Shown: piece after piece, positions 1 through 64,000 of the stretch
How the letters are laid out: each line of letters starts with the position of its first letter
Numbering within the stretch: position 1 is the first letter of the stretch
From: Yersinia frederiksenii ATCC 33641
Lineage (GTDB): Bacteria; Pseudomonadota; Gammaproteobacteria; Enterobacterales; Enterobacteriaceae
Direction: 5' to 3'
NCBI RefSeq assembly: GCF_000754805.1
Contig: NZ_KN150731.1
Location: 2,591,886-2,655,885 of the forward strand
DNA: 64,000 nt
The notes under the pieces: model-generated
The model's input: only the letters and a program-made list of their open reading frames with translations
Databases searched by the model: none
Told to the model about the DNA's origin: nothing
Program-made: the position numbers and the translations under genes

Positions 1-423
1 GGGTTCATCACCCTCCAGACTTTGTGGATAGAGGCCCCTTGCAATAACAACATTCATTTTGCTGGAGAAATAGGACGGTGCCATTGTCAGCTTCCTGAGA
101 TAATCAAAACGCTCAGCACCAAAGCCAACTTCTTCCATCAATTCACGATTTGCTGCTTCTAACACGCCCTCACCAGGGTCAATCAGCCCTTTAGGAAAAC
201 CCAGCTCATACTCTTCGATGCCGACAGCATATTCACGGATGAGTAATAAATCATTGCCGATAATCGGCACAATCATGACGGCTTCACGATTCGATGGCCG
301 CATGCGCTCATAAACTCGTTGCACGCCATTGCTGAACTCCAAATCCACCGCCTCGACAGTAAATAAGCGGGAGTGGGCAACCGTTTCTATTTTAAGTATT
401 TTAGGTTTTTGCAGGTGTTTCAT
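1..423 (-). CDS. nudE: ADP compounds hydrolase NudE (3' end cut by window edge)
   Basis: Nudix hydrolase that cleaves ADP-ribose, AppA-type dinucleotides and NADH. Translating the minus strand from the ATG at 423 gives 141 codons beginning MKHLQKPKILKIETVAHSRL, and the frame is still open at base 1. A complete Nudix box, GX5EX7REUXEEXGU, is readable at about residues 79-101, with the catalytic REL..EE. The E. coli protein is about 186 residues, so roughly 45 C-terminal residues lie outside the window. It is transcribed divergently from igaA, as in E. coli. The family call rests on the Nudix box; NudE rather than another Nudix enzyme rests on overall sequence and synteny. Confidence 0.93.
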   Translation of the reverse strand, partial: MKHLQKPKILKIETVAHSRLFTVEAVDLEFSNGVQRVYERMRPSNREAVMIVPIIGNDLLLIREYAVGIEEYELGFPKGLIDPGEGVLEAANRELMEEVGFGAERFDYLRKLTMAPSYFSSKMNVVIARGLYPQSLEGDEP

Positions 424-929
424 GATAGCCCCAAATTAAAAACTCACCACCTATCGGACGCACATCAGGATAATCAGGCTCATATTACGGTTACTTAATA
501 AGCCACATTTTACCTGTGTGTATTAACCCGAAACTTTATACTGGAATTTATTAGAACTTGATCACATTGTGCGTTAATGAGAACCTTTATCGCAATGTCA
601 GTTAGATATAATTTACCTGTTTTTAACATGGCGGCGAGTTTAGTCAAGATTCAACCGGTTAATTTTCACCCCATCCCAGCTCAATACACGTTAAAAGTTG
701 TGTTTGAAAATAGGATTATGCTGATATTACCGATGTTTTAGCCTTGCTATCCTTATCAGTCTACGGGCAGTTTAAGAGCACTTGTATTAGGTTACGTGAT
801 GAATAATAGCGAGTGACTTGCTAGTTCACCTGATAACTCTGCTATATGCCTCTGTACTGTATTTATGCATAATATGATGCATTCTTTCATAGAGTTGACG
901 TGAGTCAGGGGCGCTCGGATGGGGATGGG
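424..929. other. intergenic region between divergent nudE and igaA
   Basis: About 500 bp without a convincing gene. It must hold the divergent promoters of nudE and igaA. The sequence is AT-rich with several possible -10 boxes. I could not single out a regulator site, a small RNA or a repeat in it. Confidence 0.5.
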
Positions 930-3074
930 ATGAGCACAATAGTCTTAATATTGGCCTTACTGTTGACCAGTCTGATCGCAGTAGGCTTGTGGTGGTTCCG
1001 GTTCCGCCGCACTGCCCCCGTCACTGCAACGCTGCTGTTTGCGAAACCCACTCACCGCAAATTAACCCCAGAAGAACGGGTTAATATTGAGAACTACCTG
1101 CTAAGCCAGCAAGATAAGCTTGGGTTCAAACCTCAGTCTAATTTTGATACCCGCACACTGACGGACAACTCGGCTACACCAGCAAAGCTCATTCTCACGC
1201 CACAAAGTGACAATGTTTACTCGGTGACTCGTGCCATTACCCGCTACGGCGTAGCCAGTGATGAACCCAATAAATGGCGCTATTATCTGGACTCCATTGA
1301 AGTCCACCTCCCGGCGTCATGGGAACAATATATTACTCAGGATAATGATGTTGAACTTATCCAAACCCAGACACTTCCGTTAGTTATCTCCCTCAACGGG
1401 CATACGCTGAAGAATCACCAGTCTGAGAATATCTACCAGCCTATTTTGCCCTCTGTCACGCAAAATGCGTCGATTCGCAAAGCGGATAGCGAACATATCG
1501 AGCTGCTTAATATCCGAAAAGAAACACCGGAAGAGTATGCTCTGCATGGCCCTAATGGTTTAAAAGAAGCGGCTGCAATCTGTTTGGCGCTGTTATTACT
1601 CTTTTTCGCCCTGACCGGCCCAACAGTCACTCTACCTTGGCTCATCATTGTGGCAGCCACGTTAACAGGTTGGGCTTGCTGGAATATGTTCCGCCCACTG
1701 TCTGAAAAAGATTTACGCGAAGTCCACTGTTTGAGTGGTACGCCAAAGCGCTGGGGGCTATTCGGGGAGTCGAATCAAAGTCAGATGAACAATATCTCAC
1801 TCGGGATTGTCGATCTGATTTACCCTGCTCATTGGGGGCCCTATTTTACTCATGACCTGGGCAAAAAGACCAATATTGATATCTACCTCAATCGTCAGGT
1901 TGTCCGTCAAGGGCCTTTCTTGTCTCTGCATGATGAAATGAAACATTTCCCATTGCAACGCTGGGGCAAAAACCTGACGCTTATTGCAGGCTCGCTGCTA
2001 GTGATGGCGCTATTGCTGATTTATGTACCACTTGGCCTACCACTGAAACTGAGCGTTGCCTGGTTACAAGGTGCGCAGAGTCAGCAGGTCACCAGTGTTA
2101 CTGCGCTGGAAAAAATGCCATTACGTATTGGGGATATGCTGAAAGCACAAGGCACCGGTATGTGCTACGTCCCGCCGAATAGCCAAAATCCAAACAGTTT
2201 TGCTTTTACGCCTTTTGATTGCTCCGGTATTTATTGGAATAACGCAGCCCCGCTGCCGCAACCAGAGTCAGAAACCATCGAAAAGGCCGCAGCGCTGATT
2301 GCCACTGTCAATCAACAGTTACACCCGCAAGGTACAGATACCAGCGTCAACCCACAACTGGCGACAGCCATTGAGAAATCTGGGATGATTCTGTTGGATA
2401 ATTTTGCTGATATCGTCCTGAAAACACAGCAACTATGTGGCGGAGATAGTGACTGTGTCCGGCTAAAGAATGCACTGGTTAATTTGGGAAATGCCAAGAG
2501 TTGGTCCGGGTTGGTCAAACGGGCACAATCTGGCACATTAAAAGGCATGAATGTGCTGTTACGCCCAGTCAGTGCCGATACTTTGGAAAATCTGGTTAAA
2601 ACTGCAACCTCTTCATTTGTTTACCGTGAAACACATTTGGCAACAGAAGCATTGAACAGCCCTCCACCAGGCGGTTTTTTGATAACCAGCGACGAGGGTA
2701 AGCAACTTGTCAGCCACCCAGTGCCTGCGGTTCCACTGTTTGATTACAGTGCTCTGGAGCAGTGGCGAGAATTACAGCGGCTCTCTGGCTTGCTGCTCAA
2801 TACGCCATTTAAGGCCGAGGGCATCATTACCAATATCACCACCGATGCTAACGGCACACGCCACATCGCGCTACACAGCGAACCTGATATCGTCACTCTT
2901 GGTCGTTATCTGGGTACCAGCCTATTGCTGTTGGTGCTGATTGTCTGTTTAGTGGTGAACACCACTTTGTTAGTTCAGCGCATACTGAAAAATCGTAGCC
3001 GTATGGATAATATTCAACGCTATTATGATAATTGTTTTAACCAACCCCTCCCCCCTGCGCCTTTCTTGCGTTAG
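930..3074 (+). CDS. igaA: intracellular growth attenuator IgaA (Rcs phosphorelay inhibitor)
   Basis: Large inner-membrane protein that restrains the Rcs phosphorelay by contacting RcsD; orthologues are YrfF in E. coli and UmoB in Proteus. The ATG at 930 (MSTIVLILALL) is preferred to the GTG at 900. It matches the family N-terminus (E. coli starts MSTIV), starts directly with a membrane segment and has a G-rich Shine-Dalgarno-like stretch before it. The product is 714 residues. Hydrophobic segments lie at about 2-22, a pair at about 212-255, one at about 345-370 and one near 655-680, with a large periplasmic domain holding four or five Cys before the last. It is a single gene downstream of divergent nudE and is followed by yrfG in the conserved order. 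Confidence 0.95.
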   Translation: MSTIVLILALLLTSLIAVGLWWFRFRRTAPVTATLLFAKPTHRKLTPEERVNIENYLLSQQDKLGFKPQSNFDTRTLTDNSATPAKLILTPQSDNVYSVTRAITRYGVASDEPNKWRYYLDSIEVHLPASWEQYITQDNDVELIQTQTLPLVISLNGHTLKNHQSENIYQPILPSVTQNASIRKADSEHIELLNIRKETPEEYALHGPNGLKEAAAICLALLLLFFALTGPTVTLPWLIIVAATLTGWACWNMFRPLSEKDLREVHCLSGTPKRWGLFGESNQSQMNNISLGIVDLIYPAHWGPYFTHDLGKKTNIDIYLNRQVVRQGPFLSLHDEMKHFPLQRWGKNLTLIAGSLLVMALLLIYVPLGLPLKLSVAWLQGAQSQQVTSVTALEKMPLRIGDMLKAQGTGMCYVPPNSQNPNSFAFTPFDCSGIYWNNAAPLPQPESETIEKAAALIATVNQQLHPQGTDTSVNPQLATAIEKSGMILLDNFADIVLKTQQLCGGDSDCVRLKNALVNLGNAKSWSGLVKRAQSGTLKGMNVLLRPVSADTLENLVKTATSSFVYRETHLATEALNSPPPGGFLITSDEGKQLVSHPVPAVPLFDYSALEQWRELQRLSGLLLNTPFKAEGIITNITTDANGTRHIALHSEPDIVTLGRYLGTSLLLLVLIVCLVVNTTLLVQRILKNRSRMDNIQRYYDNCFNQPLPPAPFLR

Positions 3075-3236
3075 CACTCTTTCATTTTTTGTCCGTCATG
3101 CGCGATGCCCATGCGCACGGTAATTTTGCTATGCTAGGCTAACGCTATAGATGGGTTCTTATCAGGAAGAGCTGCTGATTTGTCGCTCACATTCTGTGTC
3201 ATCAGCATTATTTAATATTGTGATTGTGGAGTCGCT

Positions 3237-3911
3237 ATGCCCCCTGAATTTAATTGGCAAGAAATTGATACCGTGTTGCTGGATATGGACGGCACTCTGC
3301 TGGATTTAGAGTTCGACAGCCATTTCTGGTTAAAACAAGTGCCGGAAACACTTAGCCAACATCGGGGGATCTCGCTGGATCAGGCACATAAAATTATTCA
3401 TGATGAGTATCTCGCCGTGCAACATACCTTAAATTGGTATTGCTTCGATTATTGGAGTGAGCGGCTGGATTTGGATATTTATGCTATGACCACCCAAGCC
3501 GGTAGCCGGGTTCGCTTGCGTCAGGATACCAAACCCTTTTTGGCCAGTTTGCGCGAACGTGGCCTGCAAACAATTTTGCTCACCAATGCCCACCCACATA
3601 GCCTGGCGGTAAAAATTGAGCACACCGCCCTCGACCAGCACCTTGATTTATTACTTTCCACCCATACATTTGGTTATCCGAAGGAAGATCAACGACTGTG
3701 GCAAGCTGTCACGCAGCATACCGGGCTGAATCCTGCCAGAACCTTATTTGTCGATGACAGTGAGAAGATTCTGGATGCTGCGCGCGCCTTTGGTATCCGC
3801 TACTGTCTGGGAATAGAAAACCCAGATTCCAGCTGTGCTGATAAAGCATTTTGCGGCCACCCTGCAATTAATGACTATCGTAAGCTATTGCCTGCATTAC
3901 AGTTACGATAA
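3237..3911 (+). CDS. yrfG: GMP/IMP nucleotidase YrfG (HAD hydrolase)
   Basis: Cytoplasmic HAD-superfamily phosphatase; the E. coli orthologue dephosphorylates purine nucleotides (GMP, IMP). The 224-residue product has the nucleophile motif DMDGT at residues 16-20, with Asp16 and Asp18. The second motif is LLTNAHPHS near residue 120, and the Mg-binding motif is FVDDSEKILDAA near residue 180. An alpha-helical cap lies between motifs one and two. It sits between igaA and hslR, as in E. coli, and ends 27 bases before the hslR ATG, so it probably shares a transcript with hslR and hslO. Confidence 0.92.
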   Translation: MPPEFNWQEIDTVLLDMDGTLLDLEFDSHFWLKQVPETLSQHRGISLDQAHKIIHDEYLAVQHTLNWYCFDYWSERLDLDIYAMTTQAGSRVRLRQDTKPFLASLRERGLQTILLTNAHPHSLAVKIEHTALDQHLDLLLSTHTFGYPKEDQRLWQAVTQHTGLNPARTLFVDDSEKILDAARAFGIRYCLGIENPDSSCADKAFCGHPAINDYRKLLPALQLR

Positions 3912-3938
3912 GAATGAAGTGATGTGGATAACGTATTT

Positions 3939-4346
3939 ATGAAAGATAAAACAGTCTCTGACGAATCGGTTCGGCTGGATAAATGGCTTTGGGCTGCCCG
4001 GTTTTATAAAACCAGAGCAATAGCACGAGAAATGGTGGATGGCGGCAAAGTCCATTACAACGGGCAGCGCGGTAAACCGAGCAAATTGGTCGAGCTGAAT
4101 GCTGAAATCCGCCTACGCCAAGGTAATGACGAGCGCACCATTCGGGTTTTGGCGTTACACAGTCAGCGTCGAGGAGCCTGTGAAGCACAAGCACTGTATG
4201 AAGAGACCGAAGCCAGCATTGCTAACCGCGAGAAAGTCGCACAGGCACGTAAATTGAATGCCCTGACCATGCCACACCCAGACAGGCGGCCGGACAAAAA
4301 AGAGCGTCGCAACCTGATCAAATTTAAACAAGGCGAGCCTGAATAA
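3939..4346 (+). CDS. hslR: ribosome-associated heat shock protein Hsp15
   Basis: Binds free 50S subunits carrying a nascent chain and helps rescue stalled translation products after heat stress. The 135-residue product carries an N-terminal S4 RNA-binding fold (RLDKWLWAARFYKTR, then GGKVHYNG) and a basic C-terminal tail (PHPDRRPDKKERR). I chose the ATG at 3939 because E. coli HslR starts at the equivalent Met; the GTG at 3924 would add five residues. It lies directly upstream of hslO and is probably co-transcribed with it. In E. coli the pair belongs to the heat-shock regulon; I did not verify a sigma-32 promoter here. Confidence 0.93.
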   Translation: MKDKTVSDESVRLDKWLWAARFYKTRAIAREMVDGGKVHYNGQRGKPSKLVELNAEIRLRQGNDERTIRVLALHSQRRGACEAQALYEETEASIANREKVAQARKLNALTMPHPDRRPDKKERRNLIKFKQGEPE

Positions 4347-4391
4347 ACCCAATATAGCGGGTTTAAACGGCGGCCCAAATGAGAGAAAACT

Positions 4392-5273
4392 ATGTCTAAT
4401 CACGACCAATTACACCGCTATCTGTTTGCTAATCATGCTGTGCGCGGTGAGCTGGTTTCAGTCAATGAAACCTACCAGCAGGTATTAGCCAACCATGACT
4501 ACCCTCCCGCGGTGCAAAAACTGTTGGGTGAAATGTTGGTCGCGACCAGTCTGTTGACCGCCACCCTTAAATTTGACGGTGATATCACTGTGCAATTGCA
4601 GGGCGGTGACGGCCCACTATCACTGGCTGTGATTAACGGCAATAACCAACAAGAAATGCGCGGCGTCGCTCGCTATAAAGGCGAAATCAGCGATGAAAGC
4701 ACGTTAAAAGAAATGGTCGGTAATGGCTATCTGGTGATCACCATTACACCCGCGAAAGGTGAGCGCTATCAGGGTGTTGTCGCACTGGAAGGTGACACCA
4801 TCGCCGCGTGCCTGGAAAACTACTTCATGCAATCTGAGCAGTTGCCTACTCGGCTGTTTATCCGCACCGGCAGTGTGGAAGGTAAAGCGGCGGCGGGCGG
4901 CATGCTGCTGCAAGTTCTGCCAGCACAGGAGCGCAATGAAGATGAGTTTGACCATCTGGCGCAATTGACCACCACCATTAAGGCCGAAGAGCTATTTACT
5001 CTGCCAGCCAATGAAGTGCTGTATCGTTTATACCACCAAGAAGAAGTGACGTTATATGAACCGCAAAATGTCAGCTTCCGTTGCAGCTGTTCTCGTGAGC
5101 GTTGTGCTGATGCATTAATAACGTTATCCGAAGATGACATCAAAGAAATGCTTGAGCAGGACGGTAATATTGATATGCATTGTGAGTATTGCGGCAATCA
5201 CTACCTGTTTGATGCCGTCGATATCGCCACTTTAAAAAGCGGTAATAGTTCTTCTTCAGAGCAAATTCATTAA
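4392..5273 (+). CDS. hslO: redox-regulated chaperone Hsp33
   Basis: Holdase chaperone activated by oxidation plus heat or bleach. The 293-residue product has the family zinc switch at its C-terminus: Cys231 and Cys233 (CSC) and Cys264 and Cys267 (CEYC), which hold Zn when reduced and form disulfides when active. The N-terminal alpha/beta domain covers about residues 1-180. It starts 45 bases after hslR, with GAGAAA before the ATG. Length and all four Cys match E. coli Hsp33, so the protein looks intact. Confidence 0.96.
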
Positions 5274-5472
5274 TTCCTGTAATACTTGGTTGGGTGCTGA
5301 CACGTGCCCAGCCATTCCTTCCCGTGTTTCACTCTTGCTACAATCCGTGTTCTATCTCTCATAACCTAGCGAAAAATAGGTCATATATTGAAATATTTGA
5401 TAGCTATCGCTGTTAATCAGCGATGAGGATTTACAATCGCTGGTAGAAAATTGACGATCCAGGAGTTATGAC

Positions 5473-7092
5473 ATGAGTGTTAAAGGAATTACCCCGCAGG
5501 AGCTCGCCGCCTATGGCATCCATAACGTCAGCGAGATTGTTTACAACCCTAGCTATGATTTACTGTTCCAGGAAGAGACCAAACCCACGCTGGAAGGATA
5601 CGAGCGCGGAACCCTCACCACTACAGGAGCAATAGCGGTCGATACCGGTATCTTTACCGGCCGTTCACCAAAAGATAAATATATTGTCCGTGATGATATC
5701 ACCCGCGATACCGTGTGGTGGGCCGATCAGGGCAAAGGCAAGAATGATAACAAACCGCTGAGTCCAGAGATTTGGAGCCACCTGAAAGGGTTGGTCACCG
5801 AGCAACTGTCAGGCAAACGTCTGTTTGTTGTTGATACGTTCTGCGGCGCTAATGCTGATACTCGTCTACAAGTCCGCTTCGTCACTGAAGTCGCTTGGCA
5901 AGCACATTTCGTTAAAAACATGTTTATCCGCCCATCAGATGAAGAACTGGCCCATTTCGAGCCTGACTTTATCGTCATGAATGGCGCTAAATGCACTAAC
6001 CCGAACTGGAAAGAACAAGGTCTGAATTCAGAGAACTTTGTTGCCTTCAACCTGACAGAACGTATGCAGCTAATTGGCGGCACATGGTATGGCGGCGAAA
6101 TGAAGAAAGGTATGTTCTCCATGATGAACTACCTGCTGCCACTGAAAGGCATTGCGTCTATGCACTGCTCAGCCAACGTCGGTGAAAAAGGCGATGTCGC
6201 CATCTTCTTCGGCTTGTCCGGTACCGGTAAAACCACCTTGTCTACGGATCCGAAACGTAAGTTAATCGGTGATGACGAACACGGCTGGGATGATGACGGT
6301 GTATTTAACTTTGAAGGTGGCTGCTATGCCAAGACCATCAAGTTATCCGAAGAAGCAGAACCCGATATTTATCATGCAATTAAACGCGATGCTCTGCTGG
6401 AAAACGTGGTCGTACTAGCCGACGGAACTGTTGATTTTAACGACGGTTCTAAAACGGAAAACACCCGTGTTTCTTACCCAATTTATCACATCGAAAATAT
6501 CGTTAAGCCGGTCTCTAAAGCGGGCCATGCTACCAAGGTTATTTTCCTAACTGCCGATGCCTTTGGCGTATTGCCGCCAGTATCACGCTTGACGGCAAAT
6601 CAAACCCAGTATCACTTCCTGTCTGGCTTTACTGCCAAACTGGCCGGTACTGAGCGCGGTGTCACCGAGCCAACACCAACTTTCTCTGCCTGTTTTGGCG
6701 CTGCATTCTTGTCGCTGCACCCAACGCAATATGCAGAAGTGTTGGTTAAACGTATGCAAGCTGTCGGCGCACAGGCCTATCTGGTCAACACTGGCTGGAA
6801 TGGCACTGGCAAACGTATTTCTATCAAGGATACCCGTGGCATTATCGACGCCATTTTGAATGGTGAAATTGATAAAGCAGAAACCTTTACCTTACCCATC
6901 TTTGATCTGGCCGTGCCAACGTCATTACCAGGCGTGAACCCAGATATCCTCGACCCACGTGACACTTATGCCGATGTCGCGCAGTGGCAAGAGAAAGCTG
7001 AAGATTTGGCGAAGCGTTTTACCACTAACTTTGATAAATATACCGATACCCCGGCAGGGGCTGCGCTGGTCAGTGCAGGGCCGAAGATCTAA
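5473..7092 (+). CDS. pckA: phosphoenolpyruvate carboxykinase (ATP)
   Basis: Catalyses oxaloacetate + ATP to PEP + CO2 + ADP, the first committed gluconeogenic step from C4 acids. The 539-residue product has the kinase P-loop GLSGTGKT at 247-254, the metal-binding IGDDEHGW following at about 265-272, and the N-terminal [10 protein letters not shown] substrate-binding segment at 61-70. An AGGAG lies about eight bases before the ATG. A strong hairpin terminator follows the stop. It is monocistronic, and its position between hslO and envZ/ompR is the enterobacterial norm. Confidence 0.97.
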
Positions 7093-7117
7093 GTTAGATT
7101 GAGGTTGGTTATATTGC

Positions 7118-7147
7118 GAGGGGCACAATTGTGCCCCTTCTGTTTTT
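7118..7147 (+). terminator. rho-independent terminator of pckA
   Basis: Perfect self-complementary stem GGGGCACAATTGTGCCCC at 7120-7137, flanked by an A/T pair and followed by CTGTTTTTT. It starts 27 bases after the pckA stop. Confidence 0.85.
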
Positions 7148-7415
7148 TGGGAAAATTATATTTAGTGTCTATATCACTGGCTGGTTTGGTGATCCCGTTT
7201 GGCGGTTAAAGTATCGGATCAAGTTTCGGTTGATAATCGATTTATTCTCTTTGTTGACCTCGTAGCTTCAACCGAGAAAGAGAGTAAGCCGGCTCGCGAT
7301 ACGTGCACAAGCGCGGTGTGTGCTCCCCTTGACCCCGGTTGATGTTCCCAAAACTCAGCAAAGACTGATACCTAACAACCGAACTAATCACAACTCACTA
7401 ATAACAAATCAAATA
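7148..7415. other. intergenic region between pckA and envZ
   Basis: About 270 bp between the pckA terminator and the envZ stop, with no plausible gene. It holds short dyads (CTCTTT near 7243 with AAAGAG near 7274) and the string TTCGGTTGAT near 7225. That string also begins repeats at 30783 and 56881, but the similarity beyond it is weak. No clear T-tract terminator for ompR-envZ was seen. Confidence 0.35.
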
Positions 7416-9493
<2,078 letters not shown>

Positions 9494-9613
9494 TTTATTA
9501 CTCCCAAAGGCCGTATTGCCCGAATCTGCACATTGTTAGAAAAACTCACTCTAACAGACAGCTATTTATGGTATATATTCTAGTCGAAATTGTTACAAAG
9601 CTTATTCTTGTGC

Positions 9614-10111
9614 CTAATTATCAATACTTTCGTCAAATGGACGGTAACGAATATCTAAAATCCAGTAGGTCGCTTCCCCATTTGGCGTCTGAACTGTCAC
9701 CTCATCATCCACCTGTTTGCCAATTAAGGCACGAGCCACGGGTGAATCGATAGAAATCCATTTTTTTGCCGGATCGAACTCATCTGGGCCGACTAAACGG
9801 AAGATTCGCTGCTCTGCTGCTTCATTTTCTACCCGCACCCAAGCACCAAAATAGACTTTCCCTTCCTGACGCGGATCTGGGTCGACGATTTTCAGCACCT
9901 CAAGACGTTTAGTCAGAAAGCGCACCCGGCGATCAATTTCCCGCAGGCGCTTCTTACCATAGATATATTCAGCATTTTCCGAACGGTCGCCCATTGCTGC
10001 CGCTTCAGAGACAGCTTGAGTCACTACTGGCCGCTCTTCACGCCACAGATAATGCAGCTCATGATCCAGCGCCTGCCAGCCTTCGCGGGTAATGTAGTTA
10101 CTTTTAGCCAT
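9614..10111 (-). CDS. greB: transcription elongation factor GreB
   Basis: Binds the secondary channel of RNA polymerase and stimulates cleavage of backtracked transcripts. The 165-residue product has the N-terminal coiled coil with the tip acidic motif (DRSENAEYIYGKKRL) and the C-terminal FKBP-like domain ending in a PNGEATYWI strand. I used the ATG at 10111 (MAKSNYITREGW), with GGAT about ten bases upstream, rather than the TTG at 10123. It is transcribed divergently from tex and is on the same strand as ompR. The PVARALIGK region fits GreA/GreB; the length and acidic tip favour GreB. Confidence 0.93.
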   Translation of the reverse strand: MAKSNYITREGWQALDHELHYLWREERPVVTQAVSEAAAMGDRSENAEYIYGKKRLREIDRRVRFLTKRLEVLKIVDPDPRQEGKVYFGAWVRVENEAAEQRIFRLVGPDEFDPAKKWISIDSPVARALIGKQVDDEVTVQTPNGEATYWILDIRYRPFDESIDN

Positions 10112-10280
10112 AAAATTATCCAATTATCCCTTTAGGATAGATGCCTCTACTATACCCTATGTTTTTACCGAGAAGTTCAGGTTAGCTCAAGCCCGATGAG
10201 CGCTCTACTGGCAATTTATCCGGGCAATCCGTATAACTATCCTCTGCCATTTTTTCTACTCACTAATTGATATCAGACTT

Positions 10281-12653
10281 ATGAATGAACAACTGAGCCG
10301 CATTATTGCAAGCGAACTACAGGCGCGACCGGAGCAAGTTGCCTCCGCCATACGTCTGCTGGATGAAGGTAATACCGTGCCCTTTATTTCACGGTATCGT
10401 AAGGAAGTTACCGGCGGGTTGGATGATACCCAGCTGCGCCAGTTGGAAAGCCGTTTGGGGTATCTGCGCGAACTGGAAGATCGCCGCCAAACCATTCTTA
10501 AATCAATTGAAGATCAGGGCAAGCTCACCGAGCAGCTGGCCGGTGCTATTAATGGCACCATGAGTAAAACTGAGCTGGAAGATTTATACCTTCCTTACAA
10601 GCCCAAGCGCCGTACCCGTGGGCAGATTGCTATTGAAGCTGGTCTGGAACCCTTGGCTGACAGCCTATGGAATGACCCACAGCAAGACCCAGAACAGGTA
10701 GCCCAAGCCTATATTGATGCTGATAAGGGCGTGGCCGATACCAAAGCGGCACTGGATGGGGCGCGCTATATCTTGATGGAGCGTTTTGCTGAAGACGCTA
10801 CGTTGCTGGCGAAAGTGCGCCAATACTTGTGGAAAAATGCTCATCTGGTAGCAAAAGTGGTGGAAGGCAAAGAGCAGGAAGGCGCTAAATTCCGCGATTA
10901 TTTTGACCACCATGAGCCTATCGCTCAAGTCCCTTCTCACCGCGCCTTAGCCATGTTCCGTGGCCGTAATGAAGGTGTGCTGCAACTGGCACTGAATCCT
11001 GATCCGCAGTTTGACGAACCCCCTCGCGAAAGTCAGGGTGAGCAGATCATTATCAATCATCTGGATTTACGGCTGAATAACGCACCGGCAGACACCTGGC
11101 GTAAAGCGGTGGTCAACTGGACATGGCGTATCAAAGTGCTGCTGCATCTAGAAACCGAGCTAATGAGCACCCTGCGTGAGCGGGCTGAAGACGAAGCCAT
11201 CAATGTGTTCGCCCGTAACATGCAAGATTTGCTGATGGCGGCACCGGCAGGTATGCGTGCGACCATGGGCCTCGATCCTGGCCTACGTACCGGGGTGAAA
11301 GTGGCGGTGGTTGACGCTACCGGTAAACTGGTTGCCTTCGATACCGTCTACCCTCATACCGGGCAGGCGGCCAAAGCCGCAGCCGTAGTGGCCGCCCTGT
11401 GCATCAAGCATCAAGTTGAATTGGTCGCTATCGGTAACGGCACGGCCTCGCGGGAAACCGAGCGTTTCTTTGCCGAGCTGCAACAGCAGTATCCGGCGGT
11501 GACGGCGCAAAAAGTGATTGTCAGTGAAGCTGGGGCGTCGGTTTACTCCGCTTCTGAGCTGGCCGCGCTGGAATTCCCGGATCTGGATGTTTCTATCCGT
11601 GGTGCGGTTTCTATTGCCCGTCGATTGCAAGACCCTCTGGCGGAGCTGGTTAAAATCGATCCAAAATCCATTGGGGTCGGCCAATATCAACATGATGTCA
11701 GCCAAAGCCAATTGGCGAAAAAACTTGATGCCGTGGTAGAAGACTGCGTGAACGCCGTGGGGGTGGATTTAAATACTGCGTCCGTCCCGTTGCTGACTCG
11801 AGTGGCCGGTTTGACCCGCATGATGGCACAGAATATTGTTAACTGGCGTGATGAGAATGGCCGCTTCCATAACCGCGAGCAATTACTGAAAGTCAGCCGT
11901 CTGGGGCCAAAAGCCTTCGAACAGTGTGCCGGCTTCTTACGTATCAATCACGGGGATAACCCACTGGACGCCTCCACGGTGCATCCAGAGGCCTATCCAG
12001 TTGTCGAGCGCATTTTGGCAGCAACCGAGCAAGCTTTGCAGGACTTAATGGGCAATGCCGCAGCCTTGCGCAACCTTAATGCCCGTGACTTCACCACCGA
12101 GCGTTTTGGTGTGCCAACCGTCACTGATATCTTGCGTGAGCTGGAAAAACCAGGCCGTGACCCTCGTCCTGAGTTTAAAACCGCCACCTTTGCCGAAGGC
12201 GTTGAAACATTGAACGATCTGACGCCGGGGATGATCCTCGAAGGCTCGGTCACTAACGTGACTAACTTTGGGGCTTTTGTGGATATTGGCGTCCATCAGG
12301 ATGGTCTGGTGCATATCTCATCACTGGCGGATAAGTTTGTCGATGATCCACACAAAGTGGTGAAAGCCGGTGATATCGTCAAAGTTAAAGTGATGGAGAT
12401 AGATTTACAGCGCAAACGTATTGCGCTGACCATGCGCCTTGATGAACAACCGGGTGAAGGGGGTTCACGCCGGGGTAATGGTGGCGAGAACCGCACCAGT
12501 ACTCATAACGATAATCGTGGGGCCAGCCGCCCGCGGAATAACCCTAACAATGACTCAAATAACCGCCCACCCGCTAAAGGGCGAGCAGACAGCAACTCCA
12601 GTGGAAACAGTGCCATGAGTGATGCGCTAGCTGCGGCGTTTAAAAAACGCTGA
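10281..12653 (+). CDS. tex: Tex/YhgF S1-type RNA-binding protein
   Basis: Conserved nucleic-acid-binding protein linked to transcription-complex stability and toxin gene expression in other bacteria. The 790-residue product has the N-terminal helical Tex region, a YqgF/RuvC-like domain ([20 protein letters not shown], near residue 330), two helix-hairpin-helix segments around 500-560, and an S1 domain at about 650-725 ([21 protein letters not shown]). The tail after about 725 is low-complexity and rich in Arg, Asn and Gly ([20 protein letters not shown]). That tail is a little longer than in E. coli, whose YhgF is 773 residues. Confidence 0.95.
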
Positions 12654-12664
12654 TATCTTAGCCT

Positions 12665-12693
12665 AGGGCCACGAAAAGTGGCCCTTTCTTTAT
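12665..12693 (+). terminator. rho-independent terminator of tex
   Basis: Stem AGGGCCAC/GTGGCCCT at 12665-12685 with a GAAAA loop, followed by TTCTTTATT. It begins 12 bases after the tex stop. Confidence 0.85.
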
Positions 12694-12920
12694 TCAATGA
12701 CCGCTTTTCTCATATTTTTTTCTTCTGTAGAATTGTAAAATTATTTTTTAAATTAATTAGCACGGAATTCTTTTACCCCTGAAGTCTCGGGCGAAATATG
12801 CAATAAGCCTTGCTGATTTAACATTATATTTAACATGATGGCTCGCTAAGTTTGTCATTACTCTTAGTTTATAAATAATTACGATAGCCTGCTGCGAGTT
12901 AATTAACTCTTGAATGTTAT

Positions 12921-12934
12921 TTGATTCAAATCAT
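12921..12934 (+). promoter_or_regulatory. candidate FNR site upstream of feo
   Basis: TTGATTCAAATCAT matches the FNR consensus TTGAT-N4-ATCAA at 9 of 10 defined bases. E. coli feo is activated by FNR under anaerobiosis. Here the site lies about 470 bp before the feoA ATG, with an ERIC copy between, so its link to feo is inferred. Confidence 0.5.
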
Positions 12935-12985
12935 AGTGAAGTGATTATGTTAATTATCGGTATATTGACAATATATACATCGACT

Positions 12986-13110
12986 TATACCCAATAGATT
13001 TCGAGTTTCAGATAGGCTGCAACGCAATAAAACCAAGGAATTTAGATAACTCAATGACTTGGGTAAGGGGTGACAGCCAACACGCCAACAGCTTGAAAGA
13101 TAACCTATAC
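12986..13110 (+). repeat. ERIC-type intergenic repeat (copy 1)
   Basis: An ~125 bp imperfect palindrome with ends that pair as TATACCCAATAGATTTCGAG and the complement of CTTGAAAGATAACCTATA. The centre has the ERIC-like strings TGACTTGGGTAAGG and CAGCCAAC. The open frame that crosses it on the minus strand is a by-product. It lies between a candidate FNR site and the Fur box of feo. Confidence 0.8.
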
Positions 13111-13268
13111 AAAAGAAACATCCAGTTAACTGATTTAACTCATCATTCTCATTTGCGATCACGCCAATTTGGTGGTAAAACAAGCGTAAATAGAAATCAG
13201 ACTCATTAATTATAAAAATTAACCCGTAATGAATATTTACTTTTGAATATTTGATGCAAGTTGAATAT

Positions 13269-13287
13269 GAAAATGATTCTCACTATT
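13269..13287 (+). promoter_or_regulatory. Fur box upstream of feoA
   Basis: GAAAATGATTCTCACTATT agrees with the 19-bp Fur consensus at 14 of 19 positions. It lies about 110 bp before the feoA start, where iron-dependent repression of a ferrous iron operon is expected. Confidence 0.75.
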
Positions 13288-13394
13288 ATTATTTAACTCA
13301 TTAAGACTTGGCGTGAAATCATTCTGAATTCTGGTATGTCATTAACCGAGACCCTGAAATTTCAAGTACAAAGGGTAATTTTCAAGAGGCTTTT

Positions 13395-13619
13395 ATGCAT
13401 CTTATTCCACAGCGTTCCTACAAAATCATTGGCTTCTCACCTGAAATTAGCCCAGCTTATCGGCAGAAATTATTGTCTCTGGGTATGTTACCCGGCTCTT
13501 CATTTAATGTGGTTCGCCTCGCACCATTAGGTGATCCCATTCAGATAGAAGCCCGTCGGGTTAGCCTGGTGGTACGTAAAAAAGATTTAGACCTGCTGAC
13601 TCTCGACCTGCAACCCTAA
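13395..13619 (+). CDS. feoA: ferrous iron transport protein A
   Basis: Small cytoplasmic SH3-like partner of FeoB. The 74-residue product has the typical pattern: [22 protein letters not shown], then an [18 protein letters not shown] strand region near the end. AAGAGG precedes the ATG. It is the first gene of feoABC, 93 bases before the feoB start, and is probably repressed by Fur through the box at 13269. Confidence 0.95.
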
Positions 13620-13712
13620 CACGACAGGTCAATTCCTTATTCTGGCTGTCGGGTGATGGATGAAAATCGCTCTGCACTGTCTGATGTTAATTTATCGATA
13701 TCACGTTGGATC

Positions 13713-16028
13713 ATGAAAGCACTCACAATCGGCCTGATCGGCAATCCCAATGCGGGTAAAACTACGCTTTTCAACCAGTTAACTGGCGCTCGACAGCGTG
13801 TTGGGAATTGGGCCGGAGTCACGGTTGAGCGCAAAGAAGGCCATTTTAATACCCCGCAACATCAGGTGACCTTGGTTGACCTGCCGGGAACTTACTCGCT
13901 AACCACGATTTCTGAGCAAACCTCGCTGGATGAGCAGATTGCCTGCCACTATATTTTGAGCGGCGAGGCCGACCTGCTGATTAACGTGATTGATGCCGCC
14001 AATCTGGAGCGTAATCTCTACCTGACACTGCAACTTATAGAGCTGGGCATCCCCTGTATTGTGGCTCTCAATATGCTCGATATTGCTAAAAGCCAGCATA
14101 TTGATATTGATATCGATGCCCTCTCTGCGCAGTTAGGCTGCCCGGTCATTCCGCTGGTTTCTACCCGTGGGCGCGGTATCAATGAATTAAAAGCCAGTAT
14201 TGATGAGTTTCAGCCAGTGACCTTTAAAGCTCTGGTTAACTACCCGTCAGTGCTGCTGCATGAAGTGGATAAACTGGTACAGAACATGCCGGGCTCTTGG
14301 CCTACCCAGCAGCGCCGCTGGCTGGCGCTGCAAATTCTGGAAGGGGATATCTACAGCCTGGCTCGCGCGGGTATATCCCCATCACAGGTTGAGTTGGCGC
14401 GTGAAAATCTGCGGCAAAATCAGCACGAGGATCCAGAACTGGTGATCGCCGATGCTCGCTATCAGAGCATCGCCCGCATCTGCGATATCGTCGGCAACTC
14501 ACAGCAGGCAGAGCCAAACCGCCTAACCCAAGCACTGGATAAAGTTATTCTTAACCGCTGGTTAGGAGTGCCGATCTTCCTGTTTGTCATGTATTTAATG
14601 TTCGTATTGGCCATTAACATTGGTGGGGCGCTACAACCGATATTTGATATCGGCTCTGCTGCCATCTTTATCCAAGGGCTGCAATGGGTCGGTTATACCC
14701 TGCATTTCCCACAGTGGCTGACCATCTTCCTGGCCCAAGGTGTCGGGGGCGGTATAAACACCGTGCTGCCACTGGTGCCGCAGATTGGCATGATGTATCT
14801 GTTTCTCTCCTTTTTGGAGGACTCCGGCTATATGGCCCGTGCTGCATTCGTCATGGACCGGCTGATGCAGGCGTTAGGGTTACCGGGTAAATCATTTGTG
14901 CCGCTGATTGTTGGCTTCGGCTGTAATGTGCCGTCAATTATGGGTGCGCGCACCTTGGATGCCCAGCGAGAACGGCTGATCACTATCATGATGGCCCCCT
15001 TTATGTCCTGCGGTGCACGGCTGGCTATTTTCGCGGTATTTGCTGCGGCATTCTTTGGCCAAGATGGGGCCAGTATCGTCTTTTCTCTCTACCTACTCGG
15101 TATCGCGGTGGCAATCCTTACCGGCTTGGTACTGAAATACACCATCATGCGCGGTGAAGCCTCTCCTTTTGTGATGGAATTGCCGGTTTACCATGTACCA
15201 CATCTGAAAAGTCTGTTATTGCAAACCTGGCAACGGCTGAAAGGCTTTGTTTTGCGGGCGGGGAAAGTCATCGTCATTGCCAGTATTTTCATTGGTGGCC
15301 TGAATAGTTTCTCTTTCAGTGGCAAAGCGGTCGATAGCATCAATGACTCGGCACTCGCCTCTGTCAGTAAAGTGCTTACCCCCTTACTGACCCCAATGGG
15401 GGTTCATGCGGATAACTGGCAAGCCACAGTGGGGCTAGTCACCGGTGCCATGGCGAAAGAAGTCGTGGTGGGAACACTAAATACCCTCTATACCGCTGAG
15501 CAGATTAAAAATGAACCTTTTGATGCCGAGAGCTTCAATTTACTGGGTGAATTAGCCGGTGCGGTTGATAAAACCTGGCAGGGATTAAAAGAGACATTTA
15601 GCCTCAGTGTGCTCTCTAACCCCATTGAAGCCAGTAAAGGTGACGGCGAAATGGCGGCAGGCTCAATGGGGATGATGAGCAGTAAGTTCGGCTCCAGTAT
15701 TTCTGCCTATAGCTATCTCATTTTCGTGCTGCTGTATGTGCCTTGCGTCTCGGTCATGGGAGCAATTGCGCGAGAAACCAGCCGTGGCTGGATGACCTTC
15801 TCAATACTGTGGGGACTGAATGTTGCTTATTCTCTGGCAACCTTGTTCTATCAAGCCGCTACTTTCCGTGACCATCCACAACAGAGCTTAAGCATTATCG
15901 CGCTGGTGATTATTATCAATGCGGTTATCTTGTTTGGCTTACGCCGCGCGCGTAGCCGGGTCACGGTGAGATTACAAAATAGTGCGCCCGCCAGTTGTTG
16001 TCAAAAATCAGGTAGTGACTGCCACTAA
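13713..16028 (+). CDS. feoB: ferrous iron permease FeoB
   Basis: GTPase-coupled inner-membrane Fe(II) transporter. The ATG at 13713 (MKALTIGLIGNPNAGKTTL) matches the family N-terminus; frames open upstream to 13653 would add 20 unrelated residues. The product is 771 residues. The G1 loop GNPNAGKTT is at about 10-18, the G3 DLPGTY near 58, and the G4 NMLD near 120. The membrane part has two Gate repeats and the conserved CGARL segment after MMAPFMS. The C-terminal tail ASCCQKSGSDCH holds three Cys. The feoA, feoB and feoC genes are on one strand. Confidence 0.97.
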   Translation: MKALTIGLIGNPNAGKTTLFNQLTGARQRVGNWAGVTVERKEGHFNTPQHQVTLVDLPGTYSLTTISEQTSLDEQIACHYILSGEADLLINVIDAANLERNLYLTLQLIELGIPCIVALNMLDIAKSQHIDIDIDALSAQLGCPVIPLVSTRGRGINELKASIDEFQPVTFKALVNYPSVLLHEVDKLVQNMPGSWPTQQRRWLALQILEGDIYSLARAGISPSQVELARENLRQNQHEDPELVIADARYQSIARICDIVGNSQQAEPNRLTQALDKVILNRWLGVPIFLFVMYLMFVLAINIGGALQPIFDIGSAAIFIQGLQWVGYTLHFPQWLTIFLAQGVGGGINTVLPLVPQIGMMYLFLSFLEDSGYMARAAFVMDRLMQALGLPGKSFVPLIVGFGCNVPSIMGARTLDAQRERLITIMMAPFMSCGARLAIFAVFAAAFFGQDGASIVFSLYLLGIAVAILTGLVLKYTIMRGEASPFVMELPVYHVPHLKSLLLQTWQRLKGFVLRAGKVIVIASIFIGGLNSFSFSGKAVDSINDSALASVSKVLTPLLTPMGVHADNWQATVGLVTGAMAKEVVVGTLNTLYTAEQIKNEPFDAESFNLLGELAGAVDKTWQGLKETFSLSVLSNPIEASKGDGEMAAGSMGMMSSKFGSSISAYSYLIFVLLYVPCVSVMGAIARETSRGWMTFSILWGLNVAYSLATLFYQAATFRDHPQQSLSIIALVIIINAVILFGLRRARSRVTVRLQNSAPASCCQKSGSDCH

Positions 16029-16070
16029 TGGCTAAATACCTTTGGCAGAGTGCTCAATAGGAGGAGGTAT

Positions 16071-16310
16071 ATGGCAAGCCTACTGCAATTGCGCGATGCA
16101 ATCGCTCTCAGTGGCAACGCTGACGCAAATCAACTCAGTCATCAATTAGCAATGCCATTACCTCTAGTCGAGGCCATGCTGGAACGGCTGATGGCTATGG
16201 GTAAGATTGAACGCATTGAGCAGGATAATAACGGATGCCTAACCGGCAGTTGTAAGAGCTGCCCAGAAGGGCAGAATCATTGCCGTACCGTGATTTATCA
16301 ATTGAAATAG
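16071..16310 (+). CDS. feoC: FeoC-like transcriptional/Fe-S regulator of FeoB
   Basis: Small winged-helix protein that binds an Fe-S cluster and protects FeoB from proteolysis in Salmonella and Klebsiella. The product is 79 residues. The wing holds four Cys in the order CLTGSCKSCPEGQNHC, which fits cluster binding. The start at 16071 is set by a strong GGAGGT Shine-Dalgarno; an upstream ATG at 16050 lacks one. It begins 42 bases after feoB. Confidence 0.93.
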   Translation: MASLLQLRDAIALSGNADANQLSHQLAMPLPLVEAMLERLMAMGKIERIEQDNNGCLTGSCKSCPEGQNHCRTVIYQLK

Positions 16311-16451
16311 CATCATTGAAATTGGTGTAACTCCACCTTAATGATCAAGAAGATTTAATATTTAGCCACTTGATAGCTGACTACATTAATCCGGTTTATC
16401 GTTTTCTGGCCTCTGGTACAACACATTTCAGCAAGTGCTGAACAAAAGCTA

Positions 16452-17228
16452 TCAAGCTTTATTCTGTTGCGCGAAATCCAAAATTAGTTTTGAAAAATCA
16501 TCAGGATGAGAAACAAAAGGAGCATGGGCTGCACCTTTCATCACAACGGATTGAGTCTCCGGCCATGCACGGTCTAACAACGAAGCCACTTTGCGCGGGA
16601 CTAACCCATCCAAATAACCATAAATTCGCAAGAAGGGCACTGCGCATTCTGCCAGCTCCTGGCGTAAATCAGCCGTCCGTAAAATTTCCAGCCCCCCCGT
16701 CAAGACATCGACTTCCGGCATTTGATGTTGCAGCACCACGGCTTTCAACAGGCGAGCATCCTGACGTGCGCTCTCCGTCCCCAGTGTTTGCAATGCCAAA
16801 AAACGCTCCACAGTGCGCTGAAAATCCTCACTGAGCTGTTGCTCAAACCCGACCAACACTTCAGGCCGGATCCCCGGCCACTCATCATTAGCAGTAAAAC
16901 ACGGAGAAGAAGAGACTGTTATCAGCCCCCCAACACGTTCTGGATGACTTAAGGCTATCTGACTGGCCACCAACCCACCCATCGACCAACCCAGCCACAA
17001 AGCCTGTTGTGGCGCTTGCTGTAATACGATGTCAGCCATATCAGTCAGCGACATCGCACAGAAATCTTTACTGCGCCCATAGCCGGGGAGGTCTACTAAG
17101 TGCAGGCGAAAATGCGGCGCAAGTCTGTCAATAATGCAATGCCATACACCCGCATTCAGCCCCCATCCGTGCAGCAGCACAAGATCACGACGGCCTTCGC
17201 CACAGATGTTCCAATAAAGTTGTTTCAT
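16452..17228 (-). CDS. bioH: pimeloyl-ACP methyl ester carboxylesterase BioH
   Basis: Alpha/beta hydrolase that removes the methyl group from pimeloyl-ACP methyl ester in biotin precursor synthesis. The 258-residue product has the nucleophile elbow GWSMGG with Ser82, the Asp in [10 protein letters not shown] near 207 and the His in [11 protein letters not shown] near 235. Ser82 is at the same residue as in E. coli. It is transcribed divergently from gntX with only 45 bases between starts, so the two share a promoter region. Confidence 0.95.
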
Positions 17229-17273
17229 GCGTTAGTATCCTGTCGCCTTAGCCCTTCATCAAGGAAGATGCCT

Positions 17274-17957
17274 ATGCTAACAATCGTCAGCCGGTGTTGG
17301 CTATGCCAGCAGCCGTTATATCACCCAAAGCACGGTATTTGTTGCTATTGTCGCCGCAATCTACCCCCATTGCCACCCTGCTGCCCTTGCTGCGGCCTAC
17401 CAAGCAACAACCGTGTTTTGCTGTGTGGCCGTTGTCTTAGCAACCCACCGCCTTGGGGCAGCATCACTTTTGTTAGCGATTATTCGCCGCCATTGAATCA
17501 ATTGATAAAACGGCTAAAATTTAGTGGCGTAACCCCACTGGCACCAGTGCTGGCACGTTTATTATTACTGCGCTGGCTCGATGAGTGGCGCATGGGTAAG
17601 GTCATCAAACCGGACAGAATCATCAGTGTACCGCTCCACCGCTGGCGTTGCTGGCGGCGTGGCTATAATCAGACAGATCTGTTAGCACGGCCACTGGCAC
17701 ACTGGCTTGGCTGCCACTATAGCAATATGACCTTACAGCGCATTCGTGCAACGCCCGCCCAGCAGCAATTAAATGCCGCCGCACGACGTAAAAATATGCG
17801 AGGAGCATTTCGCTGTAGGGAGACTGTTCGTGGCCAACATATTGCTCTGTTAGATGATGTTGTGACCACTGGCAGTACACTCAATGAGATCGCCAAGCTA
17901 CTATGGGGTCAGGGGATTGCCTCATTGCAGGTTTGGTGTCTCTGCCGAACCTTGTAG
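17274..17957 (+). CDS. gntX: ComF-family protein GntX (DNA utilisation)
   Basis: ComFC-like protein; the E. coli orthologue is needed for use of DNA as a nutrient. The 227-residue product has an N-terminal Cys-rich zinc-ribbon-like part (CWLCQQP, CCYCRR, CCPCCGLP, LCGRC) and a phosphoribosyltransferase fold whose PRPP loop is ALLDDVVTTGST. I placed the start at 17274 (MLTIVSRCWLC), six bases after AAGGAAG; the ATG at 17268 abuts that site. An open frame continues upstream to 17100 but runs through the bioH coding strand and does not resemble the family. Confidence 0.92.
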   Translation: MLTIVSRCWLCQQPLYHPKHGICCYCRRNLPPLPPCCPCCGLPSNNRVLLCGRCLSNPPPWGSITFVSDYSPPLNQLIKRLKFSGVTPLAPVLARLLLLRWLDEWRMGKVIKPDRIISVPLHRWRCWRRGYNQTDLLARPLAHWLGCHYSNMTLQRIRATPAQQQLNAAARRKNMRGAFRCRETVRGQHIALLDDVVTTGSTLNEIAKLLWGQGIASLQVWCLCRTL

Positions 17958-18016
17958 TCACCCTAACAATGGGCGTATTATAACCGACAAGAATAGTCAA
18001 CTATTGAGCAGATGCC

Positions 18017-18592
18017 ATGATCACAATAACAGACGCAGCACAATCTCATTTTGCCAAACTGTTGGCAAACCAAGAAGAAGGCACCCAAATCCGCGTATTT
18101 GTTATCAACCCCGGAACACCAACCGCTGAGTGCGGTGTGTCTTATTGCCCACCGGATGCTGTTGAAGCAACAGATACTGAACTGAAGTTTGAGCAGTTGT
18201 CAGCCTATGTTGATGAGCTCAGTGTTCCTTATCTGGAAGACGCTGAAATTGACTTCGTGACTGACCAGCTAGGTTCTCAGCTCACCCTGAAAGCCCCTAA
18301 TGCCAAAATGCGTAAGGTGGACGATAACGCGCCGCTGATGGAGCGGGTGGAGTATGTTCTGCAATCGCAGATTAACCCGCAATTGGCTAGTCACGGTGGC
18401 CGTGTAACCTTGATGGAAATCACGCCAGATGCGCTGGCTATCCTGCAATTTGGTGGCGGTTGTAACGGCTGCTCCATGGTCGATGTCACCCTGAAAGAAG
18501 GCATCGAGAAAGAGCTGTTGCAGAAATTCCCAGAATTGAAGGGTGTGAGAGATTTGACCGAGCATCAGCGTGGTGAGCACTCTTACTACTAA
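18017..18592 (+). CDS. nfuA: Fe-S biogenesis protein NfuA
   Basis: Carrier that delivers 4Fe-4S clusters to apo-proteins under stress and regenerates the lipoyl synthase cluster. The 191-residue product has a degenerate A-type N-terminal domain (about 1-100) and a C-terminal Nfu domain with GGGCNGCSM, Cys149 and Cys152, the same numbers as in E. coli. It follows gntX on the same strand, 59 bases downstream. Confidence 0.96.
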
Positions 18593-18601
18593 TTGATTAT
18601 C

Positions 18602-18719
18602 CTTCATCCTTGGCGTTACAGCGGTGTTAGTTGCATTCACGCACCCGAATCACTGACTAGTGTCAGCTCATCGGGATTTGCTCGCTTGCTGCCTTGCTGT
18701 AACACCAATGACTTTGGCT
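18602..18719 (-). repeat. ERIC-type intergenic repeat (copy 2)
   Basis: On the minus strand this reads AGCCAAAGTCATT, then GGCAGCAAGCGAGC, ATCCCGATGAGCT and AGTGATTCGGGTG. It aligns base for base with the copy at 28941-29068 over most of its length. It sits ten bases after nfuA. Confidence 0.8.
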
Positions 18720-18745
18720 AATGTCTTTTGGCTGACGAGATGCAA

Positions 18746-18785
18746 AACAAAGGGGAAGCGCCTCTAAGTGCGATTCCCCTTTCGC
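18746..18785 (-). terminator. rho-independent terminator of malPQ
   Basis: Stem AAAGGGGAA/TTCCCCTTT between 18749 and 18782, extended inside by CGC/GCG. On the minus strand it is followed by TTTGTTTTG. It lies 29 bases beyond the malQ stop. Confidence 0.75.
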
Positions 18786-18810
18786 TTGTTAATCTAAAAT
18801 CAGGCCAATA

Positions 18811-20907
18811 TTACCCAGCCGAAACGTTCTTGCGCCGCTTATCCAAATCTTTCAATAAGCGATTAACCTGGTTGTCAGCAAACATTTCTTCCAATGTAGC
18901 CGTCAGCTTACGCCGCCAGTTTGGGTATTCATCACTGGTTCCGGGGATGTTGACCGGTGTCGCCATGTCTAACCAATCTTCCGGCTGCAAACCCAATAGC
19001 GCACTGGCGCTGTCTGCAACATAACGTTGCAATCCGCGGTTAAGCACCGGGCTCATTGCCAGTAATGACGCTTTATGACCCACTTTCTTCGGCACGCAAT
19101 CATAATGATGCAGCCCTTCCAGCAAACCTTGCTTCGCCCGCTCTCTATCAAGATAAAGCTGCTTCAATATTTGTTGGTCCGGATATAGCCCGAGCTTATT
19201 CCCCAACGTCAAATCATCACTTTGCCAGTAACCACGCAGTGTCGGCAGGTCATGAGTGGTGATGGTAGCCATCGCCTGTACCGGATAAGATTGCGGTGCA
19301 CGGAAGGTATTCTCACTGTCATGCTCGAAATAGAGCACCTTGTAGGAATACACCCCACTGTCGCGCAGCTTGCCAACAATCTCTACCGGAACAGTACCTA
19401 AATCTTCGCCAATCACCATGCAGTGATGGCGCTGACTCTCCAGTGCTAATATCGCCAGCAGATCATCCACAGGGTATTTTACATAGGCTCCTTGGTCGGC
19501 CGTTTGACCATAGGGGATCCACCATAAGCGCAATAAAGCCATCACATGGTCAATACGCAAAGCACCACAGCTAGTCATGTTGGCACGCAGCAAATCAATG
19601 AAAGGCTGATAAGCACGGGCAACCATGACGTGCGGGTCCATGGGAGGTAAACCCCAATTCTGACCCAGTGGCCCTAGAATATCCGGTGGCGCGCCCACTG
19701 AAGCTTTGAGGCAATACAGCTCGCGGTCACACCAGGTTTCAGCCCCACCTTGCGCCACACCTACCGCCAAATCACGGTACAAACCCAGTGGCATTTTTCG
19801 GGCCTGGCTGGTGCGGAAGCAGTCATCAAACTGGCTGGCGGCCAGCCACTGCAACCACAGATAGAAATTCACTTCATCGGCATGTTCACGACAAAAATCG
19901 GCCACCGCACTGCTGTGCCCGTCACGATATTTTTCCGGCCACACTGGCCAGCCCCACATCATCGGGTCATTTTTGCTCAAATATGCATGTAAAGCATCAA
20001 AAGCGGCTTGTTGATACAGGCTTGTGCCACCTTGCTCAACAAACTTATGGAATGCCTGCACCCGTACATCTTTTGCCTTACGGGCAGTAAATAGCGGGAA
20101 TGCCAAACGTAAAGCGGTCAATTTGAGTTGCATCACCTGCGGATAATCGACCCACTCACTGGCCCGAATGTTGGCCAGCACACGTTGAGTCTCAGGTTGA
20201 TACCACCAAAGCTGCGCGGCTTCGCTGTGTTGGAATTCATCCACGCTATTCACGTCAATATAAATCACATTCAGCCAGCGCCTCGATGAGGGGCTATAAG
20301 GGCTGGCACTTTGTGGATTGGCCGGATACAGTGCATGAATCGGGTTCAGCCCGATAAAAGCAGCGCCACGCTCCCCAACCTGTTCCAGCATCTGGTTTAA
20401 GTCACCAAAGTCACCAATACCCCAGTTGTGTTCTGAGCGCAGGGTATACAGCTGCACGCAAGCTCCCCACAGCTTTTTTCCTGCCAGCAATGCATCTGGT
20501 TCATAGCAACGTTTCGGGGCGACGATAACCGAGCACTGCCACTGTTGTAAGCCCTGCTCCAACACTAAACGGTGATAACCCTGTGGTAAGGAAGCTGGCA
20601 GTGTTAGCGTCTTTTTTGCACTGATACGTCCCTGATGTAACTCACCTTTCTCGGTCTGCAACTGCCAGTGATAATCACCCGAACCCGCCATTGGCAACTG
20701 CATCGGGCTGCCAAAAGTAAAGATTTTTACTACCGGTAATGGTGCTTTTTCTGTCTGAGTATCATGGGACACATTCATGCGCCCCATTGCCGCCAATAAT
20801 TGCTGCTTGGTTTCCGGCAAAATAGCTTGCGGCTTACCATGTGCATTAATATAGCTGGCGGATATCCCTGCCAGTGTCGCTGCTTGATCGAGCGATTTAC
20901 GATCCAT
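18811..20907 (-). CDS. malQ: 4-alpha-glucanotransferase (amylomaltase) MalQ
   Basis: Disproportionates maltodextrins, releasing glucose and longer chains for MalP. The 698-residue product is a GH77 enzyme with the nucleophile region ALRIDHVMALLRLWWIPYG, the acid segment VIGEDLGTVP and the THDLPT motif, in the usual order. The N-terminal extension of about 140 residues is typical of enterobacterial MalQ. The start lies 12 bases after the malP stop, so the two form a malPQ operon under MalT control. Confidence 0.96.
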   Translation of the reverse strand: MDRKSLDQAATLAGISASYINAHGKPQAILPETKQQLLAAMGRMNVSHDTQTEKAPLPVVKIFTFGSPMQLPMAGSGDYHWQLQTEKGELHQGRISAKKTLTLPASLPQGYHRLVLEQGLQQWQCSVIVAPKRCYEPDALLAGKKLWGACVQLYTLRSEHNWGIGDFGDLNQMLEQVGERGAAFIGLNPIHALYPANPQSASPYSPSSRRWLNVIYIDVNSVDEFQHSEAAQLWWYQPETQRVLANIRASEWVDYPQVMQLKLTALRLAFPLFTARKAKDVRVQAFHKFVEQGGTSLYQQAAFDALHAYLSKNDPMMWGWPVWPEKYRDGHSSAVADFCREHADEVNFYLWLQWLAASQFDDCFRTSQARKMPLGLYRDLAVGVAQGGAETWCDRELYCLKASVGAPPDILGPLGQNWGLPPMDPHVMVARAYQPFIDLLRANMTSCGALRIDHVMALLRLWWIPYGQTADQGAYVKYPVDDLLAILALESQRHHCMVIGEDLGTVPVEIVGKLRDSGVYSYKVLYFEHDSENTFRAPQSYPVQAMATITTHDLPTLRGYWQSDDLTLGNKLGLYPDQQILKQLYLDRERAKQGLLEGLHHYDCVPKKVGHKASLLAMSPVLNRGLQRYVADSASALLGLQPEDWLDMATPVNIPGTSDEYPNWRRKLTATLEEMFADNQVNRLLKDLDKRRKNVSAG

Positions 20908-20919
20908 GCAGTCTTCTCC

Positions 20920-23325
20920 TTAACGTTTGGCTTGCCAGATTCGCTGTTGGTAATCACGAATTGAACGGTCAGAACTGAACATTCCTACCCGTGCAGTGTT
21001 AAGAATGGCACGGCGGGTCCATTCGTCTTTATCGCGGTACAGGGCATCGATTTGTTTCTGTGCCTGACAATATGAAGCAAAATCAGCCAGTACCAGATAA
21101 GGGTCCCCCCCTTCGAGTAAGCTATGCAGCATCATGTCAAAGGCATGTTTGTCGCCATTGCTGAACGCGCCACTGGCTAACTCATCCAGAATACTTTTCA
21201 GGTGTGCATCAGTTTTCAGGTATTTTTGTGGCTTATAACCTTTCGCCAGAATAGCTTTTACTTGCTCAACCGTGTTGCCGAAAATAAAGATATTCTCGTC
21301 ACCCACTTGCTCGGCAATTTCGACGTTAGCACCGTCTAGAGTACCTACCGTCAATGCGCCATTCAGTGCCAATTTCATGTTACCGGTACCAGAGGCTTCT
21401 TTACCGGCGGTTGAAATCTGCTCGGATACATCTGCCGCAGGGATCATCAGTTCCGCAACCGAAACACGGTAGTCAGGGATAAAGACCACCTTCAGACGAT
21501 CTTTCACGATCGGATCGTTATTGATCTTCTCTGCAGCCTGATTAATTGCATAAATAATATTCTTGGCTAAATAGTAACCCGGCGCTGCTTTCGCACCAAA
21601 CAAGAATACACGTGGTGCAATATCCAACTGCGGATTGTCACGAATCTGGCGATACAACGAAAGAATATGCAGCAGATTTAGATGCTGGCGCTTATATTCA
21701 TGCAGCCGCTTAATCTGCACATCAAAGATGGCATTCGGGTTAATGGTGATCCCCATAACACGTTTGACATATTCAGCGAGCTTAACTTTGTTGTCATATT
21801 TAATCTGCTGATAGCGTTGGCAAAAACCCTTATCTTCAACAAAAGACTCAAGCCCGGCTAATGCATCTAAATTATTCGCCCATTCCACTTTTAAAGTTTC
21901 ATCAATCAAAGTAGAAAGTGCCGGGTTACATTGTTTCAACCAGCGGCGCGGGGTAATGCCATTAGTAACATTGTGGAATTTATTTGGCCATAATTGATAG
22001 TATTCAGGGAACAGATCTTTGATAACCAGATCTGAGTGCAACTGTGCAACACCGTTGACAGCAAAGCCGCTGACCACACACAAATTGGCCATTCGCACTT
22101 GCTTGTTATGGTGTACTGCCAGCTTAGCCCATACCTCGTCATTCCCCGGCCATTGCTTATCGACCAGCTTCTTAAACTGCGCATTGATCTGCTTGATGAT
22201 GACAAAATGGCGTGGCAGCAGGCTGCGTACCAGTTTTTCATCCCAGCACTCAAGGGCTTCTGGCATCAGGGTATGGTTCGTATAAGCAAAAGTTTTACTG
22301 GTAATGGCCCAAGCGGCATCCCAATCCAGTTGATGCTCATCCAGCAGCACCCGCAGCATTTCAGGAATAGCGATAGTTGGGTGAGTATCATTTAGCTGAA
22401 TCACTTCGTAGTCTGGCAACTCTGCCAGCTTACGGCCCGCCAGATGATGCTTACGTAAGATGTCGGCAACAGAACAAGCGCACTGAAAATATTGCTGCAT
22501 CAGGCGCAGACGCTTACCGGCCAGATGATTGTCATTCGGATACAACACTTTGGTTAGCTTTTCTGCTTCAACGCCATTTTTCTCTGCAAGCAGGAATTTA
22601 CCGTCATTAAAGTCAGTTAAATCAAATGGATGTTGATGGGTGGCTTGCCATAAACGCAAAGGTTGCGTGACACCATTGCGAAAGCCCAATACGGGTAAAT
22701 CCCAAGCTTCACCGCGAATAGTAAAATCCGGACGCCATAACTGGCGGCCATCAGCTTGTTTCTCCAGTTTGCCACCAAAACCAACATCTACCGCCAGCGC
22801 GGCATTGTGGCGAAACCACGGGTAACTTTCGCGCTGCCAGTTGTCTGGCGCTTCTTGCTGTTTACATTCACTGAAAGATTGGCGGAACAAGCCGTATTGA
22901 TAATTCAGACCATAACCCGTGGCCGGTTGCTCAACTGTTGCCATTGAATCCAGGAAACAGGCTGCAAGACGCCCTAGGCCACCATTGCCCAATGCCGGGT
23001 CGGTTTCCTGCTCTAACAGGTCACTTAGATTAACTTGCTGCTCAGCTAACAGAGCCTCCACTTGGTCATACCAACCCAGGTTAATCAGGTTATTTGCCGT
23101 TAAACGACCAATTAAAAACTCCATCGAAATGTAGTTAACATGACGCTGTATTTTTTTGGCTTTACCGGGTGCTGGCTGAGCCGACAACTGCTCGGCTAAA
23201 GCTGCGCTGACCGCTTCCCACCATTGGTGTTGGGTCATTTGCTGAGCGGAGGTTAAGCCAAAGCGCTGCCACTGGCGGGTCAGGGCGGCAAGAAAATCGT
23301 CCTTTTTAAGCATAGGCTGTGACAT
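20920..23325 (-). CDS. malP: maltodextrin phosphorylase MalP
   Basis: PLP-dependent enzyme that cleaves maltodextrins with phosphate to give glucose-1-phosphate. The product is 801 residues from the ATG at 23325 ([15 protein letters not shown]), which matches the E. coli start MSQP; the frame upstream to 23397 is non-homologous. Signature segments include [17 protein letters not shown], the loop [10 protein letters not shown] and the PLP-lysine motif [14 protein letters not shown]. It is a paralogue of glgP at 33064, and both share the RSIRDYQ/DRTIEEY type C-terminus. Confidence 0.96.
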
Positions 23326-23393
23326 AGGGAAGTCTCTATCCTGTGAGTGGGGTAATTTTACCCTTATCCTGCCAATGAGAACTGACAAGAGCA

Positions 23394-23423
23394 TCATCCT
23401 GCTAGGGGATTAGCTGGGGATGA
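23394..23423. promoter_or_regulatory. candidate MalT boxes of the malPQ promoter
   Basis: GGATGA hexamers, the core of the MalT site, occur at 23418-23423 on the plus strand and at 23394-23399 on the minus strand. GGATTA lies between, at 23406-23411. They are 70-100 bp before malP. The spacing was judged by eye only. Confidence 0.45.
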
Positions 23424-23443
23424 GTCGCAGGGCGTAGCTAAAA

Positions 23444-23462
23444 TTGTGATCCGGTGCAACTT
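23444..23462 (+). promoter_or_regulatory. candidate CRP site of malT
   Basis: TTGTGATCCGGTGCAACTT has one perfect half-site (TGTGA) and a weak second half. From memory it closely resembles the CRP site of E. coli malT. It lies about 200 bp before the malT start. Confidence 0.5.
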
Positions 23463-23643
23463 ACAGCCATAGGAAACATTAACTCTATTGCAATAATATG
23501 GCCGTTGTCAGACCTTAGCAGTGCTGATTAATTACGAGGCTAAAAATAATTACTCTTATGAATGCCTGTAACATTTCACTACAAATGGACATGTCAATCG
23601 TCAGGACGTCTTCTCACCGGATCTCTTTTATACCGGACACTGC

Positions 23644-26355
23644 ATGCTGATTCCATCAAAACTGAGCCGCCCGGTACGGCTGCAAAATACCGTGATACGC
23701 GACCGTTTATTAGTTAAGTTATCAGGTGTCGCAAACTATCGTCTGACATTAATAAATTGCCCGGCTGGGTACGGCAAAACAACCTTAATCGCTCAGTGGG
23801 CCGCAGATCAATCAAATCTCGGCTGGTACTCTCTGGATGAAAGTGATAATCAGCCAGAGCGTTTTGCGACCTATCTGATTGCCGCCATACAATTGGCGAC
23901 CGGCGGCCATTGCATTAAAAGTGAAGCTCTTAGCCAAAAACATCAATACGCCAGCCTTTCTGCGCTGTTTGCGCAATTATTTATTGAGCTTTCCGATTGG
24001 CATGGCCCACTTTATCTCGTCATTGATGATTTTCATCTGATTACCAATGATGCCATTCATGAAGCTATGCGTTTTTTCCTGCGCCATCAGCCGGAAAATT
24101 TAACGCTAATCCTGCTGTCTCGCACCTTGCCACCATTGGGTATTGCTAACCTGCGAGTGCGCGACCAACTGTTAGAGTTAGGGATGCAGCAACTGGCATT
24201 TAATCATCAAGAAGCGCAGCAATTCTTCGACTGCCGTCTGTCTGTGCCGCTGGAACAAGGGGATAGCAGCCGCCTGTGTGATGAGGTTGAGGGCTGGGCA
24301 ACCGCCCTGCAATTGATTGCGCTCTCCTCGCGTCAGCCCAACTCGTCGGCACAAAAATCGGCAAAACGTCTGGCAGGGCTGAATGCCAGCCATTTGTCAG
24401 ATTATCTGGTCGATGAAGTGTTGGATCAGGTTGATAGTGATTATCGCGCCTTCCTGTTGCGCTGCTCGGTATTACGCTCGATGAATGATGCTCTGATTGT
24501 GCGCCTGACGGGTGAAGATAATGGTCAACAGCGACTGGAAGAGTTAGAGCGACAAGGGCTATTTATTCATCGTATGGATGACAGTGGCGAATGGTTCTGT
24601 TTCCATCCATTATTTGCCACTTTCCTGCGCCAACGCTGCCAATGGGAACTGGCACTGGAACTACCGGAATTACACCATGCAGCAGCTGAGGGCTGGATGG
24701 CATTGGGTTATCCCGCTGAAGCTATCCACCACGCACTAGCGGCGGGTGATGTCGGCATGCTGCGTGATATTTTGCTGCAACATGCCTGGACGCTATTTAA
24801 TCACAGTGAGTTGGCGCTACTGGAACAATGCCTAGTCGCCCTGCCCTATTCCCTATTGGTACAGAACCCTGAACTGGCCTTGCTACAGGCCTGGTTGGCA
24901 CAAAGCCAACACCGCTATGGCGAGGTCAATACTCTGCTAGAGCGCGCAGAATCAGCGATGCAGGAGCGAAAAATTCCTATCGATGAGATTTTGCGGGCGG
25001 AATTCGATGCACTGCGCGCCCAGGTTGCTATTAATGCTGGTAAGCCGGATGAAGCCGAAAAACTGGCAACAGAGGCGCTGAAGTACCTGCCGATGGCGAA
25101 TTTTTACAGCCGGATTGTGGCCACCTCGGTGACTGGTGAAGTTCACCATTGCAAAGGAGAGCTCAGCCGGGCGCTACCGATGATGCAACAAACGGAGCAA
25201 ATGGCGCGCCGCCACGAAGCCTATCACTATGCGTTATGGGCATTATTGCAACAAAGCGAGATTCTCATTGCGCAAGGATTCCTACAAGCCGCCTATGAGA
25301 CACAAGATAAAGCCTTTGATCTGATTCATGAACAGCATCTTGAGCAGCTGCCAATGCATGAGTTTTTACTGCGTATTCGCTCTCAAATCCTATGGTCGTG
25401 GTCGCGGCTAGACGAGGCTGAAGAAGCAGCACGTAAAGGTATCGAAATTCTGGTTAACTACCAGCCACAGCAGCAATTGCAGTGTCTGGCGATGTTGGCA
25501 AAATGTTCGCTGGCCCGTGGAGATCTGGATAACGCCAATATGTATATTCAGCGCTGCGAGGCACTGCAACACGGCAGTCAATATCATCTCGACTGGATAA
25601 CCAATGCCGATAAACCTCGGGTTATTCACTGGCAAATGACCGGAGATAAAGTCGCAGCCGCCAACTGGCTACGTCAGGCAGAAAAACCGGGCATGGCTGA
25701 TAACCACTTCTTGCAGGGCCAGTGGCGCAATATCGCCCGGATACAAATTATGCTGGGCCGATATAATGAAGCAGAAGTGGTGCTGGAAGAACTTAATGAA
25801 AATGCCCGTCGCTTACGCTTGACCAGCGATCTTAATCGTAATTTATTGTTAAGTAACATTCTTTACTGGCAAACCGAACGTAAGAGTGAGGCTCAAAAAG
25901 CACTGATTGAGTCATTGTCATTAGCCAATCGCACCGGTTTTATCAGCCACTTTGTGATTGAAGGTGAAGCGATGGCGCAACAATTGCGGCAACTAATTCA
26001 GCTAAATGCGTTACCCGAACTGGAACAGCATCGTGCCCAGCGGATCCTAAAAGACATTAATCAGCATCATCGGCACAAGTTCGCTCATTTTGATGAGATA
26101 TTCGTCGATAAGTTGCTCACTCACCCACAAGTGCCAGAGCTTATCCGCACCAGCCCGCTCACCCAACGCGAATGGCAAGTGTTGGGGCTGATTTACTCTG
26201 GCTACAGTAATGATCAAATCGCTGGCGAACTAGAGGTGGCCGCCACCACTATTAAAACGCATATCCGTAATTTGTATCAAAAACTGGGGGTTGCCCATCG
26301 GCAAGAAGCCGTGCAGCAAGCACAGCGGTTATTACAAATGATGGGGTATATTTAA
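23644..26355 (+). CDS. malT: maltose regulon activator MalT
   Basis: ATP- and maltotriose-dependent activator of the mal genes. The 903-residue product has the STAND ATPase N-terminus (Walker A region [13 protein letters not shown] near residues 40-52, Walker [10 protein letters not shown] near 135), a winged-helix linker, a SUSP/TPR-like sensor region of about 400 residues and a C-terminal LuxR helix-turn-helix ([11 protein letters not shown], then [16 protein letters not shown]). It is divergent from malPQ. Confidence 0.97.
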
Positions 26356-26356
26356 T

Positions 26357-26380
26357 GGGGCTTAAGTGCCCCGTTTTTTA
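26357..26380 (+). terminator. rho-independent terminator of malT
   Basis: GGGGC at 26357-26361 pairs with GCCCC at 26368-26372 around a TTAAGT loop, followed by GTTTTTTA. It starts one base after the malT stop. The stem is short, at five pairs. Confidence 0.65.
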
Positions 26381-28330
26381 GTTATATATTCGATATACTT
26401 TATCTACCTCACTGAGTAATCTTTGGTTAGCTGTTATGGCCCATTCTATTCTTTCGGCATCAGTAAGATTCAAATTTTCATCCATTTCAACCTTGCTTAA
26501 AAAAAGCCTAAACTCATTGAGAGTATCCTCATGTTTTATCATTTTTTCCGCCCAGAAAATATTGACATACTCTCGGAAGAAATCCGTTTTCATTTTATAT
26601 ATTTTATCTAGAAAAATTACTGTTTTATCGATAAATACATCTGAATCATCATGCGATAAATTAAGTGATGCAATAATTTCCGTGTACAAACATTTATTAG
26701 CCTCACGATAATCATAAAGGTTATCACTGGGTATTAAACGCTCAGCTTCTAAGCTGTATAATTTATCTGCCGCCTTTGAAGTTTCATAACCTTTTATATT
26801 AATGGCAGTATTGCTTTGACATGAAAACAGTATTGCTTCAATCTCGCTCAATAAATAAACTTCTGAGCCTCGTGTTATTTCATGTTCTTCATCCAGGTAG
26901 TTTCTGAGATTATATAAGCCATGAGATATTTTCGCCTTATCTTCCTGGATCAGAAGCTCTGGTATATCCACTATATCATTTTTATTTTCATTCTCATTTT
27001 CTGTGGTTTTTTCTAAGTGAATTTTTGCATCACTCACGTTATCTTGACTTCGGGTGAGATATGCTAAAAGACTTTCGACATTAATCATTACATTGTTGTT
27101 TTTTTCTCTCTGAACATCACTCAACGTATTCATTTTTTTATGCAGCCTCTCAATAAATAAATTTGCATACGTAATATGTTCATTTTCTCTTTCAGGATGG
27201 TTGGTGTTTTTATTTATTATACTCCACTTGATTAATTCTATTTTTTTCTTTATTTCCACTATTTTATCACTTTCTTCTAGGGCACTAAAATTCCCGGATT
27301 CAATATCCATTGCTGATGCGAGAGTCATTATTATACAATGTTCAATACTGTGTGCTTTAATAGTAACATTGGTGTCTATATTTCTAACTATATTGTTAAT
27401 TTCAATAGATAATTTTAAGTTTTTTAAACTTTCAATTATTATATTGATGTGTTTTATTTTCTCTTCTGAAAATTTATCTTGTTTTTTATCAGTCAACCTG
27501 ATTAAGCTTTCATCAATATTTTTTAGTTGGTCCAACATACTTTTGTATGGACAGCATGTATAGCTACTCTCAACCAAGACAGATCCTTTGAGAATTTTTT
27601 TAATTATTATGTCATCACCGGCACGCAATGGTATCTCTAAGCATAAATTTTCGCCATCAGTTAAAACAAACCGATCTAATTTAATAATCTCATCTTTATT
27701 ATCATAAATAATTTCGGCATGTAATTTACCAGTAATAGCTCCAGTTAAATTTAATTTTTCAGAAACCCTATTAGCTATTTGAACATGAAAAAAATCTTCT
27801 CTTATATTTTTATTCACATCATCATAATAGCCCATCACTTCACCACTGGGCTTTGGTTGATTTGTACTATTTCCACAATAATTAATGTTATTTTCATTAG
27901 AAAACATAATAATATTAAACTCTGATTCATTTATTATCTTTTCATCATACTTTGTTAGCCAATAATTATCATATTCTAACGTTAATACTTTATCATGATA
28001 TTGTATTTCTATACTATTCAGTCTATTTTTATCATTCACAGAATGAAAGGAAAAGGTAATGTTATCTTTCAGATCTTCAGGAAGTAGCCTCTCAAAAATA
28101 GTTAATATTTCGATTGGACTATGCACGAAATGATTTTCATACATATAATTATTCAATTCAGATAGTGCGTTACTCTTTGTATCAAGAAATAGTAACTTCC
28201 TTAAGAAATCTATAATGGCCTCTTTAACAGTCAATTGAGGCTTAAAAAGCTCAGGGCTATTTTGAAGAGAATTCAAGTCATTAACATTTAACTTATGATT
28301 GGAGAAATACCCTGTTGTTATGTCACTCAT
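26378..28330 (-). CDS. AT-rich protein of unknown function, effector-like N-terminus
   Basis: I do not recognise this 650-residue protein. GAGG eight bases before the ATG supports the start. It is markedly more AT-rich than malT and glpE on either side, with Asn, Lys and Ile in excess, so it was probably acquired by transfer. No signal peptide or membrane segment is evident. Residues about 30-125 run VKEAIIDFLRKLL, SPIEILTIFERL, DNITFSFHSV, KVLTLEYD. This helix-helix-strand pattern recalls, from memory, the N-terminal translocation domain of Salmonella type III effectors such as SlrP and SifA. Residues about 270-480 are highly helical with coiled-coil character. I see no catalytic motif of a known effector class; a SopB-type CX5R phosphatase loop is absent. 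It could equally be an unrelated cytoplasmic protein. Confidence 0.6.
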   Translation of the reverse strand: MSDITTGYFSNHKLNVNDLNSLQNSPELFKPQLTVKEAIIDFLRKLLFLDTKSNALSELNNYMYENHFVHSPIEILTIFERLLPEDLKDNITFSFHSVNDKNRLNSIEIQYHDKVLTLEYDNYWLTKYDEKIINESEFNIIMFSNENNINYCGNSTNQPKPSGEVMGYYDDVNKNIREDFFHVQIANRVSEKLNLTGAITGKLHAEIIYDNKDEIIKLDRFVLTDGENLCLEIPLRAGDDIIIKKILKGSVLVESSYTCCPYKSMLDQLKNIDESLIRLTDKKQDKFSEEKIKHINIIIESLKNLKLSIEINNIVRNIDTNVTIKAHSIEHCIIMTLASAMDIESGNFSALEESDKIVEIKKKIELIKWSIINKNTNHPERENEHITYANLFIERLHKKMNTLSDVQREKNNNVMINVESLLAYLTRSQDNVSDAKIHLEKTTENENENKNDIVDIPELLIQEDKAKISHGLYNLRNYLDEEHEITRGSEVYLLSEIEAILFSCQSNTAINIKGYETSKAADKLYSLEAERLIPSDNLYDYREANKCLYTEIIASLNLSHDDSDVFIDKTVIFLDKIYKMKTDFFREYVNIFWAEKMIKHEDTLNEFRLFLSKVEMDENLNLTDAERIEWAITANQRLLSEVDKVYRIYN

Positions 28331-28525
28331 AATAAATACCTCTTAGCCTATTTTATATAGCATTACCGCTCACGCCTGGAAATTCTTTTGAAAAGCCCCT
28401 GAACTTATAAAATAGAAACATTGAATGTGATGGGCATAACCCTATGTAACTTGTTGGTTTTTATTAGCCAGAAATCGCATACAATGACGTATAAATATGA
28501 CTCACCTGCATCAAGGCAAAAAAAT

Positions 28526-28855
28526 ATGGAGCAGTTTGAAACAATTAGCGTCGAGCAAGCACATACCCGTTTGAAAGAAAATCAGGCGGTTTTAGTGGAT
28601 ATCCGCGATCCACAAAGTTACGAGGCAGGCCACGCACCCGAGGCGTTCCATCTGACCAATAGCAGTTTGCATACCTTTATGCAGCAAACCGATTTTGAAC
28701 AACCGGTGATGGTGATGTGTTATCACGGAAACAGCAGCAAAGGTGCGGCACAATACCTACTTCAGCAGGGTTTTGAGGCGGTTTACAGTATTGATGGCGG
28801 TTTTGAAGCATGGGCTAAAAACTATCCACAAGAAATCATTCGTGAAAATGCCTGA
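28526..28855 (+). CDS. glpE: thiosulfate sulfurtransferase GlpE (rhodanese)
   Basis: Single-domain rhodanese that moves sulfur from thiosulfate to cyanide or thioredoxin. The product is 109 residues from the ATG at 28526 ([13 protein letters not shown]). This matches E. coli GlpE (MDQFECINV); AAGG precedes it, and the longer frame from 28421 is not homologous. The active-site loop is CYHGNSSKG with Cys65, the same number as in E. coli. It is the first gene of glpEGR, but an ERIC copy separates it from glpG. Confidence 0.94.
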
Positions 28856-28940
28856 GATTTATTGTTGGTTTATGGGCAGTCATGCGTAACGAAGAAACAA
28901 ATTATGATATTTTTAAGCACTTTGGTCGCATTCAGAATAT

Positions 28941-29068
28941 CTATAGCCAAAGTCATTAAAGTTGCGGGAAGGCAGCAAGCGTACATCCCCTTTGAACTGA
29001 CACCAGTCTGTGATTCGAGTCACCGAGAACAGCTAATACAACTGCAACTTGAAAGATGATAGGCATAG
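28941..29068 (+). repeat. ERIC-type repeat inside glpEGR (copy 3)
   Basis: An ~128 bp palindrome whose ends, CTATAGCCAAAGTCATTAAA and the complement of TTGAAAGATGATAGGCATAG, pair imperfectly. The inside reads GGCAGCAAGCG and GTGATTCGAGTCACCGAG, as in copy 2. It fills most of the glpE-glpG gap and ends 15 bases before the glpG ATG. Confidence 0.8.
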
Positions 29069-29083
29069 GCGGTAATAAAAAAT

Positions 29084-29920
29084 ATGATTCGTGTAATCGC
29101 AATATCTAATCTACGTCTGGCGCAGGCCTTTGTTGACTATATGGCCACCCGTCATGTGGCACTGGAGGTTCGGCCTGATTCTCAGGGAGCTGAGATTTGG
29201 CTCGCTGATGACGAGCAATTGTCCTTGGTGCAACACGAATTAGAGCAGTTTTTACTGGATCCTCTCAATCCACGCTATCAGGCGGCCAGTTGGCAATCGG
29301 GCAATCTGCACTCTAATTTGCCTTACCAGCGCTTTTCCTACCTCCAAACTATTCGTAGTCAAGCTGGGCCATTAACTCTGAGTGTCATGGTGCTGTGCAT
29401 TGCTATCTATATTCTGATGCAAATCGTCGGCGATGCGGCGGTGATGTCTTGGTTGGCGTGGCCGCGTGATAGTAGTCAGTATCTGCAAATATGGCGTTGG
29501 GTCAGCCATGCTTTATTGCACTTTTCACTGCTGCATATCCTGTTTAATCTGATGTGGTGGTGGTATCTCGCCGGGCAGATGGAAAAACGACTTGGCACCG
29601 GCAAATTGCTGGTATTAACTATTGTATCCGCCTTATTTAGCGGCTGGGGGCAATCGCTGTTTAGCGGTGTGAATTTCGGCGGTCTTTCTGGTGTGGTATA
29701 TGCCCTAATGGGCTACGTCTGGCTGACCGGCGAACGCGCGCCCGAGCGCGGTATCTCACTGCCTCGTGGTTTGATGGTTTTCTCTGTTCTCTGGCTGGTT
29801 GCCGGATATTTCGATATTTTAGGTCTGTCGATTGCCAATGCAGCGCATATTTCAGGTCTGATTATTGGGCTACTGATGGCATTTTGGGATACGCGTAATA
29901 GCGCAAAAACCACACAATAA
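29084..29920 (+). CDS. glpG: rhomboid intramembrane serine protease GlpG
   Basis: Cleaves transmembrane substrates within the inner membrane. The 278-residue product has a cytosolic N-terminal domain to about residue 90 and six membrane segments after it. The catalytic dyad is Ser202 in [14 protein letters not shown] and His255 in [11 protein letters not shown]. The oxyanion-loop HLLFN-type sequence is [13 protein letters not shown]. These fit E. coli GlpG (Ser201, His254). It follows glpE after an ERIC copy and precedes glpR by 35 bases. Confidence 0.96.
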
Positions 29921-29955
29921 CTGCCTGGAACAACCAGGCGCATTAGGGGATTACC

Positions 29956-30714
29956 GTGAAGCAAACGCAGCGACATGATGCGATTATTGAATTGGTACGC
30001 CAGCAGGGTTATGTCAGTACTGAAGAGCTAGTGGAACATTTTGCCGTTAGCCCGCAAACCATTCGGCGCGATTTGAATGATTTGGCGGATCAAAATAAAA
30101 TTCACCGTCATCATGGTGGGGCAGCATTACCTTCCAGCTCAGTCAATGCGGCTTATCACGATCGTAAAGTGATGTGGTCGGAAGAAAAAGCGCGTATTGC
30201 CCAGCGCGTTGCCAGCCAGATCCCCGATGGCGCGACATTATTTATTGATATCGGCACCACGCCAGAAGCGGTTGCTCACGCCCTTATGAATCATAAAGGT
30301 CTGCGAGTGGTCACTAACAATCTAAACGTTGCCACCTTGCTCACGGCAAAAGAGGATTTCCGACTGATTTTGGCCGGTGGTGAAGTGCGTACCCGCGATG
30401 GCGGGATTATTGGCGAAGCCACACTGGATTTTATTTCTCAATTCCGTCTTGATTACGGCATCTTGGGTATCAGCGGTATCGACATGGACGGCTCTCTACT
30501 GGAGTTTGATTACCATGAAGTGCGGACCAAACGGGCGATTATCGAAAACTCCCGTTGTGTGATGTTGGTAACCGACCATTCCAAATTTGGCCGTAACGCG
30601 ATGGTGAATCTGGGGAATATGAATTTGATCGACTATCTGTTTACCGATCAGATGCCGCCTGCCAGTGTGATGAAAATTATTGAGCAGCATGACGTTCAAT
30701 TAGAGCTTTGCTGA
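29956..30714 (+). CDS. glpR: glycerol-3-phosphate regulon repressor GlpR
   Basis: DeoR-family repressor of glp genes, released by glycerol-3-phosphate. The 252-residue product has an N-terminal helix-turn-helix (STEELVEHFAVSPQTIRRDL) and a C-terminal DeoR sensor domain (DGATLFIDIGTTPEAVAHAL, then GGEVRTRDGGIIGEATL). It starts with GTG at 29956 after GGGGATT. Its likely target glpD lies downstream beyond a large palindromic repeat. Confidence 0.95.
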   Translation: MKQTQRHDAIIELVRQQGYVSTEELVEHFAVSPQTIRRDLNDLADQNKIHRHHGGAALPSSSVNAAYHDRKVMWSEEKARIAQRVASQIPDGATLFIDIGTTPEAVAHALMNHKGLRVVTNNLNVATLLTAKEDFRLILAGGEVRTRDGGIIGEATLDFISQFRLDYGILGISGIDMDGSLLEFDYHEVRTKRAIIENSRCVMLVTDHSKFGRNAMVNLGNMNLIDYLFTDQMPPASVMKIIEQHDVQLELC

Positions 30715-30771
30715 GGCTTTAGTTTTCATATTAGTAAAGTTCAGATTATTGTTATCGGTTGATACTCGAAT

Positions 30772-31310
30772 GGTTGATCCGGTTCGGTTGTCAGAACTTC
30801 TCGGCTCACTTAACCTCCGATGAACCAACCGCCAAAGGGGGCGGCGGCCCCTTTGTGGAATCCCGCGCTTCGCACGTATCGCTTGCCCACTGCGTGGGTG
30901 CCCTCGATTCATCATTTTACTAACGGACCGGGCCGATTCGCATCCATGTTCAAGCGGCCCTCGCTCGGCATCCATACCTCGCGTCCTACCTTCATTCTTC
31001 ACTCGGCAGCTCAAATGTGCTTTTAAACTTCAAAACCTAAAAATAGGATTTTGAATTGGCTTTTGACGTTGAGCGCAATCAGGAATATTGCCGACAAGGA
31101 TGGAGGGTAGAGTGAGCGGGCATGGACGCGCGCGGGCAAGGATGCCCATCGCGCTGGCTCGTTAAGCCCGAAAGACGCAGGAGGTTTACCCGCAGGGCAA
31201 TATTTCGCGCAAGCGCGGGATTCCACAAGGGTGTTCGCTCACACACCCTTTGGCGGTTGGTTCATCAGCGGTTAAGCAAGCTCGGAGCTTTAACAACCGA
31301 ACCATTCACT
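30772..31310. repeat. large imperfect inverted-repeat element between glpR and glpD
   Basis: Two arms of about 260 bp face each other around a centre near 31035-31050, where AAAACCTA is followed by TAGGATTTT. The left arm reads GGTTCGGTTG, then GATGAACCAACCGCCAAAGG and CTTTGTGGAATCCCGCGCTT. The right arm reads on the minus strand GGTTCGGTTG, then GATGAACCAACCGCCAAAGG and CCTTGTGGAATCCCGCGCTT. The inner parts diverge more, with arm-specific blocks. No transposase frame is present. The open frames across it on both strands look like by-products. It could be a MITE-like element or two opposed copies of an intergenic repeat. Confidence 0.75.
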
Positions 31311-31420
31311 AATTCCAATCTAAATCCCCCACATCCTGATAACAAAACTGTTACCTCCATCACGGGGGAATGTTTTTTTTTGGTTAACTCTTGGCTTGTT
31401 TGTTGGTTTTTGATTACAAT

Positions 31421-31460
31421 CATGAGCGAAAACGAACATTAAAGAGCTGTTTCGAACATC
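31421..31460 (+). promoter_or_regulatory. candidate GlpR operators of glpD
   Basis: CATGAGCGAAAACGAACATT at 31421-31440 fits the GlpR pattern WATGTTCG-N-CGAACATW with a good right half. A second half-site, TTCGAACATC, lies at 31451-31460. Both are within 55 bp of the glpD start, where GlpR repression is known in E. coli. Confidence 0.55.
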
Positions 31461-31474
31461 CTAAGGGAGTAAGC

Positions 31475-32989
31475 ATGGAAACCAAAGACTTGATCGTGAT
31501 CGGTGGCGGCATTAATGGTGCTGGCATCGCGGCAGATGCTGCAGGGCGTGGCCTGTCCGTTCTGCTGCTGGAAGCGCAAGACTTGGCCTGTGCTACGTCT
31601 TCCGCTAGCTCCAAACTTATCCACGGTGGCTTGCGCTATCTGGAACATTATGAATTCCGTCTGGTGAGCGAAGCGCTCGCGGAACGTGAAGTCTTGCTGA
31701 AACTGGCACCGCATATCGCCTTCCCAATGCGTTTTCGCCTACCTCATCAGCCCCATTTACGCCCGGCCTGGATGATTCGTACTGGTTTATTCTTATACGA
31801 CCACCTCGGCAAACGTACCAGCCTGCCAGCCAGTAAAGGGCTGCGTTTTGGTCCTGAGTCCGTATTGAAACCAGAACTAGTGCGCGGTTTCGAATATTCT
31901 GACTGCTGGGTAGATGATGCTCGTTTAGTGGTATTAAATGCTCAAGAAGTGGTTGAGCGTGGCGGTGAAGTCCGTACTCGTACCAAGGTCACCCGCGCAT
32001 GGCGTGAACAAGGTTTATGGATGGTTGAAGCCGTTGATGTAAATACCGGCAAAACCTTTACCTGGCGAGCCAAAGGCTTGGTCAATGCTACCGGCCCATG
32101 GGTTAAACAGTTCTTCGATGATGGCCTGAAGCTAAAATCGCCATATGGTATTCGTCTGATTAAAGGCAGCCATATTGTCGTCCCACGGGTTCACAATCAG
32201 CCACAAGCTTATATTCTTCAAAATGAAGACCACCGTATTGTCTTCGTCATTCCGTGGTTGGATGAATACTCCATCATCGGCACCACCGACGTGGAATATC
32301 ACGGTGACCCGAAAGATGTGAAAATTGACGATCAAGAAATTGATTATCTGCTGAAGGTGTATAACGACCACTTTAAAAAGCAGCTGGGCCGTGACGATAT
32401 CGTCTGGACATACTCTGGTGTGCGTCCGCTGTGTGATGATGAGTCAGATTCACCGCAAGCGGTTACCCGCGACTACACCCTGGATGTCGCCGATGAAGGC
32501 GGTAAAGCGCCACTGCTGTCCGTGTTTGGCGGCAAGCTGACCACCTACCGCAAACTGGCAGAGCACGCATTGGAGAAACTGTCGGGTTATTATCCGAATG
32601 TCGGCCCAGCGTGGACGAAAACCGGCTCGTTACCGGGCGGAGATATTGGTGGCAGCCGCGACAACTATACCGTGCAGTTGCGCCATCGTTATAACTGGTT
32701 ACCAGAAGCTCTGGCACGTCGCTATACCCGTACCTATGGCAGCCACAGCGAAGTTATTTTAGCTAATGCCACCAGCATTGAGAGTTTAGGTGAACACTTC
32801 GGCCATGGCCTGTATGAAGCTGAATTACGCTATTTGGTCGAAAAAGAGTGGGTTGTTGAGCTTGATGATGCCATTTGGCGTCGTACCAAACTGGGTATGA
32901 CCTTAGATGAGGCGCAAAAACAACGTGTTGCTCAGTGGCTGGCAGCAGCACAAGCTGAGAAACAACAGACTCTTTCACTGGTTTCCTGA
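31475..32989 (+). CDS. glpD: aerobic glycerol-3-phosphate dehydrogenase GlpD
   Basis: Membrane-associated FAD enzyme that oxidises glycerol-3-phosphate to DHAP and feeds electrons to quinone. The 504-residue product has the dinucleotide fold DLIVIGGGINGAGIAADAAG at residues 4-23, the SSKLIHGGLRYLE motif and the C-terminal domain of the DAO family. The ATG at 31475 follows AAGGGAG by six bases and gives METKDLIVIGGG, like E. coli MNTKDL. It is followed by a terminator shared with glgP. Confidence 0.97.
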   Translation: METKDLIVIGGGINGAGIAADAAGRGLSVLLLEAQDLACATSSASSKLIHGGLRYLEHYEFRLVSEALAEREVLLKLAPHIAFPMRFRLPHQPHLRPAWMIRTGLFLYDHLGKRTSLPASKGLRFGPESVLKPELVRGFEYSDCWVDDARLVVLNAQEVVERGGEVRTRTKVTRAWREQGLWMVEAVDVNTGKTFTWRAKGLVNATGPWVKQFFDDGLKLKSPYGIRLIKGSHIVVPRVHNQPQAYILQNEDHRIVFVIPWLDEYSIIGTTDVEYHGDPKDVKIDDQEIDYLLKVYNDHFKKQLGRDDIVWTYSGVRPLCDDESDSPQAVTRDYTLDVADEGGKAPLLSVFGGKLTTYRKLAEHALEKLSGYYPNVGPAWTKTGSLPGGDIGGSRDNYTVQLRHRYNWLPEALARRYTRTYGSHSEVILANATSIESLGEHFGHGLYEAELRYLVEKEWVVELDDAIWRRTKLGMTLDEAQKQRVAQWLAAAQAEKQQTLSLVS

Positions 32990-33012
32990 TAATACTGCGT
33001 TTAGCTCTTCAA

Positions 33013-33043
33013 CTAAAAACCCCCTCTGAGAGGGGGTTTTTCT
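33013..33043. terminator. bidirectional terminator between glpD and glgP
   Basis: AAAAACCCCC at 33015-33024 pairs with GGGGGTTTTT at 33032-33041, with TCT/AGA closing the stem around a single G. The symmetric A and T runs allow it to act for glpD on the plus strand and for glgP on the minus strand. Confidence 0.9.
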
Positions 33044-33063
33044 TGGCTCAAGACTCGTTTTTA

Positions 33064-35511
33064 TTACAGTCGGATAGGCTTAATATGCCAAATCTCATTT
33101 GCATACTCTTCGATGGTCCGGTCTGAAGAGAAATACCCCATATTGGCAATATTGAGTAAGGTTTTGCGCGTCCACTCATCTGGGTGGCGATATAGCGTAT
33201 CGACTTGCTCTTGGGTATCCACATAGCTGCGATAATCAGCCAGCAATTGATAGTGATCCCCCAGATTGACGAGTGAATCAAACAGACTGCTATAACGATT
33301 GGGCTCTTCTGGGCTAAAAGCTCCGGTCGCAATCTGCGTCAATACCAGATGCAATTCTGGATCGTCGTCGTAATATTTCCGTGGGTTATAACCACTTTTG
33401 CGCAATGCCTCGACCTGCTCGGTGGTGTTACCGAAGATAAAGATATTCTCTTCACCCACGTGCTCAAGGATCTCGACATTCGCCCCATCCAAGGTGCCAA
33501 TAGTCAGTGCCCCATTCAGTGCAAACTTCATATTACTGGTACCTGAAGCCTCGGTACCTGCCAGTGAGATCTGTTCGGAGAGATCCGCCGCAGGAATGAT
33601 CAACTGCGCCAGACTGACACTGTAGTTGGGGATAAACACCACTTTCAGCAGATTATTAATCCGCGGATCATTGTTGATCACCTTAGCTACGTCATTGATC
33701 AGCCGAATGATTTGTTTGGCATTATAATAGGCGGAAGCGGCTTTACCGGCAAAAATCACCACTCGTGGCACCCATTTTTCATCTGGAGCTTCAAGAATGC
33801 GGTTATAGCGGGTGATGACATGCAGCACATTCAGCAATTGCCGTTTGTACTCATGGATACGTTTGATTTGCACATCAAACAGCGCCGCAGGGTTCACCAC
33901 AATATTTAGCTTTTCAGCAATATAGGTCGCCAGCCGTTTTTTGTTCTCCAATTTGGCTTTTTGCAGCGCTTGTAAGAAGCTCGGATAGTCGAGATTTTTT
34001 TCCAGCTCACTCAACTGATCCAAGTTAGTCCGCCAGTTATGGCCGATAGTCTCATCCAATACCGTTGCCAGTGGCCGGTTAGCCAACCCCAACCAGCGCC
34101 GTGGAGTTACCCCATTGGTTTTATTACAGAAACGATTAGGGAAGATGCGGGAAAAATCAGCAAACAGCGACTGCACCATCAGTTCAGAATGCAGGGCAGA
34201 AACACCGTTAACTTTATGGCTGGCAATTACCGCGAGCCATGCCATTCGCACCCGTCGGCCATTATTTTCATCAATGATCGACACCCGCGACAGCAAGTCA
34301 GGTTCATTGGGATACTGTTCCTGCACCAGCTTGAGGAAATGATCATTGATATCAAAGATAATTTGCAGATGCCGTGGCAGGATCTTGCCGATCATATCAA
34401 TTGGCCAGGTTTCCAGGGCTTCGCTCATCAGCGTGTGGTTGGTGTAGGAGAAAACTTGCTGCACCACATCCCAGGCATCCATCCAGCTAAACTTATGCTC
34501 ATCAATCAACAAGCGCATCATTTCAGGAATAGAGAGTACCGGGTGGGTATCATTCAGGTGAATAGCAATCTTATCGGCCAGATTATCAAACGTCTGGTGC
34601 ATGGTCCAATGGCGGCTGAGGATATCCTGCACCGTCGCGGAAACCAAAAAGTACTCTTGTCGCAAACGCAATTCACGCCCGGAATAGGTCGAGTCATCGG
34701 GGTACAGTACCCGCGATACATTTTCTGAATGGTTTTTATCTTCAACCGCAGCAAAGTAATCGCCCTGATTGAATTTACCCAAATTGATTTCATTACTGGC
34801 CTGCGCAGACCATAAGCGCAATGTATTAGTCGCATCTGTATCAAAACCAGGAATTATTTGATCATAAGCACAAGCAAGAATTTCTTCGGTTTCCAGCCAA
34901 CGGATTTTACTGCCCTCCTGCTGAATACGCCCACCAAAGCGCACTTTATAGCGAGTATTGTGCCGTGGGAATTCCCACGCATTGCCGTATTCCAGCCAGT
35001 TATCAGGCGACTCCATCTGTTGGCCATTGACTATTTTCTGGCTGAACATGCCATATTCGTAGCGGATACCATAGCCACGGCCCGGCAGGGCCAAAGTTGC
35101 CAGTGAATCCAGGAAACAGGCCGCCAAGCGCCCTAACCCACCATTGCCTAAGCCGGGGTCGTTTTCCTCTTGCAGCAATTCAGACAGATTAAGGCCCATT
35201 TCATCCAATGCCTGCTCGATATCTTCATAAATCCCCATCGATAACAATGCATTAGATAACGTTCTTCCCAATAAAAATTCCATCGACAGATAATAAACCT
35301 GCCGGACATCTTGTGATAATTGCGCGCGATTAGAGCGCAGCCAACGTTCGACCATCCGGTCTCGCACGGCAAATAGCGTCGCATTCAGCCAATCATGCTG
35401 AGTCGCAATAGAAGGATCTTTGCCAACAATAAACATCAATTTGTAGGCGATAGAGTGTTTCAGCGCATCCACACTGACTACGGGAGAGGTATAACTGAAC
35501 GGTGATGTCAT
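33064..35511 (-). CDS. glgP: glycogen phosphorylase GlgP
   Basis: Releases glucose-1-phosphate from the non-reducing ends of glycogen. The 815-residue product has [31 protein letters not shown] and the PLP-lysine segment [14 protein letters not shown], as in the family. Length equals E. coli GlgP. It is the last gene of the leftward glgB-X-C-A-P operon, 43 bases after glgA. It is distinguished from malP by its neighbours and its longer N-terminus. Confidence 0.97.
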
Positions 35512-35554
35512 AGCGGTTTTCCCAATTCGTGGTTACAACAAATCAGCAATTCAA

Positions 35555-36985
35555 TTAAAGACGCCGATAAAGTGACAGATATTCTGCCGCTGCTACTTGC
35601 CAACCGAAGTCCAACCCCATCGCGTGGCGCTGAACGTGGCGCCAATGTTTTGGCCGGCTCCACAGCACAAAAGCGCGGCGGATCGCCCGCACCAATGCCT
35701 GCGCATCGCATTCATCAAACACAAACCCCGAGGCGCTGCCATCTGCCAGATTTTCCAGCGCGCAATCCACCACGGTATCTGCCAACCCGCCCGTACGCCG
35801 GACCAGCGGCAAAGTGCCATACTTCAAACCATACAACTGTGTTAACCCACAAGGTTCAAAACGGCTTGGCACCAGGATCACATCGGCACCGGCAATAATT
35901 CGGTGAGAAAATGCCTCGTGATAGCCAATTTGTACCCCAACCTGACCGGAGTAGTCTGCCGCAGCGGCCAAAAACTCCTCTTGTAGAATGGCATCCCCGG
36001 CCCCCAGTACCGCCAGTTGCCCGCCCAATTGCAGTAATTCGGGCAAAGCCTCCAGCACTAAATCCAACCCTTTTTGCTCTGTTAACCGGCTAACGACAGC
36101 AAAAACAGGTTTCTTTTCCGTCACCTCCAACCCCATAGTGGTTTGCAGGTGCACTTTATTCACCGCTTTCTTTTGTAGGTTCTCTGCGTCATAACAGGCA
36201 TGCAGCAAGGTGTCAGTCTGTGGATCCCAAATGTCACTATCGACACCATTGAGGATACCCGTCAATCGCCCTTGGCTGGCTCGCTCTTGCAGTAACCCCT
36301 CCATTCCGTAGCCAAAAGCGGGTTGAGTAATTTCCTTGGCATAAGTCGGGCTGACCGTAGTGACATGGTCAGCAAAGAATAGCCCGGCTTTCAGATAGGA
36401 AATTTGACCATAGAATTCCAATCCGTACATTTGAAAGAATGCCGCAGGCAGTTGCAACTCAGCCAAATGCTTGCCGGAAAATAATCCCTGATAAGCCAAA
36501 TTATGGACGGTAAATACTGATCGCGCAGGTCGGCCACGTGCGGCAAGATACGCACAGGCCAGCCCAGCATGCCAGTCATGGGCATGCACCACATCTGGAC
36601 GCCAGTAACCATCAAGCCCACAGGCCAGCTCACAAGCCATCCACCCCAATAGTGCAAAACGGCGATAGTTATCGGCGTAGGAGTGCAAAGATTGATCGTG
36701 ATATGGGCTACCGGCACGATCATAAAGGCCCGGTGCATCAATCAGATAAATGCCAATTCCTTGATAATGCCCAAAACGCAAAGAGACACGGCCAGCAAAG
36801 GTATCAATCTCCCTGACTAGCACTGTGTCGGTGATACCACGGCGCAAATCAGGGAAACCGGGTAGCATGACCCTAACATCGGCCCCCTCCGCAATTTGCG
36901 CGGCAGGTAAAGCACCAACAACGTCAGCTAATCCTCCGGTTTTTAATAAGGGGAACAGCTCGGAACACACGTGTAAGACCCGCAT
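35555..36985 (-). CDS. glgA: glycogen synthase GlgA
   Basis: Adds glucose from ADP-glucose to growing alpha-1,4 chains. The 476-residue GT5 product has the N-terminal [13 protein letters not shown] motif (Lys15 binds ADP-glucose) and the C-terminal STGGL-like RTGGLADTV segment. I chose the ATG at 36985 (MRVLHVCSE), spaced five bases from AGGAG, over the GTG at 36991. Its length is one residue short of E. coli GlgA. It is the fourth glg gene, separated from glgC by about 160 bp. Confidence 0.97.
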
Positions 36986-37146
36986 TATCACTCCTGGTCA
37001 TCCATCTGGTTTTCACTAAAAGTGACCCAAATGAGCGTTATTATTGCGGCCAATTTGGAGGCGGTCAGTGCCCAAAACCGGAGCGTACACGTGGTACGTG
37101 AGGATTTTGAGCACTGGCCAAGTTTAAAGGGACAAATAAAATTGCC
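36986..37146 (-). other. glgC-glgA spacer with a small dyad
   Basis: A 161 bp gap inside an otherwise tight operon. It contains an imperfect palindrome, CGTACACGTGGTACGTGAG near 37084-37102, and TTGAGCACTGGCCAAG. A similar CTCACGTAC-ACGTGTACGCTCCG string is familiar from other enteric intergenic regions, so this may be a dispersed repeat or an attenuating hairpin; the function is unknown. Confidence 0.35.
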
Positions 37147-38433
37147 CTATTTTGCTGCCAACTTCGCCAGCATCTCGCGGGTGACTAACACCACCCCGCC
37201 CTCTGAACGGTAAAAACGGGCACTGTCTTCATCCGCGTTTTCCCCAATAACCATCCCTTCAGGTATATGACAAGCCCGGTCAATAATGCAACGGCGTAAA
37301 CGACATGAGCGCCCAATATGAACATCTGGCAATAACACCGAGGAATCAATAGTACAGAACGAATTCACCCGAACCCTCGGGAATAACACTGAATGCACCA
37401 CTACCGAACCTGAAACAATGCAACCACCAGACACTAGCGAGTTCATGGTCATACCATGACTACCAGAGCGGTCCTGCACAAATTTGGCGGGAGGCAATGG
37501 CTCCATATGGGTGCGAATTGGCCAATCGCGGTCATACATATCCAGTTCAGGTGTCACCGAGGCTAAATCAAGGTTAGTTCGCCAGTAAGCGTCTAACGTC
37601 CCCACATCACGCCAATAAGGTGGCAATTCTTGATTAGATGTCACACAGGAGAGATCAAACGGATGCGCATAAGCCACGCCTTGCTCAGTGAGTTTCGGTA
37701 TTAAATCTTTACCGAAATCATGGCTGGATTCAGGCGAGTTGCGGTCTTCTTCTAATAATTTAAACAAATAATCGACATTGAAAATATAGATACCCATACT
37801 CGCCAGAGCCATATCCGGGCGTTCTGGCATCGCCGGAGGATCCTCAGGTTTTTCAAAGAAAGCAGTTATCTGATAATTTTCATCTACTTCCATGACACCA
37901 AACTCACTGGCTTCTTTAATCGGCACCGGAATACAAGCAACGGTACATTCACCCTCTCTCTCCACATGGTCAATTAACATGCGCGAGTAATCCATTTTGT
38001 AAATGTGATCACCAGCCAGAATGACAATATATTTGGCGTTATAGCGGCGAATAATGTCCAGATTCTGATAAACCGCATCTGCCGTGCCTCTGTACCACTG
38101 CTCAGAACTACTGCGCTGCTGGGCGGGCAGTAAATCAACAAATTCGTTCATCTCCTCATTGAGGAATGACCAGCCACGTTGAATATGCTGAACCAGAGTA
38201 TGAGATTGGTACTGGGTAATGACACCAATACGACGGATACCGGAGTTCAGACAATTAGACAGGGCAAAATCGATAATGCGGTATTTACCACCAAAATGTA
38301 CCGCAGGTTTCGCCCGCTTATCCGTCAGGCCTTTCAGCCGTGTACCGCGACCTCCCGCCAAAATCAGTGCTACAGATTGATTCGGTAATAATCTGGCTAA
38401 CATCAGCGGGTCTTTGTTTTCATACTTAACCAT
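37147..38433 (-). CDS. glgC: glucose-1-phosphate adenylyltransferase GlgC
   Basis: Makes ADP-glucose from ATP and glucose-1-phosphate, the controlled step of glycogen synthesis. The 428-residue product has the nucleotide-binding [23 protein letters not shown] start, the catalytic WYRGTADAV and the substrate loop FEKPEDPP. The C-terminal left-handed beta-helix domain carries [15 protein letters not shown]. The start lies nine bases after the glgX stop. Confidence 0.97.
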
Positions 38434-38442
38434 GAATACTCC

Positions 38443-40431
38443 TTAAGTTTTCTGTGCGAGCACGCAAACGGCATAGGCGGGTCCGTTCCACACGGTTAAC
38501 GGTTCCGTACGCTCTGACGGCTCAAAAGGAGGAATCATTACCCATTCCCCCACAGGTAAATGCATTTCACATTTTTGGTCTGTCGCATTAATGGCGACCA
38601 ACCAGCGCTGAGATAACAGGATTTGTAGTTGTTTCTGACAGCCCTGCTCCCAAGCTGTAACACTCAGCGCTTGCCCCTGACAATCCAACCATTGCACATT
38701 GCCATCACCTTCCCGCCACCATGTGTCTTTAATCAGGGCGGGGATTTGCTGGCGTAACCGAATAAGTTCAGCAGTAAACTCCATCAATGAAGTGTCTGCG
38801 CTCCGCCAATCGAGCCAAGTGAGGATGTTATTTTGACAATACGCATTGTTGTTGCCTTGCTGGCTATGACCATGCTCATCACCAGCCAGTAACATCGGCG
38901 TTCCCTGTGAGAGTAACAAGGTGGTAAGTAATGCCCGCTGGCAAGCTTTGCGCTGTTGCCAGATAGCTTCATCCGCCACCAAACCTTCACTACCAAAATT
39001 ATTACTAAGATTGTTATCGCTACCATCACGATTTTCTTCACCATTGATTTGATTGTGTTTTTGGTTAAAACACAGTAAATCCAGCAAAGTAAAACCATCG
39101 TGAGCGGTAATTTGATTGATACTGGCAGAAGGAGAACGATCACGTTGTTCAAACAGGCCGCTTGATGCCGCAAAGTGCTGAGCAAATTGCCCCAGCGGTA
39201 AATCACCTCGCAGCCAAAAGCGGCGCATCGCATCGCGATACTGATCATTCCACTCACTGAACCCGGTAGGGAAATTACCCAGTTGGTAGCCCCCCAGGCC
39301 AACATCCCAAGGTTCCGCAATCATTTTGCAGGTACTGAGTCGCTCATCGGCCGCGAGTGCGGCAAAAAAAGGGGCGTGTTGATCAAAAGCCGGAGTGCGA
39401 CCCAAGACGGTGCCCAAATCAAAACGGAAACCATCAATGTGGCAGCTATCCACCCAATGGCGTAAACATTCAATGACCCACTGCATCACGTAGGGCTGAC
39501 TGAGCCGCAGCGTATTGCCGCAACCGGTCATATTGTCGTATTCACCTTCGGGGGTAAGCCAGTAATAGCTGGCATTGTCGATCCCACGCTGGCACAGAGT
39601 CGGGCCAAAAACATCCAGCTCTGCACTGTGGTTGAACACCACATCCAGAATCACCTCAATACCCGCTTTATGCAGCGCCTTAACCGCATCTCGCAATTCT
39701 CGTAAGGGAGAGATGCCCTCACGACCAGAGGCATAGTCCGGATCAACGGCATAAGGGGCCAATACGTTATAGCCCCAGTAATTACTCAATCCCATCTTCT
39801 GTAAGCGCGGTTCATCAACATGAAATTGCACCGGTAGCAATTCCAGCGTGGTAATGCCCAGCTTTTTCAAATAGCTGATCATGGCCGGATGGGCCAGACC
39901 CGCATAGGTACCGCGCAAGTCAGCAGGAATGTCTGGGTGTAATTGGGTTAAGCCGCGGACATGGGCTTCATAAATAACAGTATTGCCCCAAGGAATAGCC
40001 GGTGAACGATCACCCTGCCAGTCGTATTGTTCGTGAACCACAATACATTTAGGCACTATTGCAGCAGTGTCCTGCTCATCAGGCTGGTTAATCCCACCAT
40101 TCAAACTTGGGTCATCCCCCACCTTATGGTCTAACGCATGAGCGCAGGGGTCGATTAGTAACTTATTAGGATTAAAACGATGCCCTTGTTGCGGATCAAA
40201 TGGCCCACTAACTCGGTAACCATAGCGCTGCCCTGGCTTTCCTCCGGGCAAATAACCATGCCAGATATCCCCATTACGGGCAGGTAATGGGATGCGCAAC
40301 TCTTGGTTGTTGTCATCAAACAGGCACAGTTCGACCTGCTCTGCATTGGCCGAAAATAGCGTAAAATTTATCCCGGCCCCATCAAAATGAGCACCAGCTG
40401 GTGTCGGGGAGCCACTGGTCAAACGGGCCAT
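38443..40431 (-). CDS. glgX: glycogen debranching enzyme GlgX
   Basis: Isoamylase-type enzyme that hydrolyses alpha-1,6 branches in phosphorylase-limit dextrins. The 662-residue GH13 product has an N-terminal CBM48 domain (about 1-120), [25 protein letters not shown] with the nucleophile Asp, and the [14 protein letters not shown] acid segment. Its ATG shares one base with the glgB stop (TAATG), so translation is coupled. Confidence 0.96.
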
Positions 40432-42614
40432 TACCCCTCCCGCAACAAGTAAATAGTCGCCAGCGGCGGTAAGGTCAGCAGCAAGGAGTGGCCGTGATTA
40501 TGGCTGCCGACAGGATGGCTCTGAATTCCGCCTTGGTTGCCCAGATTACTGCCACGATAAAACGCTGAATCAGAGTTCAGAACTTCACGATAATGCCCGC
40601 CATGTGGAATACCCACACGGTAGTTATAACGCGGGACTGGCGTGAAATTACTGATAGCAATCAGCTCGTTACCTTTTGCATCACGGCGCAGGAAGGCAAA
40701 GACCGAGTTTTCATGGTCATCAACCACCAGCCATTCAAAACCTTCAGGTTGGTAATCCAACTCGTATAATGGCGCATGTTTCTGATAGCAATGGTTAAGG
40801 TCGCGCACCAGCCGCTGTACCCCTTTGTGCCAACCATTTTCATCATCCAGTAAATGCCAATCTAAACTGCTATCGAAGTTCCACTCGCGGCCTTGGGCAA
40901 ACTCACATCCCATAAACAGCAACTTCTTGCCAGGGTGTGCCCACATAAAGGCGTAATAGGCACGGAGATTAGCAAATTTTTGCCATGCGTCTCCCGGCAT
41001 GCGATCGAGTATCGAGCGCTTGCCATGAACCACTTCATCGTGAGAAATCGGCAAAATAAAGTTCTCGGTATAGGCGTATAACATACCGAAAGTCATTAAA
41101 TTATGATGATATTTGCGGTGAACAGGGTCACATTGCATGTAATTGAGCGTGTCATGCATCCAGCCCATATTCCACTTGTAGTTAAAGCCCAATCCGCCCT
41201 CTTCCGGTGGCAATGTTACCCCCGGAAAATCGGTGGACTCCTCAGCCATCGTCACGCCACCAGTGCGCTCAACACCGATGGTATGGTTGGTGTAACGCAG
41301 GAAGGCGATAGCCTCCAGATTTTCTCGCCCACCGTAATAGTTCGGTACCCATTGCCCTTCAGCACGGCTGTAATCGCGGTAAATCATTGAGGCGACAGCA
41401 TCAATGCGCAAGGCATCGATACCAAAACGTTCCATCCAATAAAATGCATTGCCAGCCAGATAGTTACGGACTTCGTTACGGCCATAGTTGTAAATTAGGG
41501 TATTCCAGTCCTGATGGTAACCTTCACGCGGATCGGCATATTCATATAAGGCGGTGCCATCGAAAGTCGATAAACCATGTTCATCACTAGGGAAATGGCC
41601 GGGAACCCAGTCAAGAATGACGTTAATACCTGCTTCATGGAATTTGGCGACGAACTCTTTGAAATCCTGCGGTGTGCCAAAACGACGGGTCGGCGCATAC
41701 AGTCCCAGCGGCTGATAACCCCAACTACCATCAAACGGATGCTCACTAATCGGCAACAATTCCACATGGGTAAACCCCATGTATTTGACGTATTCAACCA
41801 GTTGGTCAGCTAATTCACTGTAACTGAGCCAAAAGTTACTCTCAGCATGACGACGCCATGAACCAAGATGCACTTCATAGATAGAAACGGGTGAACGCAA
41901 GTCATTGGCTTTTTGCCGTTTAGGGGTATTTTCCACCACATCAGGCAACGGGCTAATTAATGACGCCGTTTCTGGCCGCATCTGAGCTTCAAAGGCATAA
42001 GGGTCTGCTTTTAACCGTACGTGACCATTGCTGTCGATTATTTCAAACTTATACTGTTGCCCCGCCTGAACACCGGGCAAGAATAGCTCCCAAATGCCAT
42101 TTTCACGCCTTAGCCGCATCGGATGGCGGCGACCATCCCAAAAGTTAAACTCACCGACAACAGAGACTCGCTTGGCATTGGGTGCCCAAACGGCAAAGCT
42201 CACGCCCGGAACCCCATCAAGGCTCATCAAATGTGCGCCTAAACGTTCATAAGGACGTAGATGGGTACCTTCAGCCAGTAGCCAGGCATCAATATCCTGC
42301 AACAACGTACCAAATCGATAAGGATCATCAATGAGTTGAGTGCTTTTTGCCCAGGTCACCGCTAATTGATAACGAAATAGGTTTTTACGGCGCGGCAGTT
42401 TGGCAATAAAAAAACCACGCGGGTCTTCGCAGGTAAATTGAGCAAGATGACGCCCAGTTTTACTGTCAACCAACCAGACTTCTTTAGCATCTGGCAATAG
42501 CGCACAAACCTGCACACCCTGTGCGGTTTGGTGCATACCCAAAACGGAAAAAGGATCGGCGTAATGGCCGGAAATAATTTGATTAATCACCTGACGGTCG
42601 GGAAGTACTGACAT
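40431..42614 (-). CDS. glgB: 1,4-alpha-glucan branching enzyme GlgB
   Basis: Forms alpha-1,6 branches in glycogen. The 727-residue product has two N-terminal beta domains (CBM48 around 125-220), GH13 motifs [24 protein letters not shown] with the nucleophile Asp, [10 protein letters not shown] and [12 protein letters not shown], and a C-terminal all-beta domain. Length equals E. coli GlgB. It is the first gene of the glg operon. In E. coli asd lies directly upstream; here btsS, bud and a bacteriocin cluster intervene. Confidence 0.97.
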
Positions 42615-43103
42615 ATCTGCTTCCTTTGATTAAGGACATAATTTTATGAAAAAATTTAAACAAAAGTATCAAAATCCGACATTGTAATCATGTAATCCAT
42701 TTAATGTATTGGACATGATCAAGATCAATAAATGGATTTAATGCCTTAACCCGTTTTTCTGATAAAACTGCGCGTCTTCTGACTTTTCGCACCCAAACTA
42801 TAAGCATAGTCAATGGGCGACAAAAAAATTGGCTTATGATTAATGAAATTTTTTCTCACTTGGATTTGGTGAAAAAAAAGGCATTTATGGTGCACAAAAG
42901 CGGCGTGAACGATGGAAAAACCCTCGGTCAAACCATAAAACCAGAGTCGTTTACATCGATGGTGAGAAAATGCTCAAAATAAGGAACTGAGCCGCTATTT
43001 GCCGCTTTCATGCCTTTTTTGCTTAAAAAGGGCGGCAGTTAAAATTTTCCGCGACAGAATGTAGGTACAATAGCGGCAAGAATGGGCACGGGTGGTTATC
43101 AAC
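42615..43103. other. intergenic region between divergent glgB and btsS
   Basis: About 490 bp, AT-rich near glgB, with no convincing gene. It must contain the glg operon promoter and the btsS promoter. Near 42713 the string GACATGATCAAGATCAA is a weak FNR/ArcA-like sequence. Near 43012 GCCTTTTTTGCTTAAAAAGGGC can form a hairpin. Neither is firm. Confidence 0.35.
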
Positions 43104-44801
43104 ATGGGCATTAGCCAGGTCGAACTGATTTTTTCCCTTTTACAACAGATGTGTGTGTATCTGGTTATTGCCTATCTGCTGAGTAAAACACCGCTTTTTA
43201 TCCCCTTGATGCAGGTTACCATTAGGTTGCCCCATAAACTGGTGTGCTACCTCACGTTTTCCATGTTTTGTATCATGGGTACCTACTTTGGTTTACACAT
43301 TGAAGACTCCATTGCTAACACCCGCGCTATCGGTGCCGTGTTGGGCGGCGTGCTGGGGGGGCCATCGGTCGGATTTCTCGTGGGGCTAACTGGCGGGTTA
43401 CATCGCTATTCAATGGGTGGGATGACGGCCACCGCCTGTATGTTATCTACCGTAGCTGAAGGGCTATTGGGCGGGTTTCTCCACAGCTATTTGATACGTA
43501 GAAATCGCCTCGACCTGTTGTTCCAACCACTAGTTGTCGCAGGAATTACCTTGGTGGCTGAAGTCCTGCAAATGCTGATTATCCTAGCCGTTGCCCGCCC
43601 CTTCACCGAGGCGGTAGAGCTGGTAGAAAACATTGCCTTGCCGATGATGATCACCAACACCATCGGTGCCGCCATGTTTATGCGCATCTTATTGGATCGC
43701 AGGGCTATTTTTGAAAAATATACCACCGCATTTTCGGCCAAAGCATTACAAATTGCCGCACGAGCGGAGGGGCTACTTCGCCACGGTTTTGACCAAAAAA
43801 ACAGTATGCGAGTGGCGCGTATCTTGTATGAGGAACTGGGCGTTGGCGCCGTCGCCATTACTGACCGCGAGAAACTGCTCGCCTTTATCGGTACCGGTTC
43901 TGACCACCATCTGGTGGGCGGCGCAATTACCTCAGACCACACCCACCGAGCGATTGAACTCAATCAAGTGGTCTACGCCGACGGCAATGCCGTGCCCTAT
44001 ACCTGCTCAATTTCACCCACTTGTAAGCTAGGTTCTACCTTGGTTATTCCCTTACGTGGTGAAGAGCATCGGGTGATTGGTAGCATCAAACTGTATGAGC
44101 CAAAAAGTAAATTGTTCTCCAGTATTAACCGCACATTGGGTGAAGGTATTGCTCACCTGCTGTCGGCCCAGATTTTGGCCGGTGAGTTCGAGCAACAAAA
44201 GCAGCTGCTGGCACAGTCTGAAATCAAATTACTCCACGCGCAGGTTAATCCCCACTTCCTGTTTAATGCACTGAATACGCTATCCGTGGTGATCCGGCGC
44301 AACCCAGATCATGCCCGTAAACTGGTGCTTTCTCTGTCGACATTTTTCCGTAAAAACCTCAAACGCAGCCACGACGTGGTCACGCTGAGTGATGAGATTG
44401 AGCATGTAAATGCTTATCTGGAAATAGAAAAGGCGCGTTTTGCTGATCGTCTGAGTGTTGAAATTTCATTACCGGATGAGTTAATGGATGCGCGGTTACC
44501 GGCATTCTCCCTTCAGCCGGTTGTCGAGAATGCCATAAAACACGGCATATCGCAGATGTTCAGCAATGGGCAAATTACATTGCATGGCAAGCTGGATGAC
44601 AATGTGCTGGTGCTGGAGGTTGAGGACAACGCTGGGTTATATCAGCCACGCCCTAATGGCGATGGGCTGGGCATAAATCTGGTCGATAGGCGAATTAAAG
44701 TGCGCTACGGCAACGAATATGGCGTGACGGTGATAAGTAAGGCCGAGGAATTCACCCGCATCATCATTAAATTGCCATTTATCACTGCCAATGAGAGTTG
44801 A
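43104..44801 (+). CDS. btsS: pyruvate-sensing histidine kinase BtsS (YehU)
   Basis: LytS-type sensor kinase; E. coli BtsS is a high-affinity pyruvate receptor that drives the btsT transporter through BtsR. The product is 565 residues from the ATG at 43104. It has a 5TM-LYT membrane domain (about 1-200), a GAF-like domain (about 215-350), and a HisKA_7TM/LytS H-box LLHAQVNPHFLFNALNTL followed by an ATPase domain (VVENAIKHG). The opening LLQQMCVYLVIAYLLSKTPLFIPLMQVT is nearly the E. coli YehU sequence, so the call is firm. In E. coli the response-regulator gene btsR follows directly; here a convergent LysR gene starts three bases later and no LytTR regulator is in the window. Confidence 0.93.
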   Translation: MGISQVELIFSLLQQMCVYLVIAYLLSKTPLFIPLMQVTIRLPHKLVCYLTFSMFCIMGTYFGLHIEDSIANTRAIGAVLGGVLGGPSVGFLVGLTGGLHRYSMGGMTATACMLSTVAEGLLGGFLHSYLIRRNRLDLLFQPLVVAGITLVAEVLQMLIILAVARPFTEAVELVENIALPMMITNTIGAAMFMRILLDRRAIFEKYTTAFSAKALQIAARAEGLLRHGFDQKNSMRVARILYEELGVGAVAITDREKLLAFIGTGSDHHLVGGAITSDHTHRAIELNQVVYADGNAVPYTCSISPTCKLGSTLVIPLRGEEHRVIGSIKLYEPKSKLFSSINRTLGEGIAHLLSAQILAGEFEQQKQLLAQSEIKLLHAQVNPHFLFNALNTLSVVIRRNPDHARKLVLSLSTFFRKNLKRSHDVVTLSDEIEHVNAYLEIEKARFADRLSVEISLPDELMDARLPAFSLQPVVENAIKHGISQMFSNGQITLHGKLDDNVLVLEVEDNAGLYQPRPNGDGLGINLVDRRIKVRYGNEYGVTVISKAEEFTRIIIKLPFITANES

Positions 44802-44804
44802 CAC

Positions 44805-45698
44805 TCAAGGGTTCGGCGGGTCACGGCGGGTAATATTCACCATATTAAGCACCGTAGCTGACCGTTCATGTCGCCGCCATGCCAACGTAATTTTGGTTTT
44901 TAACAGGCTGTCGTCAATCTCATGATAAGTCACATTATTGGCCTGAATCGCCGTCAGGGAACGAGGGACGAGAGTAAAACCAAATCCTGCAGCAACCATC
45001 CCGATGGCCGAGACCATCTGAGGCGATTGCTGCCCCAAAGTAGGCTGAAATCCTGCGCGATAACAGGCACTGATGATGGCATCAAACAATCCGGGGCCAA
45101 CTTCTCGCGGGAAAATAATTAATTTTTCATGCTGTAACGCTTGCAAGTTTATGACTGGGCAATCCTGTAACGGATGGTTATGTGGCAGTACCACCAGCAT
45201 ATCTTCCTCCACCAGCACCTTACAGGTAAATTCATTACTGGCACCGCAGGGTTGGCGGATAAAGGCCACATCAATGTGCTCATTATGCAAATCATTCATT
45301 AGCACTGGCATCGTCTCTTCACTGGGCGACAATATCACCTCCGGATATTGATCCCGATAAGCATGAAGCAACTGCAGTACCAAAGGCTGAAAAGCGGTCG
45401 AACTGGCAAAACCCACCCGCAACTTACCTGTTTCTCCTCGTGCAATACTTTTTGCCCGCTCTATCGCTTCGTCCGTGAGAGTCAATATATGGCAGGCATC
45501 CGCATAGAAAGCTTTCCCCGCGTCGGTCAGTTCGACACCACGCGCTAACCGGCGCAGTAGCGGTGCCCCTATCTCTCGTTCCAATTTTTGAATTTGCTGA
45601 CTCAGTGGCGGCTGAGAAATACCCAATTTTTCAGCCGCCCGAGTAAAGTGCCGAGCAGAAGCCACTGCAGCAAAATATCGAAGATAACGTAATTCCAT
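44805..45698 (-). CDS. budR: LysR-family regulator of the acetoin genes (BudR/AlsR-like)
   Basis: LysR-type activator, 297 residues, with an N-terminal winged helix (LRYFAAVASARHFTRAAEKLGISQPPLS) and a C-terminal periplasmic-binding-like sensor domain. It is divergent from budA with about 107 bp between starts. This is the arrangement of budR/alsR with the acetolactate decarboxylase and synthase genes, which it activates in response to acetate and low pH in Klebsiella and Bacillus. The name rests on context and general LysR similarity. Confidence 0.85.
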   Translation of the reverse strand: MELRYLRYFAAVASARHFTRAAEKLGISQPPLSQQIQKLEREIGAPLLRRLARGVELTDAGKAFYADACHILTLTDEAIERAKSIARGETGKLRVGFASSTAFQPLVLQLLHAYRDQYPEVILSPSEETMPVLMNDLHNEHIDVAFIRQPCGASNEFTCKVLVEEDMLVVLPHNHPLQDCPVINLQALQHEKLIIFPREVGPGLFDAIISACYRAGFQPTLGQQSPQMVSAIGMVAAGFGFTLVPRSLTAIQANNVTYHEIDDSLLKTKITLAWRRHERSATVLNMVNITRRDPPNP

Positions 45699-45805
45699 AT
45701 ATTTTTGATATCAAGAAAGTGAGATACCTATATTGGTACTTATGTTCTTTCAGCGTCAACCTTATATATAAATATAATTTATGTTATGGGTAAGCGGAGA
45801 AGAAT

Positions 45806-46591
45806 ATGCCTCAATCAATCACACCACATTGCTCATGTACTCAAGAGGTTGCAGAAAGCTTTATTGCGTATAAAGAGAAGCATCCTGAGTGCATTATCTA
45901 TCAAACCTCACTCATGAGCGCGCTAATTAGTGGTGTTTATGAGGGAGATATCACCATGGCCGAGTTGCTTAAGCATGGCGACTTTGGATTAGGAACATTT
46001 AACAATCTTGATGGGGAGCTGGTTGCATTAAACAGCAAAATTTATCAATTACGATCTGATGGGAGCGCCCGCGCGGCACAGCCAGAGCAGAAAACACCGT
46101 TTGCTGTAATGACCTTTTTCCAGCCGACAGAAACACGCAATTTCGAACATAAAATGAGTCGCAAACAACTTCATCGCGTGATTAATGACGTCGCCGAATC
46201 AGATAATCTGTTTTGTGCATTGCGTGTCGATGGCACGTTTAGCCATGTTGAAACCCGCACCGTTCCCTGCCAGCAGCGCCCTTATAAACCCATGCTTGAA
46301 GCTATAGCGCAGCAGCCCACATTTAAGTTTGAGCACCGCAATGGCACCATTATTGGTTTTCGTAGCCCGAACTACGTTCAAGGTATCAACGTGGCCGGCT
46401 ATCACGAACATTTTATTACCGATGACCGCAATGGCGGCGGCCATGTACTGGATTTCCAATTGGAAAACGGCACTCTGACATTTGGCACCATCACCAAATT
46501 GGTTATCGACCTGCCGCAAGAACCTGATTTTCTCCAAGCCAACCTTTCCCCTTTGAATCTCAATAACGCCATCCGCGCCGTAGAGAGCTAA
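45806..46591 (+). CDS. budA: alpha-acetolactate decarboxylase
   Basis: Converts alpha-acetolactate to acetoin, the second step of neutral (butanediol) fermentation. The 261-residue product has the zinc-ligand region [18 protein letters not shown] and the later [23 protein letters not shown] segment, which supplies the His ligands. Start context: AGCGGAGAAG precedes the ATG. It is followed by budB after 65 bases. Confidence 0.95.
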
Positions 46592-46656
46592 CAGGCTGTC
46601 ATTACTCAATAAACAATAGCTTAGGGTTAAGCCGACAATACAAAGGACATAAAATC

Positions 46657-48336
46657 ATGAAGAGTGAACCCAATATTCTGGCCTGGAAATGTGGTGCTGA
46701 TCTGGTGGTTAATCATTTAGAGCAGCAAGGTGTAAAGCAGGTCTTTGGTATCCCAGGCGCTAAAATCGATCGAGTATTTGATTCACTGGAAGATTCCAGC
46801 ATCAATACCATCGTAGTACGTCATGAAGCCAATGCTGCCTTTATGGCTGGTGCAGTGGGTCGTCTGACCGGTAAAGCCGGTGTCGCGCTGGTCACCTCCG
46901 GCCCAGGCTGTGCCAATCTGGTGACAGGGCTGGCCACCGCCACCTCTGAGGGTGATCCAGTGGTCGCATTAGGTGGGGCAGTAAAGCGAGCCGATAGCCT
47001 GAAAATAACCCACCAAAGTATGGATACCGTGAGTATTTTCCGCCCGGTCACTAAGTTTAGTGCCGAAGTCACCGCCTCTGCCGCACTCTCTGAAGTGCTG
47101 GGCAATGCCTTTAGAACCGCTGAATTTGGTAGACCAGGGGCCGCCTTTGTTAGCTTGCCGCAAGATATTCTCAATAAACCCATCACCAGCCATGCGCTGA
47201 TTCGTCAAATATGCCCGCAAAGTGGTAGTGCACCACGTGATGAAATTATTGCTGCCGCTAATTTACTCAATCAAGCTAAAAACCCTATTTTGCTACTTGG
47301 ATTGATGGCGAGTCAGCCAGCAAATGCACAAGCCATACGCCGCCTACTTCGCCACAGTAAAATACCGGTAACCAGTACCTATCAAGCAGCCGGCGTGGTT
47401 GATCAAGCACATTTCGACCACTTTGCCGGTCGGGTAGGATTATTTAATAATCAGGCAGGCGATAAGCTGCTACAGCAAGCCGATTTGATTATGACCATCG
47501 GTTACAGCCCGGTGGAATACGACCCCGCACTGTGGAATAACGGTCATGCCACCTTGATACATATGGATATTTTACCTGCCGAGATAGACGCCGCTTATCA
47601 GCCAGAAAAAGAGCTGCTGGGCGATATCGCCGCCACGGTAGATGCCCTCAATGAGCTGATAAACGGCCCGATAATTTTGACCTCACAAACCCAAATGATA
47701 CTGGCCGATCGCACACGTCAACGGCGAGATTTGGCTAACCGGGCCGACCATATGAGCGGCTTTGCTATCCATCCCCTGCGTCTGGTGCGAGCTATGCAGG
47801 ATATCGTCAACAGCGACGTCACTCTTTGTGTCGATATGGGGAGTTTTCATATCTGGATTGCCCGCTATCTTTACAGCTTCCGTAGCCGTCAAATTTTGAT
47901 GTCCAATGGTCAACAGACTATGGGAGTTGCGCTGCCCTGGGCCATTGCAGCGGCACTGGTCAATCCACAGCAAAAAGTGGTTTCTGTCTCTGGGGATGGG
48001 GGCTTTATGCAATCAAGCATGGAGCTGGAGACCGCGGTACGCCTGAAAAGTAATCTGCTACATATCATTTGGGTCGATAACGGCTACAACATGGTGGAAA
48101 TTCAAGAGCAGAAGAAATATCACCGGCCATCTGGAGTCAGCTTTGGCCCCATCGATTTTAAAATGTATGCAGAATCCTTTGGCGCAGCCGGTTTTGCCGT
48201 GGAGTCCGCCGATGAACTCACCCATAAATTACATCTGGCGATGGATGTGCAAGGCCCCGCTGTCATCGCCATCCCAGTGGACTATTCAGATAATCATCGT
48301 TTGATGGAAGAGCTGAATATCAGTCAGTTGCTGTAG
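46657..48336 (+). CDS. budB: catabolic acetolactate synthase
   Basis: FAD-independent TPP enzyme that condenses two pyruvates to alpha-acetolactate. The 559-residue product has the N-terminal PYR domain ([17 protein letters not shown], with the catalytic Glu in [14 protein letters not shown]), a central domain and the C-terminal PP domain with the TPP motif [17 protein letters not shown]. The absence of the FAD-binding features of IlvB-type enzymes and the budA partner make it the AlsS/BudB type. No acetoin reductase gene (budC) follows. Confidence 0.94.
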
Positions 48337-48417
48337 AACCCTTTATTCTCTCAACTGACGAATTATTAAGATGAGATGAGCAGTAGCGAGTGAATTCAAA
48401 ATATAGGTCAGAAATAG

Positions 48418-48451
48418 TGACTAAACACCATTTATTAATGGTGTTTAGTCA
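48418..48451. terminator. long hairpin between budB and the bacteriocin exporter
   Basis: TGACTAAACACCAT at 48418-48431 pairs perfectly with ATGGTGTTTAGTCA at 48438-48451 across a six-base loop. The exporter stop codon lies inside it, at 48435-48437. There is no T run on either side, so it may not be an intrinsic terminator. Confidence 0.5.
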
Positions 48452-48980
48452 ATCTAATAACACGATCTGCCGAAGCAATAGTGGAAGGCCGATGCGCGAT
48501 GATCACTCTGGTTATCGCTAACCCAGCAATATTTTTATTAATATAAGCTTCATTTTCTAAATCTAAATGACTGGTTGCTTCATCCATAAACAAAATACCG
48601 GGACGCCGATACAAAGCGCGAGCAATCAATAAACGCTGTTTTTGCCCTCCTGATAAACTTCCTCCCAATTCACCTAATAACGTTTCATATCTCATTGGCA
48701 TCTGCATGATGTCATCATGAATATTGCATTGGCGGGCACAATTAATGATTAATTCACGATCAATTGAGGCGTCAAAACTCGCAATATTCTCTGCAATAGA
48801 GCCGGCAAATAGCCGGTCATCTTGTAATATACAAGCAATGCATCGGCGATAATTATTGATACCAATAACATGGATATCCAGCCCATTGACTAACACATTG
48901 CCCGCACTTGGTTCTAATAATCCGCTCATTAATCTCATTAACGTGGTTTTCCCAACACCAGACGGCCCAATAATTGCCAC
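48435..48980 (-). CDS. detached nucleotide-binding domain of the ABC exporter
   Basis: Open frame of 181 codons from a GTG at 48980. It has Walker A GPSGVGKTT at residues 5-13, signature LSGGQKQR, Walker B GILFMDEATSHLD and the H-loop His in IIAHRPST. It is the C-terminal half of the exporter, in the -1 frame relative to the upstream part. The GTG is only a few bases from GGGAGA, so independent restart is possible but poorly spaced; it would lack the first strands of the domain. Confidence 0.6.
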   Translation of the reverse strand: MAIIGPSGVGKTTLMRLMSGLLEPSAGNVLVNGLDIHVIGINNYRRCIACILQDDRLFAGSIAENIASFDASIDRELIINCARQCNIHDDIMQMPMRYETLLGELGGSLSGGQKQRLLIARALYRRPGILFMDEATSHLDLENEAYINKNIAGLAITRVIIAHRPSTIASADRVIRLTKHH

Positions 48981-50542
48981 ACTCTCCCTGATTTAATATC
49001 AAGATTTATATTGTTAATTATAGGTTTAGATATATTGTCATATTGGTAACTCAAGTTACGAGCCGCAAAAGTCACTGCTGTATTCGGAGGAAATAATAGC
49101 TGAAAAGGCATTTCTTTTTCCGGCTTAGACAGCACGATATCAGCCACCCTCTCATTATGCAGGCTAAGCATGCGCAGTTGCAGCACCATATTAATCAAGC
49201 TACTGGTGCGCTCAGAGAACTGGCCACGGTAAGCGTTGAATGCAATAAACATCCCTAAAGTCATCTGATTATCGATAACTAATGATGCACCCAGCCAAAG
49301 GATAATGACCTGATCGCAGGCAGCAATAAAAGCATTTATCCCACCAAATAGCATATCCAGCCGGGTGATTCGGATACCTGCATTGGTCGTATCTATATTC
49401 AGGTTCAACCAAAATTGAGAGCGGGTTTTTAACAGCCCTAATGCTTTCAGTGTACCAATGCCATACAGCGTCTCCATAAAATGCGAGCTAGCTTTCGCCC
49501 CCTTGACCAGTAATGCTTCGGAGGCTTGTCGGTAGTGGCTATAGGTAACCAGACGCACGATAATATAAATAACAGTGAACCCCAGCACGACCCAAACCAG
49601 CCAACCACCATACAGCAGCATCATAATAAGCACGCCAATGGACATAATGCCGTCGATAATGCTATTTACAATACTGGTCGTAAAAGTAGTCCGAATAGTA
49701 TCAAGTGAACCAAAACGTGATTGAATATCTCCTAACTTGCGCTTTTCGAAATAGACCAGAGGGAGCTTCATCAAATGATCAAACATACCCACTTTCCACT
49801 GTACATCTATCAGTGAGTCCATCACGATAATTGTCCATGAACGCAACATTGCTACGGCAGTTCGGAACACAATAAAAAACAGTAAGCCAGTACAAATTAG
49901 CGCCAATAAGTGATGATCACTGGCTTGAATCACATGATCTAAAACCAATTGAGTGCCTACCGGTATCAGTAAACTAACCGCTTCAATAATTATTGAGAGA
50001 CAGAATATTTTAGTTAACGCTGCTATTAACCCATTAATATTGGAAAATAAATGGCGTAACTGTAACCGACTTTGTTTATCAATCGAGGTGAAATCATTAT
50101 CAGGCCATAACTCCAATGCTATGCCGGTAAAATGCTGAGATAACTCATGCATACCAATAACTCTACGCCCCATGGCTGGATCGTGAATAATAATACGATT
50201 ACGCCGAACGGCAACGAGTACCACAAAGTGATTAAGATCCCAATGCAGAATACTGGGAGTTTTAAGTGCAGAGAGTTCATCAATATCAAGCGATAAAGCA
50301 CGAGTTTGAAATTTAACTGAGCTAGCAATCTCTATTAAAGTATTAAGTGTCGCCCCACGAGCTGAAGCTCCGAATTGCTGCCGTAAATTGAACAAATCAA
50401 TATTCAGACCAAAATAGTGAAATACCATTGCCAGACTTGCCAGACCACATTCAGATGATTCAGTTTGTATAATCTGCGGAACCTTTTTCCTCCAAGTCAA
50501 ATTCAGTTTACTAACAAGAAAGGTAAAAAGATCGTTATTCAT
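48435..50542 (-). pseudogene. C39-peptidase bacteriocin ABC exporter, frameshifted
   Basis: Peptidase-containing ABC transporter of the CvaB/MchF type that cuts double-glycine leaders and exports the core. The N-terminal C39 domain has Gln26, Cys32 (SECGLASLAM), His105 (LNHFVVL) and Asp121, all catalytic residues. Six membrane segments cover about 165-430. The frame breaks just before Walker A. At the minus-strand TCAGGGAGAG (plus 48983-48992) one G appears missing; restoring it gives SGESVAIIGPSGVGKTT and joins the nucleotide-binding domain (48435-48980) with Walker A, LSGGQ and LFMDEATSHLD. The corrected length is 703 codons. The upstream part overlaps the fusion-protein gene by eight bases. 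The break could be a real mutation or a base-call error. Confidence 0.85.
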
Positions 50543-51812
50543 GAACAGGTTCCACCAGGCTTTTTTCCATGTTATAGAAAGGCGAAAACATCCATTGATA
50601 GAGAGATCGTTTTTCGAGGAAAAGGGTCGATTGTGCTTTCATGCCTCCCGTAAGGCGCAGTATTTTTTCTTGGTAGAGGAGTTGAGTTTTATCCAGGACA
50701 ACCAATATTTTATAGTAAGATTCAGCACCCCCCCCTGAATGACGAGGTGGGGTACTGTTGTAACTGGACATCTCTTGAATTGAAGCGGGTACAGTAGAAA
50801 GTGTTTCAATGCGGCCGGAGAACTGACCAAATTTTTCGAAAGGAAAAGCATCGTAGCGCACATTAACTCGATCGCCAGCAGAAATATAAGGTATAGCTCC
50901 ATTAGGTAGCCAAAGTACTAAATAATACAGAGCATCAGAACCAGGTATTAATTGTGCCAAACTGTCCCCCACATTGACCATTTGCCCAGTTGTTACGCTA
51001 AGTGATTCTATTCGTCCATCAACTGGTGCATTAATCACTAATATTCCTGTGGCATCAGTTTCAGATAATTGCCTTTGTAAATTGCCATATTGCAATTCAT
51101 ATTGTGAAATCTGGTTATCAAAATCAGCAGCACGGGTGACCATTTCACTTTCTAAATTAATAATCTGTAGTGTTTCTTGCATATTTTGGTTATATAAGCT
51201 GTGAGAGGCTATTTGCTGCTGATAATAAGCATAGGTTTGATTATTGACTTGTTCTTTAGTGATAAATCCTTTACGTAGATACTCACCATAACTATTCACT
51301 GTTTTACGCATAGACTCAACGTTTCTTTGGCTATCTTTGACCAATTGAGCCGATTGCTGATAAACAGCTTCATATTTATTTTTCTGTACTGACATATTAC
51401 TCAGAGTAACATGTTTATTACTCTGTAAATTTCGGATAATACTCTGAACCTGAACCAGTTGTTGTTTAATTGCTTGCTGGTTATTTTGACTTACAATCCC
51501 AGAACATGTCACCTTACTGATGTCAATGTGGTAAATCGCCTGTCCTTTTATGACTTCATCGCCGACATTAACCAAACTTTTAGTAATAAACCCTTGCTGA
51601 GAAGAGAAGATATTAATTGGTCGGGGGATTGTTGTAATCTCACCATGAACATTGACTCTTCGAGTATAACTTCCCAGTATAATAAAATGAACAAAAATAA
51701 AAATAATTAGGAATGATATCACTGCAACAATCCATGCTGGGATACCAGAGATAAGTAATGCTTTACCTATCCATTTTGTTTGCTGATAATCAAAGGCTTC
51801 CTGCCTAAACAT
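50535..51812 (-). CDS. HlyD-family membrane fusion protein for bacteriocin export (CvaA-like)
   Basis: Periplasmic adaptor that links the ABC exporter to TolC. The 425-residue product has one N-terminal membrane segment at about 25-52 (a run of Ile, Val and Phe), a lipoyl/barrel half starting RVNVHGEITTIPRPINIFS, a long coiled coil at about 115-265 and a second barrel half (VDGRIESLSVTTGQMVNVG). It is of the CvaA/MchE type. Its stop overlaps the start of the exporter gene by eight bases. It lies 121 bp after the microcin V-like precursor gene. Confidence 0.88.
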   Translation of the reverse strand: MFRQEAFDYQQTKWIGKALLISGIPAWIVAVISFLIIFIFVHFIILGSYTRRVNVHGEITTIPRPINIFSSQQGFITKSLVNVGDEVIKGQAIYHIDISKVTCSGIVSQNNQQAIKQQLVQVQSIIRNLQSNKHVTLSNMSVQKNKYEAVYQQSAQLVKDSQRNVESMRKTVNSYGEYLRKGFITKEQVNNQTYAYYQQQIASHSLYNQNMQETLQIINLESEMVTRAADFDNQISQYELQYGNLQRQLSETDATGILVINAPVDGRIESLSVTTGQMVNVGDSLAQLIPGSDALYYLVLWLPNGAIPYISAGDRVNVRYDAFPFEKFGQFSGRIETLSTVPASIQEMSSYNSTPPRHSGGGAESYYKILVVLDKTQLLYQEKILRLTGGMKAQSTLFLEKRSLYQWMFSPFYNMEKSLVEPVHE

Positions 51813-51933
51813 ACACTATCCTATTAGGATTTCATTAAAAAAAACCTAAACCATTAATAAAAAAACACCATATTAAGCATCGGGAAACCCAAATATCTAA
51901 ATATGATGTATTGATTTCATCCCTAATAGCTAT

Positions 51934-52260
51934 TTATCGACTACAACTTATTCCTCCCGTCATCCGGCAAATATAATAATTATCAGGACCACTCAAGTAA
52001 GCAGGCCGACCCAATGTGGCGGGATCATAGCTCACGGACGGAATAGTAATTTGAGGTGCTGAATTAATGACGTGAGAGACACCATCATAAGCTTTGCCTC
52101 CGGCCAAACTACCAAGAGATGCACCTCCTGCAGCACCTGCTGGCCCTCCAAGCCGGCCTCCTATGACTGTTCCGGCTAGTGCACCTGAACTCTGAGCTAA
52201 CTCCCTTCCTGAATTACCACCACTGACATGTTCAGTTTCTAATGCTGATAATCTTCTCAT
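51934..52260 (-). CDS. microcin V (colicin V)-like precursor peptide
   Basis: A 108-residue precursor with a double-glycine leader, MRRLSALETEHVSGG, and a 93-residue core. The start at 52260 has AGGAG seven bases upstream; the frame open to 52290 has none. The core begins NSGRELAQSSG and has a long Gly/Ala-rich stretch with GxxxG spacing (GALAGTVIGGRLGGPAGAAG), then KAYDG. This parallels microcin V (ASGRDIAMAIGTLSG, then AGGAIYDY). It ends in CRMTGGISCSR, a Cys-x7-Cys pair that could form the C-terminal disulfide found in microcin V. The exporter's C39 domain should cut after GG. Confidence 0.82.
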   Translation of the reverse strand: MRRLSALETEHVSGGNSGRELAQSSGALAGTVIGGRLGGPAGAAGGASLGSLAGGKAYDGVSHVINSAPQITIPSVSYDPATLGRPAYLSGPDNYYICRMTGGISCSR

Positions 52261-52306
52261 ATTACAACTCCTTTTATTGAGATACATCAATTACATGTAA
52301 TTAATG

Positions 52307-52543
52307 TTATTTTTTTCTTATCCTTAAATAAGCATCTATAAACTTCTTCATACCATCAAAAAATGGAATGAAAGTACAAATAGCAGCAAGAAAAATAGAA
52401 ATATATATCTTATTCCCAACTTCTGGCAATCTACCATCAAGTATAAAACTTGATAAATACAGTATTGTCATATAAAAAAATGTATAAAATAGGATTTTCA
52501 TCACAATATTCAAGCATGCAATAACAATCACATAATTATTCAT
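52307..52543 (-). CDS. small membrane protein, candidate microcin immunity protein
   Basis: Seventy-eight residues, with AGGATG seven bases before the ATG. Two hydrophobic segments cover about 6-34 and 44-62, and the end is basic (YLRIRKK). I do not recognise a sequence family. Its length, two-helix layout and position directly upstream of the precursor match the microcin V immunity gene cvi, which also encodes 78 residues and precedes cvaC. Immunity function is inferred from this alone. Confidence 0.6.
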   Translation of the reverse strand: MNNYVIVIACLNIVMKILFYTFFYMTILYLSSFILDGRLPEVGNKIYISIFLAAICTFIPFFDGMKKFIDAYLRIRKK

Positions 52544-52604
52544 ATGAACATCCTATCAGACTAAATGAGAATGCATAGCATGATGCAACCCAATAAACAG
52601 TAAA

Positions 52605-52775
52605 TCACAATGATTTTATTTGTTTTATTTTACTCTTATATTCATTCAATATATCACTATTGAAGTTTATAGAGTTCAAAAAATCAAAATATTTTGCAGC
52701 TTGACTGATATAATTATTATCAAACAGAAGAATAGAAATAAGTGCATCTATATGATACCCTTCACTATGTATCAT
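52605..52775 (-). pseudogene. C-terminal tail of the glycosyltransferase behind an in-frame TGA
   Basis: Directly after the TGA at 52776-52778, in the same frame, 56 more sense codons follow before a second TGA. They read MIHSEGYHIDALISILLFDN, then a helical SQAAKYFDFLNS and a Lys-rich end. The segment resembles a TPR-type helix pair and would align with the C-terminal region of SunS, from memory. With it the enzyme would be 459 residues rather than 402 (SunS is about 420). The internal TGA looks like a nonsense mutation. Confidence 0.5.
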
Positions 52776-53984
52776 TCAATATTGTGGATCAATGTTTCGC
52801 TCTCTATATAGTATAGTTTTATCTAATAACTCTTTATACTTTGATTTTAATTCAACAATGTTAATTAGACACTTATAATAATATGAGTTACTATTTTCAG
52901 GAAGAAAACAATTCATAATGTCTGTTATAATATCTACATCATCAAACTTACTTTGTCTCAAATTATTCTTAGCAAGAAGATCTAACAATGCGAAAGTGAA
53001 TTCATCTTCTCTAATATTGCTTTTTGAAAAATCATATTGCTCATTTAATATAAGTGAAGATTTTATTCCTACTTCAGCATTTAATAAATCTATGACTTCA
53101 ATTCCATCTCGATAGTAAAAATATTTCCATCTTAAATTATTTGGCTCCAGTAACATCATTTTACTCAAAAGAGATAAATTCCTATCTGTTTTTCTTTTGT
53201 TTTTTACAATTTCATGCATGTAACCATCATGAATAAAAGTAATATTAACAGAAATATAGTATGGCTTTGTGTTATTAATTCTTGGCTCTTCATGAACCAG
53301 TCCAAAATAGTTTATATCTGTATTGTTCAAAAAAAATCGTCTAACTGTTGTGACATTATAACCATTGTGGTTAGAAATAAAAGGGCATATAACCATTTCA
53401 TTTTTTATAGATAAAAACTGTAAAATTAATAATATTTCCTTTACTTCATTATAATCTCCCTTTCCATCTAAATACTCGTCAGCATCAATAAACATAAGCC
53501 AATCTTTTTTTGCTTTTCTTTTTGCAAAATTGCGGGCATGAGAGAAATCATTCTCCCAAGGAGTACTATAGGTTTTTATCTTATCGCTAACAATACTATT
53601 AATTATATCCATAGTACTATCAGTAGACCCTGTATCTACAATCACAATCTCGTCGACATAATCCAAAATACTCTCAATGCAACGGTAAATACATCGCTCT
53701 TCATCTTTAACGATAATAACTGCAGATATAGTAGGCAAGGATACTTGATATATTCGTTCGAATAAAACTAAAATATCATTTAGTATCTTATCAAGATATA
53801 TATCATGAAATGTATTATCCATGACAACAAAACAATTCAATCTTGGGTCAATTTCTAAAATAAATGAAACCTTATCCAACCAATTATTTAATAAATTTAT
53901 TTTATCACTTTCAGCAATGGAATTTAAAATGAAATCCTTAAGCCTAATAAGATAGTTTGAATTAAAATAATTAATATCACTCAT
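52776..53984 (-). CDS. SunS-like peptide S-glycosyltransferase (GT2)
   Basis: A 402-residue family 2 glycosyltransferase. The GT-A fold starts near residue 85 (ISAVIIVKDEERCIYRCIES), followed by VDTGSTDSTMDI at 116-127, WENDFSHARNFA near 143-154, the metal site FIDADEYLDG with DAD at 167-169, then RRFFLNN, LVHEEPRI and LEPNNLRWKYFYYRDG. From memory each segment has a close counterpart in SunS of the sublancin cluster (NDFSYARN, FIDADN, GKVHEEP, RLEPENPKWLFFFGRE). SunS moves glucose from UDP-glucose onto a Cys of the peptide. The gene lies 66 bp after a leader-peptide gene with one core Cys. A helical domain fills 280-402, where an in-frame TGA truncates it. Confidence 0.8.
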   Translation of the reverse strand: MSDINYFNSNYLIRLKDFILNSIAESDKINLLNNWLDKVSFILEIDPRLNCFVVMDNTFHDIYLDKILNDILVLFERIYQVSLPTISAVIIVKDEERCIYRCIESILDYVDEIVIVDTGSTDSTMDIINSIVSDKIKTYSTPWENDFSHARNFAKRKAKKDWLMFIDADEYLDGKGDYNEVKEILLILQFLSIKNEMVICPFISNHNGYNVTTVRRFFLNNTDINYFGLVHEEPRINNTKPYYISVNITFIHDGYMHEIVKNKRKTDRNLSLLSKMMLLEPNNLRWKYFYYRDGIEVIDLLNAEVGIKSSLILNEQYDFSKSNIREDEFTFALLDLLAKNNLRQSKFDDVDIITDIMNCFLPENSNSYYYKCLINIVELKSKYKELLDKTILYRERNIDPQY

Positions 53985-54050
53985 ATGTACATACCAGATA
54001 TATTGCAGGCATAATTCTAATTTAAATAGTATTATGCCTTACTTTAAAAG

Positions 54051-54257
54051 TTATCTCTGTGTACTAAACCCACCCCCCGTATAGCTTGGATTTGGATCGC
54101 CATAGAACCCACCAGGCCATGAACAGGAGCGAACAGCATCCATTACCCCGCCCCAAGTCATACTCGGCCCCGGATTGTAATCACTACTCCCACCAGATAT
54201 TTGAGCTAGAATTACTTCATCTTTAATTTCACGCAGTAAATCTTTAGGTTTCCTCAT
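54051..54257 (-). CDS. double-glycine precursor peptide, candidate glycocin
   Basis: Sixty-eight residues: a leader of 23 ending ILAQISGG (Leu at -7, Ile at -4) and a core of 45. GGAG about nine bases before the ATG at 54257 favours it over the ATG at 54272, which has no ribosome site. The core is rich in Gly, Ser, Pro and aromatic residues, with two Trp, three Tyr and a single Cys at core position 22 in RSCSWPGG. A lone Cys beside a SunS-like enzyme suggests S-glycosylation there. Known glycocins usually also have four Cys in two disulfides, which this lacks. I know of no named homologue. Confidence 0.75.
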   Translation of the reverse strand: MRKPKDLLREIKDEVILAQISGGSSDYNPGPSMTWGGVMDAVRSCSWPGGFYGDPNPSYTGGGFSTQR

Positions 54258-54283
54258 AGATATATTCTCCATTATTTATTAAA

Positions 54284-54624
54284 TTATTTAAGTAAACCAA
54301 TAAATCTAATAACTCTATCGGTGTCATTACAACTATATTCTAGTGTAGTAAGATAGATAACGTTTCTTTTATCATATTCTCCAAGATAGAATTGCTTTTG
54401 TAAACCTGGAGTGCAAATGATAAAATCAGATATCCTTTTTAATTCCTCTATATTAGATTCTGATGGATCAAGTATTACATTGCAGTTTATTCTTTTCTTT
54501 TCTAAGTCATCATTTATTTTTTTACATACTTATCTTCTTTACACCACCCAAATATAATCGGCGTAAAAAGAGCTCTTCCCAGCATTGGGCTTGAGTTATA
54601 AACAAACACCCCAACCTTTTTCAT
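54284..54624 (-). pseudogene. small alpha/beta protein of unknown function, frameshifted at an A7 run
   Basis: From the ATG at 54624, with AGG eight bases upstream, the frame reads MKKVGVFVYNSSPMLGRALF and FTPIIFGWCKEDKYV, then stops. In the -1 frame it continues KKRINCNVILDPSESN, LKRISDFIICTPGLQKQ and ends RVIRFIGLLK at 54284. The break is at seven As on the coding strand (plus 54517-54523); eight would give one 113-residue product. The strand-helix alternation suggests a flavodoxin- or IIB-like fold, but I do not recognise the family. It is the first gene of the bacteriocin cluster and could be accessory or regulatory. Confidence 0.5.
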
Positions 54625-54873
54625 TTATATTGCCTATTATAATTATACCGCTAATCTTAATGATTGTTTTCACCATAGACTTAAAATTAACCATTCGGAT
54701 TAAATTTGTCAAAGCCTTTAAGGAAACTTCATCCTAGATTTAATTAATTAAATTATTTCACAAATATATATTTCATATGTAATGAAAAATATAATTCTAT
54801 TATTATCCAGAAAAGAAATTGATATTTATTGAAAAAATATAATTACATTAAAAATGGAAATTTTGAAATAAAA
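54625..54873. other. AT-rich promoter region of the bacteriocin cluster
   Basis: About 250 bp of very AT-rich DNA between the asd terminator remnant and the first cluster gene. It contains several TATAAT-like hexamers, for example near 54640 and 54795, and no gene. The cluster promoter probably lies here; I could not identify a regulator site. Confidence 0.4.
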
Positions 54874-54903
54874 AAAGCCCTGACCATAAGATCAAAGCTT
54901 TAT
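54872..54903 (-). terminator. decayed terminator of asd
   Basis: AAAGCCCTGACC at 54874-54885 and GATCAAAGCTTT at 54890-54901 pair at nine of twelve positions around ATAA, with three mismatches. On the minus strand a T-rich run follows. It looks like an originally perfect stem whose right arm has changed. Confidence 0.5.
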
Positions 54904-54924
54904 CATCACTGTTTGGATAACTGA

Positions 54925-56028
54925 TTACATTAGTATCCGCAGCATACGGCGCAGTGGTTCTGCCGCGCCCCACAGCAACTGGTCACCCACGGTAAAGGCG
55001 GAGAGATATTCTGGCCCCATATTCAGCTTACGCAAGCGGCCTACAGGGGTATTCAAGGTTCCGGTGACTGCCGCTGGCGTCAGTTCACGCATGCTCAGCT
55101 CGCGGTCATTTGGAATAACACGAACCCAGTCATTGTGAGTTGCCAGTAATTGCTCGATTTCTGGCAATGGTACGTCTTTTTTCAGTTTCAGCGTGAAAGC
55201 CTGGCTATGACAACGCAGTGCGCCGATACGGACACACAGGCCATCAACCGGGATCACCGAGCCGGTATTCAGAATTTTATTAGTCTCGGCCTGACCTTTC
55301 CATTCTTCACGGCTCTGGCCGTTATCCAGCGCCTTGTCGATCCATGGGATCAAGCTGCCAGCCAGTGGCACACCAAAATTGTCCGTCGGTAACGAGCTAC
55401 TGCGAGTCGCCGCCGTCACTTTACGTTCGATATCCAGAATGGCAGAAGCAGGGTCTTGCAACTCTTTAGCCACACCAGCATGCAGCATGCCCATTTGAGT
55501 CAGTAACTCACGCATATGGCGTGCGCCACCGCCGGATGCAGCTTGATAAGTCGCAACAGATGCCCACTCAACCAGGTCATTGGCAAACAAACCGCCCAAT
55601 GACATCAGCATCAGGCTGACAGTACAATTACCACCGGCAAAGGTCTTGATACCTTGATCCAGCCCCTGCTGAATAACGCTGTGGTTAACTGGGTCCAGAA
55701 TAATAATCGCGTCATCCCGCATACGCAGAGAAGATGCTGCGTCAATCCAGTAACCTTGCCAGCCAGTTTCTCGCAGCTTTGGATAAATTTCGTTGGTATA
55801 ATCTCCCCCTTGGCAAGTGATGATAATATCTAATGCACTCAGCGCATCAATATCATAAGCATCTTGTAATGTGCCTTGCTGGCCCGTGAAAGCTGGTGCA
55901 GCTTGACCATGCTGAGAGGTAGAGAAAAAGACCGGGCGGATGCCGTCAAAGTCGCGTTCTTCAATCATGCGCTGCATGAGAACTGAGCCGACCATACCGC
56001 GCCAGCCGATAAAACCAACGTTTTTCAT
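54925..56028 (-). CDS. asd: aspartate-semialdehyde dehydrogenase
   Basis: Makes aspartate semialdehyde for lysine, diaminopimelate, threonine and methionine synthesis. The product is 367 residues from the ATG at 56028 ([17 protein letters not shown]), with AGGA upstream; the frame open to 56082 is not homologous. The NADP fold GWRGMVGS is at 8-15, the catalytic Cys135 in [10 protein letters not shown], and the active-site His in the [13 protein letters not shown] region. It is essential for the cell wall, so this marks core chromosome at the edge of the inserted block. Confidence 0.97.
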
Positions 56029-56255
56029 GTTTACTGTCCTGCCTTGGAAGGTGACACCGATTAATGGATGTCTATCTTGCATCGCTGCACGTTATCTACG
56101 GCAAGCTGACGAATACAGACCTGATACCACCTTACAAAATATGGACAAAGTGGCAAGTTAAATTATTCGATACCAGAATGATTCAAAGCAATCTTCCTAA
56201 TATGTGACTTTGACTGGCCGGAAACGCCAGTCGTTTAGACCCTTTTGAGGTAAAA

Positions 56256-56849
56256 ATGACAGAGATGATCGCGGCAACAGTGTTGCTGTTTTTGATTATG
56301 GACCCGTTAGGAAACTTGCCGATTTTTATGTCGGTGCTCAAGCATCTGGAACCTAAACGGCGACGGGTAGTATTGATCCGTGAGTTGCTGATTGCCCTAA
56401 TATTGATGCTAATTTTCCTGTTCGCCGGGGAAAAGATTCTGGCATTCCTCAATCTGCGGACTGAAACCGTGTCGATATCGGGCGGTATCATTTTGTTCTT
56501 AATCGCGATTAAGATGATTTTCCCCTCTCCTGAAAGTAATGTTACCGGGCTATCGGCAGGAGAAGAGCCATTCTTGGTTCCGTTGGCTATTCCATTAGTC
56601 GCTGGCCCCTCGATTCTGGCAACCCTGATGCTGCTGTCGCATCAGTATCCTAATCAGCTCAGCCACTTAGTGCTGGCATTGATGATTGCCTGGGGTTTAT
56701 CCGCCGCCATTTTATTGATGTCGAATCTGTTCCTGCGCTTGCTTGGCAGTAAAGGTGTCAGCGCATTAGAACGGCTGATGGGGTTAATTTTGGTGATGTT
56801 ATCAACGCAGATGTTTTTAGATGGCGTGCGGGCGTATTTAATGAAGTGA
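56256..56849 (+). CDS. yhgN: MarC-family inner membrane protein YhgN
   Basis: A 197-residue integral membrane protein with six predicted segments and the MarC-family start TVLLFLIMDPLGNLPIFMSVLK. Its biochemical role is unknown; the family was once linked to drug resistance without support. It is divergent from asd, as in E. coli. GAGGT lies about eight bases before the ATG. Confidence 0.93.
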   Translation: MTEMIAATVLLFLIMDPLGNLPIFMSVLKHLEPKRRRVVLIRELLIALILMLIFLFAGEKILAFLNLRTETVSISGGIILFLIAIKMIFPSPESNVTGLSAGEEPFLVPLAIPLVAGPSILATLMLLSHQYPNQLSHLVLALMIAWGLSAAILLMSNLFLRLLGSKGVSALERLMGLILVMLSTQMFLDGVRAYLMK

Positions 56850-56880
56850 TTTACCTGGAGTTAGTGCCTGAGTGATCCGT

Positions 56881-56920
56881 TCGGTTGATATGAGATTAGC
56901 GGTTACTTCACCTCCGATGC
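56881..56920 (+). repeat. fragment related to the glpR-glpD repeat
   Basis: TTCGGTTGAT followed by GCGGTTACTTCACCTCCGAT matches the left end of the element at 30783 (TTCGGTTG, then CGGCTCACTTAACCTCCGAT) with a similar spacing. It appears to be a short remnant of the same family. Confidence 0.5.
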
Positions 56921-56925
56921 CTTAA

Positions 56926-56960
56926 TCGATAAAGAGTGCGGGCATCCACTCTTTATCGAT
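56926..56960. terminator. hairpin between convergent yhgN and gntK
   Basis: ATCGATAAAGAGT at 56926-56938 pairs perfectly with ACTCTTTATCGAT at 56948-56960 across a nine-base loop. There is no T run. It lies in the space between the ends of two convergent genes, so transcription stop or mRNA end protection is plausible. Confidence 0.5.
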
Positions 56961-57003
56961 CAACATATCAGGCTGTGGGAAACAAATGTTCACCAAATGA
57001 ATA

Positions 57004-57510
57004 TTACTTACTCAATGCCAAAACACACCGCGCGACCACTTCATCGATATCTGCATCAATATCTACACAGATAACATCCGGCTCTTCTAGTCCCGGCTCT
57101 TCGAGAGCTTCAAACTGGCTTTTCAATAGATCGGTAGGCATGAAATGACCGGAGCGAGCTTTTAGCCTTCCCATAATCACGTCAAAGCTGCCTTTCAGAT
57201 ATAAAAACACCATTTCCGGATTACCTTCCCGCAGACGGTCACGGTAGCGGCGTTTCAGTGCCGAACAGACAATAATACCGGTCTCATTCTTATGGTTCAG
57301 GCTATAAGCCGCATCACTCAGGCGCTCTAGCCACGGCATACGGTCCTCATCATTTAGCGGATGCCCACTACCCATCTTCTGAATATTGGCGCGGGGATGC
57401 AGATCATCACCATCAATAAATTTGGCATGGATTCGCCGGGCCACAGCTTCTCCCACCGTGGTTTTACCACTACCTGATACACCCATCACGATAATGCTAC
57501 GTCCTGCCAT
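57004..57510 (-). CDS. gntK: gluconokinase (thermoresistant type)
   Basis: Phosphorylates gluconate to 6-phosphogluconate. The 168-residue P-loop kinase has Walker A MGVSGSGKTT at residues 9-18, the DGDDLHPRANIQKMGSGHPL substrate region and the CSALKRRYRDRLR helix. It is transcribed away from gntT, and both face the operator at 57572. GntK rather than IdnK follows from the gntT/gntR neighbours. Confidence 0.94.
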   Translation of the reverse strand: MAGRSIIVMGVSGSGKTTVGEAVARRIHAKFIDGDDLHPRANIQKMGSGHPLNDEDRMPWLERLSDAAYSLNHKNETGIIVCSALKRRYRDRLREGNPEMVFLYLKGSFDVIMGRLKARSGHFMPTDLLKSQFEALEEPGLEEPDVICVDIDADIDEVVARCVLALSK

Positions 57511-57571
57511 AATTTTGATCTCTATCTCAGAATGGGAATTTTACCGTTCGCTATGGTTCCGTATTTTACCA

Positions 57572-57599
57572 TGTTACCGGTATCATGATACCGGTAACA
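57572..57599. promoter_or_regulatory. 28-bp perfect palindrome, candidate GntR double operator
   Basis: TGTTACCGGTATCA at 57572-57585 is followed at once by its exact inverse complement to 57599. Each half holds ACCGGTA, which is like the known GntR operator core (GTTACC..GTAT). It lies between the divergent gntK and gntT starts and could control both. Confidence 0.75.
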
Positions 57600-57607
57600 A
57601 ATAGAGA

Positions 57608-57623
57608 TGTGACTTTTATCACA
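57608..57623. promoter_or_regulatory. CRP site between gntK and gntT
   Basis: TGTGACTTTTATCACA is a perfect TGTGA-N6-TCACA match. It lies nine bases beyond the GntR palindrome and about 140 bp before gntT. This fits known cAMP-CRP activation of gluconate genes. Confidence 0.85.
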
Positions 57624-57761
57624 AAGGATAGAACACCATTATCGAACTCAATCGCGCAATCATGCTGGCCGGAAAAGGCTGACTGCAAACTATAACTAAA
57701 AGCGATATGCCCCTACGACTGCAAATGGCAAAGGGGCACCCTAAGTAAGCGGAGAAATACT

Positions 57762-59078
57762 ATGCCATTAGTCATTGTCGCGGTTGGCGTTGCCATGCTG
57801 CTGTTACTGATGATTCGTTTCAAACTCAACGGATTTATTTCCCTGATTCTGGTCGCACTGGCGGTCGGTATCATGCAAGGAATGCCCGTCGATAAAGTGG
57901 TCGGTTCAATTAAAGCCGGGGTTGGTGGCACGCTAGGTAGCCTGGCGCTGATTATGGGCTTCGGTGCCATGCTCGGTAAATTACTGGCTGACTGCGGTGG
58001 TGCTCAACGCATTGCCACCACCTTAATAGATAAATTTGGTAAAAAGCACATTCAATGGGCGGTGGTCCTCACCGGTTTTACTGTCGGTTTTGCCCTGTTC
58101 TATGAAGTCGGCTTCGTGCTGTTGCTGCCGCTGGTATTCAGTATCGCAGCTTCAGCCCGCATTCCATTGCTGTATGTCGGTGTCCCGATGGCCGCCGCGC
58201 TGTCTGTCACCCACGGTTTCCTGCCACCTCACCCCGGCCCAACCGCTATCGCGACCATTTTCCACGCCGATATGGGCAAGACCTTGCTGTATGGGACGTT
58301 GTTAGCCATCCCAACCGTTATTCTGGCAGGCCCGGTATTTGCTCGTTTCCTAAAAGGTATTGATAAGCCTGTCCCAGAAGGGTTGTATAACCCAAAAACT
58401 TTCACTGACGAAGAAATGCCAAGCTTTGGGGTCAGTGTCAGCACGGCGTTGGTGCCGGTTATTTTGATGGCATTACGGGCAGTGGCTGAAATGATTTTGC
58501 CCAAAGGCCACCCGATTCTCTCTTATGCTGAGTTCTTCGGCGACCCAGTGATTGCGACCCTGATCGCGGTGTTAATTGCCATTTTCACCTTTGGCTTAAA
58601 CCGTGGCCGTTCAATGGAATCAGTCATGGATACCGTGACCGATTCCATAAAAATTATCGCAATGATGCTGTTAGTTATCGGCGGCGGCGGCGCTTTTAAA
58701 CAGGTGTTAGTCGACAGTGGTGTTGATCACTATATTGCCAGCATGATGAATAGCAGCGGCCTATCACCAATTCTAATGGCATGGTCAATTGCAGCCGTGT
58801 TACGTATCGCTCTGGGCTCGGCGACTGTTGCCGCCATTACCGCAGGCGGTATCGTCGCACCGTTAATCGCCACCACAGGAGCCAGCCCTGAGCTGATGGT
58901 TATTGCCGTGGGTTCCGGTAGCGTGATTTTCTCTCACGTCAACGATCCGGGTTTTTGGCTGTTCAAGGAGTATTTCAACCTGACGATTGTCGAAACCTTT
59001 AAGTCATGGTCAGTGTTGGAAACCATTATTTCAGTCTGTGGCTTAGTTGGCTGCTTGTTGTTAGCAACTGTGATTTAA
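57762..59078 (+). CDS. gntT: high-affinity gluconate permease GntT
   Basis: Inner-membrane gluconate:H+ symporter of the GntP family, 438 residues, the same length as E. coli GntT and very similar throughout (for example LALIMGFGAMLGKLLADCGG and HVNDPGFWLFKEYFNLT). About 12-14 membrane segments are expected. In E. coli gntT sits between nfuA and malQ; here it is between gntK and gntR, where E. coli has gntU near gntK. Its stop overlaps the stop of the convergent gntR by three bases. Confidence 0.95.
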   Translation: MPLVIVAVGVAMLLLLMIRFKLNGFISLILVALAVGIMQGMPVDKVVGSIKAGVGGTLGSLALIMGFGAMLGKLLADCGGAQRIATTLIDKFGKKHIQWAVVLTGFTVGFALFYEVGFVLLLPLVFSIAASARIPLLYVGVPMAAALSVTHGFLPPHPGPTAIATIFHADMGKTLLYGTLLAIPTVILAGPVFARFLKGIDKPVPEGLYNPKTFTDEEMPSFGVSVSTALVPVILMALRAVAEMILPKGHPILSYAEFFGDPVIATLIAVLIAIFTFGLNRGRSMESVMDTVTDSIKIIAMMLLVIGGGGAFKQVLVDSGVDHYIASMMNSSGLSPILMAWSIAAVLRIALGSATVAAITAGGIVAPLIATTGASPELMVIAVGSGSVIFSHVNDPGFWLFKEYFNLTIVETFKSWSVLETIISVCGLVGCLLLATVI

Positions 59079-60070
59079 ATGCTGCCGCCGGGGAGGATGG
59101 TGAAACCGACGTCAACCATCTTGGGTGTTACCACCTCTCCGCGCAACCGAGCTAACAAGCGCTCAGCACCGATTTGCCCCATTCTCTCACGCGGGGTCAG
59201 CACACTGGCCAGTTTTGGCACCATCGACTGGCCAATATCATGACCATGAAAACCGGCTATCGCCATATCCTGCGGGATAGATAGCCCTTGACGCTGACAT
59301 TCAAATACCGCGCCAATTGCCAAGTCATCATTGGTACAGAAAATACTGTCGATCTGCGGATAACTGACCTGCGCGGCACGCAATAGCTCAGCACCTGCGG
59401 AGTAGGATGAGGAGCGGCTGGTCATCACACTCATGGGTTCCAAACCGGACTCACGCATTGCCTGCTCATATCCTTGTTGCTTGATCACCGTACGCTCATC
59501 CTGACGCGCGCCAAAATACACGACGTGTCGATGGCCTTTGGCGATAATTTGCTGAGTCATCTGCCGAGCAGCTTCAAAGTTGTTAAAGCCCACAGCCAGA
59601 TCAATGCAAGGTGAAGAACAATCCATCAGTTCAATAACAGGAATACCCGCGACCTCAATCATTTGCAATGTACGGGCCGTGTGGTGACGTTCTGAGAGGA
59701 TCAAGCCATCAATATTGTAAGAGAGTAACGAGGTCAAGCGCTGCTCTTCGCGCTCTTTCTGATAGCCGTAATGTGCCAACATCGTCTGATAACCATGAGC
59801 ATCTGTCACACTCTCAATACCGCGCAACACTTCGGCGAAAACCTGGTTAGTTAATGACGGCAATAATACGCCAATAGCATGGCTGGTCGCGTTGGAGAGG
59901 ATATCGGGAGCACGATTAGGAATATAGCCAAGTTCGTTTAATGCCAGTGCAATTTTTTCCTGCAAAACCGCAGAAACTTGCTCCGGATTGCGCAAATAGC
60001 GGCTGACCGTCATTTTAGTGACGCCAACCATATCGGCAACATCTTGTAGCACTGGCCTTTTTTTCTTCAT
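59075..60070 (-). CDS. gntR: gluconate utilisation repressor GntR (LacI family)
   Basis: LacI-type repressor of gluconate genes, released by gluconate. The 331-residue product, the E. coli length, has the N-terminal helix-turn-helix and hinge (LQDVADMVGVTKMTVSRYLR at 9-28) and a periplasmic-binding-like core. I used the ATG at 60070 (MKKKRPVLQ), like E. coli; the TTG at 60076 adds two residues. Its likely target is the palindrome at 57572. It converges on gntT. Confidence 0.96.
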   Translation of the reverse strand: MKKKRPVLQDVADMVGVTKMTVSRYLRNPEQVSAVLQEKIALALNELGYIPNRAPDILSNATSHAIGVLLPSLTNQVFAEVLRGIESVTDAHGYQTMLAHYGYQKEREEQRLTSLLSYNIDGLILSERHHTARTLQMIEVAGIPVIELMDCSSPCIDLAVGFNNFEAARQMTQQIIAKGHRHVVYFGARQDERTVIKQQGYEQAMRESGLEPMSVMTSRSSSYSAGAELLRAAQVSYPQIDSIFCTNDDLAIGAVFECQRQGLSIPQDMAIAGFHGHDIGQSMVPKLASVLTPRERMGQIGAERLLARLRGEVVTPKMVDVGFTILPGGSI

Positions 60071-60114
60071 TATCAATGAACTGAGGCAGAGTAAACGATG
60101 GGCTATTCTAGCAA

Positions 60115-60151
60115 AGAAAAGGGTATTACGCGACGCGCATACCCTTTTTAC
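60115..60151 (-). terminator. rho-independent terminator of yhhW
   Basis: AAAAGGGTAT at 60117-60126 pairs with ATACCCTTTT at 60139-60148, with GCG/CGC inside the loop. On the minus strand the stem is followed by CTTTGC after its own T-rich arm. It lies between the yhhW stop and the gntR start. Confidence 0.75.
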
Positions 60152-60166
60152 TGAGGACTATCAAAC

Positions 60167-60862
60167 TTAAACTGGCGGTAAATCAAACAACAAGATTTCA
60201 CTGTCTTCATCTGCATGAATAGAAAGCGCAGCTTCATCCCAGATAGCCAAGGCATCGCTGGTACCTGCACGATGGCCGTTGATAGACACATTACCGCGCA
60301 CAACTTGTATCCAGATGCGGCGCTCTGCCTGAATCTGATAAATTGACTGCTCTTCACGTTTCAGTGCCCAGCGCCATAATGTCATGTCCTGGAACACCTT
60401 CAATGAACCATCACGCGCATCCGGTGATAACACCAGTTGCCTCCCTTGCGGGATATCAAACATCTGCTGCTCGTAGCGCGGTTCCAAGCCGGTTTTATTC
60501 GGGATAATCCAAATCTGGTAAAGATGCAGCGGCTGGTCATCACGGCCATTATATTCTGAATGGCGGATACCTGTGCCCGCACTCATGATCTGGAATTCAC
60601 CTGCATGAATCTGTTCTTTGTTACCCATGCTATCTTGGTGTTCAACAGTACCGGACAACACATAAGTCAGGATTTCCATATCTTTATGTGGATGAGTACC
60701 AAAACCCTGGCCTGCGTCGATAACATCTTCGTTAATCACCCGCAGCGCTGAAAACCCCATAAATTCCGGGTCGTAATAATCAGCGAATGAGAAAGTATGC
60801 CAGCTATCCAGCCAACCGTGATTAGCATGACCACGTTCTTCTGCTTTGCGTAAATAAATCAT
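60167..60862 (-). CDS. yhhW: pirin-like quercetin 2,3-dioxygenase YhhW
   Basis: Bicupin of the pirin family, 231 residues; E. coli YhhW degrades quercetin in vitro. Metal ligands are in GFGTHPHKDMEILTYVLSGTVEHQDS (His57, His59 type) and the later GTGIRHSE segment near residue 100. The physiological substrate is unknown. It is monocistronic, upstream of gntR on the same strand, as in E. coli. Confidence 0.93.
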   Translation of the reverse strand: MIYLRKAEERGHANHGWLDSWHTFSFADYYDPEFMGFSALRVINEDVIDAGQGFGTHPHKDMEILTYVLSGTVEHQDSMGNKEQIHAGEFQIMSAGTGIRHSEYNGRDDQPLHLYQIWIIPNKTGLEPRYEQQMFDIPQGRQLVLSPDARDGSLKVFQDMTLWRWALKREEQSIYQIQAERRIWIQVVRGNVSINGHRAGTSDALAIWDEAALSIHADEDSEILLFDLPPV

Positions 60863-61077
60863 GTTCAGTTCTCCTCAATGTTTTCTTTAGTCTAGATGTC
60901 GCCGGAGAATATGAAAGCGCAAAAAACTCACTCCTCTGTTCAAAAAATTCGACTAATTGATAAGTTAAAAGACAAATGATTTGAATTTGAAGTCATTACA
61001 GAGAGAAAACATGATAAGTGCTCAGAGATAGGTGCCTTCAAACAAAAGCCTGATAAGGCAAACAGTGAAAGATAGGC

Positions 61078-61182
61078 AAAAAAAAAGCCAGCACCCGGCT
61101 GGCTAAGTAAACACTGGAAGCAATGTGAGCAATGTCGTGCCTTCATAATGTGAACACCTAAACTTTGATGCCTCATCGGAAA
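61078..61182 (-). ncRNA. ryhB: small RNA RyhB
   Basis: Iron-sparing Hfq-dependent sRNA. On the minus strand the core GCACGACATTGCTCACATTG followed by CTTCCAGT and TTACTTAGCCAGCCGGGTGC matches the E. coli RyhB pairing region and terminator almost exactly. A nine-base T run ends it at about 61078. The 5' end is placed a few bases inside the Fur box and is approximate. It lies between yhhW and yhhY, near the E. coli ryhB position. An open frame crossing it (60940-61191) is a by-product. Confidence 0.93.
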
Positions 61183-61186
61183 GCAC

Positions 61187-61205
61187 GACAATGATAATCA
61201 TTATC
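61187..61205. promoter_or_regulatory. Fur box of ryhB
   Basis: GACAATGATAATCATTATC matches the 19-bp Fur consensus at 18 of 19 positions. It overlaps the expected ryhB promoter, so iron-loaded Fur would repress the sRNA. Confidence 0.92.
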
Positions 61206-61313
61206 ACTCTCACTTGTAAAGTGTTTTTTTTAACCACAGCCAATATTATTGACTCCAGTAAATAAATCGATACTTTATTAGGTAATTCAAACAGTAAGAG
61301 TAAGGTTATGCTT

Positions 61314-61808
61314 ATGAAAAATGTGCAGATACGCCATGTGGAAATCTCCGATTATCTGGCCTTACAGCAGTTATTTTCTCATCCACAGGTTTATCGCGAC
61401 ACATTACAGCTACCTCTGCCTTCTCAAGAGATGTGGGCCAAAAGAATCAAAGAGATGCCAGCAGGTATGCAGAATATGGTGGCATGTATTGATGAGAAAA
61501 TTGTTGGTCAACTAACTGTTGAAGCCAATCAACGGGCTAGGCGCCGTCATGTGGCTACTTTTGGTATTGCTGTTGATGCACATTTTTGTGGGAAAGGTAT
61601 CGGCAGTGCATTGATGACAGCCATGATCGATTTATGTGATAACTGGCTGAATATACAACGTATTGAGTTGACTGTTTTTGTCGACAATACTGCGGCTATC
61701 ACCCTGTATCGTAAATTTGGCTTTGAGATTGAAGGTACCAGCCCACACTTTGCTTTCCGAGACGGCCAGTTTGTTGATGCATACCATATGGGCAGAATCA
61801 AAATATAG
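61314..61808 (+). CDS. yhhY: GNAT N-acetyltransferase YhhY (AaaT)
   Basis: Acetyl-CoA-dependent acyltransferase; E. coli YhhY acetylates certain L-amino acids. The 164-residue product has the acetyl-CoA loop VDAHFCGKGIGSALM (motif A) and motif B NTAAITLYRKFGFEIEGT. I prefer the ATG at 61314 (MKNVQIRHVE), eight bases after GTAAGG; the ATG at 61308 is too close to it. The sequence parallels E. coli YhhY along its full length, and ryhB is adjacent, as in E. coli. Confidence 0.92.
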   Translation: MKNVQIRHVEISDYLALQQLFSHPQVYRDTLQLPLPSQEMWAKRIKEMPAGMQNMVACIDEKIVGQLTVEANQRARRRHVATFGIAVDAHFCGKGIGSALMTAMIDLCDNWLNIQRIELTVFVDNTAAITLYRKFGFEIEGTSPHFAFRDGQFVDAYHMGRIKI

Positions 61809-61924
61809 GTTATTCAATAGGGGATAGCATGCAAGTGCTGCCCCCTGTTATTGGGATATCTCAGTAAGCAGGTTAATAGCCAATAAAAGCAATGAACACC
61901 AGGCAGTATCAAGAACGAGGATAT

Positions 61925-62821
61925 TTAAATACCTGCCGTTTCTTTGATATAACGCCGAGCCTTCACTGCATATTCAAATGGATTAGCAATAGCCGGATCC
62001 TGCTCTGCTTCAACCACCATCCAACCTTGATAGCCCCTTTCATCCAGCAATTTAAACACCGGCCGGAAGTCAATAACGCCATCACCGGGCACAGTGAACG
62101 TCCCCTTTTTCACACCATCAAGAAAACTGAGTTTTTTGGTCTTAACTTCTGCGACAATCTCATCGCGCACATCTTTCAGATGGACATGATTAATACGCGG
62201 TAAGTATTTCTCTAGAATGGCTAGCATGGCTTCCTGGCTACCCTCGGAGTAATAGGCATGCCCAGTATCAAATAGCAGGTAAACATCGTCATTAACCATA
62301 CTCATATAACGATCAATTTCTTCGCTGGTTTGGATACCTGTTCCCATATGGTGATGTAAACATACCTGCATCCCTTTCGTGGCCGCGATTTTGGCTAACT
62401 CATTATAGCCATCAGCAATACGCTGCCATTCAAGGTCAGTAAAGTAAGGTTTTTCTTCAAAGACCGCTTTTGGCGTCCCCTGAATACTTTTGCTTTGTTC
62501 GGAACAACCAATCACTTTTGCACCCATAGCGTGGAGGAAATTCATATGATTAATAAATTCATCAATGGTTTTTGCACGCTGATCATCGGCAAAAAAAGTG
62601 CTGAACCAAGCATTACAAATTTGCATACCACGCAGTTCAAGCATAGGTTTCAGTATGTTAGGATCTCGTGGATATTTACTACCAACTTCACTGCCGGTAA
62701 ATCCAGCCAGTGCCATTTCACTGATACATTGTTGGAAGGTATTTTCTTTGCCTAAATCTGGCATATCGTCATTCGTCCAACCAATAGGAGCGATTGCCAA
62801 CTTCACACGATCTTTATTCAT
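61925..62821 (-). CDS. iolE: inosose dehydratase IolE
   Basis: Dehydrates scyllo-inosose (2-keto-myo-inositol) in inositol catabolism. The 298-residue TIM-barrel product has the family start [29 protein letters not shown] and [20 protein letters not shown] metal-ligand strands and a VVEAEQDPA end. It lies 144 bp after an IolH-like gene on the same strand. The rest of the iol pathway is not in the window and probably continues to the right. Confidence 0.92.
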
Positions 62822-62965
62822 AATAAACCTCTGCGATACATCTAATTTATACAGATGAATACAATTAAAAAGTGATTAATTGCCCGTCCTTTAATACAAG
62901 AAATAGTCTTTATTTAAATAAAACTTATTTTAAATAGAGCTTAATACTCTGGTCATTATGCTGCG

Positions 62966-63850
62966 TTATTGATTCAGCAACTCACGTTCAATACGTTCAC
63001 GGGTCGCAACAGCCTGATGCACCATTTTTTCTGGATAACCAAAAAGAGAAGTCGTAATAATAGATTCGCCGCCGACTTTAAAAGTGCGATTGGCAAAATC
63101 CATATCGCGTAATGTTTGGAACAGTGCGGAGAAATCGACTTCTCCTTCACCAATACCCACATGTTGATGAATGACAGCATCGACCCCCGGCGGGTTCACG
63201 ATATATCGGCAGTGCTTAGTGTGATTCATCGTATCGGCAATCAATACGTGTGAAAGGTCATCGCCAGCATATTTCAACATTCCAGCCACATCTCCTTTGC
63301 CTTTATCGTAGAAAAAGGTATGGGGTACGCTATAAAGATATTTCACATTATCGCTGCGCAGTGATTTCACTAAATCTGCAGTTTCATTATTCTCTTCACA
63401 AAAATCCCATGGATGAGATTGAATCTCTACCCGAATCCCTTCCCGCTCAATAATTGGTAATAACTCTTCCATTGAGCGATACCACATCTCCTCACAAACC
63501 TCAGGTTCATTGGGATCGCCAGAAAGCTCGGTATTAATGACGGAAACGCCCATTTCGACTGCAATTTCAATCATTCTCTTCCAGTTGGTTACTGCTGCCT
63601 GTCGCCGTGCTTCCAGTGGCCCAGCCCAACGATATACCACGATGAAAGATGATATTTCGACCCCAGTTTCTTTTAGTGCTTTCTTATATTCAGCAACAAC
63701 TTCACGGCCCGCCTTAGGGTGTTTATAAAACGGATTAAGCTGCGGATGTGGTGACTGCTCAATATAGTCATATCCCCATTCCGCAACTTGGCGAACCATA
63801 TTAGTGATACCCAGGTCTTTAATGACATCAACATCAAATGCAATCTTCAT
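62966..63850 (-). CDS. iolH: IolH-like sugar isomerase/epimerase
   Basis: A 294-residue TIM-barrel protein of the xylose-isomerase-like (AP endonuclease 2) superfamily. It starts MKIAFDVDVIKDLGITNMV, with candidate metal ligands in VINTELSGDP, VEIQSHPWDF and LIADTMNHTKH near residue 215. Full-length appearance and the iolE neighbour favour IolH of the inositol cluster, whose exact reaction is not settled. A different sugar epimerase of the same fold is possible. Confidence 0.7.
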   Translation of the reverse strand: MKIAFDVDVIKDLGITNMVRQVAEWGYDYIEQSPHPQLNPFYKHPKAGREVVAEYKKALKETGVEISSFIVVYRWAGPLEARRQAAVTNWKRMIEIAVEMGVSVINTELSGDPNEPEVCEEMWYRSMEELLPIIEREGIRVEIQSHPWDFCEENNETADLVKSLRSDNVKYLYSVPHTFFYDKGKGDVAGMLKYAGDDLSHVLIADTMNHTKHCRYIVNPPGVDAVIHQHVGIGEGEVDFSALFQTLRDMDFANRTFKVGGESIITTSLFGYPEKMVHQAVATRERIERELLNQ

Positions 63851-64000
63851 AGCGCTCCCGGTTTTACGTGAGATGCGGGCCGACCCGATTGGCTACAAAA
63901 AAATAGGGCAATGCTACAGCTTGATAACTGGCTCACAGGAAGCACAGCCCAATGTTATTTGTTATAAAAAGCAGGTCGTTGCGGCAAACTAACAGGAACA
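63851..64000. other. upstream region of the iolH-like gene (window end)
   Basis: The last 150 bp contain no recognisable gene. They may carry the promoter of the leftward iolH-iolE unit or a spacer to further iol genes outside the window. Confidence 0.3.

What the first reader, a model, noticed from the sequence alone, without database searches (positions are those of the whole stretch)
48435..54624. Hybrid glycocin / microcin V-like bacteriocin locus in a Yersinia-type chromosome
One leftward block encodes two double-glycine precursors of different types, a SunS-like glycosyltransferase, a 78-residue candidate immunity protein, a CvaA-like fusion protein and a C39 ABC exporter. S-glycosylated bacteriocins are best known from Gram-positive bacteria such as Bacillus and Lactobacillus. 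A SunS-like enzyme wired to a CvaA/CvaB-type, TolC-dependent export system would be a Gram-negative version. The individual families are read from the sequence; the combined system and its product are inference.
Basis: partly seen in the sequence, partly recalled or inferred. Interest (0 to 1): 0.92.

Follow-up and report, generated by a model that had tools for sequence, protein, structure and literature searches.

The report
Decayed glycocin-like bacteriocin genes in Yersinia
A Yersinia-type chromosome carries a now partly broken set of genes for a small antibacterial peptide that a sugar-attaching enzyme probably decorates, a kind of weapon best known from Gram-positive bacteria, here sharing an exporter with a second, microcin-type peptide.

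Summary
Confirmed: a leftward block (48418-54624) encodes two double-glycine peptides, a SunS-type glycosyltransferase (GT), a 78-residue protein and CvaA/CvaB-like exporters. Not in the finding: the copy is decayed (stop in GT, exporter in two frames), and a split gene at its head (54284-54624) belongs to the system. Head gene + CS-motif peptide + GT form a triad that I read at 12 loci, in Yersinia, other Enterobacterales, Photobacterium and Enterococcus. In 392 genomes of the family all 6 GTs of this type have both partners adjacent; the head gene also occurs without the peptide (10 of 18 genomes), as immunity genes do. GT matches solved SunS and groups with it, not with general GT2 enzymes (branch support modest). 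Cys-Ser is kept in 13 of 13 peptides. Two relatives carry microcin V's Cir-binding tail (one match weak); three have Ser-rich tails with MchC nearby: perhaps one warhead on swappable uptake tails. The Yersinia core has one Cys, so no internal disulfides as in characterised glycocins. Glycosylation, immunity and killing are inferred. A 2024 review already states that Gram-negative genomes encode glycocin clusters: new variant of a known kind.

The parts
54284..54624 (-). Companion gene, broken here (frames split); homologues of 112-128 aa are open in relatives. Candidate immunity protein with weak likeness to PTS EIIB.
   Evidence: Profile hits G000:C1:2646175-2646474 and 2646381-2646509 with stops inside; two pieces 80% and 88% identical to L046; open homologues L046:7398-7742, L047:3867-4220; alignment A2
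54051..54257 (-). Glycocin-like precursor: leader MRKPKDLLREIKDEVILAQISGG, 45-residue core with one Cys in CSWPGGFY (an upstream ATG at 54272 is less likely)
   Evidence: ORF; 85-88% identity in two genomes of the genus; alignment A3; C-S in 13 of 13; core dN/dS 0.01-0.05
52776..53984 (-). SunS-type peptide glycosyltransferase, 402 aa; ends at an in-frame stop about 50 residues short of its relatives
   Evidence: TIGR04195 176.5 bits; PDB 7msk E=2.9e-40, SunS 7msn 2e-38; tree; marker residues; relatives 452-470 aa
52605..52775 (-). Remaining C-terminal piece of the glycosyltransferase gene, same frame, after the stop
   Evidence: 56-aa ORF; 72-73% identical to the C-termini of L046 and L047
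52307..52543 (-). 78-aa hydrophobic protein, candidate immunity protein of the microcin V-like peptide
   Evidence: ORF; homologues beside the MccV-like peptide also where GT is absent; no Pfam match
51934..52260 (-). Microcin V-like class II precursor, 108 aa, double-glycine leader MRRLSALETEHVSGG, two C-terminal Cys
   Evidence: Pfam MccV E=1.2e-5, 26.2 bits (cut-off 27); in 7 of 25 genomes of the genus
50535..51812 (-). CvaA-like membrane-fusion (HlyD family) protein, 425 aa
   Evidence: HlyD_3 7.2e-14; 47.8% identical over its whole length to HlyD-family proteins beside cvaB on E. coli plasmids
48938..50542 (-). C39 peptidase + transmembrane part of the CvaB-like exporter (first piece; frame is lost at the nucleotide-binding domain)
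   Evidence: PF03412 1.9e-35, PF00664 1e-48; one 699-aa frame in L046, L047
48435..48980 (-). Nucleotide-binding domain of the exporter (second piece, other frame)
   Evidence: PF00005 1.1e-26
48418..48451 (-). Terminator-like stem (15 pairs) at the end of the block
   Evidence: Consensus scan; 6 such sites in the region, 2.6 (sd 2.2) expected from shuffles

Best explanation
This is a two-peptide bacteriocin locus at a fixed chromosomal site. One part is a class II (microcin V-type) microcin with its 78-residue immunity protein and a CvaA/CvaB-type exporter. In front of it sits a separate cassette: companion, peptide, SunS-type glycosyltransferase. Proposed working, in intact relatives: the glycosyltransferase puts a sugar from a UDP-sugar on the peptide core, most likely on the Cys of the invariant Cys-Ser. 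The C39 exporter cuts after the double glycine and secretes the peptide through CvaA and TolC. The product kills related bacteria, and the companion protects the producer. In relatives the same core is joined to uptake tails of known microcins, so the core is probably the toxic part. In this genome the cassette and the exporter are decaying. Shown: gene content, homology, conservation, co-occurrence, lesions. Inferred: sugar, its site, export, killing, immunity.
For: GT: TIGR04195 in 9 of 9 rows of A1; best solved matches 7msk, SunS 7msn/7msp, then GmaR; 15 glycocin-type GTs on one side of a branch (81/75; with two related enzymes 17 rows at 96/93); residues P201, E280, W286, R292 in at least 14 of 15 glycocin-type and at most 2 of 18 general GT2 rows (picked after looking). 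Triad: of 19 of 392 family genomes with a GT at E<=1e-35, 6 match nearly the whole profile and all 6 have peptide and companion adjacent; peptide in 8 of 392, all beside the companion; companion in 18 of 392, 10 without a detected peptide. Same triad on Edwardsiella, Pantoea, Photobacterium and E. faecalis plasmids. Peptide: C-S in 13 of 13; core dN/dS 0.01-0.05. Tails: Cir-binding domain 9nn6_B E=4.3e-10 in G043, weak in G639 (19.1 bits); MchC near 3 of 3 Ser-rich-tail peptides and 0 of 10 others.
Against: No product, sugar or activity is shown. GT scores far below the SunS equivalog cut-off (176.5 against 350 bits), and the 15-GT branch has modest support with long branches for SunS and AsmA. 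The Yersinia core has one Cys, whereas all experimentally characterised glycocins have disulfides (PMC12457901), and the block has no homologue of the sublancin or ASM1 oxidoreductases. The companion is absent from four other Gram-positive glycocin-type stretches (sublancin, ASM1, V583, UK045), so it is not a general glycocin gene. At 3 of 12 triad loci no exporter lies in the fetched flank. This copy has three interrupted genes.
Confidence: 0.72

Rival explanations
1. The glycosyltransferase acts on Ser or Thr of the peptide (O-linked), for instance the Ser of Cys-Ser, or on both Cys and Ser/Thr, so the product is an O- or mixed O/S-glycocin.
For: Ser follows Cys in 13 of 13 peptides. Related enzymes are described as able to make both O- and S-links (passage of PMC12457901). 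Peptides with two or more Cys could tie them in disulfides.
Against: Five of 13 peptides have a single Cys, which is then free for modification; SunS is among the closest solved enzymes.
Confidence: 0.25
2. The companion gene is a biosynthetic helper (leader binding, sugar or PTS-linked supply) and not an immunity protein.
For: It lies directly beside the peptide in all 13 peptide loci used and is weakly EIIB-like. Four other Gram-positive glycocin-type stretches lack it.
Against: It stands without a detected peptide in 10 of the 18 family genomes that have it (some of the 10 are partial or broken copies); seven such copies in six genomes were read in context among genes that look unrelated, as in Duffyella and Pantoea sp. 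At-9b plasmids. A helper would be of no use there.
Confidence: 0.3
3. The glycosyltransferase modifies a surface polysaccharide or flagellin and sits beside the peptide by chance.
For: GT2 enzymes are common; GmaR, which I recall as a flagellin-related glycosyltransferase, is a close solved relative.
Against: Six of six full-length GTs in 392 genomes have peptide and companion beside them, and the arrangement repeats in two phyla.
Confidence: 0.05
4. The two peptides of the Yersinia locus act together as one two-component bacteriocin.
For: They share an exporter and lie in one block.
Against: The microcin V-like peptide occurs without the cassette in other genomes of the genus, and no microcin V-like peptide of this kind was found near the other nine triads (six stretches, three).
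Confidence: 0.07

Closest known systems
Sublancin 168 cluster (SPbeta, L187)
   Same: Double-glycine precursor, C39 exporter, GT of the same clade (window GT to SunS 31.8-37% identity)
   Different: Sublancin has two Bdb oxidoreductases, this block none; one Cys in the core here; HlyD-type fusion protein for two membranes; added companion, absent from L187
Glycocin F family / ASM1 cluster (L. plantarum pA1_ASM1, L189)
   Same: GT of the same clade (32.5% identity) next to an ABC exporter gene
   Different: Two thioredoxin-family genes and a LytTR regulator; no companion in the stretch
E. faecalis plasmid pUAMSEL2 cluster (L063), no characterisation found by me
   Same: Same gene order companion-peptide-GT-exporter; peptide 49% identical to the window's in A3, companion 38% to L046 in A2
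   Different: Gram-positive exporter partner; two Cys; S41 peptidase gene upstream
Microcin V (class IIa microcin) with CvaA/CvaB
   Same: Second peptide, small immunity-type protein, CvaA/CvaB-type exporter; the microcin V tail is joined to the CS core in G043
   Different: No glycosyltransferase (recalled); the window's second peptide matches only the N-terminal half of the MccV profile
Siderophore (class IIb) microcins of the MchC type
   Same: Ser-rich tail and MchC near three relatives of the cassette, HlyC-type acyltransferase at two of them
   Different: Not in the window; the combination with a SunS-type GT was not found in my literature searches

Membership tests
Glycocins (SunS-type RiPPs) | SunS/GccA-type peptide glycosyltransferase | tested here: met
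   Family level only: TIGR04195 best by far, solved SunS matches, tree with modest support and marker residues
SunS equivalog TIGR04195 | Score over the curated cut-off of 350 bits | tested here: not met
   176.5 bits; 180.1 for the full-length relative L046
Glycocins (SunS-type RiPPs) | Double-glycine precursor beside the GT | tested here: met
   6 of 6 full-length GTs
Glycocins (SunS-type RiPPs) | C39 peptidase-exporter in the cluster | tested here: met
   PF03412 1.9e-35, but frame-split in this window; open in L046, L047
Glycocins (SunS-type RiPPs) | Disulfide-bonded core (seen in all characterised members), usually with oxidoreductase genes | tested here: not met
   One Cys in the core; no homologue of Bdb or the ASM1 thioredoxins in the block. 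The disulfide statement is a passage of PMC12457901
Glycocins (SunS-type RiPPs) | S- or O-linked sugar on the core | not testable with these tools
   Needs mass spectrometry
Class IIa microcins (microcin V) | Microcin V-like precursor with double-glycine leader | tested here: inconclusive
   Pfam MccV 26.2 bits, cut-off 27, N-terminal part only
Class IIa microcins (microcin V) | Dedicated HlyD-type fusion protein and C39 exporter | tested here: met
   CvaA-like 47.8%; exporter split here
Class IIa microcins (microcin V) | Killing through a TonB-dependent receptor | not testable with these tools
   Only the tail homology of a relative (G043) to the Cir-binding domain
PTS EIIB | EIIB fold by profile | tested here: inconclusive
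   PTS_IIB listed for 2 of 5 companions scanned, 13.2 and 18.8 bits, cut-off 23.6; hhalign 38% with seven EIIB domains, 55% with four; 0 of 200 shuffles
PTS EIIB | Phospho-accepting Cys (its place recalled) | tested here: not met
   No Cys at the aligned place in 20 of 21 companions; L179 has one (alignment read by eye against that)

The most novel reading that the evidence does not exclude
A class of glycosylated microcins: one CS-motif warhead, sugar-modified by a SunS-type enzyme and guarded by an EIIB-like immunity protein that has lost the phosphate-accepting Cys, delivered into Gram-negative cells by interchangeable tails (microcin V's Cir-binding tail, a siderophore-carrying tail, or none), with a sugar PTS transporter as target. 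The same module serves Gram-positive enterococci.
Probability: 0.3. Interest if true: 0.88.

Novelty: new variant of a known kind. Interest (0 to 1): 0.7.

Why it matters
In 2022 the experimentally identified glycocins were given as ten, from Bacillota (PMC9576775). A conserved Gram-negative cassette with a single-Cys core, its own candidate immunity gene and known microcin uptake tails gives a directly testable route by which a glycosylated peptide could cross an outer membrane. It would join two bacteriocin classes that are treated apart, and it supplies new candidate peptide glycosyltransferases.

Tried and rejected
Viral contigs: companion gave one partial hit, GT none. E. coli genomes: no megablast match to the block. 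Microcin V-like peptide (L046 copy) against plasmids: no match. Companion profile against PDB sequences: nothing better than E=0.038. Promoter scan: 28 found, 32.4 expected. First GT tree held a wrong short ORF (L018) and long branches; rebuilt without L018, L011 and L081. First hhalign run read four of seven EIIB loci on the wrong strand; repeated. The idea that the TonB receptor beside the G043 triad is CirA was dropped: it fits NF010012 (1004.5 bits, over its cut-off) better than CirA (337.5, under). The companion was not folded, because its open copies come from loci outside what the folding tool says it accepts; no structure was predicted. Not read: Singh and Rao 2021 (not held), so I cannot say whether these loci are in its tables. 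Literature searches; I saw listings, plus passages (and one section) of five papers, and nothing there describes this combination.

Counts and rows dropped: 21 companions were aligned; L176, L182, L183, L184 and L185 were not included (partial or broken copies, one for which my ORF picker took another frame, and L182 not listed). G709's GT (two frames) was left out of the trees. Four of the 13 peptides (G639, G709, G553, G687) were first found with a motif search that demands C-[ST], so their Cys-Ser is partly by selection; the profile search, which demands no residue, returned the same genomes. The 149-genome search (91 with a match) counts mostly general GT2 enzymes and is not used.
Full report
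What is there. On the minus strand, 54624 to 48418, lie in order: a broken companion gene (54624-54284), a 68-residue double-glycine peptide (54257-54051), a 402-residue glycosyltransferase (53984-52776) followed in frame by 56 more open codons (52775-52605), a 78-residue hydrophobic protein (52543-52307), a 108-residue microcin V-like peptide (52260-51934), a CvaA-like protein (51812-50535) and a C39 exporter in two frames (50542-48938 and 48980-48435), ending in a terminator-like stem. It does not give the companion gene or the interruptions of GT and exporter, though its wish for 'a strain with intact genes' may hint at them.

Condition of this copy. Two other genomes of the genus, G166 and G162, have the whole block with open frames: companion 114-117 aa, peptide 68-70 aa, GT 452-470 aa, exporter 699 aa. 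Against them the window has an in-frame stop in GT about 50 residues before the end, a frame change in the exporter at the nucleotide-binding domain, and a split companion. Decay is common at this site: the exporter is also interrupted in G170 (pieces of 447 and 247 aa); in G167 the stretch read holds a fragment of CvaA and no exporter match; in G149 the microcin V-like peptide is split. The window's GT piece shows dN/dS 0.15-0.20 against the open copies, no higher than they show against each other (0.20), so the break may be recent (inference).

Genus and site. I could not name the genome. G152, of the same GTDB genus, holds a plasmid stretch 99.7% identical over 10,001 bases to Yersinia bercovieri NZ_CP124241.1; that plasmid is typed as conjugative, so this supports Yersinia without proving it. 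The block lies beside three genes that I label asd, marC and gntK by recall in the window, G166, G162, G150, G167 and G149; the G170 contig ends before them. In 25 genomes of the genus the microcin V-like peptide is in 7, the companion in 3, and GT at 60% identity or more in 3, the window included in each; two further GT matches at E <= 1e-9 are 32-35% identical. The cassette thus looks like an addition to a microcin locus; in G149 another double-glycine-type ORF stands in its place.

The glycosyltransferase. NCBIfam gives TIGR04195 SunS 176.5 bits (cut-off 350, so not an equivalog) against 35 for the next family, and 9 of 9 rows of A1 match it. By sequence the best solved chains are 7msk (E=2.9e-40), SunS 7msn and 7msp, then GmaR. 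I recall 7msk as ThuS; the PDB name is only Glyco_trans_2-like. In a 35-row maximum-likelihood tree 15 glycocin-type enzymes, with SunS and AsmA, are on one side of a branch with modest support (81/75; SunS and AsmA are long rows); with two enzymes of another bacteriocin-like type the 17 rows have 96/93. Window residues P201, E280, W286 and R292 are shared by at least 14 of 15 of them and at most 2 of 18 general GT2 rows, and also by the two enzymes just named; aspartates D167 and D169 (DxD) are kept. I picked these four after looking, and some of the 18 are short, which lowers their counts.

The triad. tblastn in plasmids found the GT on 116 records (E <= 1e-12), 106 of them Enterococcus, and the companion on 21 records (E <= 0.01), 14 of them Enterococcus. 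Reading these loci and five genomes of the window's GTDB family gives the 12 triad loci that I examined: window, G166, G162, G043, G106, G553, G687, G709 (GT in two frames), Edwardsiella tarda, Pantoea agglomerans, Photobacterium damselae and E. faecalis pUAMSEL2. In 392 family genomes 19 have a GT at E <= 1e-35; 6 match nearly the whole 408-position profile (G709 in two pieces), while the other 13 stop at position 284 or before. The peptide is in 8 (G641 only a partial leader) and the companion in 18. All 6 GTs have peptide and companion adjacent, and none of the other 13 genomes has the peptide; all 8 peptides have the companion adjacent; 10 companion genomes have no detected peptide. GT fragments remain in G641 and G736; G639 has peptide and companion but no GT in the stretch. 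Of the 10, G141 is broken and G020 and G556 are partial; seven copies in six others were read in context and stand among genes that look unrelated, while G736 has an exporter beside it. In the wider class the companion is in 1 of 369, the window itself. Four other Gram-positive glycocin-type stretches (sublancin, ASM1, V583, UK045) lack it. A gene always beside the peptide but also alone is what an immunity gene looks like; this is inference.

The companion's likeness. Pfam lists PTS_IIB for 2 of 5 companions scanned, both under the cut-off of 23.6: 18.8 bits (E. tarda) and 13.2 (L046); G162, G106 and E. faecalis give none. Profile-profile comparison of 21 companions gives probability 38% with seven EIIB domains of the window's genome and 55% with a subset of four (score 29.4, 89 columns end to end). 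For the latter, 200 column shuffles reach at most 19.4, the reversed alignment 10.4 and an unrelated kinase alignment 12.1. The Cys that accepts phosphate in EIIB (recalled) is missing in 20 of 21. Sublancin is linked to the glucose PTS (recalled, no call), so a PTS target is a weak guess.

The peptide. Thirteen peptides (12 triads and G639) share Cys-Ser in 13 of 13; the Trp before it is Tyr in G553. Four of the 13 were first found by a motif search that demands C-[ST], but the profile search found the same genomes. Five have a single Cys in the core (three of the genus, P. agglomerans, G709), five have two, three have three or four. The core differs at 1-3 of 45 positions within the genus while synonymous sites differ heavily (dS 0.76-0.95; dN/dS 0.01-0.05). 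All experimentally characterised glycocins have disulfides (PMC12457901, passages), and the sublancin and ASM1 clusters carry oxidoreductases; this block has no homologue of them. That is a real difference, so I do not file it as an ordinary glycocin.

Tails. The G043 peptide ends in a stretch matching the microcin V receptor-binding domain solved on Cir (9nn6_B, E=4.3e-10; Pfam MccV 50.9 bits); G639 matches more weakly (19.1 bits, under the cut-off of 27). PMC12511343 (passages) says that the 32 C-terminal residues of microcin V confer Cir specificity. Three peptides (P. agglomerans, G709, G553) end in Ser-rich tails, and exactly these three have a gene annotated as, or 48-52% identical to, MchC nearby, against 0 of 10 other peptide loci including the window (Fisher p=0.0035). 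That p ignores relatedness (the P. agglomerans and G709 peptides are near-copies) and the search covers only the fetched flanks. An HlyC-type acyltransferase is present at 2 of the 3; at the third the stretch ends just past MchC. That MchC and Ser-rich tails mark siderophore microcins is recalled. Together this suggests one warhead on exchangeable uptake tails.

Exporter. All 8 genomes tested that hold the peptide (the window apart) have a C39 exporter over the Pfam cut-off, but so do 8 of 14 control genomes. It lies within the fetched flank at 9 of 12 triad loci (window, G166, G162, G106 as a piece at the contig end, G709, E. tarda, P. agglomerans, P. damselae, E. faecalis), and not at G043, G553 and G687. 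TolC dependence is inferred from the microcin V system.

What is known. [quoted passage not shown] The 2022 Enterobacterales microcin survey (PMC9746304, passages) reports microcin hits in 51.9% of Yersiniaceae species, and its main text does not hold the terms glycosyl or glycocin. PMC9576775 (section 14) reports an E. faecalis glycocin-type peptide with a mass gain of 324 Da; I cannot tell whether it is the pUAMSEL2 type. So the broad idea is not new. The triad with its companion, the single-Cys core and the microcin tails I did not find (open-licence papers only).

Verdict. Observation confirmed, interpretation partly supported, locus decayed here but open in relatives, mechanism supported by co-occurrence yet untested. 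New variant of a known kind.

Noticed in passing
L071:5024-11386 (Enterobacter sp. R1(2018)); L054:6210-12696 (G152, as Y. bercovieri NZ_CP124241.1); L056:5339-11714; L203, L204: A second putative glycosylated-microcin type: Ser/Gly-rich peptide with double-glycine-type leader (seen in L071, L054, L056; L203 and L204 are too short to show it), an 80-85 aa ORF, a GT with TcdA/TcdB-type catalytic domain, a SunS-like GT2 (the two GTs fused in L054), and CvaA/CvaB-like exporters.
   Followed up: partly
L060:6992-15092, L175, L177: Cassettes with Ser-rich peptide tails near MchC; L177 also has large ORFs that look to me like peptide-synthetase pieces, perhaps for a siderophore (not searched).
   Followed up: partly
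L052:11813-13906: A TonB-dependent receptor (NF010012, 1004.5 bits) beside the triad whose peptide carries the microcin V tail.
   Followed up: partly
L050:4894-5154 (G149): A different double-glycine-type 86-aa ORF stands where the glycocin-like cassette lies in G166, G162 and the window, so this slot may exchange peptides.
   Followed up: no
L059:1-1539: Microcin B17-type genes (McbB family, TOMM precursor) lie about 5 kb from the triad on the same Edwardsiella plasmid.
   Followed up: no
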